DNA of 64,000 bases, taken from assembly GCA_001898225.1 (NCBI GenBank), contig MKTJ01000014.1:39619-103618 (forward strand), read 5' to 3'. Source of the DNA: Chloroflexi bacterium 54-19 (GTDB lineage Bacteria > Chloroflexota > Chloroflexia > Chloroheliales > Chloroheliaceae). The notes beneath the pieces were generated by a model, which worked only from the letters and a program-made list of their open reading frames with translations, was not told the origin of the DNA and searched no databases. Positions 1 to 64,000 of the stretch are shown piece after piece. Positions within the stretch are counted from its first letter, which is position 1, and every line of letters starts with the position of its first letter. The translations under genes and the position numbers were made by a program.

Positions 1-1102
1 AGAAGAGCTTGATCCCGTAATCGTAATAGTTCTTTTTGATTATGTTCCAGAGATAGGTACGAGCCTCAGGGTTGGTAGCGTCGAAAATGGCATTTTGTCC
101 CAGGAATTGGAATTGAGTACGAACCCCACGGTCTGAGCGCAGAAGATACCCCTTCTCAAGCATTTCGACGTAATTATCAGATTCAGTTTGTACTGTCGGC
201 CATATGGATACCATTAGCTCAATGCCCATCTCCTTTAATTCTTCTACCATAGATTTTGGGTCAGGCCAGTATTGGGGATCGAATTTCCAGTCTCCCTGGT
301 TTGTCCAATGGAAGAAATCTGCGACTATCACCGAAATAGGTAAGTTTCTTCTCTTGTATTCTCTTGCGACCTCAAGAAGTTCATCCTGGCTCCTGTAACG
401 AAGCTTACTTTGCCAGAAGCCCATTGCGTATTCCGGCATCATAGGAACTTTGCCCGTGGACGAAGCGTAGGCTTCTTCGATTTCGGCAGGTGTATCTCCC
501 GCAGTTATCCAGTAATCCAACTGTTTAGTGGAGGTTGCACTCCATTCTGTGATATTCAGGTTGAAATTTACACGCCCAATTGCAGGATTATGCCACAAAA
601 AGCCGTAACCCAGATTTGACAGGACAAACGGAACGCTCACCTGAGAATTCCTGTGGGTCAAATCCAATTGACACCCTTTCAGGTTAAAAAAGCTTTGCTG
701 GTACTGCCCCATTCCATACAGCTTCTCAATAGGATCAGATTCTAACCTGAGGGTCAGGTCAAAGTCGCTACTGCCGGGATGGGCAATAAGTTCACGGCCA
801 CCGTATTTTAGCTGGTAAGTGTGTTCGCTCTCACGTAACAGGATTTCACCTTTTTGGTTAAAAATTGTTATGCGGCCATTCCTGGTAATTTCCGCTTTGA
901 TCTTCCCATTCGTGATGGTCGCATTATCCTGGTTGATTTTGATTTCTGCTTCAGACGGGTCCGCCGGTAGCAAGGCCCAGGCCTCATCTGTTATAGGGGC
1001 GTATGAAGCACGTACACGCAAGGAATTCGTTCCCCAGGGTTCAATCCAGACTTGCTCATGGTCGTATTCCCTAATCAGGCGAGATTTAACTGAACGAAAC
1101 AT
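1..1102 (-). CDS. GH31 family alpha-glycosidase (alpha-glucosidase/alpha-xylosidase), partial, C-terminus outside window
   Basis: The minus strand is open from an ATG at 1102 to the window edge, giving 367 codons of an unfinished protein. The N-terminal part reads like the beta-sandwich of GH31 enzymes. It is followed by the start of the catalytic barrel, with segments such as DYWITAGDTPAEI, MPEYAMGFWQSKLRYRSQ and VIVADFFHWTNQGDWKFD, all typical of GH31 alpha-xylosidases and alpha-glucosidases. The catalytic nucleophile region lies beyond the window. A GGAGG ribosome binding site sits 8 bases before the ATG. The gene is the last visible member of a minus-strand set with GH38 and GH2 enzymes, which suggests removal of terminal alpha-linked sugars from a mixed glycan. 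Substrate (glucose or xylose) cannot be decided here. Confidence 0.85.
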   Translation of the reverse strand, partial: MFRSVKSRLIREYDHEQVWIEPWGTNSLRVRASYAPITDEAWALLPADPSEAEIKINQDNATITNGKIKAEITRNGRITIFNQKGEILLRESEHTYQLKYGGRELIAHPGSSDFDLTLRLESDPIEKLYGMGQYQQSFFNLKGCQLDLTHRNSQVSVPFVLSNLGYGFLWHNPAIGRVNFNLNITEWSATSTKQLDYWITAGDTPAEIEEAYASSTGKVPMMPEYAMGFWQSKLRYRSQDELLEVAREYKRRNLPISVIVADFFHWTNQGDWKFDPQYWPDPKSMVEELKEMGIELMVSIWPTVQTESDNYVEMLEKGYLLRSDRGVRTQFQFLGQNAIFDATNPEARTYLWNIIKKNYYDYGIKLF

Positions 1103-1561
1103 AATTGGGGCCTCCACTCCTTCAGGATGATTAAAACATTAGATGTTGGGTAAATATACTACAATTGTGCTTGTAACCAGGTTTCTACACCAAAGAAATT
1201 TTTTAGTAACATAATTTTACACTATTGAAAAACCTGAATTATTGAGGTTCTACCGCTTTTGTTAACCAATTAAGATTAATTCCAAAATCTTATTCTTATC
1301 TTTGCAATAAATAAACCCTGTCTGCAATGGCCCAGCTTATTACTATTTAAGACTTACCCTTATTCAATGCTATCCTAGACCGATGGTGTAGTGATAATTC
1401 CTTCGTTTGGCCAGGCAGTTCCGGAAAATTCTGTTAGGAATCGGCCATCCAATTTTAATAGCAAATTCCAGCAATTAATTTCCCAGGAAAACCTATGCTC
1501 CTCATAGTAGACTCGGTGCAAGGGTTTCAGGAGGCCTGATTGCTCGGCAGTTAAAGCTAAA

Positions 1562-1592
1562 CCGGGCCGGATAAACTTCTCATCCGGCCCGG
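1562..1592 (-). terminator. GC-rich hairpin in the GH2-GH31 gap, possible terminator
   Basis: A perfect 11-bp stem (1562-1572 with 1582-1592, arms CCGGGCCGGAT and ATCCGGCCCGG) has a 9-base loop. Read on the minus strand it is followed by a T-rich stretch, as expected for a terminator after the GH2 gene. The remainder of the 586-bp gap at 1103-1688 is AT-rich and shows no convincing gene. GH31 may therefore have its own promoter there. Confidence 0.5.
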
Positions 1593-1688
1593 CACGATGG
1601 GAAACATTTTGGATTAAATTTCCCCTGTTTAGCTTTCGGTAAGGGCCAGGCAGTTACCTATTGCCCACCTGAGGCCCCGGTAGATTAG

Positions 1689-3455
1689 TTATTTCTTGTT
1701 AATCCTGTTAATTTTCTCCATTTCGATTTTCGGTTCCCGCCGGATTGTAAGCAGGCCGTTCACCTCTTGCTGTATGTCAGTCAACTGGGTATAGCAATAG
1801 CCGCTTACGTAGTCCAGGTTCTTGATAGCTTGCGTAATACTCTCGTAGCGTTTAAGGAACTCTTCCTCGTTTGATACCTGGTTACCATAGCCCCAACCAT
1901 CTTCGTTTTTGAACGCAATACCGCCATACTCACTGATGATAACAGGTTGGCCTTTATACGCGTACCCTTCTGCAAATGGAAAGCGGTGCGTATCGTGTGT
2001 AATATCGTTGCTGAGAAGCTTGTCCTTATCCCGGTAACGCGCTTCTAATACGGAACCACGCTCCTCATAATCATGCAGAGTAATAATATCCGAGACGGTA
2101 TGCTCCCAGCCGTCATTGACAATTACCGGTCTCATCTGGTCATAAGATTTGGTCCAATAATAAATCGCTTCGGTATACGCCTGTATCTTCGGTTCTCTTG
2201 GGATGTTCTCGATGCCCCAGGATTCGTTAAAGGCGACCCACGTTACGATGCTTGGATGATTGTAATTCTGCTGCACAACTTCCATCCATTCTTTCGTGAA
2301 ACGCTGCACCGCCTCGTCATTAAACCCATAAGCATTTGCCATTTCCGACCAGACGAGCAGGCCCTTGCGGTCCGCCCAGTACAAATACCTGGGGTCTTCT
2401 ACCTTCTGGTGCTTGCGAACGCCGTTGAAACCAAGCGCCAGCGTTTTATCAATATCTTCAATAATGGCTTCCTCGGAGGGAGGTGTCAGGTGGGTATCTT
2501 CCCAATAGCCTTGATCCAGCAGAAGCCGTTGATAAATGGTCCAGGTGTTGAGCAAAATGTTGCTGCCTTTAATGGCAACGCGCCGCATACCGAAATAAGT
2601 GTAGACTGTATCGACCGGCTGGCCATCTTTCTTTAAAATAACCTCGGCATCGTACAAATTCGGGGTATCAGGATGCCAGGTATAGACCTTCCATTCGGCA
2701 GCATCGTTCAAGACGCTTAAATCTACCTTCAAAGACGCCCGGTCTACTGTCGTTTCTGTTGACCGTATTAACGTTCCTTTAAAGCGAATAATCGTCTGAA
2801 GAGTCAACCCTTCAAAGGAACGAACCGTGTTAGCCAGCTCATAATCGAACGTAACGGCACTGTCTTCCAGTCTTGGCGTAATTTTAGCGCGTTTCACATG
2901 GAGCGCATCGACATATTCCAACCATACAGATTGCCAGATCCCTGTCGTCTGCACATACCAGCACCCGAAATTTTTATCAATCCAACGTTGCTTGCCGCGA
3001 GGCTGCGCTGTACTGTTGCTATCTTCGACCCTGACCGTGATCCGGTTATCGCCACCAGGTTCTAAAGCATCGGTAATATCAAACGAGAAAGCGGCATACC
3101 CTCCTTCGTGCAAGCCGATGTATATACCATTCACCCAGACCTTTGCCAGATAATCGACGGCCTGAAAATGGAGAATAACCCGCTTATTTTCCGGTTGGGT
3201 TGGGATGGCTACGTGACGCTCATACCAGACGCATGGGTGAAATGTAGTTTCTCCGATGCCACTTGCCTTTGTCTCATACGTGAAAGGAACCTGGATTGTC
3301 GTTCTAGCTCCTTCGAGCGTGTTGAACCACTTCTTCCGCTCACCTTCAAACCCATCATCAAAGCGAAAATCCCACTCCCCATTCAACAATTGCCACTCGT
3401 CGCGTACCAATTGCGGTCGAGGGTAATCTTTAATATATTTGTGCGAATCGGTCAT
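1689..3455 (-). CDS. GH2 family glycoside hydrolase (beta-galactosidase/beta-mannosidase-like)
   Basis: A 588-residue protein with the GH2 plan: sugar-binding jelly-roll (about 15-190, with DYLAKVWVNG and YAAFSFDIT), immunoglobulin-like domain (about 190-290), and TIM barrel (about 295-588). The acid/base glutamate is E411 in FNESWG and the nucleophile is E509 in ISEYGG. It is shorter than LacZ (about 1000 residues) and resembles the compact GH2 enzymes that usually accompany glycan-degrading loci. No signal peptide is seen, so it should act in the cytoplasm on imported oligosaccharide. It lies 66 bp after GH38 on the same strand, so the two are probably cotranscribed. The beta-linked sugar it removes cannot be told from sequence alone. 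Confidence 0.9.
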   Translation of the reverse strand: MTDSHKYIKDYPRPQLVRDEWQLLNGEWDFRFDDGFEGERKKWFNTLEGARTTIQVPFTYETKASGIGETTFHPCVWYERHVAIPTQPENKRVILHFQAVDYLAKVWVNGIYIGLHEGGYAAFSFDITDALEPGGDNRITVRVEDSNSTAQPRGKQRWIDKNFGCWYVQTTGIWQSVWLEYVDALHVKRAKITPRLEDSAVTFDYELANTVRSFEGLTLQTIIRFKGTLIRSTETTVDRASLKVDLSVLNDAAEWKVYTWHPDTPNLYDAEVILKKDGQPVDTVYTYFGMRRVAIKGSNILLNTWTIYQRLLLDQGYWEDTHLTPPSEEAIIEDIDKTLALGFNGVRKHQKVEDPRYLYWADRKGLLVWSEMANAYGFNDEAVQRFTKEWMEVVQQNYNHPSIVTWVAFNESWGIENIPREPKIQAYTEAIYYWTKSYDQMRPVIVNDGWEHTVSDIITLHDYEERGSVLEARYRDKDKLLSNDITHDTHRFPFAEGYAYKGQPVIISEYGGIAFKNEDGWGYGNQVSNEEEFLKRYESITQAIKNLDYVSGYCYTQLTDIQQEVNGLLTIRREPKIEMEKINRINKK

Positions 3456-3521
3456 AGCTTACAATCTCCAGGATAAATATAATTACTAAACAGGTAAAAA
3501 AGTACCCAAAACATTAATTTA

Positions 3522-6500
3522 TTAGAAAAAGACCTTCAATGTTTTGATTTCAAATGCCCGGAAATCGAGCGAAATTACCGAACCGTCCAGGGCGATTTCC
3601 TGTAGTTCTTCTTCCAGCATATTGGTCAGCGCCACCCGGTAAGGAAGTTTAACGAAGCGAACTTTTACCCTCTTTACAGCGGAACGCTCCGCTTCGTAAA
3701 GGCGCAAAACGTACGCCTGTCCTTCTTCGGCCGGTTTCACTGTCTCAAGAATAATATTGGAAGCATCTACTGTCACCAGCGACCCGATATCTTCCGTGGA
3801 ACGGCCAGGTACGGCGATTACACCCACATTCAACTCGTAAGCGGGCCGAATGACCGTCTCCGTTCCAAACCCACCTTCGTGAGGAAGAAGCGCATATACG
3901 ACTTCGTGAATTCCTTCGTCGCCGCGAGGGTCCGGGTGCGTTCCCCCTTTGTGAAGGGTGAGCCGCATATCCGAGCTCTCTACGGAAATGCCGTATTTGC
4001 AATCATTGAGTAGCGCGACGCCGAACCGGTTCTCCGACAAATCTGTCCACTTGTGGTTACAAACCTCGAACATCCCCTGGTCATAAGAGGTATTGGTATG
4101 GGTTGGCCGTTCCACGTACCCGAATTGGACTTCATGGCGGGCCTGCGGCGCCAGGATATCGACATCGAAACCGACTTTGAGAAGTTGGTGTTTCTCTTTC
4201 CAGTCGATGACCGTCTCAAAATCCACCTGCGGCGTATCGCTGTGAAATACAATATCCTGTTTCAAAGATGATGCTTTCCCGAGCCGGTATACGCTGCGAA
4301 TTCGCAATTGCAATGGACCGGTCGCGACAAGCTCCTGGCTTTCGAGCGATGTTTGAAGCTGCAACTTGGTGGCCTGGTCCCGGTCGATGTCCCAATTGTC
4401 CCAGGAGGCCGGCACATCTTCACCGAGCAGGAACGCGTTAAGGGGATAGCCGTTTCCGCGAAGTTCGCGCCCTGTCCCATTATCAATAAAAGAGGCAATA
4501 TAACCATTGTTATCGAAAGTTACCAGAGCGAACGGCGTCTTCACCTGCCTATCAAGATAAGAGAATGGGGATGCAGTTATTTCTTCTGCATTCTGGGCAA
4601 CCTCAATCACTGCGGTCCCCAATGCCGGGACAGTCACGCCCCCGACCAGCAGTTTCTTCTTGCCAAACACATCTTCAATCCGTTGGCCCCGTAACGGATC
4701 TGCCACCTGGACGCTTGAGTCCTTAAAGTCGAGCGCAATCGTTCCTTTTCGGTCCCATCCCAGGGTATTGAGGACGGTGATACGTTGCGGGGCAGGCGTT
4801 ACGGTCGTCGCCAGCAAATCCTCTGTCATCCGTCCCGCCTCACTAATAATGGAACCGACCTCACGAATAGCGCGGTCATGCACTTCCGGAATCGAAGTGC
4901 CTGGCAGAATATCGTGGAACTGATTTATGAGCAGTAATTCATATAATTCGGTCGTGCGAACCGAGGGTTTATCCGCACCACTAATCCAGCGCAACACTTC
5001 GGCGAGTTCAAGGTTGTGAAGCGCAATTTCGGCCTTGCGGTTGTTGCGTTTAATCTGATGCATCTGGGTCAGCGTTCCCCGGTGCCCTTCAAGATAAAGC
5101 TCACCAGTGTGGACCGGCGGATTTACGGCCGTCTCCTCTAACTCCCGCATAAATTTGCTGACAGTTGTATGTTCGGAACGAGGCACGCCTTCCGTATCCT
5201 GGATTCGCCGCGCCATCTCCAGCATTTCGTACTGCGGACCGCCACCTCCGTCGCCAAAGCCATACGATATGAGCCTGCGATCATTCACCTGCCGGTGTTG
5301 GATACCGCCATTGCCACTCCCATATATCCTGTTGATAACCGTTTCGGCATCAGGCCAGCAATGGATGGTATTGAAGTGAGTAAATACCTGCGTACCGTCC
5401 ATACCTTTCCATAGGAACGTATCATAAGGAAATAAGTTGGTATCGTTCCAACTCAGCTTGGTTGTCAAAAAGTAGCGGATACCGCTTCCCGCCAGAATTT
5501 GCGGAATCGCCGCACTGTAACCGAATGTATCCGGCAGCCAGAAGGTATCCGACTTATAACCGAAATGGTTAAGCGTGTAGCGCTGGCCCTTGAGAAACTG
5601 GCGCACCAGGGACTCGCCACTGACAAGATTGCAATCGACTTCAACCCATACACCCCCATTCGGCTCCCAGCGGCCTTCAGCCACCCGCTGCTTGATTCCT
5701 TCGAAAATGCTCGGGTAATACCGCCGCATCAACTCCGCATGAAAAGCCGAACTTTGCACGAACGTGTATTCTGGATATTGCTCCATTAGGCTCAGGGCAT
5801 TGGCGTACGTGCGTCCACACTTACGAATCGTCTCGTCGCGGGTCCACAGCCAGGCCGTATCCATATGGGAATGTCCGATGAGCCCGGCACGAGGGCCTGA
5901 TGGAGAGTTCTTCGGCTCCAGCAGCACCTTGATAGTCTGCGCTGCCGCCTCCAACCCGGGTTGCCAAACTTCTTCGGACACCTCGTCCGGGGATTGATGG
6001 AGATAGCGAAAAGCTTCAACCAGGGCATTAATAATTTTCCCTTTACGAAAATCGTCTACCGCTTCGGAACGAACGATTTGATTTAGAGTACGCAGATTGA
6101 AGACAAAGTCCTGCACATATTCCCTGCAAAGTACGACATTGATGGATTGGAACACCCGCTTGTAGCGAATTGGACTTCCATCACCTGTTTCGTACAACTG
6201 GTAGGGTTGTGTACCGACGCAAGGATGGCCGGCGTAGCTTTCGAAGGCGAGTTCGTATTGCTCCCCAGAACGAGCTTCTGTGGCAAGCAGCATAGTACGG
6301 TGATAGCTACGAATTGGGTCGTCAAAAATACCTCTAGGCTGTCCGTTGACCCAGAAGAGTGTTTCCACGCCGTCTGTCTTTGCCTGAATGAACAGTTTAC
6401 AGCCATTAAGATGCTCAGGAACTTCATATGCGCCTTTGAACCAGGCTGACCCCCATGGTTGCCCCCAGATAAGACCCTGCCCAGCCGAAAGCCAGTCAAC

Positions 6501-6647
6501 TCCTTCTCCAGGCACGCTGTAGAGGTGTTCCAGGGTTTCAAAAAAGCAAACCCTTACTTCATCCACCTTTTCAAAGATCAGGGTTTCGTAGACTTCTTCC
6601 AGTTTTCTAAGTTTGTCCAGCGTTTTTTGTAAATGATTTCTATGCAT
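3522..6647 (-). CDS. GH38 class II alpha-mannosidase
   Basis: About 1040 residues, the normal size for bacterial GH38 alpha-mannosidases. The zinc-binding H-x-D is in GHSHMDTAWLW (around residues 259-269). The catalytic nucleophile aspartate is in FWLPDTFGYS (around residue 374). The N-terminal 240 residues form the accessory domain seen in family members and the C-terminal 450 residues the beta-sandwich domains. The family hydrolyses alpha-mannosides with retention and uses one Zn2+. The first ATG is at 6647, with a TTG immediately before it at 6650. An AAAGGAG site lies 10 bases before the TTG and 13 before the ATG, so the TTG may be the true start. This is the first gene of the GH38-GH2-GH31 set, which points to use of mannose-containing glycans. 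Confidence 0.93.
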   Translation of the reverse strand: MHRNHLQKTLDKLRKLEEVYETLIFEKVDEVRVCFFETLEHLYSVPGEGVDWLSAGQGLIWGQPWGSAWFKGAYEVPEHLNGCKLFIQAKTDGVETLFWVNGQPRGIFDDPIRSYHRTMLLATEARSGEQYELAFESYAGHPCVGTQPYQLYETGDGSPIRYKRVFQSINVVLCREYVQDFVFNLRTLNQIVRSEAVDDFRKGKIINALVEAFRYLHQSPDEVSEEVWQPGLEAAAQTIKVLLEPKNSPSGPRAGLIGHSHMDTAWLWTRDETIRKCGRTYANALSLMEQYPEYTFVQSSAFHAELMRRYYPSIFEGIKQRVAEGRWEPNGGVWVEVDCNLVSGESLVRQFLKGQRYTLNHFGYKSDTFWLPDTFGYSAAIPQILAGSGIRYFLTTKLSWNDTNLFPYDTFLWKGMDGTQVFTHFNTIHCWPDAETVINRIYGSGNGGIQHRQVNDRRLISYGFGDGGGGPQYEMLEMARRIQDTEGVPRSEHTTVSKFMRELEETAVNPPVHTGELYLEGHRGTLTQMHQIKRNNRKAEIALHNLELAEVLRWISGADKPSVRTTELYELLLINQFHDILPGTSIPEVHDRAIREVGSIISEAGRMTEDLLATTVTPAPQRITVLNTLGWDRKGTIALDFKDSSVQVADPLRGQRIEDVFGKKKLLVGGVTVPALGTAVIEVAQNAEEITASPFSYLDRQVKTPFALVTFDNNGYIASFIDNGTGRELRGNGYPLNAFLLGEDVPASWDNWDIDRDQATKLQLQTSLESQELVATGPLQLRIRSVYRLGKASSLKQDIVFHSDTPQVDFETVIDWKEKHQLLKVGFDVDILAPQARHEVQFGYVERPTHTNTSYDQGMFEVCNHKWTDLSENRFGVALLNDCKYGISVESSDMRLTLHKGGTHPDPRGDEGIHEVVYALLPHEGGFGTETVIRPAYELNVGVIAVPGRSTEDIGSLVTVDASNIILETVKPAEEGQAYVLRLYEAERSAVKRVKVRFVKLPYRVALTNMLEEELQEIALDGSVISLDFRAFEIKTLKVFF

Positions 6648-6901
6648 CAATTTCGTAAGGCTCCTTTGAGATTTTCATTCAAAAAAGGATAAATGCGGTA
6701 TTTATTAGTTTTCTAACCAACTTTCAGCCTTCTGTACTTAAACACCTTCTGGCAGACCCGCAAGCATTATTCCCAGGCCCAGACCGGCCGTTAAAAAACT
6801 AAAGCGATCATTTTCGGGTTTCCCCGTTCCCTATTTACTGCTTACTTGTTTGTTTGCTAAACTTCACCTGTTCAGGTTAGGCCACAACTCTATCACTACC
6901 T

Positions 6902-7507
6902 TTAAGCTTCTTCCGGTTCGCCTTGCCTCTCAGCCGCCTTCCCGGAATTATCCCCGGAAAAAACTTCTCCCGACTTCTCACGCAAAGCTGCTACCCGGCT
7001 TTTAAGGGAAGCAATACGGTCCGCATTTTCCGGATTTCTCGCCAATCTTTCCAGGTGAGCCTCGGTCGGCTTAGAAAAGCTTACCAGCAAATTTTCCAAA
7101 ATGCGGGAGACGAAGTTATCTATAAACTGTTCTTTATTAAGGATTGGAGTATAGACAAAGGCAGTATCCACTTTACGCGCCCGCAGAAGGTGTTTGCGGG
7201 CCAGCCGGGCCATGGTAGTCATGATGGTTGTGTAGGCAGTATAGCGGCTTTGCCAGAAAGCCTCATACACCTCTCGAACCGTAACCCCGGCTGAGGTACC
7301 GGTTGGCACTTTTATCCAGATATATTCCATAATATCTGCTTCGAGGTCTCCCATTACTTTGCGGACGCCTTCCCGGTCTGGGCGGAAAACCGCTATATTC
7401 GGTTCTTCTTCAAAAGAAGGTTGCCCCACAGCCAGGGCCGCCGCTTCATCCGGTTCGTCTGGTCGGGTAAAATCCTTTTTAAGCTCATTTTTTGGTTTTT
7501 TGACCAT
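6902..7507 (-). CDS. BlaI/MecI/CopY family transcriptional repressor
   Basis: A 201-residue protein with the penicillinase-repressor winged helix at about residues 48-130 (GDLEADIMEYIW, TVREVYEAFW, TAYTTIMTTMARLARKHLL, FVYTP). A C-terminal dimerisation helix follows and then a charged tail. The N-terminal extension of about 45 residues is longer than in BlaI. There is no cysteine, so it is not a CopY-type copper sensor with CxC motifs. No BlaR-type sensor protease lies next to it. It is transcribed divergently from csoR. It may regulate itself or neighbours, but the effector is unknown. The shared upstream region has short ATAGT/ACTAT half-sites (7651-7657 and 7684-7690), a weak operator candidate. 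Confidence 0.88.
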   Translation of the reverse strand: MVKKPKNELKKDFTRPDEPDEAAALAVGQPSFEEEPNIAVFRPDREGVRKVMGDLEADIMEYIWIKVPTGTSAGVTVREVYEAFWQSRYTAYTTIMTTMARLARKHLLRARKVDTAFVYTPILNKEQFIDNFVSRILENLLVSFSKPTEAHLERLARNPENADRIASLKSRVAALREKSGEVFSGDNSGKAAERQGEPEEA

Positions 7508-7746
7508 AATAAACCTGGCTCTTAAATATTAAAAAGGTCTTCCATGTTCCTGGTTCCAACCATTCCTCTAAACAAGCTGGTTCATTACCGCGCCTAATCC
7601 CAACACCGAAAGCTTGTCCAAAAGGCTCAAAATCCGGTTTGCAAGGTTTATTATAGTTGTACGTTTCTACTATCGTCAATAATACTATAAGAGATAAATT
7701 GTGGTATTTTTTCAGGATGGCTGGGATTCTTGCGACTTTTCAAAAA

Positions 7747-7791
7747 ATACCCCTTACAGGTATTGACAATACCCCTACAGGGTATTACAAT
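7747..7791 (+). promoter_or_regulatory. csoR promoter with two embedded CsoR-type operators
   Basis: A TTGACA box (7763-7768) and a TACAAT box (7786-7791) are separated by exactly 17 bp. The spacer itself (7769-7785) is the near-palindrome ATACCCCTACAGGGTAT, of the kind bound by CsoR. A second copy with one arm changed (7747-7763) ends on the first base of the -35 box. Occupation of either site would block polymerase, so copper-free CsoR should repress csoR and the genes behind it. Confidence 0.82.
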
Positions 7792-7865
7792 CAGGTTGTA
7801 ATAATTCTTAATTTTGAAAATAAAAAATGATAAACAAACTGGGTAACCAGGAGGATGGAAGTAAG

Positions 7866-8141
7866 ATGGCGTCCTACGACGATGATAAACAAAAACTATT
7901 AAACCGGTTAAAACGGATTGAAGGACAAACCAGGGGCATCCAGCGGATGGTCCAGGAAGATAAATATTGTGTTGATATTATGACCCAGATCTCCAGCATC
8001 CAGTCGGCCCTGGAGCAGGTTAGCCTGACTTTGATGGAAGACCATATGCGCCATTGTGTGGCGGAAGCGATCCAGCAGGGTAATGGTGACGAAAAAATTA
8101 CCGAAGTAGTCAATGTCCTTAAACGTTACGCCAAAGCCTGA
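7866..8141 (+). CDS. csoR: CsoR-type copper-sensing repressor (DUF156)
   Basis: The protein is 91 residues from the ATG at 7866. I chose this start because the GGAGG at 7850-7854 serves it and because the protein then begins as CsoR proteins normally do. An in-frame ATG at 7827 would add 13 residues. The three-helix DUF156 fold is recognisable (LLNRLKRIEGQTRGIQRMV). The copper ligands fit Cys in DKYCVDI plus His and Cys in EDHMRHCV. Family knowledge: the apo-repressor binds a GC-rich palindrome and Cu(I) releases it. It heads the copper island, and the operators in its own promoter indicate autoregulation. Confidence 0.92.
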   Translation: MASYDDDKQKLLNRLKRIEGQTRGIQRMVQEDKYCVDIMTQISSIQSALEQVSLTLMEDHMRHCVAEAIQQGNGDEKITEVVNVLKRYAKA

Positions 8142-8301
8142 TTAATTCCTCAGCTTAATTTAAGGACTAATTAGTCAGCCGTTTGTTGTTGATTACTACA
8201 GGCGATAGTATTTTGATTGTAGTAATTTTCAAAAACAACTCTGGTAAGTAAAAGTCAGTTTCTATATTTGAAAACAAGTTTGAAGTAATAGGAGAAATGA
8301 A

Positions 8302-8493
8302 ATGGCACAGGTTACAGACCCGGTTTGTGGAATGTTGGTGGATACAACTTCCGCCAAACACCAATCGGAATACCAGGGGCAGACTTACTACTTCTGCGCG
8401 CCGGGTTGCAAAAAAGCTTTCGATAAAGAACCCGAAAAGTACCTGGAACAGGGCAATTCGGCCACCGGTGACCACGCCGGTCACCAGCACTAA
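8302..8493 (+). CDS. Small YHS-domain metal-binding protein
   Basis: A 63-residue protein with a YHS domain: TDPVCGMLVD at the start, then YYFCAPGCKKAFDKEPEKYL. The cysteines of DPVCGM and FCAPGC and the C-terminal GDHAGHQH provide metal ligands. YHS domains often occur in or beside copper ATPases and mercury-resistance proteins and are thought to bind or hand over metal. GGAG lies about 8 bases before the ATG. It lies between csoR and copA and ends in its own hairpin. Confidence 0.88.
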   Translation: MAQVTDPVCGMLVDTTSAKHQSEYQGQTYYFCAPGCKKAFDKEPEKYLEQGNSATGDHAGHQH

Positions 8494-8498
8494 TCAGC

Positions 8499-8536
8499 AG
8501 GCCGGGCAGTTTTATTTAATGCTTCCTGCCCGGCCT
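8499..8536 (+). terminator. Hairpin terminator after the YHS gene
   Basis: A perfect 11-bp stem (8499-8509 with 8526-8536, AGGCCGGGCAG / CTGCCCGGCCT) with an AT-rich loop lies 6 bp after the stop codon. No long T-run follows, so termination may be partial and allow read-through into copA. Confidence 0.6.
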
Positions 8537-8690
8537 AGCCAAAGTAACTGTTTATGTAGTTTCGAAACGAAATTTGAAAAAGCGCCAGGTTAATCTTTAA
8601 AAATTTTGACCAAACTAATAACAGAAAGCTTGCGGAATTACCCTCTCTTTAAGCTATTAGTTTCATCTATTAAGAAAGTAAGGACGAGAA

Positions 8691-11600
8691 ATGCCTGAAA
8701 ATCATTTGGCTTCTCAAACTCAGGATAGTTTAAATAAAAATAATATAGACCGGAACAATCCCGCAAACCCGGCAGGAGCAACCGTTACCCTCGATATTGA
8801 AGGAATGACCTGCGCCAGTTGTGTCAACCGGATTGAAAAAAAGCTTTCTAAAGTAGCCGGGGTGTCGAGCGTTAACGTCAATTTGGCGACCGAAAAAGGG
8901 ACCGTAACCTACGACCCGACTCAGGTGGACCCGGAGAGGTTAGTAAAATCAGTCGAAGCAACCGGGTACAAGGCTGTTCCCCTGGAAATAGAAAAGCCGA
9001 AAACCGCTCCCGCACAACCTCAAATACCGGTCGTTATTAATCCTGCCCCTGTAGGGACCGGTCCTGCGAGTAAAGCTGCAAAAGAAGAAAATACAGCCGA
9101 GACCGTCCCGGCCAACCGGAGCGTTGAACTGGACATCGAAGGGATGACCTGCGCCAGTTGTGTCAACCGGATTGAGCGTAAAGTCAAGAAACTTGAAGGC
9201 ATCCAGAAAGCAAATGTCAATTTGGCAACCGAACGCGGGTCTATTACCTTTGACCCCGCGAAAGTGCAGCTTCCCAAGATAGTTGAAGCAATCGAGAACG
9301 CTGGTTATAAAGTCCAGCCTTACGCTGAAGAAAATTTAAATGAGCCGGCACCACCGGTCGTCCCACAAACCAGCCAGGCATTGCCTTATACGCCTCCGGC
9401 GGCAGATGGTTCTACTTATGACTTTGACGGTATTCGCACCAGCAACCGGGAAACCTTAAACACGCCTTCTAACCCGGTCCCATCCGTAACGGTTGCTCCT
9501 GAAGCTGAGGAACCGCCTGACCGCAACACTTTGCGCAGGCAAAAAGAGATCGCCCGGCGGCGCAACCTTTTAATTTTAAGTTTTGTCCTGACCGTGCCGG
9601 TCTTCGTCATCAATATGTTCGGCATGGACTGGCTGGATGCCCGGCCCCGCGACTGGCTTTTGTTCGCCCTTACCACACCGGTCTGGGCCATTGTAGGCTG
9701 GGAATTCCACCGGGTTGCCCTTAAAACCGCCCGTCATTTATCGGCCAACATGGACACCCTTATTTCAATGGGTTCGACCGTGGCTTATTTCTATAGCCTT
9801 TGGCTGCTACTGGCCGGGAATAATTACAACACCGGAAGAATGGGGAGCGGGCCGACCGGTGGCCCGGCTATCACCTACTTTGAAACAACTGCCCTGATAA
9901 TCACCTTGATTTACCTGGGCAAGTTTTTGGAAGTGGTCGCCAAAGGCCGCACCGGTGAAGCTATCCGCAAGCTGATGGGTTTGCAGGCCAAAACAGCCCG
10001 CGTTATTCGTGACAGCCAGGAACTGGACTTACCCCTAGCTCAAGTGGTTGTGGGTGACCTGGTATTGGTGCGCCCAGGTGAAAAGATACCCGTGGACGGT
10101 ATTGTTGAAACGGGCCGCAGCAGCGTGGACGAAAGCATGGTAACAGGAGAAAGTCTTCCGGTCGAAAAAGAGCCTGGTGACAAAGTTATCGGTGCAACCG
10201 TCAACCAGAAAGGTTTACTCCGGGTGCGGGCCAACCGGGTCGGGCGGGATACCGTCCTGGCCCAGATTATCCGGTTGGTTGAACAGGCCCAGGGGAGTAA
10301 AGCCCCGATTCAGCGCCTGGCCGATACAATCAGCGGTATCTTCGTGCCGGTTGTAATCCTGATAGCTGTCCTTAGTTTCGTGGGCTGGTTGTTGACCGGC
10401 CATAACTTTCAGGCCGCCCTTTTACCGGCGGTTGCAGTGCTGGTGGTAGCCTGCCCCTGTGCACTCGGTCTGGCTACCCCAACCGCTATAATGGTCGGTA
10501 CGGGGGTCGGGGCCAAGAAGGGCATCCTGATTAAAGGCGGCGAAAGCCTGGAACGTTCTCGCAAAATCCAGGCGGTCATCCTTGATAAGACCGGCACTCT
10601 AACCAAAGGCAAGCCCGAAGTGACCGACGTTGCCGGTTTTGAAGGGTTACAACAGAGCGCGGTCCTGAAACTGGCCGCCCTGGTCGAAAAAGGGAGCGAG
10701 CATCCTTTAGGTGACGCAATTGTGCGAGGAGCGCGCTCCCAGGGCCTTGAACTCGATTTTCCCGCCGAACAGGCCCAGGATTTCCAGAGCTTCACCGGGG
10801 CAGGAGTAGGAGCGACCATCCAGGGTATGGGCATCCTGGTCGGCACCCGCCAGTTAATGGCCCAAAACGGCGTTACAGTGGGGCCGGAAGCCGAGGACCG
10901 CATGAGCGGCCTGGAAAGCCAGGGCAAAACAGTTATGCTGGTAGCTCGCCGCCTGTCCGGGGATAGTTTTGAACTGGTGGGACTTGTCGCGGTAGCCGAT
11001 ACCATCAAAGAAGGCAGCGCCGAGGCCGTGACCGAACTTAAACGGCTGGGAATCGAACCGGTTATGATGACCGGTGACAACCGCCGTACCGCCCAGGCTA
11101 TCGCGGCCCAGGCCGGCATCGAACGGGTCTTTGCCGAAGTTCAGCCCGGCGACAAGGCGGCCATGGTCCGGCAGTTGCAGGGAGAAGGTAAGGTCGTGGC
11201 GATGGTGGGTGACGGCATCAACGACGCCCCGGCCCTGGCCCAGGCTGACGTCGGAATGGCTATCGGGACAGGCACCGACATTGCGATGGAAGCCGCCGAC
11301 ATTACCCTGATGCATGGTGACGTACGGACAATCGCAACCGCCATCACGCTGTCGAAAGCGACCATGCGCAAAATCAAGCAGAACTTGTTCTGGGCCTTCT
11401 TCTACAACGTGCTGCTGATACCGCTGGCTATCCTGGGCATAATCAACCCCATCCTGGCAGCAGGAGCCATGGCTATCAGCAGCGTGTCGGTAGTATCGAA
11501 CTCGCTCTTGCTAAACCGGTTTGGCGGGCGGCGCAGTGGGCCATTAACTCCGGCCGAGAAATGGGCCGAGCGCAAAACGCTGGCCTGGCAACTCGGCTTA

Positions 11601-12563
11601 TTGGTGGCACTGCTGGGCCTGGTTGGCCTGATCGGGTGGCAGGCTTTCGAAAGCATCACGCGCCCTGCCGATAACATGCCTGTTACCACCCCGGCGGTAG
11701 TCGAGGAACCGGACCTTATCCCGGCGGCAAACGTAGTATCCTTCCCGGCAGACTACACCGTAGGCAACACCCGGATTGAAGTCAGTACCTTCCCGACCCA
11801 GGTCCAACCCAACCAACCGGCGCTGCTGATCTTCCGCCTGACCGACACTCGGACCGGCCAACCGGTTACGGCGCAAGGTTTACAGCTTCTACATACCCAG
11901 TTGATGCACCTGATTGTGGTGAACAGCGATAATACCTTCTTCCGGCACTTGCACCCGGAAGGAACTAACCAGGGCCTTTACACCTTCACAGTAACCTTCC
12001 CGGCCGATGGGCAGTACCGGGTTTACAATGAGTTCGAACTTGCCGGCGGCCAGCCGAACGGCCAGTCAATTCTCTACCGTCACGATTTCACAGTCGGGCA
12101 GGGGAATAACAACGCAAGCCCAACCCTGGCGGCAGGTGGTCAGACGGTTCAGCAATTAAGCGGCCTTAAAGTGACGCTGGAAAAACCGGCCCAAATCAAA
12201 GCGGGTCAGGCAGCCGAAATGGTGTTCAAATTCGAGAAGGATGGACAGCCTTTTCAGGGCTTGGAACCTTACCTGGGTGAACCGAGCCACATGATTGTGA
12301 TCGGTCAGGACGGCAATTCCTTCCGCCACCTCCACGGGCATGTTCCCGGAGCCGCGCCCATGAGTGAGAACGCGATGGATGCTACACCGTCCCAGGGACA
12401 GGGCCAGGACACGATGAATGGCGAAACCGCCTCAAACGTGCGCTACGGCCCCGAAGTCGCCTATGATTTGAAATTCGACCAGGCCGGTAAATATCAAATC
12501 TGGGCAGAGTTCCAGTACCAGGGTAAGGTTATAACCTTCGCTTACGTGCTGGATGTTGTCTAA
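8691..12563 (+). CDS. copA: Copper-translocating P1B-type ATPase with two HMA domains and an extra C-terminal extracytoplasmic module
   Basis: A 1290-residue protein. Two N-terminal heavy-metal domains carry GMTCASC (cysteines 41/44 and 154/157). The P-type core has CPC at 588-590, the phosphorylated D632 in DKTGTLTKG, and [10 protein letters not shown]. Eight membrane segments precede the usual end at about residue 945. About 340 residues then follow that a normal CopA (about 750-800 residues) lacks. They comprise a ninth hydrophobic helix (about 964-985) and two Ig-like modules with MHLIVVN...FRHLHPE (H1086/H1088) and [10 protein letters not shown]...FRHLHGH, plus Met-containing linkers. 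An extra helix after an even number would put this tail outside. It resembles free-standing HLHP copper/YtkA-like exported domains. Role: export of Cu(I), with the tail perhaps receiving or buffering released copper. Confidence 0.93.
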
Positions 12564-12674
12564 GCCTCCGGCCCCTTAGGGGAACCGGAAGAAACCACAG
12601 CAATAAGTTTTGTAAAAAGACACTATTTTAGAGAACCTAACTTAGATTAGATTAGAAAGGAAAAAGGAACGGAA

Positions 12675-12947
12675 ATGCAGGAATTAACCTTTGACGTGCC
12701 GGGAGTAAGTTGCCAGCATTGCATCAACTCGATTACGAAAGCCACCAAAGAATTGGGGGTAAGCGATGTAATAGTAGATTTGCCCAGCAAGAAGGTGTTT
12801 GTAGCCTTCGACCCGGCGACCGTAACCGAACCGGCTATTAAGAGTGCCATTGAAGATGAAGGTTACGATATTACCGGTGAGGAGAGCGGTAACACCATCC
12901 CGGCCGAGGGGCAGGGTAAGAAAACCTTTAATCTGAAATCCCTCTAA
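12675..12947 (+). CDS. copZ: CopZ-like copper chaperone (single HMA domain)
   Basis: A 90-residue protein with one ferredoxin-like heavy-metal domain: VPGVSCQHCINSITKA supplies the CxxC metal site and AIEDEGYDI closes the domain. A tail of about 20 residues follows. CopZ proteins carry Cu(I) in the cytosol to the N-terminal domains of CopA or to CsoR. The AAAGGAAC site lies just before the ATG. It sits between the two copper ATPase genes, about 110 bp after copA, behind a small hairpin (12567-12589) that lacks a T-run. It is probably in the copA transcript. Confidence 0.9.
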   Translation: MQELTFDVPGVSCQHCINSITKATKELGVSDVIVDLPSKKVFVAFDPATVTEPAIKSAIEDEGYDITGEESGNTIPAEGQGKKTFNLKSL

Positions 12948-12973
12948 TATACCCTTTTCTAAGTTCAAAAGAC

Positions 12974-13011
12974 TTACCGGCCGGCTGACCATTCAATCGG
13001 GCGGCCGGTAA
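12974..13011 (+). terminator. Terminator after copZ
   Basis: A 10-bp perfect stem (TTACCGGCCG at 12974-12983 with CGGCCGGTAA at 13002-13011) is followed by a T-rich run CACGTTTTATCTTTTATTT. This fits a Rho-independent terminator closing the csoR-copZ block. Confidence 0.7.
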
Positions 13012-13339
13012 CACGTTTTATCTTTTATTTACTCCAAAAATTATTAACTCTACTTAGCCCTTATTCAAAATGGTATAACCAGGGAACTTAAGCCAGGGCC
13101 TGATGCTAACTTTTTATGACTATTTTTGTACAGCCCGAACTTTGTTTATCTTTACTGCGCCGGGTGATTTGCGAAGTCCGTTTTTTAAGGTAGTAAAAGT
13201 TGATTCTCCTGAACCCCGGGTTTCGCAGAAGGCTAATGACGGGGAAGTATTGATGTATGAAAACATGGCCATTCTTTCAAGTTCCACCACAAAAATTATA
13301 TTAAACAAATATATTTATTAGAGAAAGAGAAAAGATGTA
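13012..13339 (+). other. Intergenic region before the second copper ATPase, no convincing gene
   Basis: No copy of the CsoR operator is visible here, so the next ATPase is not obviously under the same control. A 72-codon open frame at 13103-13321 has no ribosome site and no recognisable domain. The GAGAAAGAG at 13321 onward is the ribosome site for the following gene. Confidence 0.5.
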
Positions 13340-15826
13340 ATGAAAACGGTAACAATTCCGGTTAAAGGACTAAATTTCGCCGGTTGCGCTCGCGAAATCG
13401 AAAAAAGGTTGGACCAGGTAGAGGGAATAACCAGGGTTGAGGCCAGCTATGTCACTCAAACCGCTACCATTTCTTTCCAGGAAAATAAAGTAGATGAAAC
13501 CCGGTTAAGAGAAATGCTAAAAGATTGCGGTTTCGCCTGTGGTGAGCCGGTTTCGCTCACTTCAAGCGTCACTGTGCATGACCATATGGCCCATCAACAA
13601 CACGGTATGGAAGGGGCAGTAGCGGTTAAAACAGAAGTGAATAAGTCACCTGCCGAGATAAAAACCTCTGAAGTGCAAGGGCCGCACCAGGCGCACGCTC
13701 ATCACCCTGGGATGAGCATGGCCGCCCCCGGTACGGCGCAGGCAGGAGCAGAACATAAGGGAATGACCCACGATATGATGGGGCACGATATGAGTGACCC
13801 AGCCATGGCCCGCGCTATGGAAGCCGATATGCGCAACCGCTTCTTCCTCTCCCTTGTGCTAACTATCCCGGTGGTACTCTATTCGCCGCTCGGGGCAAAC
13901 ATCTTTGGCCTGCACCTTCCCACTCCCTTTGGCATAAATCCTAACTGGGTTTTGCTGGCCCTTTCCACCCCGGTGGTGTGGTGGGGCGGTTGGATCTTCC
14001 ATTCGGGAGCCTGGCGGGCTTTGCGTAACCGCACTCTTAACATGAATGTGCTGGTCAGCCTGGGCGTACTGGTGGCTTACCTGTTTAGCCTTTTCGTTAC
14101 CTTTTTTGCGCCCCAGGTGGAAACCAGCTATGACGCCGCTGCCATGCTCGTTACTTTCGTTTTATTCGGCCACTGGATGGAAATGCGCAGCCGCCGGGGT
14201 TCTTCGGATGCCCTTAATGCCCTGTTGCGGCTGGCGCCCTCCCAGGCTAACCTGCTTGGACCCCAGGGAGAGGTGCGGATGGTTCCGGTGGAAGAGGTGA
14301 AAGTAGAAGACTTGCTGCTCATCCGGCCTGGTGAGAAAGTGCCCGTGGACGGGCTGGTGACTGAAGGTGAAAGCGCGGTGGACGAAAGCATGGTCACAGG
14401 CGAAAGCCTGCCAGTAACCAAGAAAGCCGGCGAGGAAGTGATCGGCGGAACGGTTAACGGTTCGGGATCTTTGCGTATACGCGCAACCAAGGTGGGCAGC
14501 GAAACGGCCCTGGCCCAGATCGTCCAGCTGGTCCAGACCGCTCAGAACTCCAAAGCCCCGGCCCAGCGGCTGGCCGACAAAGCCGCCGAATGGCTGGTGC
14601 TGCTGGCGGTGGGTGCGGGCCTGCTGACCTTCCTGGTCTGGTTCTTTGTCATCGGAGAGTCAGCCCTCTTTGCCATGACGTTAGCTGTTACCGCAATCGT
14701 GATCGCCTGCCCCGATGCGCTCGGGCTGGCTACCCCTACCGCCGTAGCGGTCGGGACCGGGATCGGGGCGAGGAACGGTATTCTCATCAAGAATGCGACT
14801 GCCCTGGAACAGGCTTCGCGGATTCAGGCCATTATATTTGACAAGACCGGCACCCTCACGGAGGGCAAACCGGCCGTCACCGACCTGATCCTCTTAGGTG
14901 AGGCCAGCATAAGTTTGGAACCAGGAAAAGCTCTGAACGAGAACGGTTTGTTGCAGGTTGCGGCGGCGGTTGAAGCCGATTCGGAACACCCCCTGGCTCG
15001 AACTATCGTGGAAGATGCCCAGGCCCGGCGGTTGCCCCCTTTGCCATCCAGCCGGTTCCAATCAATAGCCGGTGGCGGGGTTGCAGCCGAGGTTATGGGT
15101 CAAGCGGTGCTGATCGGTACTCCCAGGCTGTTAGCTTCCGGGGGTATCCAGCTCGAAAACGGCGCCCTTGAAAAGTTAGCGGAACTGCAAAAGCAAGGAA
15201 AAACTGTCATGGTAGTTGCCGTGGAAAATGCGCCGGTTGGTCTAATCGCCGTTGCCGACCGGGTACGCCCTACCTCCAGGCAAGCCCTCAACGAATTAAA
15301 GGGGCTGGGTATCCAGGTTGCCATGCTGACCGGAGATAACCGGGGAACCGGCGAAGCGGTTGGCCGGGAACTGGGGATCGAACCGGAGCGCGTCTTTGCC
15401 GAAGTCTTACCCAAAGACAAAGCCGCTTACGTCAAGAAACTCCAGGGTGAGGGTCTATTTACCGCGATGGTGGGTGACGGGGTAAACGATGCGCCGGCGC
15501 TGGCCCAGGCCGACCTGGGCATAGCCATCGGGGCAGGCACCGGCGTAGCTATCGAAACGGCTGAGGTAGTCCTGATGCGGAGCGACCCTTTGGACGTGCT
15601 GGCCGCCATCCGCCTTTCCAAAGCGACTGTTCGAAAGATGAAGCAAAACCTCTTCTGGGCAGCGATTTATAACCTTGTAGCCATCCCAGTGGCAGCCGGG
15701 GTGCTTTACCCACTCGGTATCCTTCTGCGGCCGGAAGTTGGGGCGTTGGCGATGAGCGCCAGCTCGATAACAGTTGCTACTAACGCCGTACTGCTTAAAA
15801 GAGAAGAAAAGAAGTTAAGATCCTAG
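13340..15826 (+). CDS. P1B-type heavy-metal ATPase with CPD motif and His/Met-rich N-terminus (CopB-like)
   Basis: An 828-residue P-type ATPase. The N-terminal HMA fold is degenerate: the metal loop reads GLNFAGC, so the first Cys is replaced by F13 and only C16 remains. A His/Met-rich stretch follows (about 75-155, with [12 protein letters not shown] and MMGHDMSDP), as in CopB-type pumps. The membrane metal motif is C457-P-D459 instead of CPC (CopA) or CPH (CopB). The phosphorylated aspartate is D501 in DKTGTLTEG, with [10 protein letters not shown] near the end. It is presumably a copper (possibly Cu2+ or another metal) exporter in the same island as copA. Metal specificity is uncertain because of the CPD change. 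Confidence 0.9.
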
Positions 15827-15865
15827 GCTGTTATTGGGTAGGACGCATATTGGAACCAAAAGCAT

Positions 15866-15910
15866 CGGTTTGTATTCAAAATAACTAACGGTAGTTTTGA
15901 ATACGAACCG
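15866..15910 (+). terminator. Strong hairpin terminator after the CopB-like gene
   Basis: A 16-bp stem with one U-G wobble (15866-15881 with 15895-15910) has a 13-base loop and is followed by GGCTTTATTTTTATTCC. This closes the plus-strand copper genes. Confidence 0.8.
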
Positions 15911-15939
15911 GGCTTTATTTTTATTCCTTCTTAAAAGGA

Positions 15940-16114
15940 TTACAAATGGCCGAAAATCAATCCCTCGTTTTCTTTCAGGGTTTGCTTCAGGTCAGGACCC
16001 CAAACCCTGTCCCTTAAGCGCGGCTTTGTTGGCCTCTACCCCCTGGGCATAAGGTAAATTAACCTTTTTGCCAAACCCATAGGACGTAATATCGTTCAAG
16101 TGGGCTTCAACCAT
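15940..16114 (-). pseudogene. Remnant of a DUF302 family gene
   Basis: On the minus strand an AGGAGG site precedes an ATG at 16114 that opens a 40-codon frame ending in TGA at 15992. The peptide carries SYGFGKKVNLPYAQGVEANK and ends ALKGQGLGS. It matches the beginning of DUF302 proteins, which normally continue FGVLTEIDVKATLKE. Just past the stop, another frame reads DLKQTLKENEGLIFGHL before a TAA at 15940. This is consistent with a short internal deletion plus frameshift, and the rest of the domain is lost. The intact start signal shows the decay is recent. DUF302 genes often accompany metal or sulfur genes. The surrounding 16115-16360 shows no other gene. Confidence 0.65.
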
Positions 16115-16360
16115 GGTGGTTCCTCCTGTAACATACATAATAAAGGGAAAGGGATCAAGGTTGTCCAGGCTATCCCGGTTTCCTTAACCCCTTTCTTACG
16201 GTTCATGTTCTTTTCTATCAACCTTCAAAGGAACCCATTACAGGTAAACTAACGGGTATAAACATTCCTTCCAGGTGTTCAGGGCTTGGCTACCGGTGGG
16301 TTCTGCTTAGCCGGTTTACCCCTCAAAGTTCTTATCCTCCTGGCCTATATTAGCTTATTA

Positions 16361-17224
16361 CTAACCAAAATCAACCATCTGGATAAATTTACCGTGCCAG
16401 GTATGGTACCAGACCTGCCCGGTGTAACCGTTGACACTCAACATTCCGCTGGTTGTACCGTTGGTTTCAACGTCAACGGTATAATAGCCGGGAAATTCGT
16501 CGGCGGTAGAGGTGGCTTTAACACCCGGATAAACCTTATCCAGGTAAGCCTGGGCTGCCTGCAACGCTTGTTGGGCTGTAAACGGCATTTTACCGGGTTG
16601 GTAGGTGGCAGGACTTAGCGGGTATTGACCACCCTTCATCGGATTTCCCCAGTTCAGCATACCGTAGCCGCCCATCATTCCTCCACCACCAATGCAAATG
16701 GGATCATTACCCGGCATATGACCGTAAAGAAGGTTCCACATCATATCTGGACCGGGCTCACGGTAGGCTGTTTTCGTTACCGGGTTTACCAGCAGTTCGA
16801 AGGCGCCAACTCCCATAGTATTATCCTTGATAGCCACATAAGCGTTATTATCGAAGATCATTATTTCATCTATCACCAGCTTAGTGTTGTTGTTATAAAA
16901 GCTTGCCAGGTATTGTGAAGCCGCATTTTTAGCTTCATCTACTGTTAATGGCTGGCTTGTCGGATTAGCGGTATTGGACGGGTAATTTCCCATCATACCA
17001 CCTGGGCCATAGCCATTACCACCATTCATCATCCCGCCCCGGCCATAACCGTTTCCTCCATTCATCATCCCACCGCCCTGCCTCATGCCGCCTGGCCCGT
17101 AACCATTGTTACCAGGGGTAGCGCCGCCGGTCTGGGCAAAGACCACCGCAGCAGGGCCCATGGTAAAGGTAAGGAGCGCTACCAGGGCCAGGGTACCGGT
17201 TATAAGCAACAAACTTTTTCGCAT
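16361..17224 (-). CDS. Exported Met/Gly-rich protein with two PepSY-like modules
   Basis: A 287-residue protein with a clear signal peptide (residues 1-30, MRKSLLL...VVFAQ). A low-complexity block follows (about 35-80) with repeated NGYGPGGM/NGYGRGGMMNGG units. Then come two related modules, each starting with a helix like LTVDEAKNAASQYLASF and PFTAQQALQAAQAYLDKVY, followed by a beta-rich part. Such helix-plus-sheet modules resemble PepSY domains. A second Met/Gly stretch (GGGGMMGGYGMLNWGNPM) separates them. The many exposed methionines suggest Cu(I) binding outside the membrane, consistent with its place at the end of the copper island. It faces the copper ATPases on the opposite strand. Function is inferred from composition and context. 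Confidence 0.7.
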   Translation of the reverse strand: MRKSLLLITGTLALVALLTFTMGPAAVVFAQTGGATPGNNGYGPGGMRQGGGMMNGGNGYGRGGMMNGGNGYGPGGMMGNYPSNTANPTSQPLTVDEAKNAASQYLASFYNNNTKLVIDEIMIFDNNAYVAIKDNTMGVGAFELLVNPVTKTAYREPGPDMMWNLLYGHMPGNDPICIGGGGMMGGYGMLNWGNPMKGGQYPLSPATYQPGKMPFTAQQALQAAQAYLDKVYPGVKATSTADEFPGYYTVDVETNGTTSGMLSVNGYTGQVWYHTWHGKFIQMVDFG

Positions 17225-17720
17225 TTCTTGTTCTGATCCTTTCCTTCAAATGCCAGTTGGTTTAAAGTATTTTTTCTGGTGTTGGGCCTGGGTTTGACCG
17301 GGCTTACTGGCTTCTAACCTCCGGCATCTTAAAAGCTTCTTTTTTGGTTCCATCACCTAAAGTATGCCGCTAAAACCTCAAGGCAGGATGTGGAAAAGCT
17401 CAAGATTTCCTCAAGAAAGTTAAGATTTTCTTTGAAGAAGATATTAACCCGTTACAAGATATAAGAAAGGAAAAATGGGTAAAGGGGGGGAGAAGCCGGC
17501 GTTATTTCTAAAAACAAAATTGGGATACCTCCGAAGAACGCGGCGCAACTAATTTATTGGATTGGAGCCTGGGGTAAGGCTTTAACAATTCGTGGAAGTA
17601 CTGTATTAATTTTTGAAGGTTACGGTATTTTTGCCTTGAAGCTGCACAAGAAGCAGAATCAGGCCATTTGAATGATATAATACTGCCAGTTTCCCCAACC
17701 TTTACACCAGGAGAAAGGCT
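17225..17720 (+). other. Intergenic region between divergent genes, regulatory only
   Basis: This 496-bp region must carry the promoters of the Met-rich protein gene (leftward) and the LuxR-type regulator (rightward). An imperfect direct repeat around 17399-17440 (CAAGATTTCCTCAAG and TAAGATTTTCTTTGAAG) may be a binding site. No coding capacity with a ribosome site was found. Confidence 0.4.
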
Positions 17721-20642
17721 TTGGCTGAACTTGCAGATAATTTCAACCTTGTAGGGCGCCAGCAGGAACAAACCGAGCTTGGTCAGATATTGGAAAGAGC
17801 ACGCCGGGGCCAGGGTGGAATTGTCTTGCTGTCAGGTGAAGCCGGAGTAGGTAAAACCCGGCTGGCAGGTGATTGCCTGGCGCGGAGCGGGCTGCTTACT
17901 CTCTATGGCCTGACAAACGAGCTAACAACGCCTCCCTATGGACCAATCAGAGATATTTTGCGGGCCTATTTGCGGTTGCAGTCCGATGGCCTTGCAAAAC
18001 TTGGGAAGCTATCGCGATTTTTGACCCTCCTTCTCCCGGAGCTTGGTTCACCTCCCGCCAATAGCGACCCCACCGCCCTTTTTGAGGCAATCACCAGCGC
18101 TTGTGAAGCTATCGGGCAGGATAGACCAACGGCTTTTTTCCTGGACGACTTGCAATGGGCCGATAATGCCACCCTTGAACTCTTACCCCGGCTGGCAACC
18201 TTTTTTGTCTCCAAGCCACTGTTGCTCATCGGTACTTACCGGAGTGATGAAATTCCTCGCGGTCATCCCCTGCGACGGTTACGGAACGAATTACGCCGGG
18301 CCCGGTTACTCCAGGAAATCACAGTTGAACCCCTTACGCAGGAAGAAATAATTGACCTTGCCACCCGTCTCCTGGGCCAAACCCCTGGCCCCGCCCTGGT
18401 AAGGGTACTTTACGAACGAACCGAAGGGTTGCCGTTATTCGTTGAGGAAATGGTCCAGGCTCTGAAAGCCTCCGGGCAGTTAGAAAACAGGTATTTGCAA
18501 GCCAGCCAACCGGAAATTGATCTCAAGCCTGGTGCAGAAATCCCACTACCCGTTACTTTAAGGGATGCGGTTCTGCTACAACTGGACGGGCTTGATAAAG
18601 CGGCCCTGAAACTTTTAGAAATCGCCTCGGTAATCGGCCAGCAGTTTGACCTGAATTTACTAATTGAAATAGCTACCGGCGAAAATGGCCTTGATGAGCT
18701 TTTCGAACATAATTTGTTTGTGGAAAGCAAGAGCGGCAAGGCCAATTTCCGGCATGCCCTGACCCGTGAAGTGGTTTACCGGGAGATAACCTGGACGCAG
18801 CGGCGAAACTTGCACCGGCAGGTCGCTACCCGGTTAGAAGAAAGCGGAGCGCATCCTTCTACAATCGCGGGACACTGGTTGGCGGCCCAGGAGATTGAGC
18901 GGACCCTTGATAAACTTGCAATAGCAGCGGAGATGTCCGGTCAGGTCCATGCCTACCAGGATGCGGCAGTTACAGCTAAACAGGCCTTAAATTTATGGCC
19001 GGAAGGTTTTGATGAACTTAAAAGGTTGGCCCTGCTCAACCAACTGGGTCACTACGCCCAGTTAGGCGGTTCACTGGGTGACGCCTCCCAGGCCTGGCGC
19101 GAGGCAGCCGATGGTTGGCGGCAACTGAATGAGTTTCGTAAGGGAGCGGAGGCTGAACGGAAACTGGCCGGAGTCTACGAGGTTCAGGGTTTATGGGAAA
19201 AGGCCCTGGCTGCCCGCACCTCGGCTGCGCAGGGCTTTGCCGAAAGCGGTTTACCGGCAGAAGCGGCCACCGACCGATTGGCCGCTGCCGCCCACCTGCG
19301 TTCTGCCGGTCACTTTCGCCCGGCCCTTGAACTACTAGAACAGGCCAGCCTCGAAGCGGACCAGGCCCGGCGCTGGGATTTAAAAGCCCGTATCATGGGT
19401 CTGGAAGGAAATGTTATTGCCAGGACAGGGCAGGCTGAAACCGGGGTTGACCTGGTGCGACAGGGCCTGGAACTGGCCCTCGAACATAACCTGACTGGTC
19501 CGGCGGCGGAGATTTACCAGCGCCTGGCCGATTCTCTTGAACATGGCGGCGAGTATTCCCAGGCCAAAGCCACCTATCTGGCCGCCTTTGATTTCTGCCA
19601 GGCTAATGCGATACCGGAGACAGCTCAAATTTGCATGGCCTGTCTGTCGGTTGTTTTATTCCAGACCGGTGAATGGGAAAAAACAATAACTTTATGCCAT
19701 AGTATCCAGGGCACCACGCAAACCACCTTGCATGCCAGAGCCGTTGCTAATCTCACCCTGGGGCTGGTAACAGTCCTGCGAGGCCAACCGAACCGGGCAC
19801 GCGCTTTTTTAATTGAGGCAATGGGCCTGGCCCGCCGGATTGAACTGGTCGCGGTGGAAATGCTCTCCGAATGGGGGTTGGCAATGGTCGAGGAACAAAA
19901 TGGGGCGGCGGAGGTGGCAGTCGAACATTACCTGTCCATTATGAACCGGTGGGGGGAAATCGAAGATCGGCATTATGTGATTATGCCATTGCGCTGGGCT
20001 GCCACTTTTCTGGCCAATAATCGTAACGAAAAAGAAACCAGGGCCGTTGCTAATATCCTGGCAAAAATCGCCAGTGATACGGCCCAACCGGAGGCGCTCT
20101 CGGCCCTCACTCATGCCCTGGGTGAAATTGCCCTGCTTGATGGACAAAGTAACCAGGCCATTGAGTTATTCCGCCAATCCCTGGAACTACTGAGGGAAGT
20201 TGAGGAACCCTTTTTCTACGCCGTCACCCAGTACAGGACTGCCCTGACCCTTATTTCTACCGGCGAGGCCCAGAGAGGCTGCGAACACCTCTCAAGCGCT
20301 TATCAAACCATGCGGAGATTGGGGGCCCGGCCCTTCGCCAGTTTGATCGGTAACGAACTACGCCTGCACACCTCAGCCACAAAGACACCAAAAAGCACGA
20401 GTCCCCTTAAGGTGCCTTTGAAAGAGATTAGCAGTCGTACCGAGAAGGGGCTTCTTACCAACAGGCAATTGGAAATTCTCAAATTTTTGGCCCTCGGCCA
20501 GACTACTCCTCAAATCGCCCAGACTCTATATCTTAGCCCGCGCACGGTTGAAATGCATATAGGGAACATTTTCACAACGCTCGATAGCCGCACCCGCGTT
20601 GAAGCCGTTCGTAAGGCCACCGAATTGGGTCTTCTAAATTAA
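17721..20642 (+). CDS. LAL/MalT-type large ATPase regulator with LuxR HTH
   Basis: A 973-residue protein starting at TTG with AGGAGAAAGG just upstream. The N-terminal AAA/STAND ATPase (about 10-330) has Walker A GEAGVGKT (39-46) and Walker B FFLDDLQWAD (about 138). The long middle (about 400-870) is alpha-helical and TPR-like. The C-terminal LuxR/GerE HTH (about 905-973) contains LTNRQLEILKFLALGQ and SPRTVEMHIGNIF. LAL proteins bind ATP and an inducer through the TPR part and then activate target promoters. The inducer here is unknown. The following methyltransferase and decarboxylase are candidate targets, with a spaced direct repeat just after this gene. Confidence 0.92.
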   Translation: MAELADNFNLVGRQQEQTELGQILERARRGQGGIVLLSGEAGVGKTRLAGDCLARSGLLTLYGLTNELTTPPYGPIRDILRAYLRLQSDGLAKLGKLSRFLTLLLPELGSPPANSDPTALFEAITSACEAIGQDRPTAFFLDDLQWADNATLELLPRLATFFVSKPLLLIGTYRSDEIPRGHPLRRLRNELRRARLLQEITVEPLTQEEIIDLATRLLGQTPGPALVRVLYERTEGLPLFVEEMVQALKASGQLENRYLQASQPEIDLKPGAEIPLPVTLRDAVLLQLDGLDKAALKLLEIASVIGQQFDLNLLIEIATGENGLDELFEHNLFVESKSGKANFRHALTREVVYREITWTQRRNLHRQVATRLEESGAHPSTIAGHWLAAQEIERTLDKLAIAAEMSGQVHAYQDAAVTAKQALNLWPEGFDELKRLALLNQLGHYAQLGGSLGDASQAWREAADGWRQLNEFRKGAEAERKLAGVYEVQGLWEKALAARTSAAQGFAESGLPAEAATDRLAAAAHLRSAGHFRPALELLEQASLEADQARRWDLKARIMGLEGNVIARTGQAETGVDLVRQGLELALEHNLTGPAAEIYQRLADSLEHGGEYSQAKATYLAAFDFCQANAIPETAQICMACLSVVLFQTGEWEKTITLCHSIQGTTQTTLHARAVANLTLGLVTVLRGQPNRARAFLIEAMGLARRIELVAVEMLSEWGLAMVEEQNGAAEVAVEHYLSIMNRWGEIEDRHYVIMPLRWAATFLANNRNEKETRAVANILAKIASDTAQPEALSALTHALGEIALLDGQSNQAIELFRQSLELLREVEEPFFYAVTQYRTALTLISTGEAQRGCEHLSSAYQTMRRLGARPFASLIGNELRLHTSATKTPKSTSPLKVPLKEISSRTEKGLLTNRQLEILKFLALGQTTPQIAQTLYLSPRTVEMHIGNIFTTLDSRTRVEAVRKATELGLLN

Positions 20643-20657
20643 CTCCTTTTTATAATT

Positions 20658-20697
20658 AAAAATACCGTAATTTTCCTGAAAAAATACCGTAGTTTCC
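20658..20697 (+). repeat. Direct repeat pair 22 bp apart, candidate activator site
   Basis: AAAAATACCGTAATTTTCC (20658-20676) and AAAAAATACCGTAGTTTCC (20679-20697) repeat with a 22-bp period, two helical turns. They lie between the LuxR-type regulator and the methyltransferase gene in a 302-bp gap that has no other gene. Tandem in-phase repeats are typical of activator binding sites. Confidence 0.45.
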
Positions 20698-20944
20698 CGC
20701 ATGGCAAATCCTTTACCCCAGGCTACAATTTGCCTGTACCCAATTTTCACCTGGTTCTTCTTTTCAAACCTACCTCAACCAGAACCTGGGCCGAAAAACT
20801 TCCAGACAACTTGATGATTTGCAGCCTTTTTAACTCATTCTAGTTCTAAAGCTTCGCCTGGACTTTTGGTCGAGAGAAAAGAAGTTGATCGTCGTACAGG
20901 TTTTAATATTTACCGTTTTCAAAATTTTAAGAAAGGGATAGAAA

Positions 20945-21769
20945 ATGACCCAAACAGTAGACGAAGTGCAAGTTCTTAAAAACCGGGTCAAAGCCACCTG
21001 GATGGCCGGGGATTATGCCAAAATTGCTGTAATAATTCAATCACACGCCGAAGAATTTGTTGCCCGCTTAGCCCTTACACCTGGCACAAATGTCCTCGAT
21101 GCCGCCTGTGGGACGGGCAATTTAAGCATTCCGGCGGCCCGGACCGGCGCACTTATTACCGCCCAGGACCTGGCGCCTAATCTGGTGGAGGTTGCCCGGC
21201 AGAGGGCCGCCGCCGAGGGACTTAACATTCATTTCGATAGCGGGGATGTTGAAGATTTGCCTTATGCCACCGGAACTTTCCAGGTTGTTATGAGTATGTA
21301 CGGGATTATGTTTGCACCTCGCCCTGCCCCGGTTGCAGCCCAACTGCTACGAGTATGCGCCCCTGGTGGTCTGATAGCCCTGGCTAACTGGACTCCCAAC
21401 GGCTTTATCGGGCAAATGCTCAAGGTTGTTTCCACTCATGTGCCGCCAGCGCCTGGAATGACCCCTCCTCCTCAATGGGGGGTGGAAGAGATTGTTCGAG
21501 AACGGTTGGGAGACGGTACGGCCTCCACCGAAATTAAATGTACACCACGGAAAGTGCAGTTTTTGTTACCCTTCAGCCCGGCCCAAACCGTCGACTATTT
21601 TATTCAATACTATGGTCCAACAAACCGGGCTTATGCCGCCTGTTCCCCTGAAAAGCAGGTAGCTTTGCGCCAGGATCTCGAAAACCTCTGGTCAAGTCAC
21701 AATACCGCCAGGGATGGTACGACCGCTGTAGAGAGCGAATACCTTGAGGTAATCGCGAAACGGGTTTGA
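20945..21769 (+). CDS. Class I SAM-dependent methyltransferase (UbiE-like)
   Basis: A 274-residue protein with the class I methyltransferase fold. SAM motif I is VLDAACGTGNLS (50-61). An acidic residue at the end of strand 2 lies in TAQDLAPNLVEVARQRA, and motif post-I is GDVEDLPYATGTFQVV. A hydrophobic C-terminal half should bind the acceptor. Sequence style is that of small-molecule methyltransferases related to UbiE/COQ5. The acceptor cannot be predicted. AAAGGGATAG precedes the ATG. It follows the LuxR-type regulator and precedes a PLP decarboxylase on the same strand. Confidence 0.88.
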   Translation: MTQTVDEVQVLKNRVKATWMAGDYAKIAVIIQSHAEEFVARLALTPGTNVLDAACGTGNLSIPAARTGALITAQDLAPNLVEVARQRAAAEGLNIHFDSGDVEDLPYATGTFQVVMSMYGIMFAPRPAPVAAQLLRVCAPGGLIALANWTPNGFIGQMLKVVSTHVPPAPGMTPPPQWGVEEIVRERLGDGTASTEIKCTPRKVQFLLPFSPAQTVDYFIQYYGPTNRAYAACSPEKQVALRQDLENLWSSHNTARDGTTAVESEYLEVIAKRV

Positions 21770-21988
21770 TGGTTTATAAATTCTAACCTGGCCACATAAC
21801 AAGCAGGCACCGGGTTAACTCTTGCTAGCTTACTCAACGCGAGCCCAATTGTCAGGGACAGATGAGTAAACATGGCAGAGTTACCCGGAGAACTGCACAA
21901 CTAAAATAGACTTTTGAGCTGTCACAATCTGAAAAGGAAAGGTACCCATGCGGGGAAACCGACTTAAAAAGGGGAGAAAGAAAAATAC

Positions 21989-23350
21989 ATGAATGACCTA
22001 CTGGTAAATGCCGCCGAACGGGCGGGTCATTACCTTGAAACAATCGGGGAGCGTGGTGTAGCTCCAACCGCCAACGCGTTAGCAGATTTAGACCGCTTTA
22101 ATGAACCGCTACAAGACAGACCATGCGACCCGCAAACAGTGCTGGCAACGCTGGATGAAATTGGCTCCCCTGCCACAATGGGTGTAGCCGGACCACGGTT
22201 TTTCGGTTTTGTAATAGGAGGGTCTTTGCCGGTGGCCCTGGCCGCAAACTGGTTGGCCGGAGCCTGGGACCAGAATGCAGGTTTGTACGCAACTTCCCCG
22301 GTAGCCGCAAGATTGGAAGAGGTAGCCCTGGGCTGGTTGCTGGAAGCGTTGGGTTTGCCACCGGAAAGCGGGGCGGGCTTTGTGACCGGGGCCACAATGG
22401 CTAATTTTACCGCCCTGGCTGCCGCAAGACACGCCATTTTACAAAAAGTCGGGTGGGACGTTGAAGCAAACGGACTATTTGGTGCGCCACTTATCACTGT
22501 AATTGTAGGAGAAGAAGCCCATACAACCCTTTTTAAGGCGCTGGGTATGCTTGGCCTAGGTCGCAACCGGGTGGTTAAAGTACCGGTAGATAGCCAGGGC
22601 CGGATGCTGGCGGAAAAAATACCGGCTATTTCAGGCCCTACTATTATCTGCGTCCAAGGCGGAAATGTAAACACCGGCGCATTTGACCCGGTTGAGCAAA
22701 TTTGCGAGAAAGCTCACGCCGCTGGGGCCTGGGTCCATGTCGATGGGGCATTCGGGCTGTGGGCGGCAGTTTCGCCTGGGCGTGCGCACCTTGTGGCCGG
22801 GGTTGAAAAGGCCGATTCCTGGGCCACCGATGCTCATAAATGGCTTAATGTCCCATACGATAGTGGCCTGGCCTTTTGCCGTGACCGGGAAGCCTTAAGG
22901 TCTGCAATGTCGGTCAGTGCGGCCTATTTACCGGAAGGCCAACGCCGTGAACCTTCAAACTTTACCCCGGAATTATCGAGAAGGGCAAGAGGAGTTGAGG
23001 TTTGGGCGGTCCTGAGGGCATTGGGCCGGGAAGGTCTGGCCGAACTCATCGAGCGTAACTGTCAGGCCGCAACCCGTTTTGCCGTAGGATTGAAGGAGGC
23101 CGGTTACGAAATATTGAATGAGGTAGTGTTGAACCAGGTGCTGGTTAAATTCGGGGATGCCGAAACCACCCTGCGAGTTATCAAAGTGATCCAGGAAGAT
23201 GGCACTTGCTGGGCGGGTGGGACAGTCTGGCAGGGCCATACAGCCATGCGTATCAGCGTGTCATCCTGGGCTACCACCGAAAGTGACGTGGAATGCAGCC
23301 TGGAAGCAATCTTAAAAATAGCCTCAATGCTAAAGCAACCCCTTGTGTGA
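21989..23350 (+). CDS. PLP-dependent group II decarboxylase-like enzyme (aromatic amino acid decarboxylase family)
   Basis: A 453-residue fold-type I PLP enzyme. The cofactor lysine is K284 in TDAHKWLNVPYDSG, and the cofactor aspartate is in WVHVDGAFGLW. GAGFVTGATMANFTALAAARH carries the phosphate-binding turn typical of group II decarboxylases. The family includes aromatic amino acid, glutamate and diaminobutyrate decarboxylases. Some members in related bacteria act as aldehyde synthases or on unusual substrates. It is on the same strand as the methyltransferase but 220 bp away, so cotranscription is uncertain. Substrate is unknown. Confidence 0.88.
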   Translation: MNDLLVNAAERAGHYLETIGERGVAPTANALADLDRFNEPLQDRPCDPQTVLATLDEIGSPATMGVAGPRFFGFVIGGSLPVALAANWLAGAWDQNAGLYATSPVAARLEEVALGWLLEALGLPPESGAGFVTGATMANFTALAAARHAILQKVGWDVEANGLFGAPLITVIVGEEAHTTLFKALGMLGLGRNRVVKVPVDSQGRMLAEKIPAISGPTIICVQGGNVNTGAFDPVEQICEKAHAAGAWVHVDGAFGLWAAVSPGRAHLVAGVEKADSWATDAHKWLNVPYDSGLAFCRDREALRSAMSVSAAYLPEGQRREPSNFTPELSRRARGVEVWAVLRALGREGLAELIERNCQAATRFAVGLKEAGYEILNEVVLNQVLVKFGDAETTLRVIKVIQEDGTCWAGGTVWQGHTAMRISVSSWATTESDVECSLEAILKIASMLKQPLV

Positions 23351-23402
23351 TTCTTCTATTCGTCTGAGGAAGCCTAAAGGGTTGTATTAAAATTTAGGAC
23401 TC

Positions 23403-23522
23403 AATATAGTTGGTTGACTGAATTTCAAGATAAATAATGGTACAACCCTGGAATAATGGAAAAAGTGGCTTTGAAGCTATTATTAAACCGCTTCTATTGA
23501 ATTCAATCTTTCCAACTATATT
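23403..23522. repeat. Widely spaced inverted repeat in the gap after the decarboxylase
   Basis: AATATAGTTGG (23403-23413) and its exact reverse complement CCAACTATATT (23512-23522) are separated by 98 bp. They could be two operator half-sites or the base of a weak RNA structure. The 280-bp gap (23351-23630) has no gene. Confidence 0.3.
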
Positions 23523-23630
23523 CGTCCAAATTAAAAATATTCGGAAAAGAATCTGTGGCAATTTGGGTTATTGTTATGAGAAAAATTTTTTCCTAAGGGC
23601 TTAATTTTCCCGGAATACACACAACACTGG

Positions 23631-24545
23631 CTAATAGATCACCGGGTTAAGGGGGCTATCAATTTCTTCGCCTATTTTGATACCGGGACACCAGCTATCC
23701 CAATCATTTTGTTGGTTACGGTTCTCCGGGGCAGCCAGGCGGATATGTTTATCAATGTAAATGATAGTCATCACTTCTCTGGTACGTCCGGTAGTATTTC
23801 CCCGCGCGTGATGAAAGGTCCACCCCGAATGAAAACTGACCTCACCCAGGTCAAAGGGGCCTTCGTCTTCCTGCAAATTAGCTTTAGCCAGTTCGTCTCG
23901 CAGGACAACCTCGCTCTCATCGCTAATCTCAAGGTCACGGCCAATCTGCAACTTCTGGCTTCCCATGCTGAAAGCCAGCGGCCCCATTTCGAGTGGGGTT
24001 TTCTGAAGTGGTATCCAGACCGTGACGGATTTGTTGCTTGAAAGCGGCCAGTAATACTGGTCGGCATGCCAGGGGGTAATTCCACCGCTACCCTCCTTGT
24101 ACAAAGCCTGGTCGTGATACAATCTGACGCCCTTGACTTCCATTAGTTCGGCGGCAATGCGGCCCAATCTCTTACCTAGTACGAACCTTTTAACAATTTC
24201 GCTGTGTTGCCATAAATTTTCAATTTGCAAAAAAGCTTTCTGGTAAGTTGTCCGTTCTTCCATTGGCAAGTGTAGGGTATTCAGTTCGATAACTTTACCA
24301 GTTATTTCTTGCCGGTAAAATTCCAGGGTTTCCGCGTCCAGCACGTTCTTCAGTTTAATATAGCCAAACTCCTGATAATACTGGATTTGCTCCTTGGTCA
24401 GGGGATAAGGCGAGTCAATATCGAACATTTGGATTTTCTGGTCAAAATTGGCAAGATTTGTCACGGTTAAACTCCATTTAATAATGTTGGCAGACATTTT
24501 CGAATTTTTTAAAGCAATCTGATAAGAAACTCCCGGTTCCAGCAA
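23631..24545 (-). CDS. PhyH-family Fe(II)/2-oxoglutarate dioxygenase
   Basis: Up to 304 residues with the phytanoyl-CoA dioxygenase double-stranded beta-helix. Iron ligands fit H160-A-D162 in TPWHADQYYWP and the distal His in TFHHARGN (about 246). The 2-oxoglutarate-binding Arg is in TGRTREVM just after. The N-terminal part LTKEQIQYYQEFGYIKLKNVL is typical. The TTG at 24545 gives a nonstandard N-terminal extension of about 40 residues. ATGs at about 24497 and 24428 are alternatives and none has a strong ribosome site. The family hydroxylates small molecules, often in natural-product or lipid pathways. It is divergent from an AraC regulator that could control it. Confidence 0.85.
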   Translation of the reverse strand: MLEPGVSYQIALKNSKMSANIIKWSLTVTNLANFDQKIQMFDIDSPYPLTKEQIQYYQEFGYIKLKNVLDAETLEFYRQEITGKVIELNTLHLPMEERTTYQKAFLQIENLWQHSEIVKRFVLGKRLGRIAAELMEVKGVRLYHDQALYKEGSGGITPWHADQYYWPLSSNKSVTVWIPLQKTPLEMGPLAFSMGSQKLQIGRDLEISDESEVVLRDELAKANLQEDEGPFDLGEVSFHSGWTFHHARGNTTGRTREVMTIIYIDKHIRLAAPENRNQQNDWDSWCPGIKIGEEIDSPLNPVIY

Positions 24546-24814
24546 GAATCCCTGAGCTTAAATTAGATATTAAATGAATTTACCAACCTGAACTACCTTG
24601 TATTTGGCAGAAACTGATACTTTTTTGCTGTAACTGCAAATAGGTCTTTTTCAATTTGTAGTTTTAAGTTAATCTATGCAAGTCCAAACAAATTCCCCAA
24701 AATAGCCTTTACCGGTCACCATTCACAATCAAGATAATCTATTTGGCCGTTTGAATTAGCTTCTGTTATTATTTGCGCAAGGCTGTAATACAACACCTGT
24801 GCGGGGCAATTTTT

Positions 24815-25774
24815 ATGAGTGTAAAACTCCAATTCGAAAAAGTTCCTGACCGACAACAGCTTCATTTTTTCAGTAAAAAGCGAGTTGAGGAGTCGTTCAA
24901 CTTTCACTGGCATTTTCATCCTGAATTTGAACTTACTCTGATTGTTAGCGGACAGGGAATCCGCATAATTGGGGATAATATTAGCAATTACGACCCAGGC
25001 GACCTGGTTCTGGTAGGCCCGAATTTACCGCATACCTGGTTTTCAACCGCTGCCAATATTCGATTGCCCCAGAATACAGCTATGAGTCAAAATCCTGATT
25101 TAAATAATACCGGGTCGGAAGCCATCATAATTCAATTCAACCTGGATACCATACTCACCTTGCTGCCTGCCAGCGTTGAAACCGGTCATGTCAGTAACCT
25201 GCTGAAGCGGGCTGCGGTCGGTATTAGTTTTGAAGGTGAAAAAAAGGATCAAATAGCCAGTCGAATGCAAGCTTTAGAAAGCAAGCAAGGTATTCCCAGG
25301 ATGATAGAGTTTTTAGAGATTCTTGATACCCTGGGAAACTACAATAGTAACGAATGCTCTGAGCTATCCAGCCGAGTGTTTGTCGAAGAAATCGAAACGT
25401 TTGACTATGACCGGATAAACAAAGTTTGTAATTATCTCAACCAGCATTTTACCGAACAAATTACTGAGAGTGATGCCGCCAGGTTTGCAAATTTAGGCGT
25501 CTGGTCCTTCAGCCGGATTTTTCATAATAACACCGGCAAAACATTTAAAGCCTACCTGTCAGATTTGAGAATTGGCTGGGCTTGCCGGCTTTTGATCGAA
25601 ACAGAGTTGCCGGTTGCGCGGATAGCCCTTGACTCAGGTTTCAATAATCTGTCCAATTTTAACCGCCAGTTTCGAAACCTAAAGAAAGTTAGCCCACGCG
25701 TTTACCGGCAGCAACGCCATCAACAACCAATACTCAAAAGTAACAGCCAGGGTGAAGCCAGTTGCCAGAAATAG
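24815..25774 (+). CDS. AraC-family transcriptional regulator with cupin sensor
   Basis: From the ATG at 24815 the protein has 319 residues. An N-terminal cupin-like domain (FHWHFHPEFELTLIVSGQGI ... LVGPNLPHTWF) should bind a small ligand. A C-terminal AraC double HTH (about 205-305) includes LGVWSFSRIFHNNTGKTFKAYL, PVARIALDSGFNNLSNFNRQFR and KVSPRVYR. A GTG-type start further up would add 14 residues of no family character, and the GCGGGG before 24815 is a weak ribosome site. It is divergent from the PhyH gene at 23631. Many such regulators control sugar or secondary-metabolite genes next door. The ligand is unknown. Confidence 0.9.
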   Translation: MSVKLQFEKVPDRQQLHFFSKKRVEESFNFHWHFHPEFELTLIVSGQGIRIIGDNISNYDPGDLVLVGPNLPHTWFSTAANIRLPQNTAMSQNPDLNNTGSEAIIIQFNLDTILTLLPASVETGHVSNLLKRAAVGISFEGEKKDQIASRMQALESKQGIPRMIEFLEILDTLGNYNSNECSELSSRVFVEEIETFDYDRINKVCNYLNQHFTEQITESDAARFANLGVWSFSRIFHNNTGKTFKAYLSDLRIGWACRLLIETELPVARIALDSGFNNLSNFNRQFRNLKKVSPRVYRQQRHQQPILKSNSQGEASCQK

Positions 25775-25817
25775 CCTTTAGGTAAAAAAGGCTATTTTAA
25801 TTTACCAGGGTACAAAA

Positions 25818-25850
25818 CCTACCGGTTGCCTGGTTTCCGCAACCGGTAGG
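25818..25850. terminator. Bidirectional hairpin between convergent AraC and hydrolase genes
   Basis: A perfect 12-bp stem (CCTACCGGTTGC at 25818-25829 with GCAACCGGTAGG at 25839-25850) lies between two convergent genes. The minus-strand side runs into TTTTG, so it should terminate the hydrolase-PhyH transcript and possibly the AraC transcript. Confidence 0.65.
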
Positions 25851-25969
25851 TCTCTCCGGTCAGATCAGGGCCGAGACACCGCAAATCACGCATTTTCAAC
25901 TTCAGGACCAAACTTTCATCAAGCAAGTCCAAGAAGCAGCGGACCCCAACCCGGACTGAAGGTGGTACT

Positions 25970-26797
25970 TTAATTTGCCCGGTGCGTTGCCAGGAAATCC
26001 CTAACAGCTTGCATGGTCTCGCCCAAACGGTCCCGGTGAATACAGTGGCCTGCCCCGCTGATGTGGCTTACCTCGCAAGTGGGGCACAAATGGGTGGCCT
26101 CATTGGCTGCTTCGGGGGATACCAGGCCGCCCTTCTCAACGTCACCCGTTAAAAGCAAAACAGGACATTTTATGCTGGTCATGACCTCGCGCCAGTTGAA
26201 ATTATTAGGTTTCTGTCTGGGCTCCAATATTTCAGGATTATATTCTATTTGAGCTTCCACCGAGTGCTGGATTTCTGCATCCGACCAACCGGGGTTATTC
26301 TGCTTATTCAAGGCAAAACGGTCCTGGGGCGAAAGGGCCAGAAAAGTGTCTCTGCGTTTTTTGGCATCTCCTGATCTATTGTTAATTTCCGAGCCCAACC
26401 GCACAACAGCAAAAAAAGGAGGGTCCTCCAAAATAGCAGCCCGCACAAGGTCAGGATGGGCCGCCGCCAGCGCGGATGTAGTCATAGCGCCCATGGAATG
26501 ACCAAACACAATCGGTTTGCCCAGGCCAAGAGACCGGATAACTGCCGCCGCATCTTCGGCCAGCAAATCGGTCGGAATTTCATTCACCGGTCCCTCGGTA
26601 TGGCCGTGACCCCTGGCGTCAGTCATTATCACATCATAATCTTCCTCAAAATAGCGGGCCACTTCCGACCAGCATAAACCGTTGTCCGTAAAACCATGCA
26701 AAAGGAGCATGGGCGGTTTATTACTAGCCTGGCCGGTTCTGTGATAAAAGACTCTTAGCCCATTTGCTTCTACATAGCCGCTAAACCATTCTGTCAA
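25970..26797 (-). CDS. Alpha/beta hydrolase
   Basis: About 275 residues from a TTG at 26797, chosen because AAAGGAG lies 6 bases upstream. A further upstream TTG (26824) lacks such a site. The fold is clear: oxyanion segment LLLHGFTDNG, TDARGHGHTEGP, nucleophile elbow GHSMG, and catalytic His in GAGHCIHRD, with an acidic residue in LLTGDVEKGG. This is the general esterase/C-C hydrolase/dehalogenase-like group, and the substrate is unknown. The gene follows a PhyH-family dioxygenase on the same strand with a gap of only about 35 bp, so the pair probably acts in one pathway (oxidation then hydrolysis). Confidence 0.9.
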   Translation of the reverse strand: MTEWFSGYVEANGLRVFYHRTGQASNKPPMLLLHGFTDNGLCWSEVARYFEEDYDVIMTDARGHGHTEGPVNEIPTDLLAEDAAAVIRSLGLGKPIVFGHSMGAMTTSALAAAHPDLVRAAILEDPPFFAVVRLGSEINNRSGDAKKRRDTFLALSPQDRFALNKQNNPGWSDAEIQHSVEAQIEYNPEILEPRQKPNNFNWREVMTSIKCPVLLLTGDVEKGGLVSPEAANEATHLCPTCEVSHISGAGHCIHRDRLGETMQAVRDFLATHRAN

Positions 26798-26832
26798 AAC
26801 ATTCTCCTTTACAAGTAGGCCCAAGAAAGTAT

Positions 26833-27654
26833 TTAAAAACCCATCCGGCCAAAAGACTTTTCAAACGACTCGTCTACAGTATCATCTCCGGTAACATACC
26901 GCCATAACGCTGCCCTCCGGTTATGTTCCAGCCGGGCTTCATTTCCCTGCCATTCCTTGTAACCACCCTGGTTAAGTATTTCCGTTACCGCCGGGTCTTT
27001 GTAGCCTTCCAGGTTGAATAAACCTCTTTGCGGCTGGCCTGGCCTTAATCGCAGCTTAAAGACATAGCGGGTCCGGTCGGTGAAATTTGGCTGGGCGCAG
27101 TGCCAGATGCCGTGGTGCATGAAAACAATCGTACCGGCCTTTGACTCCAACTGCCTCTGTCCGAGGATATTTTTGTAGCGCCCGATGCTCTCGGTATTGG
27201 CTTTGCGCAGGTGGGAGCCGGGTAGTACCAGGGTCGGACCCATCTCTTTAGGCGTGTCGTGGGAGAAATAAAAGGCCTGAATATCAAAGGCCCATGGACG
27301 CAAATCAATAATTGAGTCGGCGTGCCAGTTCTGGGCCTCATGATGACCGGCATCCACAATGTGTAGGGCAGAGTGGTCGTATACCGGGTTAAGACCAACC
27401 AGCCCTTGAATAATGCCTTTGACCCTTGGCTGGTCAAATACTGCCCGGATATTATCCGAGTTAAACCAGAACTTGAAACGGGGTAATGTGCGTTCATCCC
27501 GGTAAACTGCCTCGTTTAGCTGGTCCGGTACCAGGTCTTTTACAATTAAAAATCCATCGGTAACGAAATGGGCCATCTGAGCGGCTGTCAGTAGATACCT
27601 GTTGTCAACACCTTTATCTTCAATCTCTATTTTCTCATGCTGATAGGCTATCAA
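26833..27654 (-). CDS. PhyH-family Fe(II)/2-oxoglutarate dioxygenase, paralogue of the gene at 33622
   Basis: A 273-residue protein. Iron ligands are H111-A-D113 in NWHADSIIDLRPW and H185 in HGIWHCAQPN. The cosubstrate Arg is in DRTRYVFKLRLRP. The start YLLTAAQMAHFVTDGFLIVKD is shared almost word for word with the protein encoded at 33622-34515 (HLLTSAQMAHFVKYGFVKIED), and both share GPT(L/M)xLPGSHLRK and IGRYKN. These two are therefore paralogues and the protein at 23631 is more distant. AGGAAT precedes the ATG. It forms a two-gene unit with the alpha/beta hydrolase. The substrate is unknown. Confidence 0.87.
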   Translation of the reverse strand: MIAYQHEKIEIEDKGVDNRYLLTAAQMAHFVTDGFLIVKDLVPDQLNEAVYRDERTLPRFKFWFNSDNIRAVFDQPRVKGIIQGLVGLNPVYDHSALHIVDAGHHEAQNWHADSIIDLRPWAFDIQAFYFSHDTPKEMGPTLVLPGSHLRKANTESIGRYKNILGQRQLESKAGTIVFMHHGIWHCAQPNFTDRTRYVFKLRLRPGQPQRGLFNLEGYKDPAVTEILNQGGYKEWQGNEARLEHNRRAALWRYVTGDDTVDESFEKSFGRMGF

Positions 27655-28241
27655 GGTTTATATTCCTTTCGAAACTATACACATACCCCAGGCGGTAGTT
27701 TTCCTGGAAAGTTTGAGATGGATATGTAAAAATCAGGTTCACTACCGCTGAAAACTTTTTTATTATTCACTGAAAATGAAGTGTGATTCTAAAAATTTGG
27801 ACCTGTTCCTTCCAATATATACTCTATATTTTTATTTTTCTAGATTTAAATCCGAAAAGGATATGTCTGATTCCGGGTACTAGAAGAAATTAGCCTGAAG
27901 TTTTAAGGAAGCTGAGAAGTAAATTTAGGAAGTAAATTTAGTAACGAAGCTGGAAATGGGCAATTGAATAGTTCTTCAACAAAATGGAGGATTTTGGTCA
28001 ATATAATTGGTATTTAGCTGAATAATAAAAAACCAAAATAGGGTGGTGCCGGGAAGGTAGCGAACAAGGTGAAACTGAAAAGGCAGGTCTTGACACTTAT
28101 TTATTTAACCTGGCCGGCCTTTTACGTTACCCTATTGTTAAACATTTTCAGGGAGTGGTCTGAAGGAAAGCTGTTGCACTACCGGGTTAAGAGCCTAATC
28201 CTGTATTTTGGTCTTTTATCAGCTACTTCTAACGGACAATT
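27655..28241. other. 587-bp AT-rich intergenic region without a gene
   Basis: It contains the promoter side of the PhyH-hydrolase unit and the end side of the GntR-type gene. A 13-bp sequence GAAGTAAATTTAG is repeated in tandem (27916-27928 and 27929-27941). No open frame with a ribosome site, no RNA gene and no clear terminator was found. Confidence 0.5.
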
Positions 28242-29420
28242 TTAGTGGTTGGTGTAAGCGGTCTGGCGGGTCTCGCGCAGCCGGTTCAACCTCATCCTGG
28301 CGCTGCACGACTCGCGCACAATAACCGAGGTTAACAACTCAATATGCTGGGTTGGACCGTTGTCTCCCTCAATCCGATTGATAATCAAATTGGCGGCACG
28401 GATACCCATTTCGACCATTGGCTGGGCGACCGTAGTTAGTGGGCAATTAAGATGGGCGGCAAAAGGCAGGTCATCAAACCCGACCAGAGCCAGTTCCTCG
28501 GGAACCTTTATATTACTGCGGTTCGCCGCCTGTAACAACGAGAGCGCTAAATAATCGTTACAGGTAACAACAGCTTCAGGCCGGTTGGGTCTTAAAATAT
28601 ATTCGTCATACGCATTTGGTTTATCGGGTAAGACCCGCCACTTATTGGGAGTGCCCGTATGCAGAGAAAGGGAGTCATCTACCGGTAGTCCATAATCCTC
28701 CATAGCCGCACAATAACCTCGCCAGCGGTCCCTCGTTGAGGTCGTAAGAAGCCAGCAATTGATGGCATGGACAAAACCGATACGTTCGTAGCCCTGTAGA
28801 ATTAAGTGCTCCGTGATACGGTAAGACCCGGTGAAATTATCCGAAACAACATGGTCGAGGTTTAAATCCGACAGGTAACGATCCACCAGGACTACCGGAA
28901 CGCCATCTTGTTTGAGTTTGGCGATACTCGGATCAAAGGTTACACCGCTGACCGGTATGGAGATAATTCCGGCCACATTATCGTTGACAAAACTTGCAAT
29001 ATCGCGGGCCTGTTGCTCCTGGCTCTCGTCACAATAGGTAATTTTGAACTGATAGCCCCTGGCCCTCGTTGCCTGCTCCACCCCTTTTAAGATATTATTG
29101 GTAAACTGTTCGTCTGGAGAGGATGAGAAAACAAGGCCGATACGTTTTTTAGCGTTTTTGTTTTCGCGCCTGATACCCAGGGATAGAGGACGGACAAAGG
29201 TTCCTTTCCCCCTGGTCCGCTCTATCAAACCCTCTGCGGCCAATACATCCAGGGCTTGTCGAACCGTTCCCCGGCTAATGTTGTATTGCTCGGCCAGTTC
29301 TTGCTCGCCGGGTAACTTGGAACCCTCAATGAATACCCCATCCAGAATCACTTCACGAAAATAGCTTATAAGTTTGTTGGAATTAATCTGGGCGTTAACT
29401 CGTGCTTCGTTGGTGGGCAT
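28242..29420 (-). CDS. GntR-HTH / LacI-type periplasmic-binding-fold regulator (AraR-like architecture)
   Basis: A 392-residue regulator joining two modules. The N-terminal GntR winged helix (about 12-78) has KLPGEQELAEQYNISRGTVR and LAAEGLIERTRGKGTFV. The C-terminal LacI/GalR sugar-binding domain (about 92-370) has RIGLVFSSSPDEQF, VVLVDRYLSDLNLDHVVSDN and ALVGFDDLPFAAHL. This is the layout of AraR, which releases DNA when it binds its sugar. It is divergent from a sugar ABC operon, so it is the likely regulator of it. Its own promoter contains a TGTACA palindrome next to the -35 box, suggesting autoregulation. Confidence 0.92.
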   Translation of the reverse strand: MPTNEARVNAQINSNKLISYFREVILDGVFIEGSKLPGEQELAEQYNISRGTVRQALDVLAAEGLIERTRGKGTFVRPLSLGIRRENKNAKKRIGLVFSSSPDEQFTNNILKGVEQATRARGYQFKITYCDESQEQQARDIASFVNDNVAGIISIPVSGVTFDPSIAKLKQDGVPVVLVDRYLSDLNLDHVVSDNFTGSYRITEHLILQGYERIGFVHAINCWLLTTSTRDRWRGYCAAMEDYGLPVDDSLSLHTGTPNKWRVLPDKPNAYDEYILRPNRPEAVVTCNDYLALSLLQAANRSNIKVPEELALVGFDDLPFAAHLNCPLTTVAQPMVEMGIRAANLIINRIEGDNGPTQHIELLTSVIVRESCSARMRLNRLRETRQTAYTNH

Positions 29421-29463
29421 ATATCGAACTCCTTACCCCCTATTTGTGAAATACTGCCTGAAT

Positions 29464-29492
29464 ATTTTATAGGCTTGTAGTGTACATGTCAA
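29464..29492 (-). promoter_or_regulatory. Promoter of the GntR/LacI-type regulator with TGTACA element
   Basis: On the minus strand TTGACA (29492-29487) and TAAAAT (29469-29464) are 17 bp apart. The palindrome TGTACA (29486-29481) directly follows the -35 box. AraR-type operators are built around GTAC cores, so this is a candidate autoregulatory site. Confidence 0.6.
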
Positions 29493-29963
29493 TTTAATTT
29501 CAGGGCCGCTCAATGACATGACCGGGCCTTTGAACGTTCAACGTTTACATTCCAGCTAAATAGGACCGGAAATCTAAAGCCCGTGTTAAAGGTAGCCCAT
29601 TAACAAAAGCTTCCATGAAAGGTTTTATTGGTCCTATATTTGTGTACTTTATTATATACATATTATATACAACTTATAAATTTTTGTTAAAGAATTGAAA
29701 AATATCCTGAAATATAAATACTTTTAGCCGGGACGTGTCCCAATGGAGTCCGTTTTTTTAAATTTTGAAAGGTAAAAGAAGTTAGTGTAACAAAAACCTG
29801 GTCAACAAATCCGGGATGCCTCACAATTGTTCCAGGCAATTAGAATTCAATCTGAAGGTTTTCCCCTCACCGGTAAATATTCCCCATTGGGTAGGGCCTA
29901 AATCTAGCCAGGTTGGAAACCAAAAGCTCAACAAAATGGTTTAATTATGCCTTTCCCAAATAA
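29493..29963. other. AT-rich control region between regulator and ABC operon
   Basis: No gene is visible. TTATATACATATTATATACA around 29651-29671 contains two copies of TTATATACA and may be a further regulator site. The transport promoter lies at the right end of this region. Confidence 0.35.
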
Positions 29964-30015
29964 AATACCTATCCTAACAATAGGTATTGACAATGATGGA
30001 CAAGTATGTTGTAAT
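29964..30015 (+). promoter_or_regulatory. Promoter and operator of the sugar ABC operon
   Basis: TTGACA (29987-29992) and TGTAAT (30010-30015) are 17 bp apart. A perfect 9-bp inverted repeat, AATACCTAT (29964-29972) and ATAGGTATT (29980-29988), overlaps the first bases of the -35 box. A bound repressor would block initiation. The neighbouring GntR/LacI-type protein is the obvious candidate, though this palindrome differs from the TGTACA element in its own promoter. Confidence 0.65.
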
Positions 30016-30099
30016 GTCTATATTAAGTTTTCACCTTTCTGTACCAGATAAATACAACTTTAGGTAACTTTCTCAAAACTAAAAGTGGAAAGGTTGTTT

Positions 30100-30873
30100 A
30101 TGAGCACCCCACTGCTAGAAGCAGTTGGGCTGGTTAAACATTACGGCCACATAGAAGCTTTGAGAGGAGCTGACTTTACTGTGTATCCCGGTGAAATAGT
30201 GGCACTGCTGGGAGATAACGGTGCGGGTAAAAGTTCCTTGATTAAGGCTATTTGTGGAGTGATCCAGCCCGACAGCGGTCAAATCCGATTTGAGGGTAAA
30301 CAGGTGAATATGTCTTCACCGCTGGTTGCCCGAAAATTGGGTATCGAAACAGTTTTCCAGGATTTAGCGCTTGCCCCCGACCTTGACCCGGCCGGAAATA
30401 TCTTTCTGGGTCAAGAGATTTTGTATGGGGGGATACTGGGCAAACTCGGTTTCTTGAACAAGCGCGAAATGCACCGCCGGACCGAGGAGGCTTTCGCAAG
30501 GCTCGGTGTGGGCATTCAGGATAGTAAGGCTACCGTAGTAAACATGTCAGGCGGCCAGCGCCAGGGTATTGCAGTCGCCCGTTCGATGATCTGGGCCAGC
30601 AAAATTATCCTCATGGACGAACCGACCGCCGCGCTCGGCGTGGTGCAGTCTCGACGAGTGAGCGACCTTATCCGGCGTGTCAAGGCCGAAGGTATAGCCA
30701 TCGTGCTGGTAAGTCACAATCTACCCTTTGTCTTTGAAATAGCCGACCGGATTGAGGTTATGCGTCTGGGTAAACGGGTGGGCCGCTTCCAGGTTTCGGA
30801 AGCTTCCGCCGACGAGGTCCTCGACGTTATGACCGGTCTCAAGGTTCAGAATGAGCAGGAGGCGCTGCTTTGA
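30100..30873 (+). CDS. Sugar ABC transporter ATP-binding protein (single nucleotide-binding domain)
   Basis: A 257-residue protein from the ATG at 30100, preceded by GGAAAGG. A GTG at 30085 would add five residues and is less likely. Walker A is GDNGAGKSS, the signature is NMSGGQRQG, Walker B is IILMDEP, and the H-loop is VLVSHN. It has one ATPase domain, whereas RbsA/MglA/XylG carry two. The best fit is the short FrcA-like class of CUT2 sugar importers. It powers the permease encoded by the next gene, whose start overlaps this stop codon. The likely solute is a monosaccharide or polyol. Confidence 0.92.
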   Translation: MSTPLLEAVGLVKHYGHIEALRGADFTVYPGEIVALLGDNGAGKSSLIKAICGVIQPDSGQIRFEGKQVNMSSPLVARKLGIETVFQDLALAPDLDPAGNIFLGQEILYGGILGKLGFLNKREMHRRTEEAFARLGVGIQDSKATVVNMSGGQRQGIAVARSMIWASKIILMDEPTAALGVVQSRRVSDLIRRVKAEGIAIVLVSHNLPFVFEIADRIEVMRLGKRVGRFQVSEASADEVLDVMTGLKVQNEQEALL

Positions 30874-31979
30874 GTATTGAACCCCCCGTAAACTCGGAAC
30901 AGTTCGAAAGAGGTTCCGAGCTACAAGCCCAGGACCAACCCGTGATTCAAAATAATATCCCACCGGATAGCGGCGCGGTCTCACGGCTGAACCGGCTGGA
31001 GAAGTTCTGGCAGATGCTGGGAAGGATTTACCGCACCCAGGCCATTTTGACCACCACACTCTTGCTGGCCCTTATGCTTATCTTTACAATCCTGTTTCCA
31101 ACCAAATTCCCGACCGCTTTTAACCTGGAACATCTAATTATTGATTATTCAGGAATTGTAATTCTTTCAGCCGGTCTTACCTTTGCGATGACCAGCGGTG
31201 AATTCGATCTTTCGATTGGCGGAGTGCTGGTTTTTACGGGCGTGATGAGCGTAAAAATCATGGGGCTGGTTGGCGGTAATACCTGGTTCACCATCTTAGT
31301 GGGCTTTATTGTCTCACTTGGAGTCGGGGGCCTGGTCGGGGTCTTTAACGGCTGGTGTATCGTAAAAGCCCGCATCCCTTCCATTATCGTAACCCTCGGT
31401 ACCTCGGCTGTATCCCTGGGGCTAGCTTATATTGTCTCCGGTGGTCGCGACCTGAGCGAAATACCGCCCCTGCTTTCCGACACGCTTGGCTTTGGGAAGC
31501 TTTTTGATATAGTCCCTTACACGGTTCTTGCCGCGGTACTGGTGGTAACCATCGGGGCTATTACCCTCAACCTGACCCGGTTCGGTCGCCACTGTGCGGC
31601 GGTCGGCTCAAACATTGAGGCAGCCCGGCGGGCCGGTATCAACGTGAACTGGGTCGTCATCCGCATCTACATTATTTCTGGTAGCGTTTCCGGGCTGGCC
31701 GGTTACCTTAGCCTGGCCCGGTTTAGCTCAACTACCCTGGCCGGTCACGCCCAGGACAGCCTGACAGCCCTTCTCGGCGTGGTGCTGGGCGGCACCAGTC
31801 TGTTCGGTGGGAGCGGGACCGTGCTTGGGACAGCCATTGGCGTCTTTATCCCCGGCGTCCTCAGCAATGGCTTGATTATGGCGGGCATTATTCCTTACTG
31901 GCAGTATGTCATCGTTGGCCTGGTCCTGATTGTGGTTGTATACGCCGATTTACTCCGGCGCCGGAACCGCGGAAGCTAG
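30870..31979 (+). CDS. Sugar ABC transporter permease (RbsC/FrcC-like, CUT2)
   Basis: A 369-residue membrane protein with about ten hydrophobic helices. It contains the CUT2 permease signature (SAGLTFAMTSGEFDLSIGGV and VVLGGTSLFGGSGTVLGTAIG). A cytoplasmic N-terminus of about 70 residues is longer than usual. It starts at a TTG that overlaps the TGA of the ATPase gene (TTGA), with AGGAGG just upstream, so the two are translationally coupled. It forms the membrane channel of the importer. Confidence 0.93.
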   Translation: MSIEPPVNSEQFERGSELQAQDQPVIQNNIPPDSGAVSRLNRLEKFWQMLGRIYRTQAILTTTLLLALMLIFTILFPTKFPTAFNLEHLIIDYSGIVILSAGLTFAMTSGEFDLSIGGVLVFTGVMSVKIMGLVGGNTWFTILVGFIVSLGVGGLVGVFNGWCIVKARIPSIIVTLGTSAVSLGLAYIVSGGRDLSEIPPLLSDTLGFGKLFDIVPYTVLAAVLVVTIGAITLNLTRFGRHCAAVGSNIEAARRAGINVNWVVIRIYIISGSVSGLAGYLSLARFSSTTLAGHAQDSLTALLGVVLGGTSLFGGSGTVLGTAIGVFIPGVLSNGLIMAGIIPYWQYVIVGLVLIVVVYADLLRRRNRGS

Positions 31980-32261
31980 GCCTGCCTGTGAGGTTAGCCT
32001 GGGCGTAAATCTGGCTCCTCGCAAATAAAACGGTTAGCTCTTCTGCGGTGGATGGTATATCCCGACTTAACCCTCTAAACGGTTGGATCTCCAGGGGCTT
32101 ATGGGCGGTACCAAACTTTCAGGGTTAGTGGGTTTGTATTCCAAGGGGGTTCATAAACAACGGTGCGGTAACCATAGAACCCAATTTTGCAAAATCAAAA
32201 TTAGGATCAGATTCTGCCCTGATTCGCGGTCTATTACCCTTACAGGTTAAAAATTGCTTGT

Positions 32262-32283
32262 CTTATTACCAGGTGGTAATAAG
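32262..32283 (+). promoter_or_regulatory. Inverted repeat upstream of the binding-protein gene, operator candidate
   Basis: CTTATTACC (32262-32270) and GGTAATAAG (32275-32283) form a perfect 9-bp inverted repeat with a 4-base spacer, 56 bp before the start codon. It may be an operator or an mRNA hairpin affecting expression of the binding protein. The rest of the 31980-32338 gap has no gene. Confidence 0.5.
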
Positions 32284-32338
32284 GTTTATTGAGTTCACAC
32301 TGAATAGTGAAAAATATCAAGCTCACGGAGGAACATTG

Positions 32339-33412
32339 ATGTCTCATAAAAGGCCAATAAGGCTGGTGGCTGTTTTTTGTCTTCTTTTAACCCTGCTTCT
32401 GGCCGCTTGCGGGGATGCCACTTCAACCGCCCCGGCTGCCGCTACCACAGCGGCGGGTTCGGCCACTACCGCTGCCGCCGCTTCTGCCACCACAGCCGCC
32501 GCTGCCAGCGGTACAAAATACAAAATCGCCCTGGTACTGGGGTCTTCTACCGACAGCTTCTATACCTCGATGCAGTGCGGCGCGCAGGAAGAGGCCCGTA
32601 AATTAGGCGATGTTGATTTAACGGTCCAGGGCGCGCAGACCTGGGATGCTACCCTTCAGATTCCGATTATCAACGCCCTTATTGCCAACAAAGTCCAGGC
32701 CCTGGCTGTAGTGGTAAATGATCCCAAAGCTCTCTTTGCCCCCTTAAAAACGGCCAGCGATGCGGGGGTCAAGGTAATGGGTGTAGATACCAAACTGGAC
32801 GATACTTCCTTTGAGGTCACCAACATTTCGTCCGATAACAAGGCCCTGGGAGTCGTTGCCGCCAAAACCATGGCCGGTCTTATAAACGATAAAGGGGCCG
32901 TGGCTCTTCCGGCCCTGCCGCCTGGGGTATCAACCGTTAGCGACCGTATCACCGGTTTCCGCGAGGAAATGAAGGCCAACCACCCAAATATTACCCTGGT
33001 GGAACTGGCCTCAACCAGCACAGGCAGCAACGAAGCCGATGGAACTGTGGCCGCTATCAATGCCGCCTTTGTGGCTCACTCCGATCTGGTCGGCATTTAT
33101 GCTACCAACAGCACCATTAGTGATGCGACAGTCGCCGCCCTGAAGGGGTTGCCCGCCGATAAACAACAGTCGGTCAAAGTAGTCGGTTTCGACGCGACCC
33201 CAACCTCGGTTGCCGCCATGCAGGCAGGTAAAGTACAGGCCCTGGTGGCCCAGAAACCGGCCCAGATGGGCGCTCTCGCGGTAGATAATGCCCGCAAAGC
33301 TCTAATGGGCCAGCAAGTTGATAAGGTCATCCCGGTAGACGGAGTCGGTCTTACCGCCCAGAACGTCACTGACCCCAACTTTTCACAATACGTTTACAAA
33401 TCGAGCTGCTAA
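32339..33412 (+). CDS. Sugar ABC transporter substrate-binding lipoprotein
   Basis: From the ATG at 32339 (GGAGG 8 bases upstream) the protein has 357 residues. A lipoprotein signal ends in LLLAACGD, so the Cys is lipidated. An Ala/Thr-rich linker (about 25-55) follows. The mature part is a periplasmic-binding-protein type I fold of the RbsB kind: YKIALVLGSSTDSFYTSMQC, INALIANKVQALAVVVNDP, MGVDTKLDD, GIYATNSTISDATVAAL, VVGFDATP. It delivers the sugar to the permease encoded 360 bp upstream. A strong terminator follows. Confidence 0.93.
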   Translation: MSHKRPIRLVAVFCLLLTLLLAACGDATSTAPAAATTAAGSATTAAAASATTAAAASGTKYKIALVLGSSTDSFYTSMQCGAQEEARKLGDVDLTVQGAQTWDATLQIPIINALIANKVQALAVVVNDPKALFAPLKTASDAGVKVMGVDTKLDDTSFEVTNISSDNKALGVVAAKTMAGLINDKGAVALPALPPGVSTVSDRITGFREEMKANHPNITLVELASTSTGSNEADGTVAAINAAFVAHSDLVGIYATNSTISDATVAALKGLPADKQQSVKVVGFDATPTSVAAMQAGKVQALVAQKPAQMGALAVDNARKALMGQQVDKVIPVDGVGLTAQNVTDPNFSQYVYKSSC

Positions 33413-33434
33413 ATCCCTAGGGCAGGCTTAACAT

Positions 33435-33476
33435 CCAAAAGGTTGAGAGGTCGTTTAGGATCTCTCAACCTTTTGG
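33435..33476 (+). terminator. Terminator after the substrate-binding protein gene
   Basis: A perfect 15-bp stem (CCAAAAGGTTGAGAG at 33435-33449 with CTCTCAACCTTTTGG at 33462-33476) with a 12-base loop begins 22 bp after the stop codon. The downstream arm contains TTTT but no long T-run follows. Confidence 0.75.
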
Positions 33477-33621
33477 GTCAATTCCGTATTTGCTGGCAGT
33501 AGGGGGAGGGGTGTCAAGGCCGCTGAACAAATTGGCTCCCGTATAACATGGTAAAATAATCATTACGGATCAAACCCGGCCATTTACCTGTGGAATCTGT
33601 TCTTGAAAGGATGGTAGAAGG

Positions 33622-34515
33622 TTGAGAATAACCTACGACGAAAGTGTTGCTAAAGCCCCTGCCCAGATTGAGAGGTCTTACGGTGGAGTAGCTACTTTAA
33701 TTCAACCTGAAGAAGAAGAAGTTGAGAAAAGACATCTTTTAACCTCTGCTCAAATGGCGCATTTTGTAAAGTATGGCTTTGTCAAAATTGAAGATTTGGT
33801 GCCGGACGAACTTAACCGGGCGGTTTTGGAAGACCAGAGGAGGTCGATTGGTACGAAATGGGATTTCTGGTATTTATCCGAGAATGTCCGCAAGGTTTTT
33901 GAGTTACCCCAGGTTAAAGGAATATTACAGAGTTTTGTAGGTGACGCTCCTATTTATGACCACTCTTTTTTACACCGGGTAAGGGGCCATAAAACGGTAG
34001 CGCAGGACTGGCACTCCGACTCAATGCCGGACGCCCGCCCGTTTGCCTTCGATGTCCAGGCATTCTACTGGTCACACGATGCGCCCCTTGAAATGGGTCC
34101 AACTATGTTATTACCCGGTTCGCATTTACGAAAGGTTAACATCGCCAGTATCGGTCGTTACAAAAACTTCGTGGGTCAGTTGCAATTGCCGATTAAGGCC
34201 GGGACGATTACCTTCTTCCACCATGGCCTCTGGCACTGCGCCCAACCTAATTCTACCGATACCGACCGTTTTGTCTTTAAGCTTCGCCTTCGTCCAAACC
34301 AGGAGCAAATTCGCTTATTCAATATGGACGGTTATGACAGCCCTGAAGTTATGCAAATACTACAAAAGGGTATTATACCCGGTGCTACCTACTGGCAGGG
34401 TGACTTTGACCGTCTGGATAGTGTCCAGCATGCCAGGTTCTGGCGGTATGTCACGGGAGATAATAAGGTTGACATTGCGTTTGAAACAGCCTTAACACGA
34501 ATGCATCTCCAATAG
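33622..34515 (+). CDS. PhyH-family Fe(II)/2-oxoglutarate dioxygenase, paralogue of the gene at 26833
   Basis: A 297-residue protein. The ligands are H131-S-D133 in DWHSDSMPDARP and H205 in HGLWHCAQPN, with the cosubstrate Arg in TDRFVFKLRLRP. Compared with its paralogue it has an extra N-terminal stretch of about 20 residues (RITYDESVAKAPAQIERSYG). It starts at TTG with AGAAGG directly upstream and AGGATGG a little further. Its place just after the sugar ABC operon suggests a link to the imported compound or to its aglycone. The substrate is unknown. Confidence 0.87.
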   Translation: MRITYDESVAKAPAQIERSYGGVATLIQPEEEEVEKRHLLTSAQMAHFVKYGFVKIEDLVPDELNRAVLEDQRRSIGTKWDFWYLSENVRKVFELPQVKGILQSFVGDAPIYDHSFLHRVRGHKTVAQDWHSDSMPDARPFAFDVQAFYWSHDAPLEMGPTMLLPGSHLRKVNIASIGRYKNFVGQLQLPIKAGTITFFHHGLWHCAQPNSTDTDRFVFKLRLRPNQEQIRLFNMDGYDSPEVMQILQKGIIPGATYWQGDFDRLDSVQHARFWRYVTGDNKVDIAFETALTRMHLQ

Positions 34516-34643
34516 TAAATAAGTGTAATGTGAAGGGTGTTAATAAAACCAATTCTGGTTATTCGCCAAAAGCCCGTTTATGAGCTTCAATTTGCGAAAA
34601 ATAAAATCTCTTTTTTGCAGCATAAAATTCGTAAAGTTCCAAA

Positions 34644-34688
34644 TAATTCCATACTATATATTTTCGCAAAGTATATAGTATGGAATTA
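34644..34688. terminator. Long AT-rich perfect hairpin between convergent genes
   Basis: A 21-bp stem with one G-U pair (34644-34664 with 34668-34688) closes on a three-base loop (CGC). It lies between the stop codons of the PhyH gene (plus) and the RNA polymerase gene (minus). It may be a bidirectional terminator or an RNA processing site. Neither flank has a long T-run. Confidence 0.5.
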
Positions 34689-34773
34689 CATTTAGGTTTC
34701 AGAAATTACTTTACTATATTTTGAACTTAAATCACTCCTTTAGTTCCATCATGCCTGTAATTCCAGGTTGGAA

Positions 34774-37700
34774 CTAGGGGTTTGTAACCAGCCTTTCGAC
34801 ACCAAGTCCTACAAACAAACGGCTTTCCAGGCCTGTTAGGGGGTCAACCTCGCCTTTGTAGGCGGCCAGGGCAAAGACCAGGCCAGGCCGAGCAGACCGC
34901 ATGGCCCTTTCCAGGACGTGAAAGCCTTTAGCTTGCTGGTCGCTCAGAAGGTGACTTTCCAATTGTGAAACATGGTGGTTCTGGCTGGCCCACCCTTCCC
35001 AGCCACTGATAGCTACAGCCAGGGTTTCTTCCGGTTCCAGGCCCTGGGCCAGAGAATGTTTCACCAGGACCGGTTGGCCTCCCCGGTCAATCACCTCGTG
35101 ATAGGGACCGATTAGCTCCGGCGAGATAAACTGGGCCGGGTCCAGGTTCGGATCTTCGGCTAAAGGAAAGCGGACACTCCCTCTTGCCGCCCCCAGGTAA
35201 ATAAGGTGACGCGCCAGCCCCCTGGAACCACTTTTTACCGAAAGAAGTTGAGTTCCGAGGTCCGAGTTGACATAATCATACCGTTCTGCCAGGCCTGCCC
35301 TGGTTTTCTCGATGTATTCAGCCCAATCTTCCACATTGTTGCCTTCCGGTGACGCCGGGCTCACAATACTTTCCCCGAAAAAAGGACTTATCGATGCGCC
35401 GGATTGCCGGGCAACTTCGAAACCAAGCACCATTAATCTTTCCAGTATTGCCGGGGTTATAAGCGTACCTGACCGCCGGGCAATTTGCTCGATTGCCCTG
35501 GTCAGGCTGTTTTTGGTCACTATACCTTCCTCAAACTCGACTTCCTGGCCCAATAACCGCTCTATCTCAGCCCGGCCTTCCTCTCTCAGGCTCAACCAGG
35601 CCAGCCCCCAGACCATATCCAGGCGCGGACTCAAGGCCTTAAACAACTCCGGGTCTCGTTCAAGATGCCCAGACACACTCAGTTTTTGACTGGCCTCGGC
35701 CTGGCCGGCGGCTGTCACCGGCAAAAAAACCGCGACCATATCCCCGTCAAAATCTGCCTGTAAGAAGGTCCAGCAAACAAGCGGGTGCAAACGGATAACA
35801 CGCTCCGGCCTGCGGACCGGGTGAAAGGCGACATAGCTGGTAGGGCTCAGGGCCGGGTAGCGATAGATGATTACCCAGGCTTCGGCCATTATTCGGTCGA
35901 GCGCATGGGTGGCCCTTTCACTCCGCTGTTCAACCTCATTCCTGGCAGCCACGTCTCCACCGAATTCCCGCACCACCTGCGGCCCAAACAATTTCCAGGC
36001 CATTTCGTCGGGAAGGCCCACCTGTTCCAGGCTCAAACCTTCACCCGGTGCGGCCACTGCCCGGCCACTAAAGCTAACGTTTCCCCCAAACTGGACCGCT
36101 TCACCAGGCACCAGGGCCTCGCAATAATCTCTCAGGGCGGTCTCTAACTGCTGGAAAGCTTGCTGGCGCAAGGTTTGAGGTGCCCCGCTTTTAAGGATAC
36201 GGTCAAGGCGGTTGTTGGCACTTTCCAGCTTTTGATAGGCCGGTAATTCCTTCAAAATACCGACATTTTCCAGTTTGATTTCACCCAGCCAGGGGTGCAA
36301 GACCGGGCTAGCAAGCTTCAGAAGGGGTAAACCGGTTTCCGGGCCAGGTGCCTGGATTTTGAAAGATAATCCCCTGGCTTCGTCCATGGCCATTCGAATC
36401 CCGGCGGCAGCCAGGCGACCAGTTAGGGCTGCGAACTTTGGACTGGGCGGTAGGGCTTGCTCGATTTGGTCCTGGCTCAGGCGGAGAGATAGGGTCGCGC
36501 TGTCTGACCGGGCTACGGCCCTGGTATTAAATTGCTCCCGGATTGTTTCAAAGAATTGACCCTGGCGCAGGGCGAAATATTCCATTTGCCCCTGGTAGAA
36601 GCCTTCCAACTGACGGTCCGCCCCTATTTCTATTTCTGGAACGTATACACTTAATTTCTCGCGGGCGGTGTGAAAGAGTTTACCCCAGTAAATATAACCG
36701 ACCATACTTCGCCCTTCCAGTTCAGGACCATTTTTACCGTCTGTTAATTGCTCCAGACCGTCGGGCAATAACCCGGCCTCGGTTAACCCTTGCTTTAGTT
36801 CGTCCTGTGAGGGAGCCTGAAAAGGAGGTACAATTCGCGGTTGACCCTGGGCTTGTGCCAGGCGACCGATTAAGGCTTCCCGGATTTGCCCAAAATTCAT
36901 ACGGGTTATGAGCCCGTTAAAATTAAAGACCAACTCAACCGGGGTGCCATCCGAAAGATGAGGCATCTCGGCATCGGGCAAGATTTTACTGATTACTCCC
37001 TTGGTGCCGTGGCGGTTGCTGAATTTATCGCCAGGTTCAACCGGGTAGGGATAGGCCAGTTTTGCTGCGCATGTCTGGCTGATTACGATACCATCCTCGA
37101 AGGTAGCCTCACCAAACGAGACAAAGGCAGTCAATAGGTTGCGCCCACACCAGAAAGAGGGAACTCCTGGCGGTTCATTTCCACTCTGGACCAGGGCCGG
37201 TTCGGAGTGGCCCGGGGTCAGCCACTGGCGAAGCATATTTGCGCCCATCAACAACCGGTAAACGTCGTCGTGTTCCAGGCAGGGAATCATGGCTGCTTCC
37301 AACCCTAATGCCCGTGCGGGTTGGGTGTCCTGGATAATCAGGCGGCCATCCTGGATTTGCGCACCAAGAGCTATATGCAAAATTTTTCCAATATTCGGTC
37401 CTTCCGGGGTTTCAAAGGGGCATACCCGCCCAATATGGCCCGGCGTGAAAACTCGCTGCCGGTCTTTTACCACCAGCCGGCGCAAAATACTTTTGCTTTC
37501 CAACCAGTTCGGCAAAGCGACAGCCGGAAGATTTTCAGGTGCAGCCGGGTCGCCGGGCCACCGTTGTAAAACATTTCGTAACCAGTGGCCCTGGCTCTCG
37601 ACAAACTCGGCTATCCAGGTGTTCAGGGGACACCAGGCCCTTAAAAGGTTTTCGTCCCAGGGTAAAGTAGCGGGTGAACGGCTGAGTTTCTGGTCAATAT

Positions 37701-38019
37701 AGGCGTAAAGTTGTTCGCCCACACAGCTTATCTCGGCCCGGTCCAGTTCTTCCTCGGAGGCCACCGGGTGGACCACTCCCAGCCAGCCGTTAAACTTGAA
37801 ATAACCATCTTCGTCTACCCGTGGAATCCCGGTAAAGCTGCTGGTGGTATGACCCGACTCGTTGGAAATTGTTATCTCGATATTCAGTTCGTAAGGTCCA
37901 ACCTCCTGCACCTGGTAGCCGCTGAGTGGTAGGCGTTCGGCCAGCAAATGGGGCAAGCTGACACTTATAAAGTTATCGTAAGAAATTCTATGCCAGGGAG
38001 CCGCATAATTCAGGTCCAT
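34774..38019 (-). CDS. Compact single-chain RNA polymerase: fused beta-like and beta-prime-like halves
   Basis: 1081 residues from the ATG at 38019 (AAGGAG 9 bases upstream). Residues 1-490 match bacterial beta: GHIGRVCPFETPEGPNIG (194-211), FEDGIVIS (307-314), GDKFSNRHGTKGV with both active-site lysines K332/K340, DGTPVELVFN, RMNFGQI, and VGYIYWGKL. Residues about 580-1081 match beta-prime: the clamp-helix motif NNRLDRILKSGAP (602-614), SFSGRAVAAPG (649-659), ADFDGD with Mg-binding D756/D758/D760, LGFEVARQSGASIS, KSGSRGLARHLIYLGAARGS, and a bridge-helix-like AISGWEGWASQNHH. About 20 residues replace the roughly 230 between FEDAILIS and GDK in E. coli beta, so the flap is gone. No zinc ribbon and no alpha subunit gene are present. 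Normal beta plus beta-prime exceed 2500 residues. The closest concept is YonO-type single-chain polymerases. Probably a DNA-dependent RNA polymerase served by the adjacent sigma factor. Confidence 0.88.
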   Translation of the reverse strand: MDLNYAAPWHRISYDNFISVSLPHLLAERLPLSGYQVQEVGPYELNIEITISNESGHTTSSFTGIPRVDEDGYFKFNGWLGVVHPVASEEELDRAEISCVGEQLYAYIDQKLSRSPATLPWDENLLRAWCPLNTWIAEFVESQGHWLRNVLQRWPGDPAAPENLPAVALPNWLESKSILRRLVVKDRQRVFTPGHIGRVCPFETPEGPNIGKILHIALGAQIQDGRLIIQDTQPARALGLEAAMIPCLEHDDVYRLLMGANMLRQWLTPGHSEPALVQSGNEPPGVPSFWCGRNLLTAFVSFGEATFEDGIVISQTCAAKLAYPYPVEPGDKFSNRHGTKGVISKILPDAEMPHLSDGTPVELVFNFNGLITRMNFGQIREALIGRLAQAQGQPRIVPPFQAPSQDELKQGLTEAGLLPDGLEQLTDGKNGPELEGRSMVGYIYWGKLFHTAREKLSVYVPEIEIGADRQLEGFYQGQMEYFALRQGQFFETIREQFNTRAVARSDSATLSLRLSQDQIEQALPPSPKFAALTGRLAAAGIRMAMDEARGLSFKIQAPGPETGLPLLKLASPVLHPWLGEIKLENVGILKELPAYQKLESANNRLDRILKSGAPQTLRQQAFQQLETALRDYCEALVPGEAVQFGGNVSFSGRAVAAPGEGLSLEQVGLPDEMAWKLFGPQVVREFGGDVAARNEVEQRSERATHALDRIMAEAWVIIYRYPALSPTSYVAFHPVRRPERVIRLHPLVCWTFLQADFDGDMVAVFLPVTAAGQAEASQKLSVSGHLERDPELFKALSPRLDMVWGLAWLSLREEGRAEIERLLGQEVEFEEGIVTKNSLTRAIEQIARRSGTLITPAILERLMVLGFEVARQSGASISPFFGESIVSPASPEGNNVEDWAEYIEKTRAGLAERYDYVNSDLGTQLLSVKSGSRGLARHLIYLGAARGSVRFPLAEDPNLDPAQFISPELIGPYHEVIDRGGQPVLVKHSLAQGLEPEETLAVAISGWEGWASQNHHVSQLESHLLSDQQAKGFHVLERAMRSARPGLVFALAAYKGEVDPLTGLESRLFVGLGVERLVTNP

Positions 38020-38067
38020 TTGCAATAACTCCTTATTAATTCCGGTTTGAATAGTTTCGCACCCTCT

Positions 38068-38673
38068 TTAGTCCTTCTCTACTTCTCCAGGTTTCTCCCA
38101 TTTACGGGCAAGCAATTTGTTCGAGTAGTAGAGCCGGGACTTGACCGTACCTTCAGGAATACCCAGCTTTTGGGCGACTTCGCGGGTTTCAAGCTGGGCG
38201 TCGTGAATGAGGCTAAAGACTTCTCGCTTTTCGTCAGGGAGTTCATCAATCATCCGGCGCAATTCCCGGTAGGTTTCGATTTTTTCAAGGGTCTCGGCGG
38301 GACCGAGCGAACCTTCTTCAAGGTAACGCGTCGAAAACCAGTTTTCCTGCCCTTCTTCCCCTTCGAATAATTCGTCAGGCGGTTCGAGGGGTAACTGGGG
38401 ATGCCGCCGGACGGTACGCAAATGGTTCAAGGCCAGGTTTGTACTGAGTTTGAGCAACCAACCCTGAAAGTTGCCCCGACCCTCCCATTGTTGGGCGTTA
38501 GTCCAGACCCGCAAAAAGACCTCTTGCACCAGATCGTTAGCAACTTCATCGTTTCGAACGATACCTCGCAACTGACGCCAGACAACGCTGTTATAACGAT
38601 GGTAGATAACTTCATAGGCATCTTCATCACCATTTTGGATTCTGAGGATAAGTTGCCGGTCTGTCTGTTCCAT
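38068..38673 (-). CDS. ECF-type RNA polymerase sigma factor
   Basis: A 201-residue sigma-70 family protein with only regions 2 and 4. Region 2 (about 10-95) has EVANDLVQEVFLRVW and NFQGWLLKLSTNLALNHLR. An acidic linker (about 95-125) follows. Region 4 (about 138-192) has IDELPDEKREVFSLIHDAQL and VAQKLGIPEGTVKSRLY. It lacks region 3 and the long N-terminus of housekeeping sigma. The AGCGAGGGG before the ATG is very close to the start codon. It is 48 bp upstream of the single-chain polymerase gene on the same strand, which strongly suggests that the two work together. No recognisable anti-sigma gene adjoins it. The small membrane peptide upstream is the only candidate. Confidence 0.93.
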   Translation of the reverse strand: MEQTDRQLILRIQNGDEDAYEVIYHRYNSVVWRQLRGIVRNDEVANDLVQEVFLRVWTNAQQWEGRGNFQGWLLKLSTNLALNHLRTVRRHPQLPLEPPDELFEGEEGQENWFSTRYLEEGSLGPAETLEKIETYRELRRMIDELPDEKREVFSLIHDAQLETREVAQKLGIPEGTVKSRLYYSNKLLARKWEKPGEVEKD

Positions 38674-38697
38674 ACCCCTCGCTTTACATTTTTGTAT

Positions 38698-38919
38698 TCA
38701 GCCTCTACCAAATAGACACCGGTCAGGTGGCGAAAGTTCATTTTTAGAAATGCTAAACCCTCTCAGTAGTTGTAAAGTAATCTGTCTTAACGGTGCAAAA
38801 CGACCAATTGCCAACAGAACAAAACACAAGACGAATAACCCAAACAAATGTACCAGAGTAAGAATCGCCAAGTTAATAAATATGATGAGTAGGATAATGA
38901 TTCTTATCCTACTCATCAT
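38698..38919 (-). CDS. Possible small membrane peptide upstream of the sigma gene
   Basis: A 73-codon frame whose first half is strongly hydrophobic (RIIILLIIFINLAILTL and LFGLFVLCFVLLAIG), enough for one or two membrane helices. A basic segment and a polar tail follow. It ends 24 bp before the sigma start. Against it: the ribosome site is weak and the start lies inside the 16-bp inverted repeat. For it: tight spacing and composition. If real, it might be a membrane regulator of the sigma factor. No family is recognised. Confidence 0.35.
   Translation of the reverse strand: MMSRIRIIILLIIFINLAILTLVHLFGLFVLCFVLLAIGRFAPLRQITLQLLRGFSISKNELSPPDRCLFGRG
38882..38919. repeat. Perfect 16-bp inverted repeat upstream of the sigma-polymerase pair
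   Basis: ATGATGAGTAGGATAA (38882-38897) and its exact reverse complement (38904-38919) are separated by 6 bases. It lies 23 bp after the stop codon of the monooxygenase-like gene and about 210 bp before the sigma start. On the minus strand ATTTATTAA follows. It could be a terminator of the upstream gene, an operator for the sigma operon, or both. Confidence 0.65.
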
Positions 38920-38942
38920 TTAGAAACAATCTCAGGGAGAAG

Positions 38943-39227
38943 TTAGTGGGAGGTACTCTCAATATCCTCGCTAAACCAGATTTCCGGTGCGCCCACTACC
39001 CCTGCACTCTCCATGGCTGAATGTAATTCCTCAGAGTTAGCAAACTTTAACATTGACGCCGTATCTCCGAACCGGTGTGTAACAATAATAGTATCCGGAT
39101 CGCTTATATCGCGATGGACACTGGCGGCTGTAACACCTAAGGCTGCACGAGTCGGTCCTAAAGCATCATAGCCAGTTTTCCAGTGAGTATAATCCCCCAC
39201 TTTATGTCGGACATACATAGTAGACAT
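38943..39227 (-). CDS. Small dimeric alpha/beta-barrel protein (ABM/EthD-like)
   Basis: A 94-residue protein resembling the antibiotic-biosynthesis-monooxygenase superfamily of ferredoxin-like dimeric barrels. It contains YVRHKVGDYTHWKTGYDALG, then ITTHRF-like IIVTHRFGDTASMLKFA and a C-terminal strand PEIWFSEDIE. Members include heme-degrading, quinone-oxidising and cyclising enzymes and many of unknown role. GAAAGGAG lies upstream of the ATG. It is on the same strand as the sigma and polymerase genes but is separated from them by the inverted repeat, so it may be an independent unit. Confidence 0.7.
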   Translation of the reverse strand: MSTMYVRHKVGDYTHWKTGYDALGPTRAALGVTAASVHRDISDPDTIIVTHRFGDTASMLKFANSEELHSAMESAGVVGAPEIWFSEDIESTSH

Positions 39228-39657
39228 ACGTTATCTCCTTTCTCAATTACCAATTTAGACCACAATAAAAAACAAGCCAGGTAACAAACTTTGAACATAA
39301 TTAATCTAAGGTCAAAGTAAACCCCTGGTTTTGAGAGAAATGAAAATAGATTTAACCTTTGCCTGTAGCCTGGGCCAGGTTATAAATAGTTTTGGGTAGG
39401 GAATAAGCGGTCTAAAATAAGCCTTTAATTGTTCCTGTATTTAACCCATGTAGACTTATTTTCCATATACAGCATATACTATTTTGAATATTTTACAAGA
39501 CCCAGAATTTGTCCACTTAACCAGGCGTAACCCCTATTAAAAAGCCTGGATATCAATCTACTTTTGATGCCCAGGGTAAATCCCTAAGAAATAACTTTAT
39601 ATTCTAAACAGACTTATTAATTACCCGAAGAATAAGAAATATCCAATAAATGTAGGA
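39228..39657. other. AT-rich intergenic region without a gene
   Basis: No frame with a ribosome site was found. It holds the unseen promoter of the leftward barrel-protein gene. CCAGGCGTAACCCCTATTAAAAAGCCTGG near 39520-39550 could form a weak hairpin. Confidence 0.4.
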
Positions 39658-39714
39658 CTTTATGGCAATTATGCCATAAAGGGCGTTGACATTCCCTAAA
39701 AATAAAATTATACT
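39658..39714 (+). promoter_or_regulatory. Strong promoter with palindromic operator, start of a long leader
   Basis: TTGACA (39686-39691) and TATACT (39709-39714) are 17 bp apart. A perfect 10-bp inverted repeat, CTTTATGGCA (39658-39667) and TGCCATAAAG (39672-39681), ends 4 bp before the -35 box. This is a good site for an activator or repressor. The next gene begins about 340 bases downstream, so the transcript has a long leader (39720-40060). In the leader I see no clear riboswitch or open frame with a ribosome site. Confidence 0.7.
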
Positions 39715-40060
39715 CATGCTATCTTTGCTGAGATTAGACATCTTCTGCGAGCGAGTTTTTTAAAACAGAATATTTTTATTCGTGGTTGGCAAAAAATTGT
39801 GCTGCAAAATAAGCCAATTTTAACCAGCCCTCCCCCTTTTACAGGAGTAATAGAATAACGATAAGCCTCTTTTAGCCGGTTCTCAGGTCTCTTGGCGTCC
39901 CTGGGGCAGTGTTTTTATGTCAAGCCGAGGTCTAAGTCGTGGTTCTCGTACATTCTGGCAATCCTTTCTGGTCGGGTGCTTTTAAGGCCGTTGTTCTCAA
40001 CAAAACGGCTCCCGCTGGCCTGTCTACGAAAACCCTTGAAAAAGGAAAAAATAACAAAGC

Positions 40061-40432
40061 ATGAAGCCGGTAACAAAAGTACTGGTGGTTGATGATGATA
40101 CACCTATCCGGGATTTTGTTAGTGCTACCCTTGAGAGCGAGGGGTATCACGTAAAGACAGCCGAAAACGGATTGGTGGCGTTACAACTCCTTGAAGGGGA
40201 AAACCTGTTTCAACCAGATATTATTTTGCTGGATATGCGAATGCCGGTGGTGGATGGCTGGCAATTTGCCCAGGCTTACCGCCAGCTTCCAGGCAAAAAA
40301 GTCCCGATAATTGTATTGACCGCCGCTACCGACCCGTCTAAATTTGCCGCCCAGATTAAGGCCGATAGTTTTTTGCCCAAACCCTTCGATCTCATGGATT
40401 TACTTGATATGGTCGAGCGGTTCACCTCATAG
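40061..40432 (+). CDS. Receiver-domain-only response regulator
   Basis: A 123-residue single CheY-like receiver. The acidic pocket is VVDDDTP, the phosphoacceptor Asp is in ILLDMRMPVVDGW, the conserved Thr is in IVLTAA, and the Lys is in LPKPFD. There is no output domain, so it must act through a partner, as CheY and Spo0F do. No histidine kinase is nearby. AAGGAAAA lies 13 bases before the ATG, which is rather far. The methyl-accepting-type protein at 50327 is the only other chemotaxis-like gene in the window. Confidence 0.93.
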   Translation: MKPVTKVLVVDDDTPIRDFVSATLESEGYHVKTAENGLVALQLLEGENLFQPDIILLDMRMPVVDGWQFAQAYRQLPGKKVPIIVLTAATDPSKFAAQIKADSFLPKPFDLMDLLDMVERFTS

Positions 40433-40456
40433 CCTGCAAAATATCTTCCCCGGTCA

Positions 40457-40485
40457 TTGACTATTCCAGGGACATAATTTATTAT
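40457..40485 (+). promoter_or_regulatory. Promoter of the riboswitch-EamA transcript
   Basis: TTGACT (40457-40462) and TATTAT (40480-40485) are 17 bp apart. Transcription would begin at about 40492, just before the ykkC-class motif. Confidence 0.72.
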
Positions 40486-40502
40486 TAAAAAGTCAACTGA
40501 AG

Positions 40503-40605
40503 GGTAGCTAGGGTTCCGCCGGATTATTATTACTACCGGGGCTGGACCAAGCGCTACATTAGCTGTCGAACAGCAGGCACCTCACGGAATAAAATGCTAG
40601 AGGGG
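40503..40605 (+). promoter_or_regulatory. ykkC-class riboswitch, guanidine-I-like
   Basis: The order of conserved pieces matches the ykkC class: GCTAGGGTTCCG (40507-40518), a CCGG/CCGG stem (40519-40538), GGCTGGACCAAGCG (about 40540-40553), CACGGAATAAAA (40583-40594) and CTAGAGGGG (40598-40605). In the known family, subtype 1 senses guanidine and usually controls small multidrug-resistance exporters. Subtype 2 senses ppGpp, PRPP or other nucleotides. Here GGTCCGAGAG of the consensus is altered to GGACCAAGCG. The next genes are two EamA transporters, of the same superfamily as SMR exporters, which favours an efflux role. The downstream terminator supports transcriptional control. Confidence 0.62.
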
Positions 40606-40657
40606 ATAGGTTGCGGCGTATTTATGCGCCCCAATTTCTATCCTTATTTTATTTTGT
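40604..40657 (+). terminator. Expression-platform terminator of the ykkC-class riboswitch
   Basis: A hairpin pairs GGATAG (40604-40609), TTG (40611-40613) and GGCG (40615-40618) with GCGC/CC (40627-40632), AA (40633-40634) and CTATCC (40638-40643), with a small internal loop. TTATTTTATTTT follows. Its 5' arm overlaps the 3' end of the aptamer, so ligand binding can compete with terminator formation. Confidence 0.68.
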
Positions 40658-40674
40658 CGAGGAGCTAACCATTC

Positions 40675-41682
40675 ATGTTTAAAAATCCCCCCTCCCACCT
40701 GGTCGCCGTGGGCCAGGCTCTCTTTGTAACTTTTCTCTGGTCGCTTTCCTGGGTTTTGATAAAAATCGGGTTGCACGAGGTCCCGGCCCTGACTTTCGCC
40801 GGGCTGCGCTATACCCTGGCTTTCCTGTTCCTGCTACCTCTCTTTTTCAGGTTTGGCGGCCTGCTTGCCTTGAAGGGGTTGAACAGGCGGGGCTGGGGTG
40901 GGTTTATTTCTCTCGGCCTGGTCTATTATTCCCTGACCCAGGGAGCCCAGTTCCTGGGTTTGGCTTTTCTCCCCGCGATTACGGTCAGTCTGCTGCTAAA
41001 TCTACGCGCCCCGGCGGTAGCCTTATTCGGTATCATCTGGCTGGGGGAACGCCCCACCGGCGGCCAATGGGCCGGGATGGTTTTATGCCTGGGTGGTATC
41101 GGGATTTATTTCAACGGCGTTATTCCTTCCGGCGGGCAGCTTACCGGCCTGATAATAATGCTGGTCGGCATCCTGGCGAACGCGGCCTCGTCAATCATGG
41201 GGCGTGGGTTGAACCGGCAGCAAAGGTTCTCGCCCCTGACCATTACCACCATCAGCATGGGAATTGGGGGTTTGACCCTGCTGACCACCGGGCTAACCAC
41301 CCAGCCGTTACCGGTCTTTACCCCGGTTAGCTGGCTTATCGTGGGCTGGCTGGCCCTGGTCAATACTGCCTTTGCCTTCACCCTCTGGAACAACGCCCTG
41401 CGGACCCTCTCGGCCATGGAGTCGAGTTTGATAAATAACACGATGCTGGTCCAGATTACCCTGTTAGCCTGGGGTTTCCTCGGCGAGGGGGTGAGCAGGG
41501 TCCAAATCCTGGGGTTGGTGCTGGTCGGGCTGGGTGTGCTGGTAGTCCAGCTAAGAGTTAAACTCCGCTTCTTAAAGGCAAAAACCGGGCCGGACGTGCA
41601 GCAGAGACACGAGCCTGGAATGATTGTAAATGCGGCTAAATCTATACACAACACTGAAAAGCTAGAAGGAGAACTCGATTGA
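40675..41682 (+). CDS. EamA/DMT-family transporter 1
   Basis: A 335-residue membrane protein with about ten hydrophobic helices in two EamA repeats (about 12-150 and 165-300). It has typical DMT features such as FLWSLSWVLIKIGLHEVPAL, TVSLLLNLRAPAVALFGIIW and the second-repeat loop SAMESSLINNTMLVQITLLAW. A soluble tail of about 30 residues follows. GAGGAGC lies 8 bases before the ATG. It lies behind a ykkC-class riboswitch and overlaps the next EamA gene by four bases, so the pair may form a hetero-complex or a two-solute exporter. If the riboswitch senses guanidine, the cargo is likely guanidine or a guanidyl compound, exported from the cell. Confidence 0.88.
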   Translation: MFKNPPSHLVAVGQALFVTFLWSLSWVLIKIGLHEVPALTFAGLRYTLAFLFLLPLFFRFGGLLALKGLNRRGWGGFISLGLVYYSLTQGAQFLGLAFLPAITVSLLLNLRAPAVALFGIIWLGERPTGGQWAGMVLCLGGIGIYFNGVIPSGGQLTGLIIMLVGILANAASSIMGRGLNRQQRFSPLTITTISMGIGGLTLLTTGLTTQPLPVFTPVSWLIVGWLALVNTAFAFTLWNNALRTLSAMESSLINNTMLVQITLLAWGFLGEGVSRVQILGLVLVGLGVLVVQLRVKLRFLKAKTGPDVQQRHEPGMIVNAAKSIHNTEKLEGELD

Positions 41683-42539
41683 CAGGTCTGGCGATTGGGC
41701 TGGTGCTGGTATCGGCCTGTATGCACGCCGGTTGGAACTTACTCGCCAAACGTGCCAGCGGCGGGGCCCCTTTAATCTGGCTGTTCGATACCCTGACGGT
41801 GGTTATCTTTGCCCCGGTCATAGTAGTAATGCTTTTCTTCGTACCCCTGGAACTCAGCCCGGTGACACTGCTCTTTATGGCGGTCAGCGCCGTTTTAGAG
41901 GTAGCCTATTTCATCCTGCTGCAAAGGGGCTATCGTCTGGGCGACCTGTCGTTGGTCTATCCCCTGGCGCGGGGGACCGGCCCGGTCCTCGCCACCACCG
42001 CCGCTATCATAATACTTGGCGAACGGCCCTCACTTTTAGCCATCATTGGGGTCATTATCGTGGCTGTCAGCATTTTTGCCATGACCGGGGGCCGGGCCAG
42101 CCTGAACGATAAAAAAGCCCGCCTGGCCGCGATGTACGGGGTGCTGACCGGGTTTTTTATTGCCGGCTATACCCTCTGGGATAAACAGGCCGTCAGCGCC
42201 TACCATATCGAGCCGCTTTATTATTATTACGGGATGGTCATTTTTAAGGTACTGCTGCTAAGCCCCTACGCCTGGCGGAAAAGGGCGCAGGTCCAGTTTG
42301 AATGGAAGCAGCACCGCCTGGAAGCGGTCGGGGTAGCCATAGGCGGCACCCTATCGTACCTGTTGATTCTGGTTGTGCTGAGTTTTTCGCCGGTTAGCTA
42401 CGTGGCACCGTTCCGGGAAATCAGCATTTTATTCGGAACCCTTTTGGGTTGGCGGTTACTTTCCGAAAGCGAGGCTCGGCGGCGGCTCCCGGCGGCCCTG
42501 GGAATGGTTATCGGGGTAATTGCGCTGGCTTTAGGTTAA
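41679..42539 (+). CDS. EamA/DMT-family transporter 2
   Basis: A 286-residue membrane protein with about ten helices and two EamA halves. Motifs include HAGWNLLAKRASGGAPLIWL, YRLGDLSLVYPLARGTGPVL and SYVAPFREISILFGTLLGWR. Its start TTG overlaps the stop codon of the first EamA gene (TTGA) with AGAAGGAG upstream, a mark of translational coupling. It resembles the RhaT/YddG-like side of the family more than SMR. The tandem arrangement and shared riboswitch suggest a common cargo. Confidence 0.88.
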   Translation: MTGLAIGLVLVSACMHAGWNLLAKRASGGAPLIWLFDTLTVVIFAPVIVVMLFFVPLELSPVTLLFMAVSAVLEVAYFILLQRGYRLGDLSLVYPLARGTGPVLATTAAIIILGERPSLLAIIGVIIVAVSIFAMTGGRASLNDKKARLAAMYGVLTGFFIAGYTLWDKQAVSAYHIEPLYYYYGMVIFKVLLLSPYAWRKRAQVQFEWKQHRLEAVGVAIGGTLSYLLILVVLSFSPVSYVAPFREISILFGTLLGWRLLSESEARRRLPAALGMVIGVIALALG

Positions 42540-42559
42540 TTCCAGGTAAAAAGAGAAGC

Positions 42560-42588
42560 TTGACAAAATTGATAAGGTCGGTTATCCT
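42560..42588 (+). promoter_or_regulatory. Promoter of the SAM riboswitch-thrC transcript
   Basis: TTGACA (42560-42565) and TATCCT (42583-42588) are 17 bp apart. Transcription would start at about 42595, about 48 bases before the SAM-I core. Confidence 0.7.
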
Positions 42589-42640
42589 TGAACCTGGATA
42601 GCGACTTATTATGCCGCACCCAACCCTTAAAAATTTAATA

Positions 42641-42768
42641 GGCTCTTATCAAGAGAGGTGGAGGGTATTACGGCCCGATGAAGCCCGGCAACCAACGCAA
42701 TCAAAAACCAATATGCGTATGGTGCCAATTCCGGCGCTGCCAGTCCTGGCAAGCGCAAGATAAGGGAA
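42641..42768 (+). promoter_or_regulatory. SAM-I (S-box) riboswitch
   Basis: All conserved S-box blocks are present. P1 5' strand is CTCTTATCAAGAG. AGGTGGAGGG and GGCCCGATGAAGCCCGGCAAC follow in P2 and the kink-turn region. GGTGCCAATTCC lies in P3/P4, and P1 closes with GATAAGGG (42759-42766). The last element is fully complementary to CCCTTATC (42823-42830) in the terminator, giving a ready antiterminator switch. SAM binding should favour termination before thrC. Confidence 0.95.
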
Positions 42769-42820
42769 CTTGTTTTCCGGTAACGGTTAAATAGTCCGGG
42801 CAAGTTTATAAATATTGCGA

Positions 42821-42857
42821 CCCCCTTATCTCTGCGCAGGTAAGCGGGTTTTTTTAT
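42821..42857 (+). terminator. SAM riboswitch terminator
   Basis: CCCCCTTATC...GGTAAGCGGG forms a stem with one mismatch region around TCTCTGCGCA, followed by TTTTTTTA. The 5' arm is the partner of the P1 3' strand, so termination and aptamer folding are coupled. Confidence 0.85.
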
Positions 42858-42922
42858 TGCCCGTTTCCCCGTGCACAGCTGAAAAACTATAAAAACCCGT
42901 TATTGGAAAAGGAGATTTTGAA

Positions 42923-44179
42923 ATGACCCAGGTTTTAGAAAATACGACTACCGCCGCCACCGCCCTCAGGTGTAAAGAGTGTGGCGAACGTTACCCGATT
43001 GCTGCCAACCATGTCTGCGAGGAATGTTTCGGCCCGCTCGAAGTCGAGTACGATTTTAGCGGTCTCGACCCGGTGTCCCTGAAAGCCCAGATTGAGGCCG
43101 GGCCCAAGAACCTGTGGCGGTATGCGCCCCTGCTCCCGGCCAAACCTTACGACCGCAGCGTGCAGGGTGTCGGCTTTACCCCGTTACAGCGGGCCTATAA
43201 CCTGGGGGCCGAACTCGGCCTGGACGAGCTCTATGTAAAAAATGATGCCCTCAACCCGACGCACTCCTTCAAAGACCGCGTGGTTGCCATCGCGACCGCC
43301 AAGGCAATTGAATTCGGTTTTGATACAATTGCCTGCGCCTCCACCGGTAACCTGGCCGGGGCGGTCGCTGCTGCCGGGACGCGGGCCGGTCTTAAAACTT
43401 ATGTTTTTGTCCCGTCCAATATCGAACCCGGCAAAATCTTGCAGGCCAGCATTTACGGCGCGACCATCGTCCCGGTCGACGGCACGTACGACGATGTGAA
43501 CCGCCTCGCAAGCCAGGTGGCCGACGAATTCGGCTGGGCCTTTGTCAATATCAATATGCGGCCTTTCTACAGCGAGGGTTCTCGGACGCTGGCCTACGAG
43601 ACTGCTGAGCAGTTGGGCTGGCGCTTGCCCGACCATGTCGTTATCCCGATTGCCAGCGGTTCTCTCTATACCAAAATCACCAAGGGCTTTGAAGAATTGA
43701 TTAAAATCGGCCTGGTCAAGGACCAGACCCTCCCGGCCATTTCGGGCGCCCAGGCCCAGGGTTGCAACCCCGTGGCGGCGGCTTTTGCTGAACATTCCAA
43801 AGAAATCATCCCGGTAAAACAGCCTACCACAATTGCCCATTCGCTGGCGATTGGCAGCCCTGCCGACGGTTTTTACAGCCTGAAAATTGCCCAGCAGACG
43901 GGAGGAACTATCGAGCAGGTTACCGACGAGGAGATCGTGGATGCCGTCCAGTTACTGGCCCGGACCGAGGGAATTTTCACCGAACCGGCGGGCGGTGTGA
44001 CCCTGGCGACTTTGCGGAAGTTAGCCAGACAGGGCAAGATTGGCCGGGACGAAGTGACGGTGCTGTATATTACCGGAAACGGCCTCAAGACCCAGAGCGC
44101 CTTTGATGGTCTTATCCCGGTGCCCGCGGCCATTACCCCTAAACTGGGTGTTTTTGAAAAGTGGTTGGGGCAGAATTAG
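42923..44179 (+). CDS. thrC: Threonine synthase
   Basis: A 418-residue fold-type II PLP enzyme. An N-terminal zinc-ribbon-like segment (LRCKECGERYP, HVCEECFGPLEV) is followed by PLTxxxxL-type sequence. The cofactor lysine is in NPTHSFKDRVVA, then CASTGNLAGAVAAAG, with the PLP phosphate loop in IPIASGSLYTKI. It converts O-phosphohomoserine to threonine. The size and N-terminal ribbon fit the short bacterial ThrC class that takes part in threonine branch control. AAAGGAGA lies before the ATG. It is preceded by a SAM-I riboswitch, so its expression should fall when SAM is high. Confidence 0.93.
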   Translation: MTQVLENTTTAATALRCKECGERYPIAANHVCEECFGPLEVEYDFSGLDPVSLKAQIEAGPKNLWRYAPLLPAKPYDRSVQGVGFTPLQRAYNLGAELGLDELYVKNDALNPTHSFKDRVVAIATAKAIEFGFDTIACASTGNLAGAVAAAGTRAGLKTYVFVPSNIEPGKILQASIYGATIVPVDGTYDDVNRLASQVADEFGWAFVNINMRPFYSEGSRTLAYETAEQLGWRLPDHVVIPIASGSLYTKITKGFEELIKIGLVKDQTLPAISGAQAQGCNPVAAAFAEHSKEIIPVKQPTTIAHSLAIGSPADGFYSLKIAQQTGGTIEQVTDEEIVDAVQLLARTEGIFTEPAGGVTLATLRKLARQGKIGRDEVTVLYITGNGLKTQSAFDGLIPVPAAITPKLGVFEKWLGQN

Positions 44180-44181
44180 AG

Positions 44182-44207
44182 GCGTCGCACGCAAGCGTCG
44201 CACGCAA
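44182..44207. repeat. Tandem 13-bp duplication just after thrC
   Basis: GCGTCGCACGCAA occurs twice back to back (44182-44194 and 44195-44207), two bases after the thrC stop codon (TAG, 44177-44179). It is probably a replication-slippage duplication. Confidence 0.8.
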
Positions 44208-44254
44208 GCCTGGCGCGAATTTAGAAGAATCTCCTGGAAAAAGTGAAATAAGGA

Positions 44255-45061
44255 TTAGCGGACGAAGGGGCGGGTGTATATCCTGGCCCCTTCGCTGCTT
44301 AAATAGGCCGCCACCAGTCCCAGAACAACCCCCACGTCTACCCCGATATGCATCAAAATGCTATCCTGGGGGAAAGTCGAGACCGCAGGCCAGAGCCGGG
44401 CGGTAATAAAAATCCAGAAATCAATCAGGTTGACGTGGTGTTCGGTGGTCTTCTGGACGAGGTCCTGGAAATTGTTATTATCGGCCAAAAACCCGACATA
44501 AGCGGTTGTGGCAATAAACGCCAGGGTGAAGAAGATAGCGATTAACTGTTGTTCAAGGCTGTGCCGTTTGCCGACCCCAAAGCGGACCAGACGCCCGATG
44601 ACAACCCCCGCTACAAACGCGAAATAACAGCCTATCCACTGCCAGAAGTTATGATTTGAGTCGCTCTTGACGGTCCAGATTGCCAGGCAAAAAGGCCCTG
44701 CCATCAGGAAGAAGCCGATAACAGCCCAGACCAGGCCCAGTACCAGGTCCGGCTTGCTGCTTTTAGCCCGCATTTCTAACTTTAGTTCGGTCAGGCACTC
44801 CGGGCAGACCACTATGGCGTTGGCCCAGTTGAAACGCTCGTTCGAGGCCACGGTAAGCTCGCCAGGCAGGAAAGGGCGGTAGCAGAGGTTACAGGCCAGG
44901 TGTTCCTGGTCCTCTACTGCTTCTTCCTCGGCACTTTCCACGTTATCGAGTGCGGTTACTGCCGGTCCTTCCACCAGGCTTTGCTGCCAGTTGCGCAGAG
45001 CGGTCTGGCGGGCGGCTGCAAGTCCGGCATCATTTTCTTCCGGCGGGTTCGGGGCGGTCAT
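44255..45061 (-). CDS. Membrane protein with N-terminal zinc-ribbon-like motif, unknown function
   Basis: About 268 residues from the ATG at 45061. A GTG at 45127 would add 22 residues without family support. The N-terminus is soluble and acidic. A CNLCYRPF...VVCPECLTEL segment (two CxxC pairs, about 60-100) looks like a treble-clef or rubredoxin-like zinc site. Five hydrophobic helices follow (VLGLVWAVIGFFLMAGPFCL, GCYFAFVAGVVIGRLVRFG, LIAIFFTLAFIATTAYVGFL, a weaker one near IDFWIFITARLW, and IGVDVGVVLGLVAAYLSSEG). I do not recognise the family. It is convergent with thrC. Confidence 0.65.
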   Translation of the reverse strand: MTAPNPPEENDAGLAAARQTALRNWQQSLVEGPAVTALDNVESAEEEAVEDQEHLACNLCYRPFLPGELTVASNERFNWANAIVVCPECLTELKLEMRAKSSKPDLVLGLVWAVIGFFLMAGPFCLAIWTVKSDSNHNFWQWIGCYFAFVAGVVIGRLVRFGVGKRHSLEQQLIAIFFTLAFIATTAYVGFLADNNNFQDLVQKTTEHHVNLIDFWIFITARLWPAVSTFPQDSILMHIGVDVGVVLGLVAAYLSSEGARIYTRPFVR

Positions 45062-45430
45062 GGGCAAACCTCGGTAAATTTTGTCAGAATACCCGGCTTT
45101 TAAGGTCCGGGTCGCGACATCTATCACAATGGGCCTGGCCTGATTATATGCCCGGTCAATCGCGTACGCAATAGACTATATTCCTATTTTCTGCCGGGGA
45201 TTAGATTAGAAATTAATAAAACCGGGAAATTTTGTTAGGCTCGAAAGGGTGGTTTATGGTATATTAGGCATGTTATGTTAAGAAGTTTGGCCCACTTTTT
45301 GCATAACACGGGGTCATAAAAGGAGATAACGAGAATACCTTAAGTTGTTGCGAAACGCACGAAAAGTTGGTAACAATTTAGAAAATCCTGTTGTTTTGTA
45401 GCCAATCAAACCAGGAAAGGAGCGCCTCGA
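45062..45430 (+). other. Intergenic region with a candidate promoter for the following small membrane protein
   Basis: TTGTTA (45232-45237) and TATGGT (45255-45260) are 17 bp apart, and TATATT overlaps just after. The leader to the next gene is about 160 bases. No other feature is seen. Confidence 0.4.
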
Positions 45431-45733
45431 ATGAACGTAACATTGAATTTTACCCTACCTGACCCCACCCAGTTGCTGGTCTATGTTGTAATTGGGCTGG
45501 TTATAGCTCTGCTCGTGGGTGGGCTGGCGCGGTTGCGCTATTTTACGGGTTATTTTATCACTTTTATCCTGTCTGCCATCGGGGCCTGGTTCTTTGCCAA
45601 TATTTTGCAACTCCAGGTTTTAAACGATGTCAGCCTGTATGGAGTGCCTTTGATTGAAGCCATTATCGGCGGTCTTATTTTCGGGTTGGTCGGAGTTATA
45701 ATCTTCGCCACTCGCCGTCGCAGCGTGGCCTGA
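45431..45733 (+). CDS. Small membrane protein of the GlsB/YeaQ/YmgE type
   Basis: A 100-residue protein with three hydrophobic helices (LLVYVVIGLVIALLVGGLA, YFITFILSAIGAWFFANIL, LIEAIIGGLIFGLVGVIIFA) and a basic C-terminus RRRS. Length, helix number and glycine pattern fit the transglycosylase-associated/YeaQ family of small stress-linked membrane proteins. AGGAAAGGAG lies upstream of the ATG. It stands alone between a candidate promoter and a strong terminator. Confidence 0.7.
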   Translation: MNVTLNFTLPDPTQLLVYVVIGLVIALLVGGLARLRYFTGYFITFILSAIGAWFFANILQLQVLNDVSLYGVPLIEAIIGGLIFGLVGVIIFATRRRSVA

Positions 45734-45744
45734 TAATTTCTAAC

Positions 45745-45783
45745 AAAAAGGGAGTTGTCCTTTCGTGGGGCAACTCCCTTTTT
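45745..45783. terminator. Bidirectional terminator
   Basis: A perfect 13-bp stem (AAAAAGGGAGTTG at 45745-45757 with CAACTCCCTTTTT at 45771-45783) has A-runs on one side and T-runs on the other. It separates the convergent small membrane protein and FHA-TPR genes. Confidence 0.9.
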
Positions 45784-45812
45784 ATTACCTGTTTTGAAGC
45801 TGAGAAATTTCT

Positions 45813-48212
45813 CTAGGCCCCGCCCTGCTGGGCCTGGTTGAGAATATCTTGGGCTTTCGAGTTGTTCGGCTCAATCGCCAGGGCTTTCTGGGCCGCGATT
45901 TTGGCGTTAGGGAAGTCTTTCAGCTTCAGATAAGTCTGGCCCAGGTTGGTATAGAAGACCGCTACCGTCTGGTCGAGATTGATGGCTTGCAGGTAGTAGG
46001 TCTTGGCATCCTGGTAATTACCCTGGCTGTAGGAGACGTTCCCCCGACCATTAAAGGCGTCCGAGTTTTTCGGGTTGAGTTCGGCAGCTTTCTGGAAGGA
46101 CTGGTCGGCATTTTTATAATCCGGTATCCGGTAGTAGGCATTACCTAGCGAAACATAATAGGTATCGTCGTTGGGTTTGAGCTGGATAGCCTTCTTGTAT
46201 TGCTCGACGGCCTTGTCATACTGGCTCTGAGCGGCGTACACCAGGCCGAGGTCTCGGTAAGCCAGGTCGAAAGTGGGGTCTTTGGCAATAGTCGCAAGCA
46301 AAGTTGATTCGGCCAGGTCGTACTGCTGGTTGAGATAGTAAGCGTAGCCCAGGTCATCCAGGTAGTTGGACTTGGTCGGTTCCAGGTCCGAAGCCGTTTT
46401 CAATTCCGGGATAGCTTTGTCGTATTGCTTGGTCGTAATGTAGACCAATCCCAGGTCGTGATGTGGCAGGGACCGTTTTGGGTCTTTGGCGATAGTCGCT
46501 TTCAAGGTCGATTCGGCCAGGTCGTTTTGCCCGACCTTATAATAAGCATAGCCGAGGTCGCCCAGGTAAATCACGTCGGTCGGGTCGAGGTCGGAAGCCT
46601 TTTTGAGTTCCGGCAAGGCGTCGTCATAGCGGGTCAGGTTCAGCAGACAGAGCCCGGCCAGGTGATGATAGTTGGCATTGCTAGGGTCGATAGCAATCGC
46701 CTGCTGGATTTTGGCCAGGGCATCGGCGTTCTTGCCCTGGTCGTAAAGGTCGTTAGCCGACTGGGACAGCGCGGACGCCTGGCTCGAACTGCTGACCGTT
46801 GGCGAAGCCGGGGCGGTCGGGCGCGGAGACGGCGAAGGCGTTGGAGCCGCCGTGGTCGGGGCGGCGGTAGTCGGGGCCGGGGTCGCGGTCGGTAGGGCGG
46901 CTGAGGTTGTGGCGGCCTTGGTGGTAGGCGCAACCACCGTATTTGCAGCCGCAGTCGTAGCGGCGGCGGTAGTAGGTGCATTCGGCGTGACCGACACTAC
47001 GGCTACCTGGGTGGGGGTCGAGTCGGATTTATTATTGCTGTTCAGGACCAGCACCAGCAAAACCACCACAATGATGAATAGCACGACAATACCGGCCACG
47101 GCCAGCCAGATACCGGTCTTTTTAGCTGGCGGCGGAGCGGGTGGCTGGTAATACTGGCCGTAACCCGGCGTTACCGGGCCCTGGGGCGGGGGAAAGTTGT
47201 TGGCACCCTGGTTAAAATTCTGAACGGTTCCCTGGTTATAAGGCTGGCTGCTCTGCCCGTAGCCGGGACTGGCCGGGTTGATATAACCCTGTCCTCCGGG
47301 CTGGTTGTAGTCCTGGCTGTAGGGAGGTGTCTGCGATTGGGGCGTGTAGGGGGTATAAGGGGTCTGGTAAGGGTAGCCCCCCTGCGAACCACCTGTAGTG
47401 CCACCGGTGGAACCACCAGTCTGCGAATCGGAACCATAATAATTTGGATTACTCGACCCACCGGTAGAACCGCCTGTCGGCGGGTTGGCATCGCCATAGC
47501 CGGGGTTGGGATTCGAGTTGGAATTGGGGTCATACGAGTTGGTAGGTGACGAGCCGTAAGAGTTGGTAGGCCGGTAATCGACGTACTGGGTTGGCTCGTA
47601 GGCCGGGTTGCTGTTGGCCGAGGTCGCCTGGCTATAACTCGAAGACCCTGTCCCTACGCTGGCCGGGGAATTCAGGCTGGTTGGTTGCAAGAAGGGTGAA
47701 TTGGCGGCCTGGGCGCTGCCCGCAGCAACGGCGGTTACCTGGGGCTCGGAGGTGACGGCCCGGTCTACCAGGGGCAGGGCGGCATCGGTCCCCGCGGAAT
47801 TCTCGCCTGGGGCATATGTGGGTACACTATCGTATTCCGGTGAAGCCGCAGCCGACCTGGGGTCGGTATACATGTCTACTTTTTGAGTATGTTCGTCCTC
47901 GTCGCCGTCCACGGGAAGGCCCAGGCCGCTTACTTCCAGGACAGTCTGGCCGATTTTTATCCGGTCGCCGTCCTTTAGGGGCTGCGATCCGGTGACCCGC
48001 TGGCCGTTCAAAGAAAGGCCATTGGCGGAGTTATTGTCTTCCAGGATGGCGGTTTTCCCCTCAAGTAAAATCCGGGCATGGTGGCGGGAAGCCTGGGTAT
48101 CGGAGATAACCACGTCATTATCCCGGTTGCGCCCTAACATTATTACTTCTTTGCCAGACCCTATATCAAGACGTTCTCCGGCCTGGGAACCCTCTAAATA
48201 AACCAGTTGCAT
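45813..48212 (-). CDS. FHA-domain membrane protein with extracytoplasmic TPR repeats
   Basis: A 799-residue protein. The N-terminal FHA domain (about 20-95) has LGRNRDNDVVISDTQASRHH and NSANGLSLNGQRV, which bind phosphothreonine peptides. A long Pro/Gln/Ser/Tyr-rich linker (about 110-365) follows, then a single membrane helix (about 370-395, WLAVAGIVVLFIIVVVLLVL), a Thr/Ala/Pro-rich stalk (about 400-470), and seven or eight TPR units (about 480-795) such as YDKAIPELKTASDLEPTKSN. The FHA domain should be cytosolic and the TPRs outside. A serine/threonine kinase is the expected partner but none is in the window. It is divergent from an LCP cell-wall protein. Confidence 0.88.
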   Translation of the reverse strand: MQLVYLEGSQAGERLDIGSGKEVIMLGRNRDNDVVISDTQASRHHARILLEGKTAILEDNNSANGLSLNGQRVTGSQPLKDGDRIKIGQTVLEVSGLGLPVDGDEDEHTQKVDMYTDPRSAAASPEYDSVPTYAPGENSAGTDAALPLVDRAVTSEPQVTAVAAGSAQAANSPFLQPTSLNSPASVGTGSSSYSQATSANSNPAYEPTQYVDYRPTNSYGSSPTNSYDPNSNSNPNPGYGDANPPTGGSTGGSSNPNYYGSDSQTGGSTGGTTGGSQGGYPYQTPYTPYTPQSQTPPYSQDYNQPGGQGYINPASPGYGQSSQPYNQGTVQNFNQGANNFPPPQGPVTPGYGQYYQPPAPPPAKKTGIWLAVAGIVVLFIIVVVLLVLVLNSNNKSDSTPTQVAVVSVTPNAPTTAAATTAAANTVVAPTTKAATTSAALPTATPAPTTAAPTTAAPTPSPSPRPTAPASPTVSSSSQASALSQSANDLYDQGKNADALAKIQQAIAIDPSNANYHHLAGLCLLNLTRYDDALPELKKASDLDPTDVIYLGDLGYAYYKVGQNDLAESTLKATIAKDPKRSLPHHDLGLVYITTKQYDKAIPELKTASDLEPTKSNYLDDLGYAYYLNQQYDLAESTLLATIAKDPTFDLAYRDLGLVYAAQSQYDKAVEQYKKAIQLKPNDDTYYVSLGNAYYRIPDYKNADQSFQKAAELNPKNSDAFNGRGNVSYSQGNYQDAKTYYLQAINLDQTVAVFYTNLGQTYLKLKDFPNAKIAAQKALAIEPNNSKAQDILNQAQQGGA

Positions 48213-48600
48213 AATTTATCCTCTCAGTAACCGATAGCTAAACCCGGTTCTATTTTACAATAAGCTGCGACTTTTTGGAATAAAAGAGAAGCCCACCTCC
48301 CGCCAAATTAATATTATTCTGATTAAAAATCCTTTTCGGAATGGTAAAAAAACCCGTGCCGACGAGTTTTGGTCAACTAAAATAAAGCAAGAATAATTCC
48401 ATTAATCTTTGACTTCTTGAATTTGGAGTTATTTTGGAATTCTGGAGGCTATTCCACTTCGGGGAAATATGCTATAATCGGCAAAACTACTGGCTTTTAT
48501 CCGGTCGGTGATTTTCGGGTTTGATAACTTTCCCGGCATAGTCAGGGGCAACTTTGGCTTAATTTGGCCCGATTAATAACTGGAGGATTCGTAACCAAAC
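48213..48600 (+). other. Divergent control region; extended -10 promoter for the LCP gene
   Basis: TGCTATAAT (48470-48478) is an extended -10 element 123 bp before the LCP start. No good -35 is visible, as expected for extended -10 promoters. No gene is present in the 388-bp gap. Confidence 0.5.
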
Positions 48601-50265
48601 ATGTCCCGACAATACCCACCCGGCGAAGACCAACCACAGGACAGGCAGAACTCCAACCGGCGCCCCGCACCGGGCGACCCTCGTCCAGCCAATCCTGACT
48701 CCAACCGTTCTTACCAGTCCTACCAGCCGCCATCTTCAAATGGAAGGGCCACCCCGCCCCAGCCTATCCCGCCTCGACCCGAAAGACCCCAGGTTTCCTT
48801 CCGCCCGTCCAATCCTAATAATTTGCCGCCCGGACGCGTCTCGTCCCGCCCGACCCCGAACCCTGTCGATCACAACCCGTTCGAAAACGGGCCGCGCCCC
48901 TCTGCAACGCCCCGCCCGCGTAATTACGAGCCGGTCAAATCCTGGGTAGCGCCTGAAGAAACGCCGGTTCCGCGCCGTCGTCCCGCACGCCGCCGGATAC
49001 CGCTAAAAGTCATTATAGGTTATGCGGTGCTGGTGCTGGCGGTTGTGGGCGGGTTGATAGCCCTCTATTCCTTTACCCGGCTCTACAACTTTTTGGGCAA
49101 TATTACGGTCCAGCGCGAGGATACTACCGGCCAGGTTATCCAGGGTACCTCAATAACGGGCCATGGCCGGGTCAATATCGTGCTGCTGGGTCTTGACCAG
49201 CGCCCTAACGACAATGAAGGTACCCGCAGCGATACCATGCTGGTTTTGAGCGTTGACCAGGATACCAATACAGCCAACCTGCTTTCGATACCTCGCGATT
49301 TGTGGGTAAAAATCCCCGGCCATGACAATAACCGGATTAATACGGCCTATTATTTTGGCGACCTGGACCGGCCCGGTAAAGGCGGCCCGCCCCTGGTTAA
49401 AGAAACCCTTCTCGAAAACTTTGGGATAAAAGTGGACTATTTTGCCACCATCAATTTTGACGGGTTCCGCTCGGTAATTGACGCTATAGGCGGTATCAAC
49501 CTGGATGTTAAAAAACCGCTGTTGGATAGCGAATACCCCACCGAGGATTATGGCATCAAGCGGATTTTTATCCCAGCCGGTTTGCAACACATGAACGGCC
49601 AGACTGCCCTGGAATACGCCCGCAGCCGTCACGCCGATAGCGACCTTGGCCGGAACCAGCGCCAGCAGGAAGTTTTGCTGGCGGTCCGGGAACAGGGTAT
49701 CAACCTGGGCCTTTTGACCAACAGCCAGTTGCAGAGCGCCTTACAGGGCGCTATCCAGACTGACCTTACGCCGGGTGATATGCTGGCCCTGGGCCGGCTT
49801 GCCGTCGGCATGAAGAAAGAATCTATCAAGCAGTTTTCGATTGACGCTAATATCACCAAAAACGTGGTCATTGATGGTCAGGACGTGTTGCAGGCCGACC
49901 CTGCCGCCTTGCAAAAACTACTCGCGGATTTCCAGTCGGCCCCGGTCCCGCCCACGCCGGTCTCTGCCAAGGCGTCGGCGCACATTTTTGTCTATAATGG
50001 AACCTTCCAGGAAGGGTTTGCCGCCCGTACCCAAAAATTCCTCCAGAGTAAAGGTTTCACCGTGGATAACGTGGCCCAGGCCCCCGATGCCGGGAATTAT
50101 CGCCAGACGGTTATCAACGTTTATACCGGCAAACAGGATGTCGCAAACGAACTGGCAACAGCCCTCGGCCTCAAACCGGACGCTATCAAGCTCAAAGGGA
50201 GCGGTGGTCAACCGGGTATTGATATAGAAGTCATTTGTGGCGATGATTTGCAGGTTCCCAGTTAG
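48601..50265 (+). CDS. LytR-CpsA-Psr (LCP) family cell-wall glycopolymer ligase
   Basis: A 554-residue protein. The cytosolic N-terminus is Pro/Arg/Asn-rich and disordered (1-130). One membrane helix follows (about 138-160, VIIGYAVLVLAVVGGLIALY). The LCP domain (about 190-370) has VLLGLDQRPNDNEGTRSDTM, LLSIPRDLWVKIPG, RINTAYYFG and ALEYARSRHADSDLGRNQRQ, which carry the Arg/Asp residues for pyrophosphate lipid. A C-terminal LytR_C domain (about 455-545) starts HIFVYNGTFQEGFA. LCP enzymes attach glycopolymers to peptidoglycan or proteins outside the cell. It is divergent from the FHA-TPR gene. Confidence 0.93.
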   Translation: MSRQYPPGEDQPQDRQNSNRRPAPGDPRPANPDSNRSYQSYQPPSSNGRATPPQPIPPRPERPQVSFRPSNPNNLPPGRVSSRPTPNPVDHNPFENGPRPSATPRPRNYEPVKSWVAPEETPVPRRRPARRRIPLKVIIGYAVLVLAVVGGLIALYSFTRLYNFLGNITVQREDTTGQVIQGTSITGHGRVNIVLLGLDQRPNDNEGTRSDTMLVLSVDQDTNTANLLSIPRDLWVKIPGHDNNRINTAYYFGDLDRPGKGGPPLVKETLLENFGIKVDYFATINFDGFRSVIDAIGGINLDVKKPLLDSEYPTEDYGIKRIFIPAGLQHMNGQTALEYARSRHADSDLGRNQRQQEVLLAVREQGINLGLLTNSQLQSALQGAIQTDLTPGDMLALGRLAVGMKKESIKQFSIDANITKNVVIDGQDVLQADPAALQKLLADFQSAPVPPTPVSAKASAHIFVYNGTFQEGFAARTQKFLQSKGFTVDNVAQAPDAGNYRQTVINVYTGKQDVANELATALGLKPDAIKLKGSGGQPGIDIEVICGDDLQVPS

Positions 50266-50326
50266 CGACCCATAGCGTAATTTAAACTTTAGCTCGCATC
50301 TGCAAAAACTTTTCTTAACATTTAAT

Positions 50327-52069
50327 ATGAGTAATCCCGCTAATTTTGTTTTGACGGATACCCCGGTCGAACCTGTCGAAGGCCAGGCCGGGGTTAAGAG
50401 CGAACCCCTTCAACTGGCAAAAAAGCCGCCGCTCGGACCAGCGGTAGTCACAATTTTTTATTACGGTATCGGAATAGCAGCCCTGCTCGCCCTGGTTGGA
50501 TTTGGTCTGGCCGACTCGCAAAGCGCCCTGGATATAGTCAGCCCTGACAGTTTCCTGGTCTTATTGTGGCTATCGGTAACAGCCAGCCTGTGTAATTTCT
50601 TGCGGTTTAAGGTACCCCCAGGCCTCTACCTGGCCCTCTCCATGGTAATTTTCATGGCCGCAATAATTATGTTCCCGCCGGTTCCCTCAACTATCCCGGC
50701 AATAGTGGCCTCGGTGATTTTTGAGGTTTTCCTGGCAAAACGGGGACTTGTCTACGCGGTCCGCACCTGCGGCATCTATATTTTGTCCGGGCTGTCCGCC
50801 AGCCTGGTATACCAGCTTACCGGGCAGCGCCCCTACCTGGGCGATTTGAACTGGCAGATTATTATTCCGAGCCTGGCCGCCTTTGTAACATTTCGAATCA
50901 TCAATGAAGTGCTGATTGTTGCCAGCCTGGTATTGGAAGGAAATAGCTTTAAGGATAGCCTCAGCCATGTTGCCATGATAACCGGGATTTACCTGGTTTT
51001 TCTGCCGGGCTCCATTATGATTGCCATGTTCTTTTTCCAGGACGAATTTATCGCTTTTACCTTTTCATGTTTGCTGGTTATCGTAGGTGGGTTTAGTATC
51101 AACCGGGCTTTCATTGCCAGGGAAAAGGAAACCCGGCAGCTAAACCTGGTACGCGAACTAAACGAACAACTGGCCCAACAAAACGAACGCCAGCGCGTCC
51201 TGGGGGCGCGCATTAACCAGTCGCTGGCAAGTTTTTTGCCCCTGGTCCAGGATTACACCCAGACCAGTTATGACCAGGAAGGTGCCGTGACCCAGATTGC
51301 GGCTACTATCGAAGAACTCAGCCGGACAGCCAACCAGATTGCTGGGTCGGCTAACAACGTGGCAACCGCCGCCGAGCAGGCCCGCAGCGCCGCCGATAGC
51401 GGGCAGCAAGCCCTGGCCGCCACCATCGACGCTATCCGGGAAGTTCGCCAGAAGATGCACGAAATTGCCGACAAGATTTTGGAACTGGAAGACCGGTCGG
51501 AACGTATCGAGGAAATCGTAACGGTTATTAACGGTATCGCGGGTGAAATCCGGCTCCTGGCTCTGAACGCGACTATCGAGGCGAGCGGGGCCGGGCAATA
51601 TGGCCGGCGTTTTTCGGTCGTGGCAAACGAGGTCAACCAGTTGGCGGACCGCAGCCGGGAAGCCCTCAAACAGATTAAAGAGATAATCGCCGAAATCCAG
51701 GGCGCGACGGTCAGTTCGCGCCGGGCAACTGTGGAGGGGCTAAGCCGGATGGAACGCAGTTTCGAACTGGCGGCCCTTTCCGAAAAAGCCAACCAGGAGA
51801 TTATCAGCGTGGTGGAACACACCGCCCAGACCGCCGCCGCTATCTCGCTGGCGACCCAGCAACAGCGGAGCGCCAGCGAACAGGTCGTCAGCAGCGTCCG
51901 GCACGTGACCACACGGATTAGCCAGAACGCCGACCGTCTCAGTTCGGTTTCGGTCGCCTCAAATGAACTGGAAAGCATAGCGGCCGAGTTACAGGTCCAG
52001 TCTCAGGGCCAACCCCGGGTTCAAACCGGAGACCTGGCCGAATTACCACAGCCCGCAGACAAAGACTAA
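50327..52069 (+). CDS. Membrane methyl-accepting-type signalling protein without periplasmic sensor or HAMP domain
   Basis: A 580-residue protein. The N-terminal half (about 35-250) has six to seven hydrophobic helices in a MASE-like bundle. A short coiled coil (about 262-290, RELNEQLAQQNERQR) leads to a methyl-accepting signalling domain (about 310-560) with IAGEIRLLALNATIEASGAG and GRRFSVVANEVNQLADRSRE. The hairpin tip reads LLALNATIEASGAGQYGRRF where typical receptors have LALNAAIEAARAGEQGRGF, so CheA/CheW contact may be altered. No HAMP domain is seen. No che genes are in the window. It overlaps the end of the next, convergent gene by four bases. Confidence 0.85.
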   Translation: MSNPANFVLTDTPVEPVEGQAGVKSEPLQLAKKPPLGPAVVTIFYYGIGIAALLALVGFGLADSQSALDIVSPDSFLVLLWLSVTASLCNFLRFKVPPGLYLALSMVIFMAAIIMFPPVPSTIPAIVASVIFEVFLAKRGLVYAVRTCGIYILSGLSASLVYQLTGQRPYLGDLNWQIIIPSLAAFVTFRIINEVLIVASLVLEGNSFKDSLSHVAMITGIYLVFLPGSIMIAMFFFQDEFIAFTFSCLLVIVGGFSINRAFIAREKETRQLNLVRELNEQLAQQNERQRVLGARINQSLASFLPLVQDYTQTSYDQEGAVTQIAATIEELSRTANQIAGSANNVATAAEQARSAADSGQQALAATIDAIREVRQKMHEIADKILELEDRSERIEEIVTVINGIAGEIRLLALNATIEASGAGQYGRRFSVVANEVNQLADRSREALKQIKEIIAEIQGATVSSRRATVEGLSRMERSFELAALSEKANQEIISVVEHTAQTAAAISLATQQQRSASEQVVSSVRHVTTRISQNADRLSSVSVASNELESIAAELQVQSQGQPRVQTGDLAELPQPADKD

Positions 52070-53139
52070 CCGGAAGACCGCACCTCAAAACCGGGCGCGA
52101 TTGGGCACAACTCATCAAGGGCCGGGGGCAACCCGATTCCCAGGGAAGTGCCCAGGACGACTACCGCCGCCTGTTTCCGCCCGGCATGGACCAGTGCAGC
52201 GGCTGTCCCATCGTGGATTAAATCAAGCTCAATTTTCCGGTGTAATTCGGCGCTCAATTCCCCGGCTATTTCATCCCTGAAATTATAATCTTGCAGGTCG
52301 GAACGTTTGTAAAGTTGGCCGTCCAGGGTATAGGCGGCGATACTCAAACCTATTCTCGGGTTCAAATCGAGATTTCGTCCGCTGATTTCCCGCCAGCTAT
52401 CCCCTAAGGTTGCCATGGTGAGGCGGTAGAGCGCCCCGCCCCGCCCAAAATCAAGAAAAGTAGACGAAGGAAGCGAGGGCAACAATTCCAGGCTGGTTAA
52501 AGCCCCGGCCCGGTAGAAGGCGATAGCTCTTTTTAGCGAGGTCTGGCCGAAGTCAAAGACCAGGGCGGCTTCGTGGGTGGGTGAGATGCGCCGGGCTACC
52601 CCTATCAAGGGGAGATACCCTGGAAAAGCCGAGAGATAAAGGCTTAAATCATAGACTCTGGCCTTTTCCAGCATATTTTCGGCGGCCTTTTTGATGTAAG
52701 GCGCGGCCTGCCCGCTGACGAGCCCACCACCCAGCCAGACTTCTTTTATCTCTGACCAGAAAGTCCATTCTGCCGGTTGCCACTCGGTCCGGGCCTCCCG
52801 GTTGGCGGCATCCCCGCGTTTCAGGACGGCCAGCATAATCCCCAGGCGTCGCCCTACCTCGTTAGCAACCCCAACCGCCTTTTGCCGGGTAAACTCGTCA
52901 GGCGAAGAAAAAGCGGCCTCCCACAGCCTTAAATCGTCCGAAGGAACTCCAGTTAGCGACAAGAAAGGCATTTGTTCGTGGATTAGGTCCGCGACTGCCT
53001 GCGCGCTTAAAAACTGGACCGCGTTTTTGTTGCGCACAGCCTCATCGAGTTCGCAACCGGGCAACTCTACGACCCTTACCCGGTTTATCTGTGAGTTCGG
53101 GTGCAGGTGGTCAAAATTAAAAATTTGGGATTTTGCCAT
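52066..53139 (-). CDS. Actin/hexokinase-fold (ROK-like) protein of unknown function
   Basis: A 357-residue protein. A phosphate-1-like loop ALVFDFGQTSLKRAIAFY (about 192-210) and an adenosine-like DLIHDGTAAALVHAG...VVVLGTSLGIGLP (about 303-340) indicate the actin/HSP70/sugar-kinase fold. The N-terminal 180 residues match no family I know. ROK kinases have DIGGTK in the first loop, where this protein has DFGQTS, and no ROK zinc motif is present. It may be a diverged sugar kinase or a regulatory ATPase. It lies 16 bp downstream of the HEAT-repeat gene on the same strand, so the two may be cotranscribed. Confidence 0.6.
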   Translation of the reverse strand: MAKSQIFNFDHLHPNSQINRVRVVELPGCELDEAVRNKNAVQFLSAQAVADLIHEQMPFLSLTGVPSDDLRLWEAAFSSPDEFTRQKAVGVANEVGRRLGIMLAVLKRGDAANREARTEWQPAEWTFWSEIKEVWLGGGLVSGQAAPYIKKAAENMLEKARVYDLSLYLSAFPGYLPLIGVARRISPTHEAALVFDFGQTSLKRAIAFYRAGALTSLELLPSLPSSTFLDFGRGGALYRLTMATLGDSWREISGRNLDLNPRIGLSIAAYTLDGQLYKRSDLQDYNFRDEIAGELSAELHRKIELDLIHDGTAAALVHAGRKQAAVVVLGTSLGIGLPPALDELCPIAPGFEVRSSG

Positions 53140-53155
53140 TTTGTTGTTTTATGGG

Positions 53156-54796
53156 TTAGTTTTTCCAGGGTTCTGACAAAAGATTGGGAAAGTTCTTTCG
53201 TTTTTCCACGGCATTTTCGATTTCTTGAATCGCTTGCGCGGCGGCTTCTTTAACGGTTTGGTCGTACCTGCCGTACAAATTCTCCCCCTCATCATTCATG
53301 GACATCTCTTTTAATTTTGGTAAAGCTGTTTCAGCCGCCAGTTGCCCCAGGGCCTGGGCTGCCCCGAACCTCACACTGGATGACTTATCATCAAGTAATT
53401 CGATTAAAGGACCTATTGCGGTTGAATAGCCCAACTTACCCAGAGCAATGGCTATTTCTACTCGAATTCTCTCAGAATTGCCTGCCAGTGCATCCAATAA
53501 AGGGTTAACTGCCCGTTTATCGCCGCAATTGCCAAGCGCCTCAGCAGCGCGCCATGCCTCGCCACGGGCCCTACCCTGTTTTTTACCTTTTTTCTGGATA
53601 GTGTTGACCAATATTGGAAAGCTCCGCTTATCGCCCAGCATACCAAGCCCATAGGCTGCCATAAATCTGACACGTTCCTCTTTATCGTTTAGCAAGCGGG
53701 CCAACGGTTCAATCGCTCTCTTATCACCAATATCCCCCAAAGATTCAGCGGCGCTTGCTCTTACATTAGCCCAATTGTCTCCCAGAACTTCAATTAAAGG
53801 TTCAACGGCTCGGCGGTCTTTAAAGTAACCAAGAACTGTAGCTGCATCCTTTTTCGCATAATTATCAAAAAGAAGAGTTTTGATTAACGGCTCAACCGCT
53901 GCCGGGTCTCCGATATAACGTAGGGCCCAAACAGCCTCATACCGGACATGGTCATCCTCGTCATCTAGCAGCTCAATAAGACGTGGGATTGCCCGCTTTT
54001 CTTCCAGAGTGCCGAGCCCATTAGTGGCATGCGACCGAACTTCAGGGTTAGAATCAAATAAAGCGGTGAGGAAGGGTTCAACCAACCGAGGATTCACCAA
54101 TCCCGCAAGAATTGATGAAGCTCTTTCTCGTATAAAATTATCCTCATTTTTCAAATCATCAAGTAGGAGTGAGACAACTTGTTCATGCGTAATTTCAGCC
54201 CAGAGCGTTTTACCTGTCCAGTAACCTATATCGGTAAGCCGCCTCAGAACCGAATATCCTGGATAATCCGCCGCCTCTTGTCCCTCCCTGATAAATTTCC
54301 AGACCTTATCGGCCAGAAATGGGTCGAGGTCACTCCACACATCATAGTTATCAGGATTAGTCCGGTGAAAAATGTCATTTTCTATTGGCTGGCTCATGCA
54401 ATAAACCGCGCAAAAATAATTCTGAATTTCCTCGTTGGTTAAATATAACAATCCGTTGTCATCCGTCAGAAATTCAAATGCAAGGCCCAGTTTTATAAAT
54501 CGTTCGGCCTGTGCTTGTTGTTGGGGAGTTATTTCAGGGGGCGGCAAACCAGGTACATAAATTTCGGGATGCAGGTTGCGCAACCATAATGGTATTTCGG
54601 TGCGCCGTTGAAGTAACCATTTTACAGCCTGTTGAAATGAAACGCCCTCTTCTTCCTTCTTCGCATCAATCAGATTGAGGGCCAGGCATCCCAACCGAAC
54701 CGGCAAACTTTCCAGTTCATCCACCGTGATAATCCCCAAAGCAAGCGCCCGGTAGAGTTTCTCTTTTACGTCTTTTTCAAGCTCGAAAGTGGTCAT
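53156..54796 (-). CDS. HEAT-repeat (PBS-lyase type) protein with an N-terminal STAND-like helical module
   Basis: A 546-residue protein. Residues about 215-525 are nine to ten HEAT repeats of the kind DKRAIEPLARLLNDKEERVR. The N-terminal 210 residues contain YLTNEEIQNYFCAVYCMSQP, which resembles the winged-helix/arm segment between the NACHT NTPase and HEAT repeats of STAND proteins (FxHLTFQEYFAA). The NTPase itself is absent: no Walker A is seen here or directly upstream. It may be a truncated STAND protein or a free-standing scaffold. It is followed closely by the actin-fold gene and preceded by the pheT terminator. Confidence 0.8.
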   Translation of the reverse strand: MTTFELEKDVKEKLYRALALGIITVDELESLPVRLGCLALNLIDAKKEEEGVSFQQAVKWLLQRRTEIPLWLRNLHPEIYVPGLPPPEITPQQQAQAERFIKLGLAFEFLTDDNGLLYLTNEEIQNYFCAVYCMSQPIENDIFHRTNPDNYDVWSDLDPFLADKVWKFIREGQEAADYPGYSVLRRLTDIGYWTGKTLWAEITHEQVVSLLLDDLKNEDNFIRERASSILAGLVNPRLVEPFLTALFDSNPEVRSHATNGLGTLEEKRAIPRLIELLDDEDDHVRYEAVWALRYIGDPAAVEPLIKTLLFDNYAKKDAATVLGYFKDRRAVEPLIEVLGDNWANVRASAAESLGDIGDKRAIEPLARLLNDKEERVRFMAAYGLGMLGDKRSFPILVNTIQKKGKKQGRARGEAWRAAEALGNCGDKRAVNPLLDALAGNSERIRVEIAIALGKLGYSTAIGPLIELLDDKSSSVRFGAAQALGQLAAETALPKLKEMSMNDEGENLYGRYDQTVKEAAAQAIQEIENAVEKRKNFPNLLSEPWKN

Positions 54797-54838
54797 TTTT
54801 ACCTTACAGCTAACTGAAGAACAAATTGTGCCAAATAA

Positions 54839-54882
54839 AAAACGCTCACCCGGTTAGTATTATACAACCAGGTGAGCGTTTT
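54839..54882 (-). terminator. Terminator after pheT
   Basis: A perfect 12-bp stem (AAAACGCTCACC at 54839-54850 with GGTGAGCGTTTT at 54871-54882) with an inner CGGTT/AACC pairing is followed on the minus strand by TTTTTATTT. It ends the pheST transcript. Confidence 0.88.
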
Positions 54883-54894
54883 ATAAAGAGTTTT

Positions 54895-57546
54895 CTAGGC
54901 GCGAGTTTCGGCCCCGACCTCGCGGACCAACCGGCCCTCAATGCGCTGGCGGATTTTGGAGACTTCCTCCTCGGTCAGGTTCTTCTCCTGGGGGTGGAAG
55001 GCCAGCCGGAAGGCCAGGCTCTTTTTGCCCTCGCCAACCTGCTTGCCCCGATAGATGTCAAAGAGAGTGACCTCCTTGAGCAACTTACCGCCGGTCTCCC
55101 GGATAAGTTTTTGGACCTGTCCCGCCGGGGTTTCGTCCGACACCACGATTGCCAGGTCTTGCGTGACGACCGGCATGCGGGTGACCGCCTCGTAGCGTTC
55201 GCGCTGGACCAGCGGGCGCAGCAGTTCGACATCGAGTTCGGCCACGGCGATGCGTTGAAGCGGGTCAAGCTGGAAGGCTTCGGCCACTTTCGGGTGAACC
55301 TCACCTAAAAAGCCCAGCCGGACGCTTGCGGCGTTCTTACCCTGGCCTTTAGCGATAATCTCGACGGCCCGGCCCGGATGCAGAGCCGGGTGGTCGCCAC
55401 CCGCTACCGGCACGAACTGGATTTCCGTGTCGGCCAGGTTCAACCGCTCCAGCAGATGTTCGAGGACACCTTTCAGGTCGAAGAAGTCAATCCGGTCGGT
55501 CTCAGTTATTTTTGGGTTGAAGCGCGAAAGCGGCACCCGTCGCCCGGTCATCGCCACCGAGAGGGTCCGGCGTTCGTCCGGCAGAGGTTCACCCTCTTTC
55601 TTCAGGTAAACCCGGCCCAACTCGAAGATAGCGACCCGGTCCACGAAATGGAGATTCTCCGCGATAGTTTCCAGGGTAGTTCCGAGCAGGGTCGGGCGCA
55701 TCACCTCGTGTTCGCTCGAAAGCGGGTTGGCGAGGGTCAGCAGGTGCGCCGGGTCAGACCAGTTCAGGTGATGCAGGTGCGGCCCGCCAGGGTCGGTCTG
55801 CGGTGCGGTATTGCCCAGGGCAGCGTGCAAATTGCGAAGGCTTTCCAGGCTGACCAGCGGGTAAGTGATAATCTCGAACAACCCGGCGGAAGTCAGGACT
55901 TCCCGCAGTTTATCCTCGAACTCGTAAGGCGGATTCGAGACCTGGGGCGGCAACTCCCCTTGCAGGCGCGCTTCGGGAATCTTGTCATAACCGTACTGGC
56001 GGGCGATTTCCTCGACCAGGTCGGCCTTGATGGTCACGTCGTTGCGATAGGTCGGCACCCGCACCATCAAAATGTCGGGGTTCGAGGTCGTTTCACTGAC
56101 TATGATGGTGTACTGTTTCGGGTCGTTGCGGAACTGGTAGGAGCCGTCATTGCGCAGTTCGGCAATCTCGAATTCCAGCGCTTCGAGCATTCTAATCACC
56201 TCGGCGCTCGGAATCGTAACACCAAGAATACGCGGGATTTCGCTCAAAGGCAGTTCGATGATATGGGGCGAACGCGGCTGCGGGTAGACATCAATCACCC
56301 CTTTCGAGATGGTGCCCCCGGCCAGTTCCTGAATCAGTTGGACCCCCCGCCGGACCCCGATGGGAGCCAGTTCAATATCGACGGTCCGCTCGAAGCGTTT
56401 AGCCGCCTCGCTGACCGAGGAGAAAAGGCCGCGCCCGGTCTTGCGGACGTTGGCCGGGTCGAAGTTGGCGCTTTCCAGGGCCACATTAACCGTGGTGTCT
56501 TTGACTTCGGAATCGACCCCACCCATGACCCCGGCCATCGCGACCCCCCGGTCGGCGTCGGCAATCAACAGGACATCCGATTCAAGCTCGTGTTCTTTGT
56601 GGTCGATAGTCTGGATTTTCTCGCCCGGTCTGGCCCGGCGCACGATAATCTCTTTCCCGGCGATGTCGTCGTAGTCGAAGGCATGCAGCGGCTGGCCGAT
56701 TTCCAGCATGACATAGTTAGTTACGTCCACCACGTTGTTAATCGGGCGGACCCCGGCGGCGCTCAGACGGTTTTGCAGCCAGGAAGGGCTGGGGCCGAGC
56801 TTCACCCCCTCGACTACCATCATATCGTAGCGAGGGCAGAGGTCGGGGTCTTCAATAGTGACCTTGATTTTCTCGGTTGTAGGCGGACCGTCCTCCCGGA
56901 AATAGATTTCGGGCCAGTGGATTTTCTGGCCGGTCATGGCGGCAACCTCGCGGGCAACCCCAATCATCGAGAGAGCCCGGCCCAGGTTCGGGCTGAGTTC
57001 AATATCAAGGATAACATCACCCAGGACCCCCGAAAGAGTTTCTCCGACCGGGTATTCGGGGTTCAAGACCACGATACCGTCGAAATCCTCCGAAATGCCG
57101 AGTTCGAGAGCCGCGACCGCCACGGCGTTGCTGTCCACGCCGCGCATTTTCCCGGCTTTAACCGTGAAATAGGGCAATTCGCCCGACTCTAACAGCGGGG
57201 CATTCCGTTTTCCGGCGGCCTGTTCGTCTACCAGTTTATGGCCGTCAATCAGTTTTGCGCCAGGCAGCGCAAGCGGAATTTTGTCCCCTTCTTTGAGGTT
57301 GAAAGCCCCGGTGACGACCTGGAAAGTGGCGCTGCCGTCAGTCACCTGCAAGACCACCAGCCGGTCGGCGTTAGGGTGTTTTTCAATTTTTTCGACCTGG
57401 CCCACGACCACTTTATCCCAATCCTGGCCGACCCGGATAATCTCGGCCACTTCCAGGCCGCGCAGGGTCAGGCCCGCCGCTATTTCTTCCGGCGATTGGG
57501 TCAGGTTCACGTAGTCTCGTAGCCAGCTCAGTGGCACTTTAATCAT
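54895..57546 (-). CDS. pheT: Phenylalanyl-tRNA synthetase beta subunit
   Basis: 883 residues from the ATG at 57546 (MIKVPLSWL), with AAAGGAG upstream. An upstream in-frame start would add 26 residues overlapping pheS and is not supported. Domains: N-terminal B1, OB-fold tRNA-binding B2 (about 40-155, VVVGQVEKIEKHPNADRL), B3/B4 (about 200-400), B5 (about 410-490, with a 20-residue insert), the catalytic-like core, and a C-terminal anticodon-binding ferredoxin domain (about 780-880, TRMPVVTQDLAIVV). The length is at the long end for the family. With PheS it charges tRNA-Phe. It is 19 bp downstream of pheS. Confidence 0.96.
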   Translation of the reverse strand: MIKVPLSWLRDYVNLTQSPEEIAAGLTLRGLEVAEIIRVGQDWDKVVVGQVEKIEKHPNADRLVVLQVTDGSATFQVVTGAFNLKEGDKIPLALPGAKLIDGHKLVDEQAAGKRNAPLLESGELPYFTVKAGKMRGVDSNAVAVAALELGISEDFDGIVVLNPEYPVGETLSGVLGDVILDIELSPNLGRALSMIGVAREVAAMTGQKIHWPEIYFREDGPPTTEKIKVTIEDPDLCPRYDMMVVEGVKLGPSPSWLQNRLSAAGVRPINNVVDVTNYVMLEIGQPLHAFDYDDIAGKEIIVRRARPGEKIQTIDHKEHELESDVLLIADADRGVAMAGVMGGVDSEVKDTTVNVALESANFDPANVRKTGRGLFSSVSEAAKRFERTVDIELAPIGVRRGVQLIQELAGGTISKGVIDVYPQPRSPHIIELPLSEIPRILGVTIPSAEVIRMLEALEFEIAELRNDGSYQFRNDPKQYTIIVSETTSNPDILMVRVPTYRNDVTIKADLVEEIARQYGYDKIPEARLQGELPPQVSNPPYEFEDKLREVLTSAGLFEIITYPLVSLESLRNLHAALGNTAPQTDPGGPHLHHLNWSDPAHLLTLANPLSSEHEVMRPTLLGTTLETIAENLHFVDRVAIFELGRVYLKKEGEPLPDERRTLSVAMTGRRVPLSRFNPKITETDRIDFFDLKGVLEHLLERLNLADTEIQFVPVAGGDHPALHPGRAVEIIAKGQGKNAASVRLGFLGEVHPKVAEAFQLDPLQRIAVAELDVELLRPLVQRERYEAVTRMPVVTQDLAIVVSDETPAGQVQKLIRETGGKLLKEVTLFDIYRGKQVGEGKKSLAFRLAFHPQEKNLTEEEVSKIRQRIEGRLVREVGAETRA

Positions 57547-57565
57547 CTCAGAAAAACTCCTTTTG

Positions 57566-58594
57566 CTAGGCGAATTGTTCCAGGAATCGCAGGTCGTTGC
57601 GGAAGAACTGGCGAATATCGTCAATACCGTACTTCAAGAGGGCGATACGCGAAGGACCCATGCCGAAGGCAAACCCGCTATAGACATCGGGGTCAATATC
57701 GACGTTCCGCAAGACCTGGGGATGGACCATCCCGGCGCCCAGGATTTCCAGCCAGCCGCTATATTTGCAGACCCGACAGCCTTTACCATCGCAGAGCATA
57801 CAGTCAATCGAGAGGTCCACGCCCGGTTCGACGTAAGGGAAATAGTCGCAGCGGAACCGGACCTTGCGTTCGGCCCCGAACAGGCGGCGGGCGAAATCGG
57901 CCAGGGTTCCGCGCAGGTCGGCCAGGGTAACGTTGCGGTCAACGGCCAGCCCTTCTACCTGGTAGAACATGAAGTCGTGGGTGGCGTCGGTCGCCTCGCT
58001 GCGGTAGCACTTGCCGGGAACAATCACCCGGATGGGCGGCTTTTGTTTTTCCATCACCCGGATCTGGTTGGGTGAGGTATGGGTCCGCAGCACTACCGAC
58101 TCGCTGAAATAAAAGGTATCGTGCATGGAGCGGGCCGGGTGGCCTGGCGGCATGTTAAGCTGCTCGAAGTTGTAATAATCGAGTTCGACCTCCGGTCCTT
58201 CGGCCACCTGGAAGCCCATCGCCTTGAAGGCATTTTCAATCTCGCGCATGGTCCGGGTGATGATATGGACCCGGCCCGTCTCCACCGGGCGGCCCGGCAA
58301 AGTCACGTCCACTTTGTCGGCGGCCAGGCGCTGGTCGAGCGCGATAGCCTGCAAGCGGAGCTGGCGCAACCCGTCGGCTTCTTCGAGCATCTTGCGGGCA
58401 GCGTTGACGACCTGGCCGACGACAGGGCGTTCCTCGGCGGGCAGACTGCCCATCCCGCGCAAAAACCCGGTCAGTTCGCCTTTCTTACCAAGATATTTTA
58501 GACGCCATTCGTCGAGAGCCACCAGGTCACTGGCGGATTCCAGTTCGCCCAGCGCTCTTTGCTGCATTTCGGCAACCTGGTCTTGTATACTCAT
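57566..58594 (-). CDS. pheS: Phenylalanyl-tRNA synthetase alpha subunit
   Basis: 342 residues from the ATG at 58594 (MSIQDQVAEMQQRA), with AAGGAGAAAG upstream. An N-terminal coiled-coil arm (1-90) precedes the class II catalytic core. Motif 2 is KCYRSEATDATHDFMFYQVEGL, motif 3 is FAFGMGPSRIALLKYG, and DTFYFSE lies near motif 1. A CMLCDGKGCRVCKYSGWLEI stretch carries three to four Cys, a zinc site found in several bacterial PheS proteins. It forms the alpha2beta2 enzyme with PheT. A T-box leader upstream controls the operon by uncharged tRNA-Phe. Confidence 0.97.
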   Translation of the reverse strand: MSIQDQVAEMQQRALGELESASDLVALDEWRLKYLGKKGELTGFLRGMGSLPAEERPVVGQVVNAARKMLEEADGLRQLRLQAIALDQRLAADKVDVTLPGRPVETGRVHIITRTMREIENAFKAMGFQVAEGPEVELDYYNFEQLNMPPGHPARSMHDTFYFSESVVLRTHTSPNQIRVMEKQKPPIRVIVPGKCYRSEATDATHDFMFYQVEGLAVDRNVTLADLRGTLADFARRLFGAERKVRFRCDYFPYVEPGVDLSIDCMLCDGKGCRVCKYSGWLEILGAGMVHPQVLRNVDIDPDVYSGFAFGMGPSRIALLKYGIDDIRQFFRNDLRFLEQFA

Positions 58595-58611
58595 TGCTGT
58601 CTTTCTCCTTA

Positions 58612-59026
58612 GAATCAAAAAACTGCCAGGCCAAAAACCGTGCATCCACTGTAAAAATACAGGGACGCGGTCTGGCTGACAGCACTTTTACCAGTATTGT
58701 TTCTTAGAAACTGGAAAGAAGTATAGCTCTCAACGCGGCAAAACCACGCGGTACCACCCTGCTTGCTTCCCCCTGATAAAGGAAAGCCGCTTCATTTCGG
58801 CCCCAAAATAGGGCCTCTGCTCTGTAACGGGAGCGACCGGAGCAGGCTACTTACAAAAAAGTGTTGACCTGTCGGCTCAGGAGTGAACTTCGTCCGGGCA
58901 TCCCTGAAGCGGCTTTCAGTCGGTGACCGCTTCTCCCTGCCAGTTCCTACCGGATTACTCTCTCCGTCTTGGCCTTTGAAAGTTGTTACTACCAGGCGGG
59001 AATAATATTTTTCCTATACCCAGCTA
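58612..59026 (-). promoter_or_regulatory. T-box leader (tRNA-Phe) of pheST
   Basis: On the minus strand the T-box AGGGTGGTACCGCG (58760-58747) is unmistakable. Stem I begins near AGAGAGTAATCC. The specifier loop GAAGTTCAC carries TTC (58887-58885), a Phe codon followed by a purine. The terminator ends in GGCAGTTTTTTG (about 58622-58611), with its stem formed by the segment after the T-box. Uncharged tRNA-Phe should pair with TTC and, through its NCCA end, with the T-box bulge to prevent termination. Confidence 0.93.
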
Positions 59027-59032
59027 ACCAGT

Positions 59033-59061
59033 ATTTTAACTCAAACCGGGCGGTTTGTCCA
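59033..59061 (-). promoter_or_regulatory. Promoter of the pheST T-box transcript
   Basis: On the minus strand TGGACA (59061-59056) and TAAAAT (59038-59033) are 17 bp apart. Transcription would start at about 59026, which leaves about 430 bases of leader. Confidence 0.65.
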
Positions 59062-59150
59062 CTAGGGAATTTTTTAACCTGTTGTGATGAAGTATCAAAA
59101 AATTATGATATTATGACTTCTAACTTGATTCGGTTGGGACTGCAAAGATA

Positions 59151-60131
59151 GTGGAAAAAGATAGTAGGGTAAAGTTGAGAAAAATCCACCAAAGGCAATA
59201 TTTTCTTATACTGTCATTATGGTGTCTAATAGGCCTGCTTACCGCTTGTGGGTCAGACAAACCGGTTGTAAACGAGACTGCCCCGGTAACTTCCAGTCAA
59301 ACTGCACCTAATACTTCCGTTTCGAGTGGGGCAATTTCAAGTCAAACGGCTACTATGGGAAATATTTCAAAATCGCCAATTTTTAACTCCAAGCCATCAG
59401 CTATTACACCGGCTCTTTCACTTTCACCGGCAATTACTCCCGGCACTTCAAAACCTGTCGGACCTGATGGTTGGCAAAACCGCTGGTTAAAAGGTATTCC
59501 TTGCCGGGCGCCTTGCTTTGAAGGAATTATACCTGGCAAAACAACTGCAACAGAGGCCTTAAAGTTATTGCAACAAAATCCTTTGGTTATAAATGCCAAA
59601 TTAAATTTACATTCTCCTTCTTCCAATTCAACAAATTCTATAACCTGGGAATGGAGTTTTTTACCAACCGATGATACATCTACGGGCGGTGAAATGGACA
59701 TATACCTAAATAAGCCTGACCAATTGATTAACTATATTGTTCCTTATTTCCACTCAGAATATTCTTTACAAGAAATTATCAAAGCCTATGGTGAGCCAAG
59801 TCATGTGAGTGCCAACTTCACTATAAATCCGAACTATAGCATTTCGTATGGCTTAGCTATCTATTATCAGAATGTTGGTTTGTCTTTATCAACAGGATCA
59901 ATATCAAGAAAGGGTGAGCCTAACAAACTAACCCTGACACCCCAAACAACTTTTGGTTCAATTGTATTTTATGCGCCAGACTTAACAGGTAAGATTGTTT
60001 ATACACCTGTACCCCAAGACCCGGCTATTCTTATTCCGTGGCAGGGCTATAAAGATTTTGACTTTTATTGCCGGGATGCAGTAAAAACTCAGGTGACAGA
60101 TTGTAGCCGAGCTAAAAACTTTAACCCCTAG
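59151..60131 (+). CDS. Lipoprotein of unknown function
   Basis: A 326-residue protein starting at GTG. A signal segment FLILSLWCLIGLLTACGS ends in a lipobox (LTAC), so it is anchored outside by lipid. A Ser/Thr-rich linker (about 38-100) follows. The globular part (about 105-320) has no family I recognise. It contains PCRAPCFEGIIPGKTTATEAL, KAYGEPSHV and a C-terminal GYKDFDFYCRDA. Such GxT-type openings with CxxPCFEGI occur in secreted proteins of Chloroflexota relatives (from memory, not checked). AT content is higher than in the neighbours and the ribosome site is weak, so it may be laterally acquired. Confidence 0.7.
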   Translation: MEKDSRVKLRKIHQRQYFLILSLWCLIGLLTACGSDKPVVNETAPVTSSQTAPNTSVSSGAISSQTATMGNISKSPIFNSKPSAITPALSLSPAITPGTSKPVGPDGWQNRWLKGIPCRAPCFEGIIPGKTTATEALKLLQQNPLVINAKLNLHSPSSNSTNSITWEWSFLPTDDTSTGGEMDIYLNKPDQLINYIVPYFHSEYSLQEIIKAYGEPSHVSANFTINPNYSISYGLAIYYQNVGLSLSTGSISRKGEPNKLTLTPQTTFGSIVFYAPDLTGKIVYTPVPQDPAILIPWQGYKDFDFYCRDAVKTQVTDCSRAKNFNP

Positions 60132-60218
60132 GTTTTACCTCTGTTTGCTATCTTCTTCTTCTAAAATTATTGAATGATCAGTTTAAGGGATATGTACCTC
60201 AAATTCTTATTAAAAGCC

Positions 60219-60243
60219 TAGGCCCTTGAATTGTTTGGGCCTA
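60219..60243. terminator. Weak hairpin between lipoprotein gene and fdhD
   Basis: TAGGCCC (60219-60225) and GGGCCTA (60237-60243) form a 7-bp stem, followed by TTTGGGTT. It is a modest terminator candidate. Confidence 0.4.
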
Positions 60244-60382
60244 TTTGGGTTAACAGAGCGGACGGGACTTCTAAAACTAGAAAATTGGCACAAAAAAATC
60301 TAGCCCCAATTGCTCTTGTAAATAAGGCCCAGTAGAGTATAGAATTTTAGGACAGAGTTAGTCGTGCAATTTGGGGGTGAAA

Positions 60383-61297
60383 ATGATGAAGGACCGGACC
60401 ATTAAGACAGAAATAAAGAAGCCGCTGGAATTCTGGCGCTCTGCCGAAATTATCCCGGCCCAGGCTCGCATGGTCCAACACTGGCAAGAGACCGAAGCGG
60501 TCGAACGGGACGACCCGGTGGTGATGGAGGAACCCTTCGAAATCCGCCTGAACGGGCGCAACCTGGCCGTTATCATGCGGACGCCCGGTTCGAGTGTGGA
60601 GACCGACCGCGAACTGGCCCTCGGCTTTCTTCTTTCGGAGGGGCTAATCAGCCACCCGGCCCAGGTCGAAGGTATCGTCCGTTCCAGGGACAAGGACGGT
60701 CTGCCGGAGGAAAATGTCCTCGATGTAAAAGCGCCCGGTGTCAATCCTTTTGAGAGCGTGGAGGAAGGCGGGCAAGCCAGTTTCGAGCGGCGTTTCGTGG
60801 TGGCTTCAAGTTGCGGGCTGTGCGGCAAGAACTCAATCCAGGAAGCTTGTCGTCGCCTGCCGCCCCTTGATTCTGCCAGTGAAAATTTCAAAGTGGCCCC
60901 GGGCACGCTCTACAGTTTACCGGAGAAATTGCGGGAGGCACAGGCGGTTTTCGAGCAGACCGGGGGATTGCACGCCGCCGGACTATTTGATTTCGAAGGG
61001 AATTTGTTAAAAACGCGAGAAGATATTGGCCGCCACAACGCCGTGGATAAAATTATCGGGCGTGAAGCTTTGGATGGGCGATTCCCCCTTGGTGGAAAAA
61101 TCCTAATGGTGAGCGGGCGGATTTCTTTCGAGATTGTCCAGAAAGCCCTGGCGGCCCGCATTCCCCTGGTGGCGGCGGTCTCCGCGCCCAGTACCCTGGC
61201 CCTGGACCTAGCCGATGAAGGCGGCCTGACCCTGGTCGGTTTTTTACGCCACCGCTCTATGAACGTCTACACTCATCCGGGCCGGGTCGGGAATTAA
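60383..61297 (+). CDS. fdhD: FdhD, sulfur-transfer accessory protein of formate dehydrogenase
   Basis: About 304 residues from the ATG at 60383 (GGGGGTG upstream). A TTG at 60371 is also in frame. The family CxxC is in ASSCGLCGKNSI. Other landmarks are ELALGFLLSEGLI, GGLHAAGLFD, REDIGRHNAVDKIIG, and GRISFEIVQKALAARIPLVAAVSAPS. FdhD transfers sulfur from IscS to the molybdenum-bis-MGD cofactor of formate dehydrogenase. No formate dehydrogenase subunit gene lies in the window. The N-terminal 35 residues are longer than in E. coli. Confidence 0.95.
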   Translation: MMKDRTIKTEIKKPLEFWRSAEIIPAQARMVQHWQETEAVERDDPVVMEEPFEIRLNGRNLAVIMRTPGSSVETDRELALGFLLSEGLISHPAQVEGIVRSRDKDGLPEENVLDVKAPGVNPFESVEEGGQASFERRFVVASSCGLCGKNSIQEACRRLPPLDSASENFKVAPGTLYSLPEKLREAQAVFEQTGGLHAAGLFDFEGNLLKTREDIGRHNAVDKIIGREALDGRFPLGGKILMVSGRISFEIVQKALAARIPLVAAVSAPSTLALDLADEGGLTLVGFLRHRSMNVYTHPGRVGN

Positions 61298-61305
61298 TTC
61301 CGGTC

Positions 61306-61536
61306 TCAAAGGTTGTGGGTGGCGACCGGGGCGTCGTCGACCCAGACCAGCAAATCGCCCGGCTGCATCTTCAGCACGCGGCAGACCTTGTCCAGCACTT
61401 CCAGCCCAATCCGGCTGACCCGTCCTGTATAGAGGTCGTGTGCAGTGTTATAGGCCAACCCGGTCTTATCCGAAAAGGTCTTTATATTCATGTTTTGTTT
61501 TTTGGCCGCTTCACCTATCCGGTTTACGATTGTCAT
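61306..61536 (-). CDS. Small XRE/Cro-type HTH regulator
   Basis: A 76-residue protein that is almost all helix-turn-helix: RIGEAAKKQNMNIKTFSDKT, GLAYNTAHDLYTGRVSRIGL, EVLDKVCRVLKMQPGDLLVW. It resembles the HTH_26/YozG type found free-standing in Gram-positive bacteria and phages. It is convergent with fdhD (8 bp apart) and divergent from map. The shared 265-bp upstream region contains several palindromes, so it may control itself and possibly map. Confidence 0.88.
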   Translation of the reverse strand: MTIVNRIGEAAKKQNMNIKTFSDKTGLAYNTAHDLYTGRVSRIGLEVLDKVCRVLKMQPGDLLVWVDDAPVATHNL

Positions 61537-61642
61537 TTTATGACCTTTCCCTTACCCTCTTATTGTTTTATGGTACTTTTCTAGCGTTTTTTTTAGTCCT
61601 TTTTGGAACGCCTGACTTTTTGTTACCGTTATTGTACTATCA

Positions 61643-61720
61643 GGTAATTAACTAGGTCAATAGTCAATCAGCTATTGATTCATTAGAAAGATAGGTTTAT
61701 AATAACTACGCAAGTAGTTA
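61643..61720 (+). promoter_or_regulatory. map promoter flanked by palindromic and repeated operator candidates
   Basis: TTGATT (61675-61680) and TATAAT (61698-61703) are 17 bp apart. TCAATAG (61657-61663) and CTATTGA (61672-61678) form an inverted repeat over the -35 box. TAACTAC (61703-61709) and GTAGTTA (61714-61720) form a second one at the -10 end. TTAACTAG occurs at about 61648 and again at 61718. These sites suit a small HTH repressor such as the divergent XRE protein. Confidence 0.65.
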
Positions 61721-61801
61721 ACTAGTGATACATAAACCCGGCAGGTATATAATAAGATAGTTTTAGCAAACAGATAATATTTTTAGGGTGAGGGACACTC
61801 C

Positions 61802-62548
61802 ATGATAATTTGTAAGACCAAAAATGAAATTGAACTTATGCGCCAGGCGGGGCGGGTAGTTGCCATCGCTATCGAGGAAACCAGCAAACACATCAAACCC
61901 GGCATTACCACCCTCGAACTGGACGAAATCGCCGCCGATGTCATCAAATCCCACGACTGTATTCCGACCTTTAAGGGCCAGTACGGTTTTCCCCGGAACA
62001 TCTGTATTTCGGTCAATGAAGAAGTCGTCCACGGTATCCCCGGCCATCGTAAATTAAAAGAGGGCGATATTGTAAAACTGGATGTTGGCGCGACCTATAA
62101 AGGCTGGGTCGGCGACTCGGCGGCCAGTTTCCCGGTAGGCAAAGTTACGCCGGAAGCCCAAAAACTGATGGACGTGACCAAACAGGCCATGCTTCTTGGG
62201 ATTGACCAGATGCGCCTGGGCCATTACCTGCACGATATTGCCGAGGCTATCCACTCCTACATTGAACAGTTCGGCTTTTCGACGGTGGCCGATTACGGCG
62301 GACACGGCATTGGGCGCAAGAACCACGAAGACCCTTTTGTGCCGCAAAGCCGCCAGAAGACGCGGGGCATGCAACTGCGCAAAGGTATGTGCCTGGCCAT
62401 CGAGCCGATGATTAACATGGGGACGGCCAAGGTCCACGTCATAACTGATAAGTGGACCGTTGTAACTGATGATGGCAAGCTTTCTTCCCATTTCGAACAT
62501 AGCGCCGCTATCACCGATGGTGAACCGATTATCCTGACGGCCCGTTAG
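61802..62548 (+). CDS. map: Methionine aminopeptidase, type I
   Basis: A 248-residue protein of standard type I length. Metal ligands are visible: Asp in VKLDVGATYKGWVGDSA (two Asp), His in YGGHGIGRKNH, Glu in CLAIEPMINMG, and Glu in SHFEHSAAI. It removes the initiator Met from nascent proteins. GTGAGGG lies upstream of the ATG. Its promoter shares a region with an XRE regulator. It is not in the usual ribosomal-protein/secY/adk operon, so it may be a second copy. Confidence 0.95.
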   Translation: MIICKTKNEIELMRQAGRVVAIAIEETSKHIKPGITTLELDEIAADVIKSHDCIPTFKGQYGFPRNICISVNEEVVHGIPGHRKLKEGDIVKLDVGATYKGWVGDSAASFPVGKVTPEAQKLMDVTKQAMLLGIDQMRLGHYLHDIAEAIHSYIEQFGFSTVADYGGHGIGRKNHEDPFVPQSRQKTRGMQLRKGMCLAIEPMINMGTAKVHVITDKWTVVTDDGKLSSHFEHSAAITDGEPIILTAR

Positions 62549-62656
62549 GTCTGGATTGACTTTAGGGGTAGCAGCGAGTATATTTTTAATCTAAAATTAT
62601 AAATATCACAAGATATTTTAATAAAACTGCTTACCTATCATGTAAGGGATAATGAA

Positions 62657-63454
62657 GTGAGAAGTATTGAGGAGAATTTCTCCCAGGAAATAAAGCGACC
62701 CGTCATCGGGATTACCGGCGACGTAATGGAAACCAGCACAGGGGCCCGCCATTCCGTCCGGGATAGTTACGTTTCGGCCATCATCAATGCCGGGGGTATC
62801 CCGTTGTTTATTCCGTCTACGGGTGACCTGGAAATCGCCTACGCCCTCTACCGGATGGTTGACGGTCTGCTCTTTACGGGTGGAGTTGATATTGACCCGG
62901 CGGTTTATGGCGAACCGGTGGCAGGAACCGAGATGGACGATGTCTCGGAAGCGCGCGACACCACCGAAGTGCAACTGGCCCGCTGGGCTTTTAGTGATGA
63001 TTTGCCGGTGTTAGGGATTTGCCGGGGCCAACAACTTGTAAACGTGGCGGCGGGAGGCACCCTCTACCAGGATATTCCGAGCGATTTGCCCGATAACGGG
63101 GTTGACCACCGGGGCAGCACTTACACCAACGACCGAGGTCTGTACACCCACCGGGTAGACATCGAGCCGAGTTGTGGGCTGGCGGGGATTTTTGGCGAGA
63201 CTGAATTTTTGGTCAATTCGCTCCACCACCAGGGCGTCAAACAGGTCGGTGAGGGTTTGAAAGTGGTTGGCACCGCGCCCGATGGCATGGTGGAAGCCCT
63301 CGAAGGCCCCGGCCATCGCTGGCTCTACACGGTCCAATGGCATCCCGAAGAATTGTGGCGGAAACAGTCCGCCGCCAGCAATCTTTTCAAAGGGTTCGTG
63401 GAAGCGGCAGCCCAGCACTTCGCCCAGCGGGAAGCGGCGGCGGTGGCGGTCTAG
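62657..63454 (+). CDS. Class I glutamine amidotransferase-like hydrolase (gamma-glutamyl-GABA hydrolase/PuuD type, peptidase C26)
   Basis: A 265-residue protein starting at GTG, with AAGGGAT upstream. The nucleophile Cys is in VLGICRGQQLVNVAAGGTL. The His and Glu are in YTVQWHPEEL. The N-terminal strand PVIGITGD and LLFTGGVDIDPAVYGEP are typical of the PuuD/peptidase C26 family. The family cleaves gamma-glutamyl amides, for example gamma-glutamyl-GABA from putrescine breakdown. No other Puu genes are next to it, so the exact substrate is open. Confidence 0.9.
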   Translation: MRSIEENFSQEIKRPVIGITGDVMETSTGARHSVRDSYVSAIINAGGIPLFIPSTGDLEIAYALYRMVDGLLFTGGVDIDPAVYGEPVAGTEMDDVSEARDTTEVQLARWAFSDDLPVLGICRGQQLVNVAAGGTLYQDIPSDLPDNGVDHRGSTYTNDRGLYTHRVDIEPSCGLAGIFGETEFLVNSLHHQGVKQVGEGLKVVGTAPDGMVEALEGPGHRWLYTVQWHPEELWRKQSAASNLFKGFVEAAAQHFAQREAAAVAV

Positions 63455-63471
63455 ATTTTGGGAAATAAATT

Positions 63472-63495
63472 GGAGCCTGAAAAGGCTCCTTTTTT
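63472..63495 (+). terminator. Terminator after the amidotransferase-like gene
   Basis: GGAGCC (63472-63477) and GGCTCC (63484-63489) form a 6-bp GC-rich stem with a short loop, followed by TTTTTT. It starts 18 bp after the stop codon. Confidence 0.88.
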
Positions 63496-63521
63496 GATTC
63501 ACTTATAAATTTTAAGCCAGG

Positions 63522-64000
63522 TTAGCGCTTCTTAAATAACCCTGCCAGGGCTACGAAAGGCCGGAAAAGGAGAAAACCCTTTTTCTGCTTTGGCCTGGGA
63601 ATATCGGCAAACTGAGAAAGCGGTGTCTTAGTTTGGGCCGGTGAAATCAGGGTGGTCGGCGGAATATCGACCCTGGTCGAATTCGGCGTGCCCGGAATCT
63701 GGGGGTCAAGTTTGACCGGGCGGTTTTCCGGCAGCACCTTATTCGGGTCGGGCTGGTCCTCCCATTCGGGTATGGGTGGTGGGGGTGGTTTATAGGGCGG
63801 AGTGGTGGGCGTGACCGGCATAAACCCGCCGATTTTTGGCGCTTCGGTTGAAGGAGCCTTAACCGGACTGTTCGGAGTGGGCGGCTGGGTCGCTTTTAAG
63901 ACCGGGTTTGGAGCCAGCGGTAAATCAGGTTTGGGGGATTGGACCGGGGCAGGAGCCGGTGGTTGCGCCGGGTGCGCTGGCTGGGGTGGCGAGACCGGCG
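63522..64000 (-). CDS. C-terminal part of a proline-rich protein, cut by the window end
   Basis: The minus-strand frame ending at 63522 stays open to the last base of the window, so the gene starts beyond it. An ATG at 63821 is internal: the frame upstream reads on through APKIGGF, VKAPSTEAP and PKPDLPLAPNPV. The visible 159 residues are rich in Pro, Thr and Lys and end in the basic and hydrophobic segment FLLFRPFVALAGLFKKR. This may be a disordered linker and tail of a larger protein, possibly membrane or cell-wall associated. No domain can be named. Confidence 0.65.
   Translation of the reverse strand, partial: PVSPPQPAHPAQPPAPAPVQSPKPDLPLAPNPVLKATQPPTPNSPVKAPSTEAPKIGGFMPVTPTTPPYKPPPPPIPEWEDQPDPNKVLPENRPVKLDPQIPGTPNSTRVDIPPTTLISPAQTKTPLSQFADIPRPKQKKGFLLFRPFVALAGLFKKR

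Follow-up and report, generated by a model that had tools for sequence, protein, structure and literature searches.

A candidate private RNA polymerase in bacterial chromosomes: an ECF sigma factor gene paired with a 1,081-residue single-chain relative of RpoB and RpoC

Full-length RpoB–RpoC fusions, in which beta is followed by beta' in one chain, are the sole RNA polymerase (RNAP) of their cells; the corresponding NCBIfam models (NF007172 and NF011417) have 2,839–2,890 positions. The same beta–beta' order is found in the fused-type viral RNAPs of IMG/VR (e.g. L087, L097 and L114), which are mostly ~2,060 aa long, have ~100 residues in the flap region, show the trigger-loop motif pattern in 7/12 cases and have no sigma gene in the fetched flanks. 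At two viral loci, L082 and L085, the final part of beta' lies on a second ORF. Other single-chain two-barrel RNAPs, namely P23-45 gp64/gp96, crAss-like gp66 and QDE-1, are phage or eukaryotic enzymes, and the same source also mentions multisubunit-RNAP derivatives with fused barrels (PMC10770324). YonO of phage SPbeta, encoded by a prophage gene, is a ~100-kDa single chain with two barrels and no recognisable trigger loop; it reportedly has only a handful of residues in common with multisubunit RNAP and extends RNA on scaffolds, the need for a promoter factor being left open by the authors (PMC5467207).

Here we describe a chromosomal locus with features of each of these enzymes. In the window (the whole 64,000-nucleotide stretch of Chloroflexi bacterium 54-19 DNA that was analysed), an ECF-type sigma factor gene precedes a gene for a single-chain mini-RNA polymerase:

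38068..38673, minus strand: gene for an ECF-type sigma factor of 201 aa (regions 2 and 4)
38029..38034, minus strand: AAGGAG ahead of the ATG at 38019; likely the polymerase gene's ribosome-binding site
34774..38019, minus strand: single-chain mini-RNA polymerase gene, ATG start, 1,081 aa
34774..38025, minus strand: the same frame with the alternative TTG start at 38025, 1,083 codons

Residues of the mini-polymerase are numbered from the TTG at 38025. The first-pass annotation had described one gene of about 1081 codons carrying six beta- and beta'-type motifs, 48 bp from the sigma stop codon; all six motifs fall within one minus-strand open frame, 34774..38025, and both length and gap are reproduced with the ATG at 38019. 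The frame is intact, with no frameshift, and there are at least 119 full-length relatives (44–49% identity among the matches listed), which their sources, where they give a name among those matches, call 'hypothetical protein' or label with a list of Pfam domains. Profile comparison, with the predicted structure also examined, finds homology to both RpoB and RpoC, showing that both proposed halves are real. Pfam matches are to Rpb2_6 (2.5e-35, residues 329–459), Rpb1_2 (1.9e-16, 711–780) and Rpb2_3 (3e-8, 191–224), and the chain is colinear with beta 442–1342 and beta' 269–787 of E. coli, at 1,081 aa against the 2,749 aa of E. coli beta and beta' together.

The only domains named in the protein by Pfam and NCBIfam are those of RpoB/RpoC: NCBIfam has no dedicated model for it, and 25/25 scanned members match RpoB/RpoC-type models only. 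This would suit an ordinary rpoB–rpoC fusion, a misassembly or a pseudogene, an explanation that we regard as refuted, since the same flap deletion is present in 112 members, NCBIfam scores reach at most 170 bits against cut-offs of 355 to 5,372 bits, and a normal RpoB and a normal RpoC are both matched alongside it in 11 of 12 further host genomes. A full-length fusion (>2,500 residues) is ruled out by the length of the chain and by scores far below the cut-offs, and hosts of the mini-polymerase, unlike cells with such fusions, also carry normal subunits. The presence of a normal set in the Chloroflexi genome was borne out for rpoC (1,542 aa, C35) and rpoA (C6), while rpoB was not found in this assembly. 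The 31% identity to beta over 444 aligned columns speaks against a YonO-like polymerase and upholds the earlier view that the protein resembles bacterial RNAP far more than YonO reportedly does (PMC5467207); in contrast to YonO, the family is readily alignable to multisubunit RNAP, chromosomal and sigma-linked.

Comparison with the E. coli subunits locates what was kept and what was lost:

37036..37071, minus strand: flap junction, residues 319–330; 12 residues, ~235 fewer than in E. coli beta with its flap plus insert
36112..36237, minus strand: clamp-helix hairpin, residues 597–638, the docking site of sigma region 2 in ordinary RNAP
35740..35754, minus strand: catalytic DFDGD sequence motif, residues 758–762

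Conservation was counted in a 112-row alignment that excludes truncated, broken and near-duplicate copies, so the counts are biased to intact genes. In the DxDxD motif of beta', D462 and D464 are present in 112/112 members and D460 in 107/112 (Asn in the other five), and the paired lysines of beta are kept in 109/112 (K1065) and 110/112 (K1073). The fork region, clamp helices and bridge helix are retained as in the bacterial core, whereas the clamp body and approximately beta 149–441 are missing. The beta flap is absent in 112/112 aligned members, with 12 residues at the site in 108 and 13–26 in the other four. The trigger-loop motif pattern was found in 0/112 members, in which 59–105 residues come after the bridge-helix segment. 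That missing pattern, together with the D460 to Asn replacements, in-frame stops at two loci (L020 and L022) and a fragmented frame at a third (L049), could point to a catalytically dead or decaying protein, a decoy or a relic. We consider this improbable, given the invariance of D462 and D464 and the near-invariance of the lysines (broken and partial copies being excluded from the alignment), and given that long intact frames persist at pairwise identities down to 37%, which suggests purifying selection. No cultured carrier with an intact copy was identified; in Dictyobacter kobayashii the gene is broken.

The clamp hairpin is retained although the clamp body around it is deleted. Its face has changed: R275 and E295 are invariant in 22/22 bacterial RpoC sequences, whereas the mini-polymerase family mostly has Ala at both positions, and changes there weaken sigma binding in E. 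coli (PMC8321222). R278 and R281, which PMC10216364 also places in the sigma32 interface, are kept in 99/112 and 93/112 mini-polymerases, respectively.

The sigma protein consists of regions 2 and 4 only (Pfam, 3.1e-14 and 3.1e-12), as the ECF class requires. The pairing proved conserved in relatives, with a sigma gene upstream of the polymerase at 45/45 loci examined. For ECF sigma factors a linked anti-sigma gene is common, though not universal; no third gene broadly conserved at the loci was found. By consensus, region 2.2 of the partner sigmas retains its usual D-x-x-QE motif, and because of this the partner sigmas should still bind host RNAP. A sigma–polymerase fusion was considered as proof of contact and rejected: a search with the sigma portion of the gene pair gave two matches, both to other large sigma-domain proteins. 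Weak matches of the sigma to two CARF models (E 7.5e-4 and 9e-3) fall over its region 4.

As far as sequence can tell, a paired −35/−10 promoter stands in front of the sigma–polymerase pair, as for an ECF factor's own promoter:

38715..38740, minus strand: conserved operon promoter; −35-like TGAAC (38736–38740), N15, −10-like GGTGTC (38715–38720)
38702..38708, minus strand: GTAGAGG, an element that follows the −10 and has similar counterparts in many relatives; probably the start region or a Shine-Dalgarno sequence

Our preferred explanation, put forward tentatively and with slightly less than even confidence, is that the operon of ECF sigma and 1,081-residue chain (reduced RpoB joined to reduced RpoC) is a private RNA polymerase mainly transcribing its own operon. 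The chain would make RNA; sigma region 2 would dock on the retained clamp helices via the changed interface and bring the enzyme to TGAAC-N15-GGTGTC; a positive-feedback loop would be closed at this promoter, its first round started by the host polymerase; and the pair would spread between distant bacteria as one unit. The fullest form of the proposal is one we hold with clearly less confidence: a self-contained second chromosomal system, in which a minimal sigma-dependent single-chain RNAP, able to start transcription with no alpha, omega, flap or trigger loop, would recognise its own promoter alone, move from phylum to phylum as an autocatalytic loop of two genes, and be insulated from host sigmas by the rewritten clamp-helix face.

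Several features argue against a private polymerase. With the flap gone in 112/112 members, sigma region 4 would lack its usual dock on the mini-polymerase, yet the operon promoters of the family keep −35 and −10 at a fixed spacing, as would be expected for a flap-bearing polymerase; the host polymerase fits better here. The R275/E295 contacts are mostly Ala while R278/R281 are mostly kept, the partner sigmas keep their host-core-binding motif, and no sigma–polymerase fusion was found. The sigma may then serve the host polymerase only, through ordinary ECF activation of the operon, leaving the mini-polymerase to act sigma-free in the manner of YonO or QDE-1, its template being either RNA or DNA that is melted, nicked or damaged. 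The lost flap and contacts, the usual ECF promoter layout and core-binding motif, and the precedent of YonO, which extends RNA on scaffolds with its promoter-factor need left open (PMC5467207), make this a serious possibility, albeit one we incline against: it leaves unexplained the tie of a sigma without clear other target to the mini-polymerase at 45/45 loci, and the survival of the clamp hairpin within a deleted clamp body. The first-pass proposal of a promoter-recognition factor dedicated to the mini-polymerase is not established, in view of the lost flap, the replaced contacts and the rigid promoter spacing.

The private regulon once suggested stood only as far as the operon itself: across the 16 host genomes scanned, the cassette's own promoter is the sole one above background, and no wider regulon is. 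The cassette looks like a self-activating loop rather than a wider regulon. Candidate wider regulons were rejected, as an extended motif gave nothing above background and a −10-only motif plus the downstream element gave 3 matches (own promoter among them) versus 6 for the reversal. A looser promoter pattern gave 14 matches in the organism's own genome versus 4 for the reversed pattern. Among the 13 non-operon matches, the spacing is wrong (N14) in 8, and frames of at least 146 codons contain 10; position inside a long frame is weak ground for rejecting a match, several cassette promoters sitting in such frames too. The remaining three, outside such frames, comprise one in a 133-codon frame (C48) and two that look intergenic (C35 and C89:31648), the last preceding a transporter solute-binding gene by 102 bases and being a possible second target. 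This excess, with the two intergenic-looking matches, one of them ahead of a transporter gene, argues against a self-only loop, and a loop targeting itself alone has no obvious use, which counts against a private polymerase.

If active, the mini-polymerase would be a sigma-linked relative of bacterial RNAP with an unusually small size, would reveal which enzyme parts initiation truly needs, and would offer a candidate orthogonal polymerase–promoter pair. It opens direct tests of sigma action without a flap and of the kinship between one-chain and several-chain polymerases. The predicted second, private transcription machine, if true, would represent a novel means by which bacterial chromosomes harbour a spare polymerase.

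In an IQ-TREE analysis of 548 columns, the mini clade (UFB 100) is sister to eight viral fused-type RNAPs (UFB 100), followed by bacterial RpoB/C (UFB 94). The mini-plus-viral sister group also appears in the concatenated and beta' trees (3/4 trees in all) but not in the beta-only tree, and the AU test does not reject a grouping of mini with bacteria (p 0.085). A viral origin, though favoured by 3/4 trees, was thus not accepted as settled, the AU test not being decisive. The mini-polymerase could be a domesticated phage polymerase, its chain derived from single-chain viral RNAPs of ~2,000 residues and the sigma gained later; the shared beta–beta' order in one chain fits this history as the trees do. 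We consider it a serious possibility without favouring it, because, besides the AU and beta-only results, the mini clamp helices can be aligned to bacterial RpoC but not to the viral chains, a sigma occurs within the fetched flanks of 0/80 viral loci kept (of 184 found), and 0/50,697 phage records match the mini-polymerase at 80% coverage.

The two-gene unit is scattered across eight bacterial phyla, and because close relatives lack it, it appears to spread as a pair between distant bacteria. No syntenic empty site was found in the same genus, where the flanking permease has just 36% relatives in 2/4 genomes. The suggested defence response found no support, the polymerase having no PADLOC match. 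Beyond close kin there are no conserved neighbours; the neighbour genes scanned are mostly metabolic or transport genes. ABC transporter, PhyH and GFO/IDH genes adjoin some of the loci.

The first-pass annotation had described a minus-strand gene carrying beta-type and then beta-prime-type motifs, and all of the motifs that it quoted do lie within one open frame (34774..38025, minus strand). The ATG at 38019, nine bases past AAGGAG, appears to be the better start; counted from it, the gene has the 1,081 codons and the 48-base distance from the sigma stop that had been reported. Both halves are recognised by profiles (Pfam Rpb2_3, Rpb2_6 and Rpb1_2 in the mini-polymerase chain), and the upstream gene has sigma regions 2 and 4 (Pfam). 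In 5 of the 112 aligned family members (P0035, P0061, P0082, P0091 and P0098) the catalytic triad has asparagine in place of its leading aspartate (NFDGD), and likewise at loci L008 and L011; in ordinary RNAP catalysis would be expected to suffer from this substitution. Since three copies, L022 (Dictyobacter kobayashii), L020 and L049, have in-frame stops or broken frames, the mini-polymerase can be lost.

A scan of genome contigs yielded 52 loci, 45 of which (L006-L050) constitute the family; the other seven, judged by their weak scores, are different RNA polymerase genes. The 45 loci, nearly all from metagenome bins, include Latescibacterota (11), Armatimonadota (10), Chloroflexota (9), Poribacteria (6), Gemmatimonadota (4) and one each from Hydrogenedentota, Myxococcales and Phycisphaerales. 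The sigma-polymerase pair recurs throughout: at all 45 loci the sigma gene precedes the polymerase gene in the same orientation, overlapping it by four bases in nine and lying 1.3-2.0 kb from it at four (L028, L033, L034 and L049). In some Latescibacterota an ABC transporter ORF separates the two genes (L028:2683-4476, 597 aa, and its clustered homologue L033:6165-7958). At two loci beyond the 45, L230 and L231, the fetched stretch likewise has a sigma in the same orientation as the polymerase, and among the closest sigma relatives in the protein database some are on contigs equal in length to those of mini-polymerase relatives, e.g. 338,523 and 163,417 bases. The distances between sigmas correlate with those between polymerases (r 0.93, 37 pairs, common ancestry uncontrolled). 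No further gene family is common to more than 8 of the 45 loci, and those sharing one are near relatives.

The sigma gene is preceded by a conserved motif, located in the window at:
38715-38740, minus strand, promoter TGAAC-N15-GGTGTC

Of 34 non-redundant regions ahead of the sigma gene, 16 contain the form TGAAC-N17-TGTC, against 3 reached with 20 base shuffles; TGAAC-N15-GGTGTC is present in 29 of 46 (the window plus the 45 loci). Another 11 of the 46 have a looser match, six of them GGCGTC at equal spacing; the remaining six have no match, the sigma being cut by the contig end in two. Across 16 host genomes a tightened motif gave 26 matches vs 15 for the reversed pattern; of the 26, 14 (in as many genomes) correspond to the promoter of the cassette itself, and the other 12 fall in frames of at least 246 codons. 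When up to 3 mismatches are allowed, the extended motif matches the own genome once, at the operon, and a looser pattern matches 14 times vs 4 for its reversal, mostly inside long frames. A possible second sigma target is a site on another contig (C89:31648-31673, TGAACTTTTCCCGTTTGGGAGGTGTC), where a transporter solute-binding-like gene follows after 102 bases. From these scans, therefore, the regulon that can be recognised for the sigma consists of its own operon, with a few further sites at most.

Which polymerase the sigma serves is a separate question. In ordinary RNAP the clamp helices dock sigma region 2 and the flap tip docks region 4 (excerpt of PMC10216364). The mini-polymerase retains the clamp-helix hairpin, which measures 42 residues in 100 of 112 members, with the clamp around it deleted. 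R275 and E295 are mostly alanine in the family, whereas they are invariant in 22 of 22 bacterial RpoC; R278 and R281 are mostly kept. According to passages of PMC8321222, holoenzyme formation is impaired by the substitutions R275Q, E295K and A302D, and an enzyme that has lost the flap tip is impaired in its use of the -35 but not the -10 element. Because none of the 45 loci lacks the pairing and the hairpin has been retained, we tentatively favour, at somewhat under even probability, a private holoenzyme that the sigma would form with the mini-polymerase. That the sigma instead serves the host RNAP we consider possible, at roughly one chance in three: the partner sigmas retain their usual core-binding motif, so the sigma is very probably still able to use that enzyme, and the fixed -35/-10 spacing fits such use.

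The cassette is sparsely distributed. Among 61 genomes (the own genome and 60 relatives, genus to class) the own genome is the sole carrier, and in a Chloroflexota sample 5 of 400 genomes, the own one included, carry the cassette polymerase, two of them, by position, as the broken copy L022 and the partial copy L050. Copy number is one in each of twelve host genomes. None of 72,556 plasmid or 50,697 phage records covers 80% of the mini-polymerase. Of 184 loci found on viral contigs 80 were kept; where complete, their genes encode either split beta'/beta pairs or fused chains (about 1,450-2,300 residues), and the sigma is absent from the fetched flanks of all 80. In the tree the fused viral chains (UFB 100) adjoin the mini-polymerase family (UFB 100), the AU test does not reject a grouping of the family with bacteria instead (p 0.085), and a beta-only tree does not group the family with the fused viral chains. 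The family's clamp helices look bacterial. Several of the viral fused beta-beta' polymerases (L080-L136, e.g. L087:8855-15046) have a trigger-loop motif, and PHROGs families match the two that were scanned in parts only.

Our searches of open-access full texts turned up no account of a compact RNAP linked to a sigma; section 12 of PMC10770324 mentions, without names there, fused-barrel enzymes derived from multisubunit RNAP. The family lacks a model in NCBIfam 2026: all 25 members scanned match RpoB/RpoC-type models only. Homologues at E 1e-3 number 7,641, which may include ordinary RpoB; sure members number at least 120, the window's own among them.

The own genome (9.25 Mb, 93% complete; the window is on contig C14) has an ordinary rpoC (1,542 aa) and rpoA, and a PF00562 search found no rpoB in its assembly. 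The rpoC gene begins 400 bases from the end of contig C35, and those bases (C35:1-401) hold no recognisable rpoB end, although rpoB and rpoC adjoin in many relatives; the missing rpoB is therefore taken as an assembly gap.

Convergent with the mini-polymerase gene is a PhyH-family dioxygenase gene (33622-34515, plus strand); L024 and its kin likewise have a PhyH gene close to the cassette, and this neighbourhood is possibly due to chance. Elsewhere the window contains:
42643-42766, plus strand, SAM riboswitch (72.6 bits)
42923-44179, pyridoxal-phosphate enzyme gene downstream of the SAM riboswitch

The product of the latter gene is presumably threonine synthase-like.
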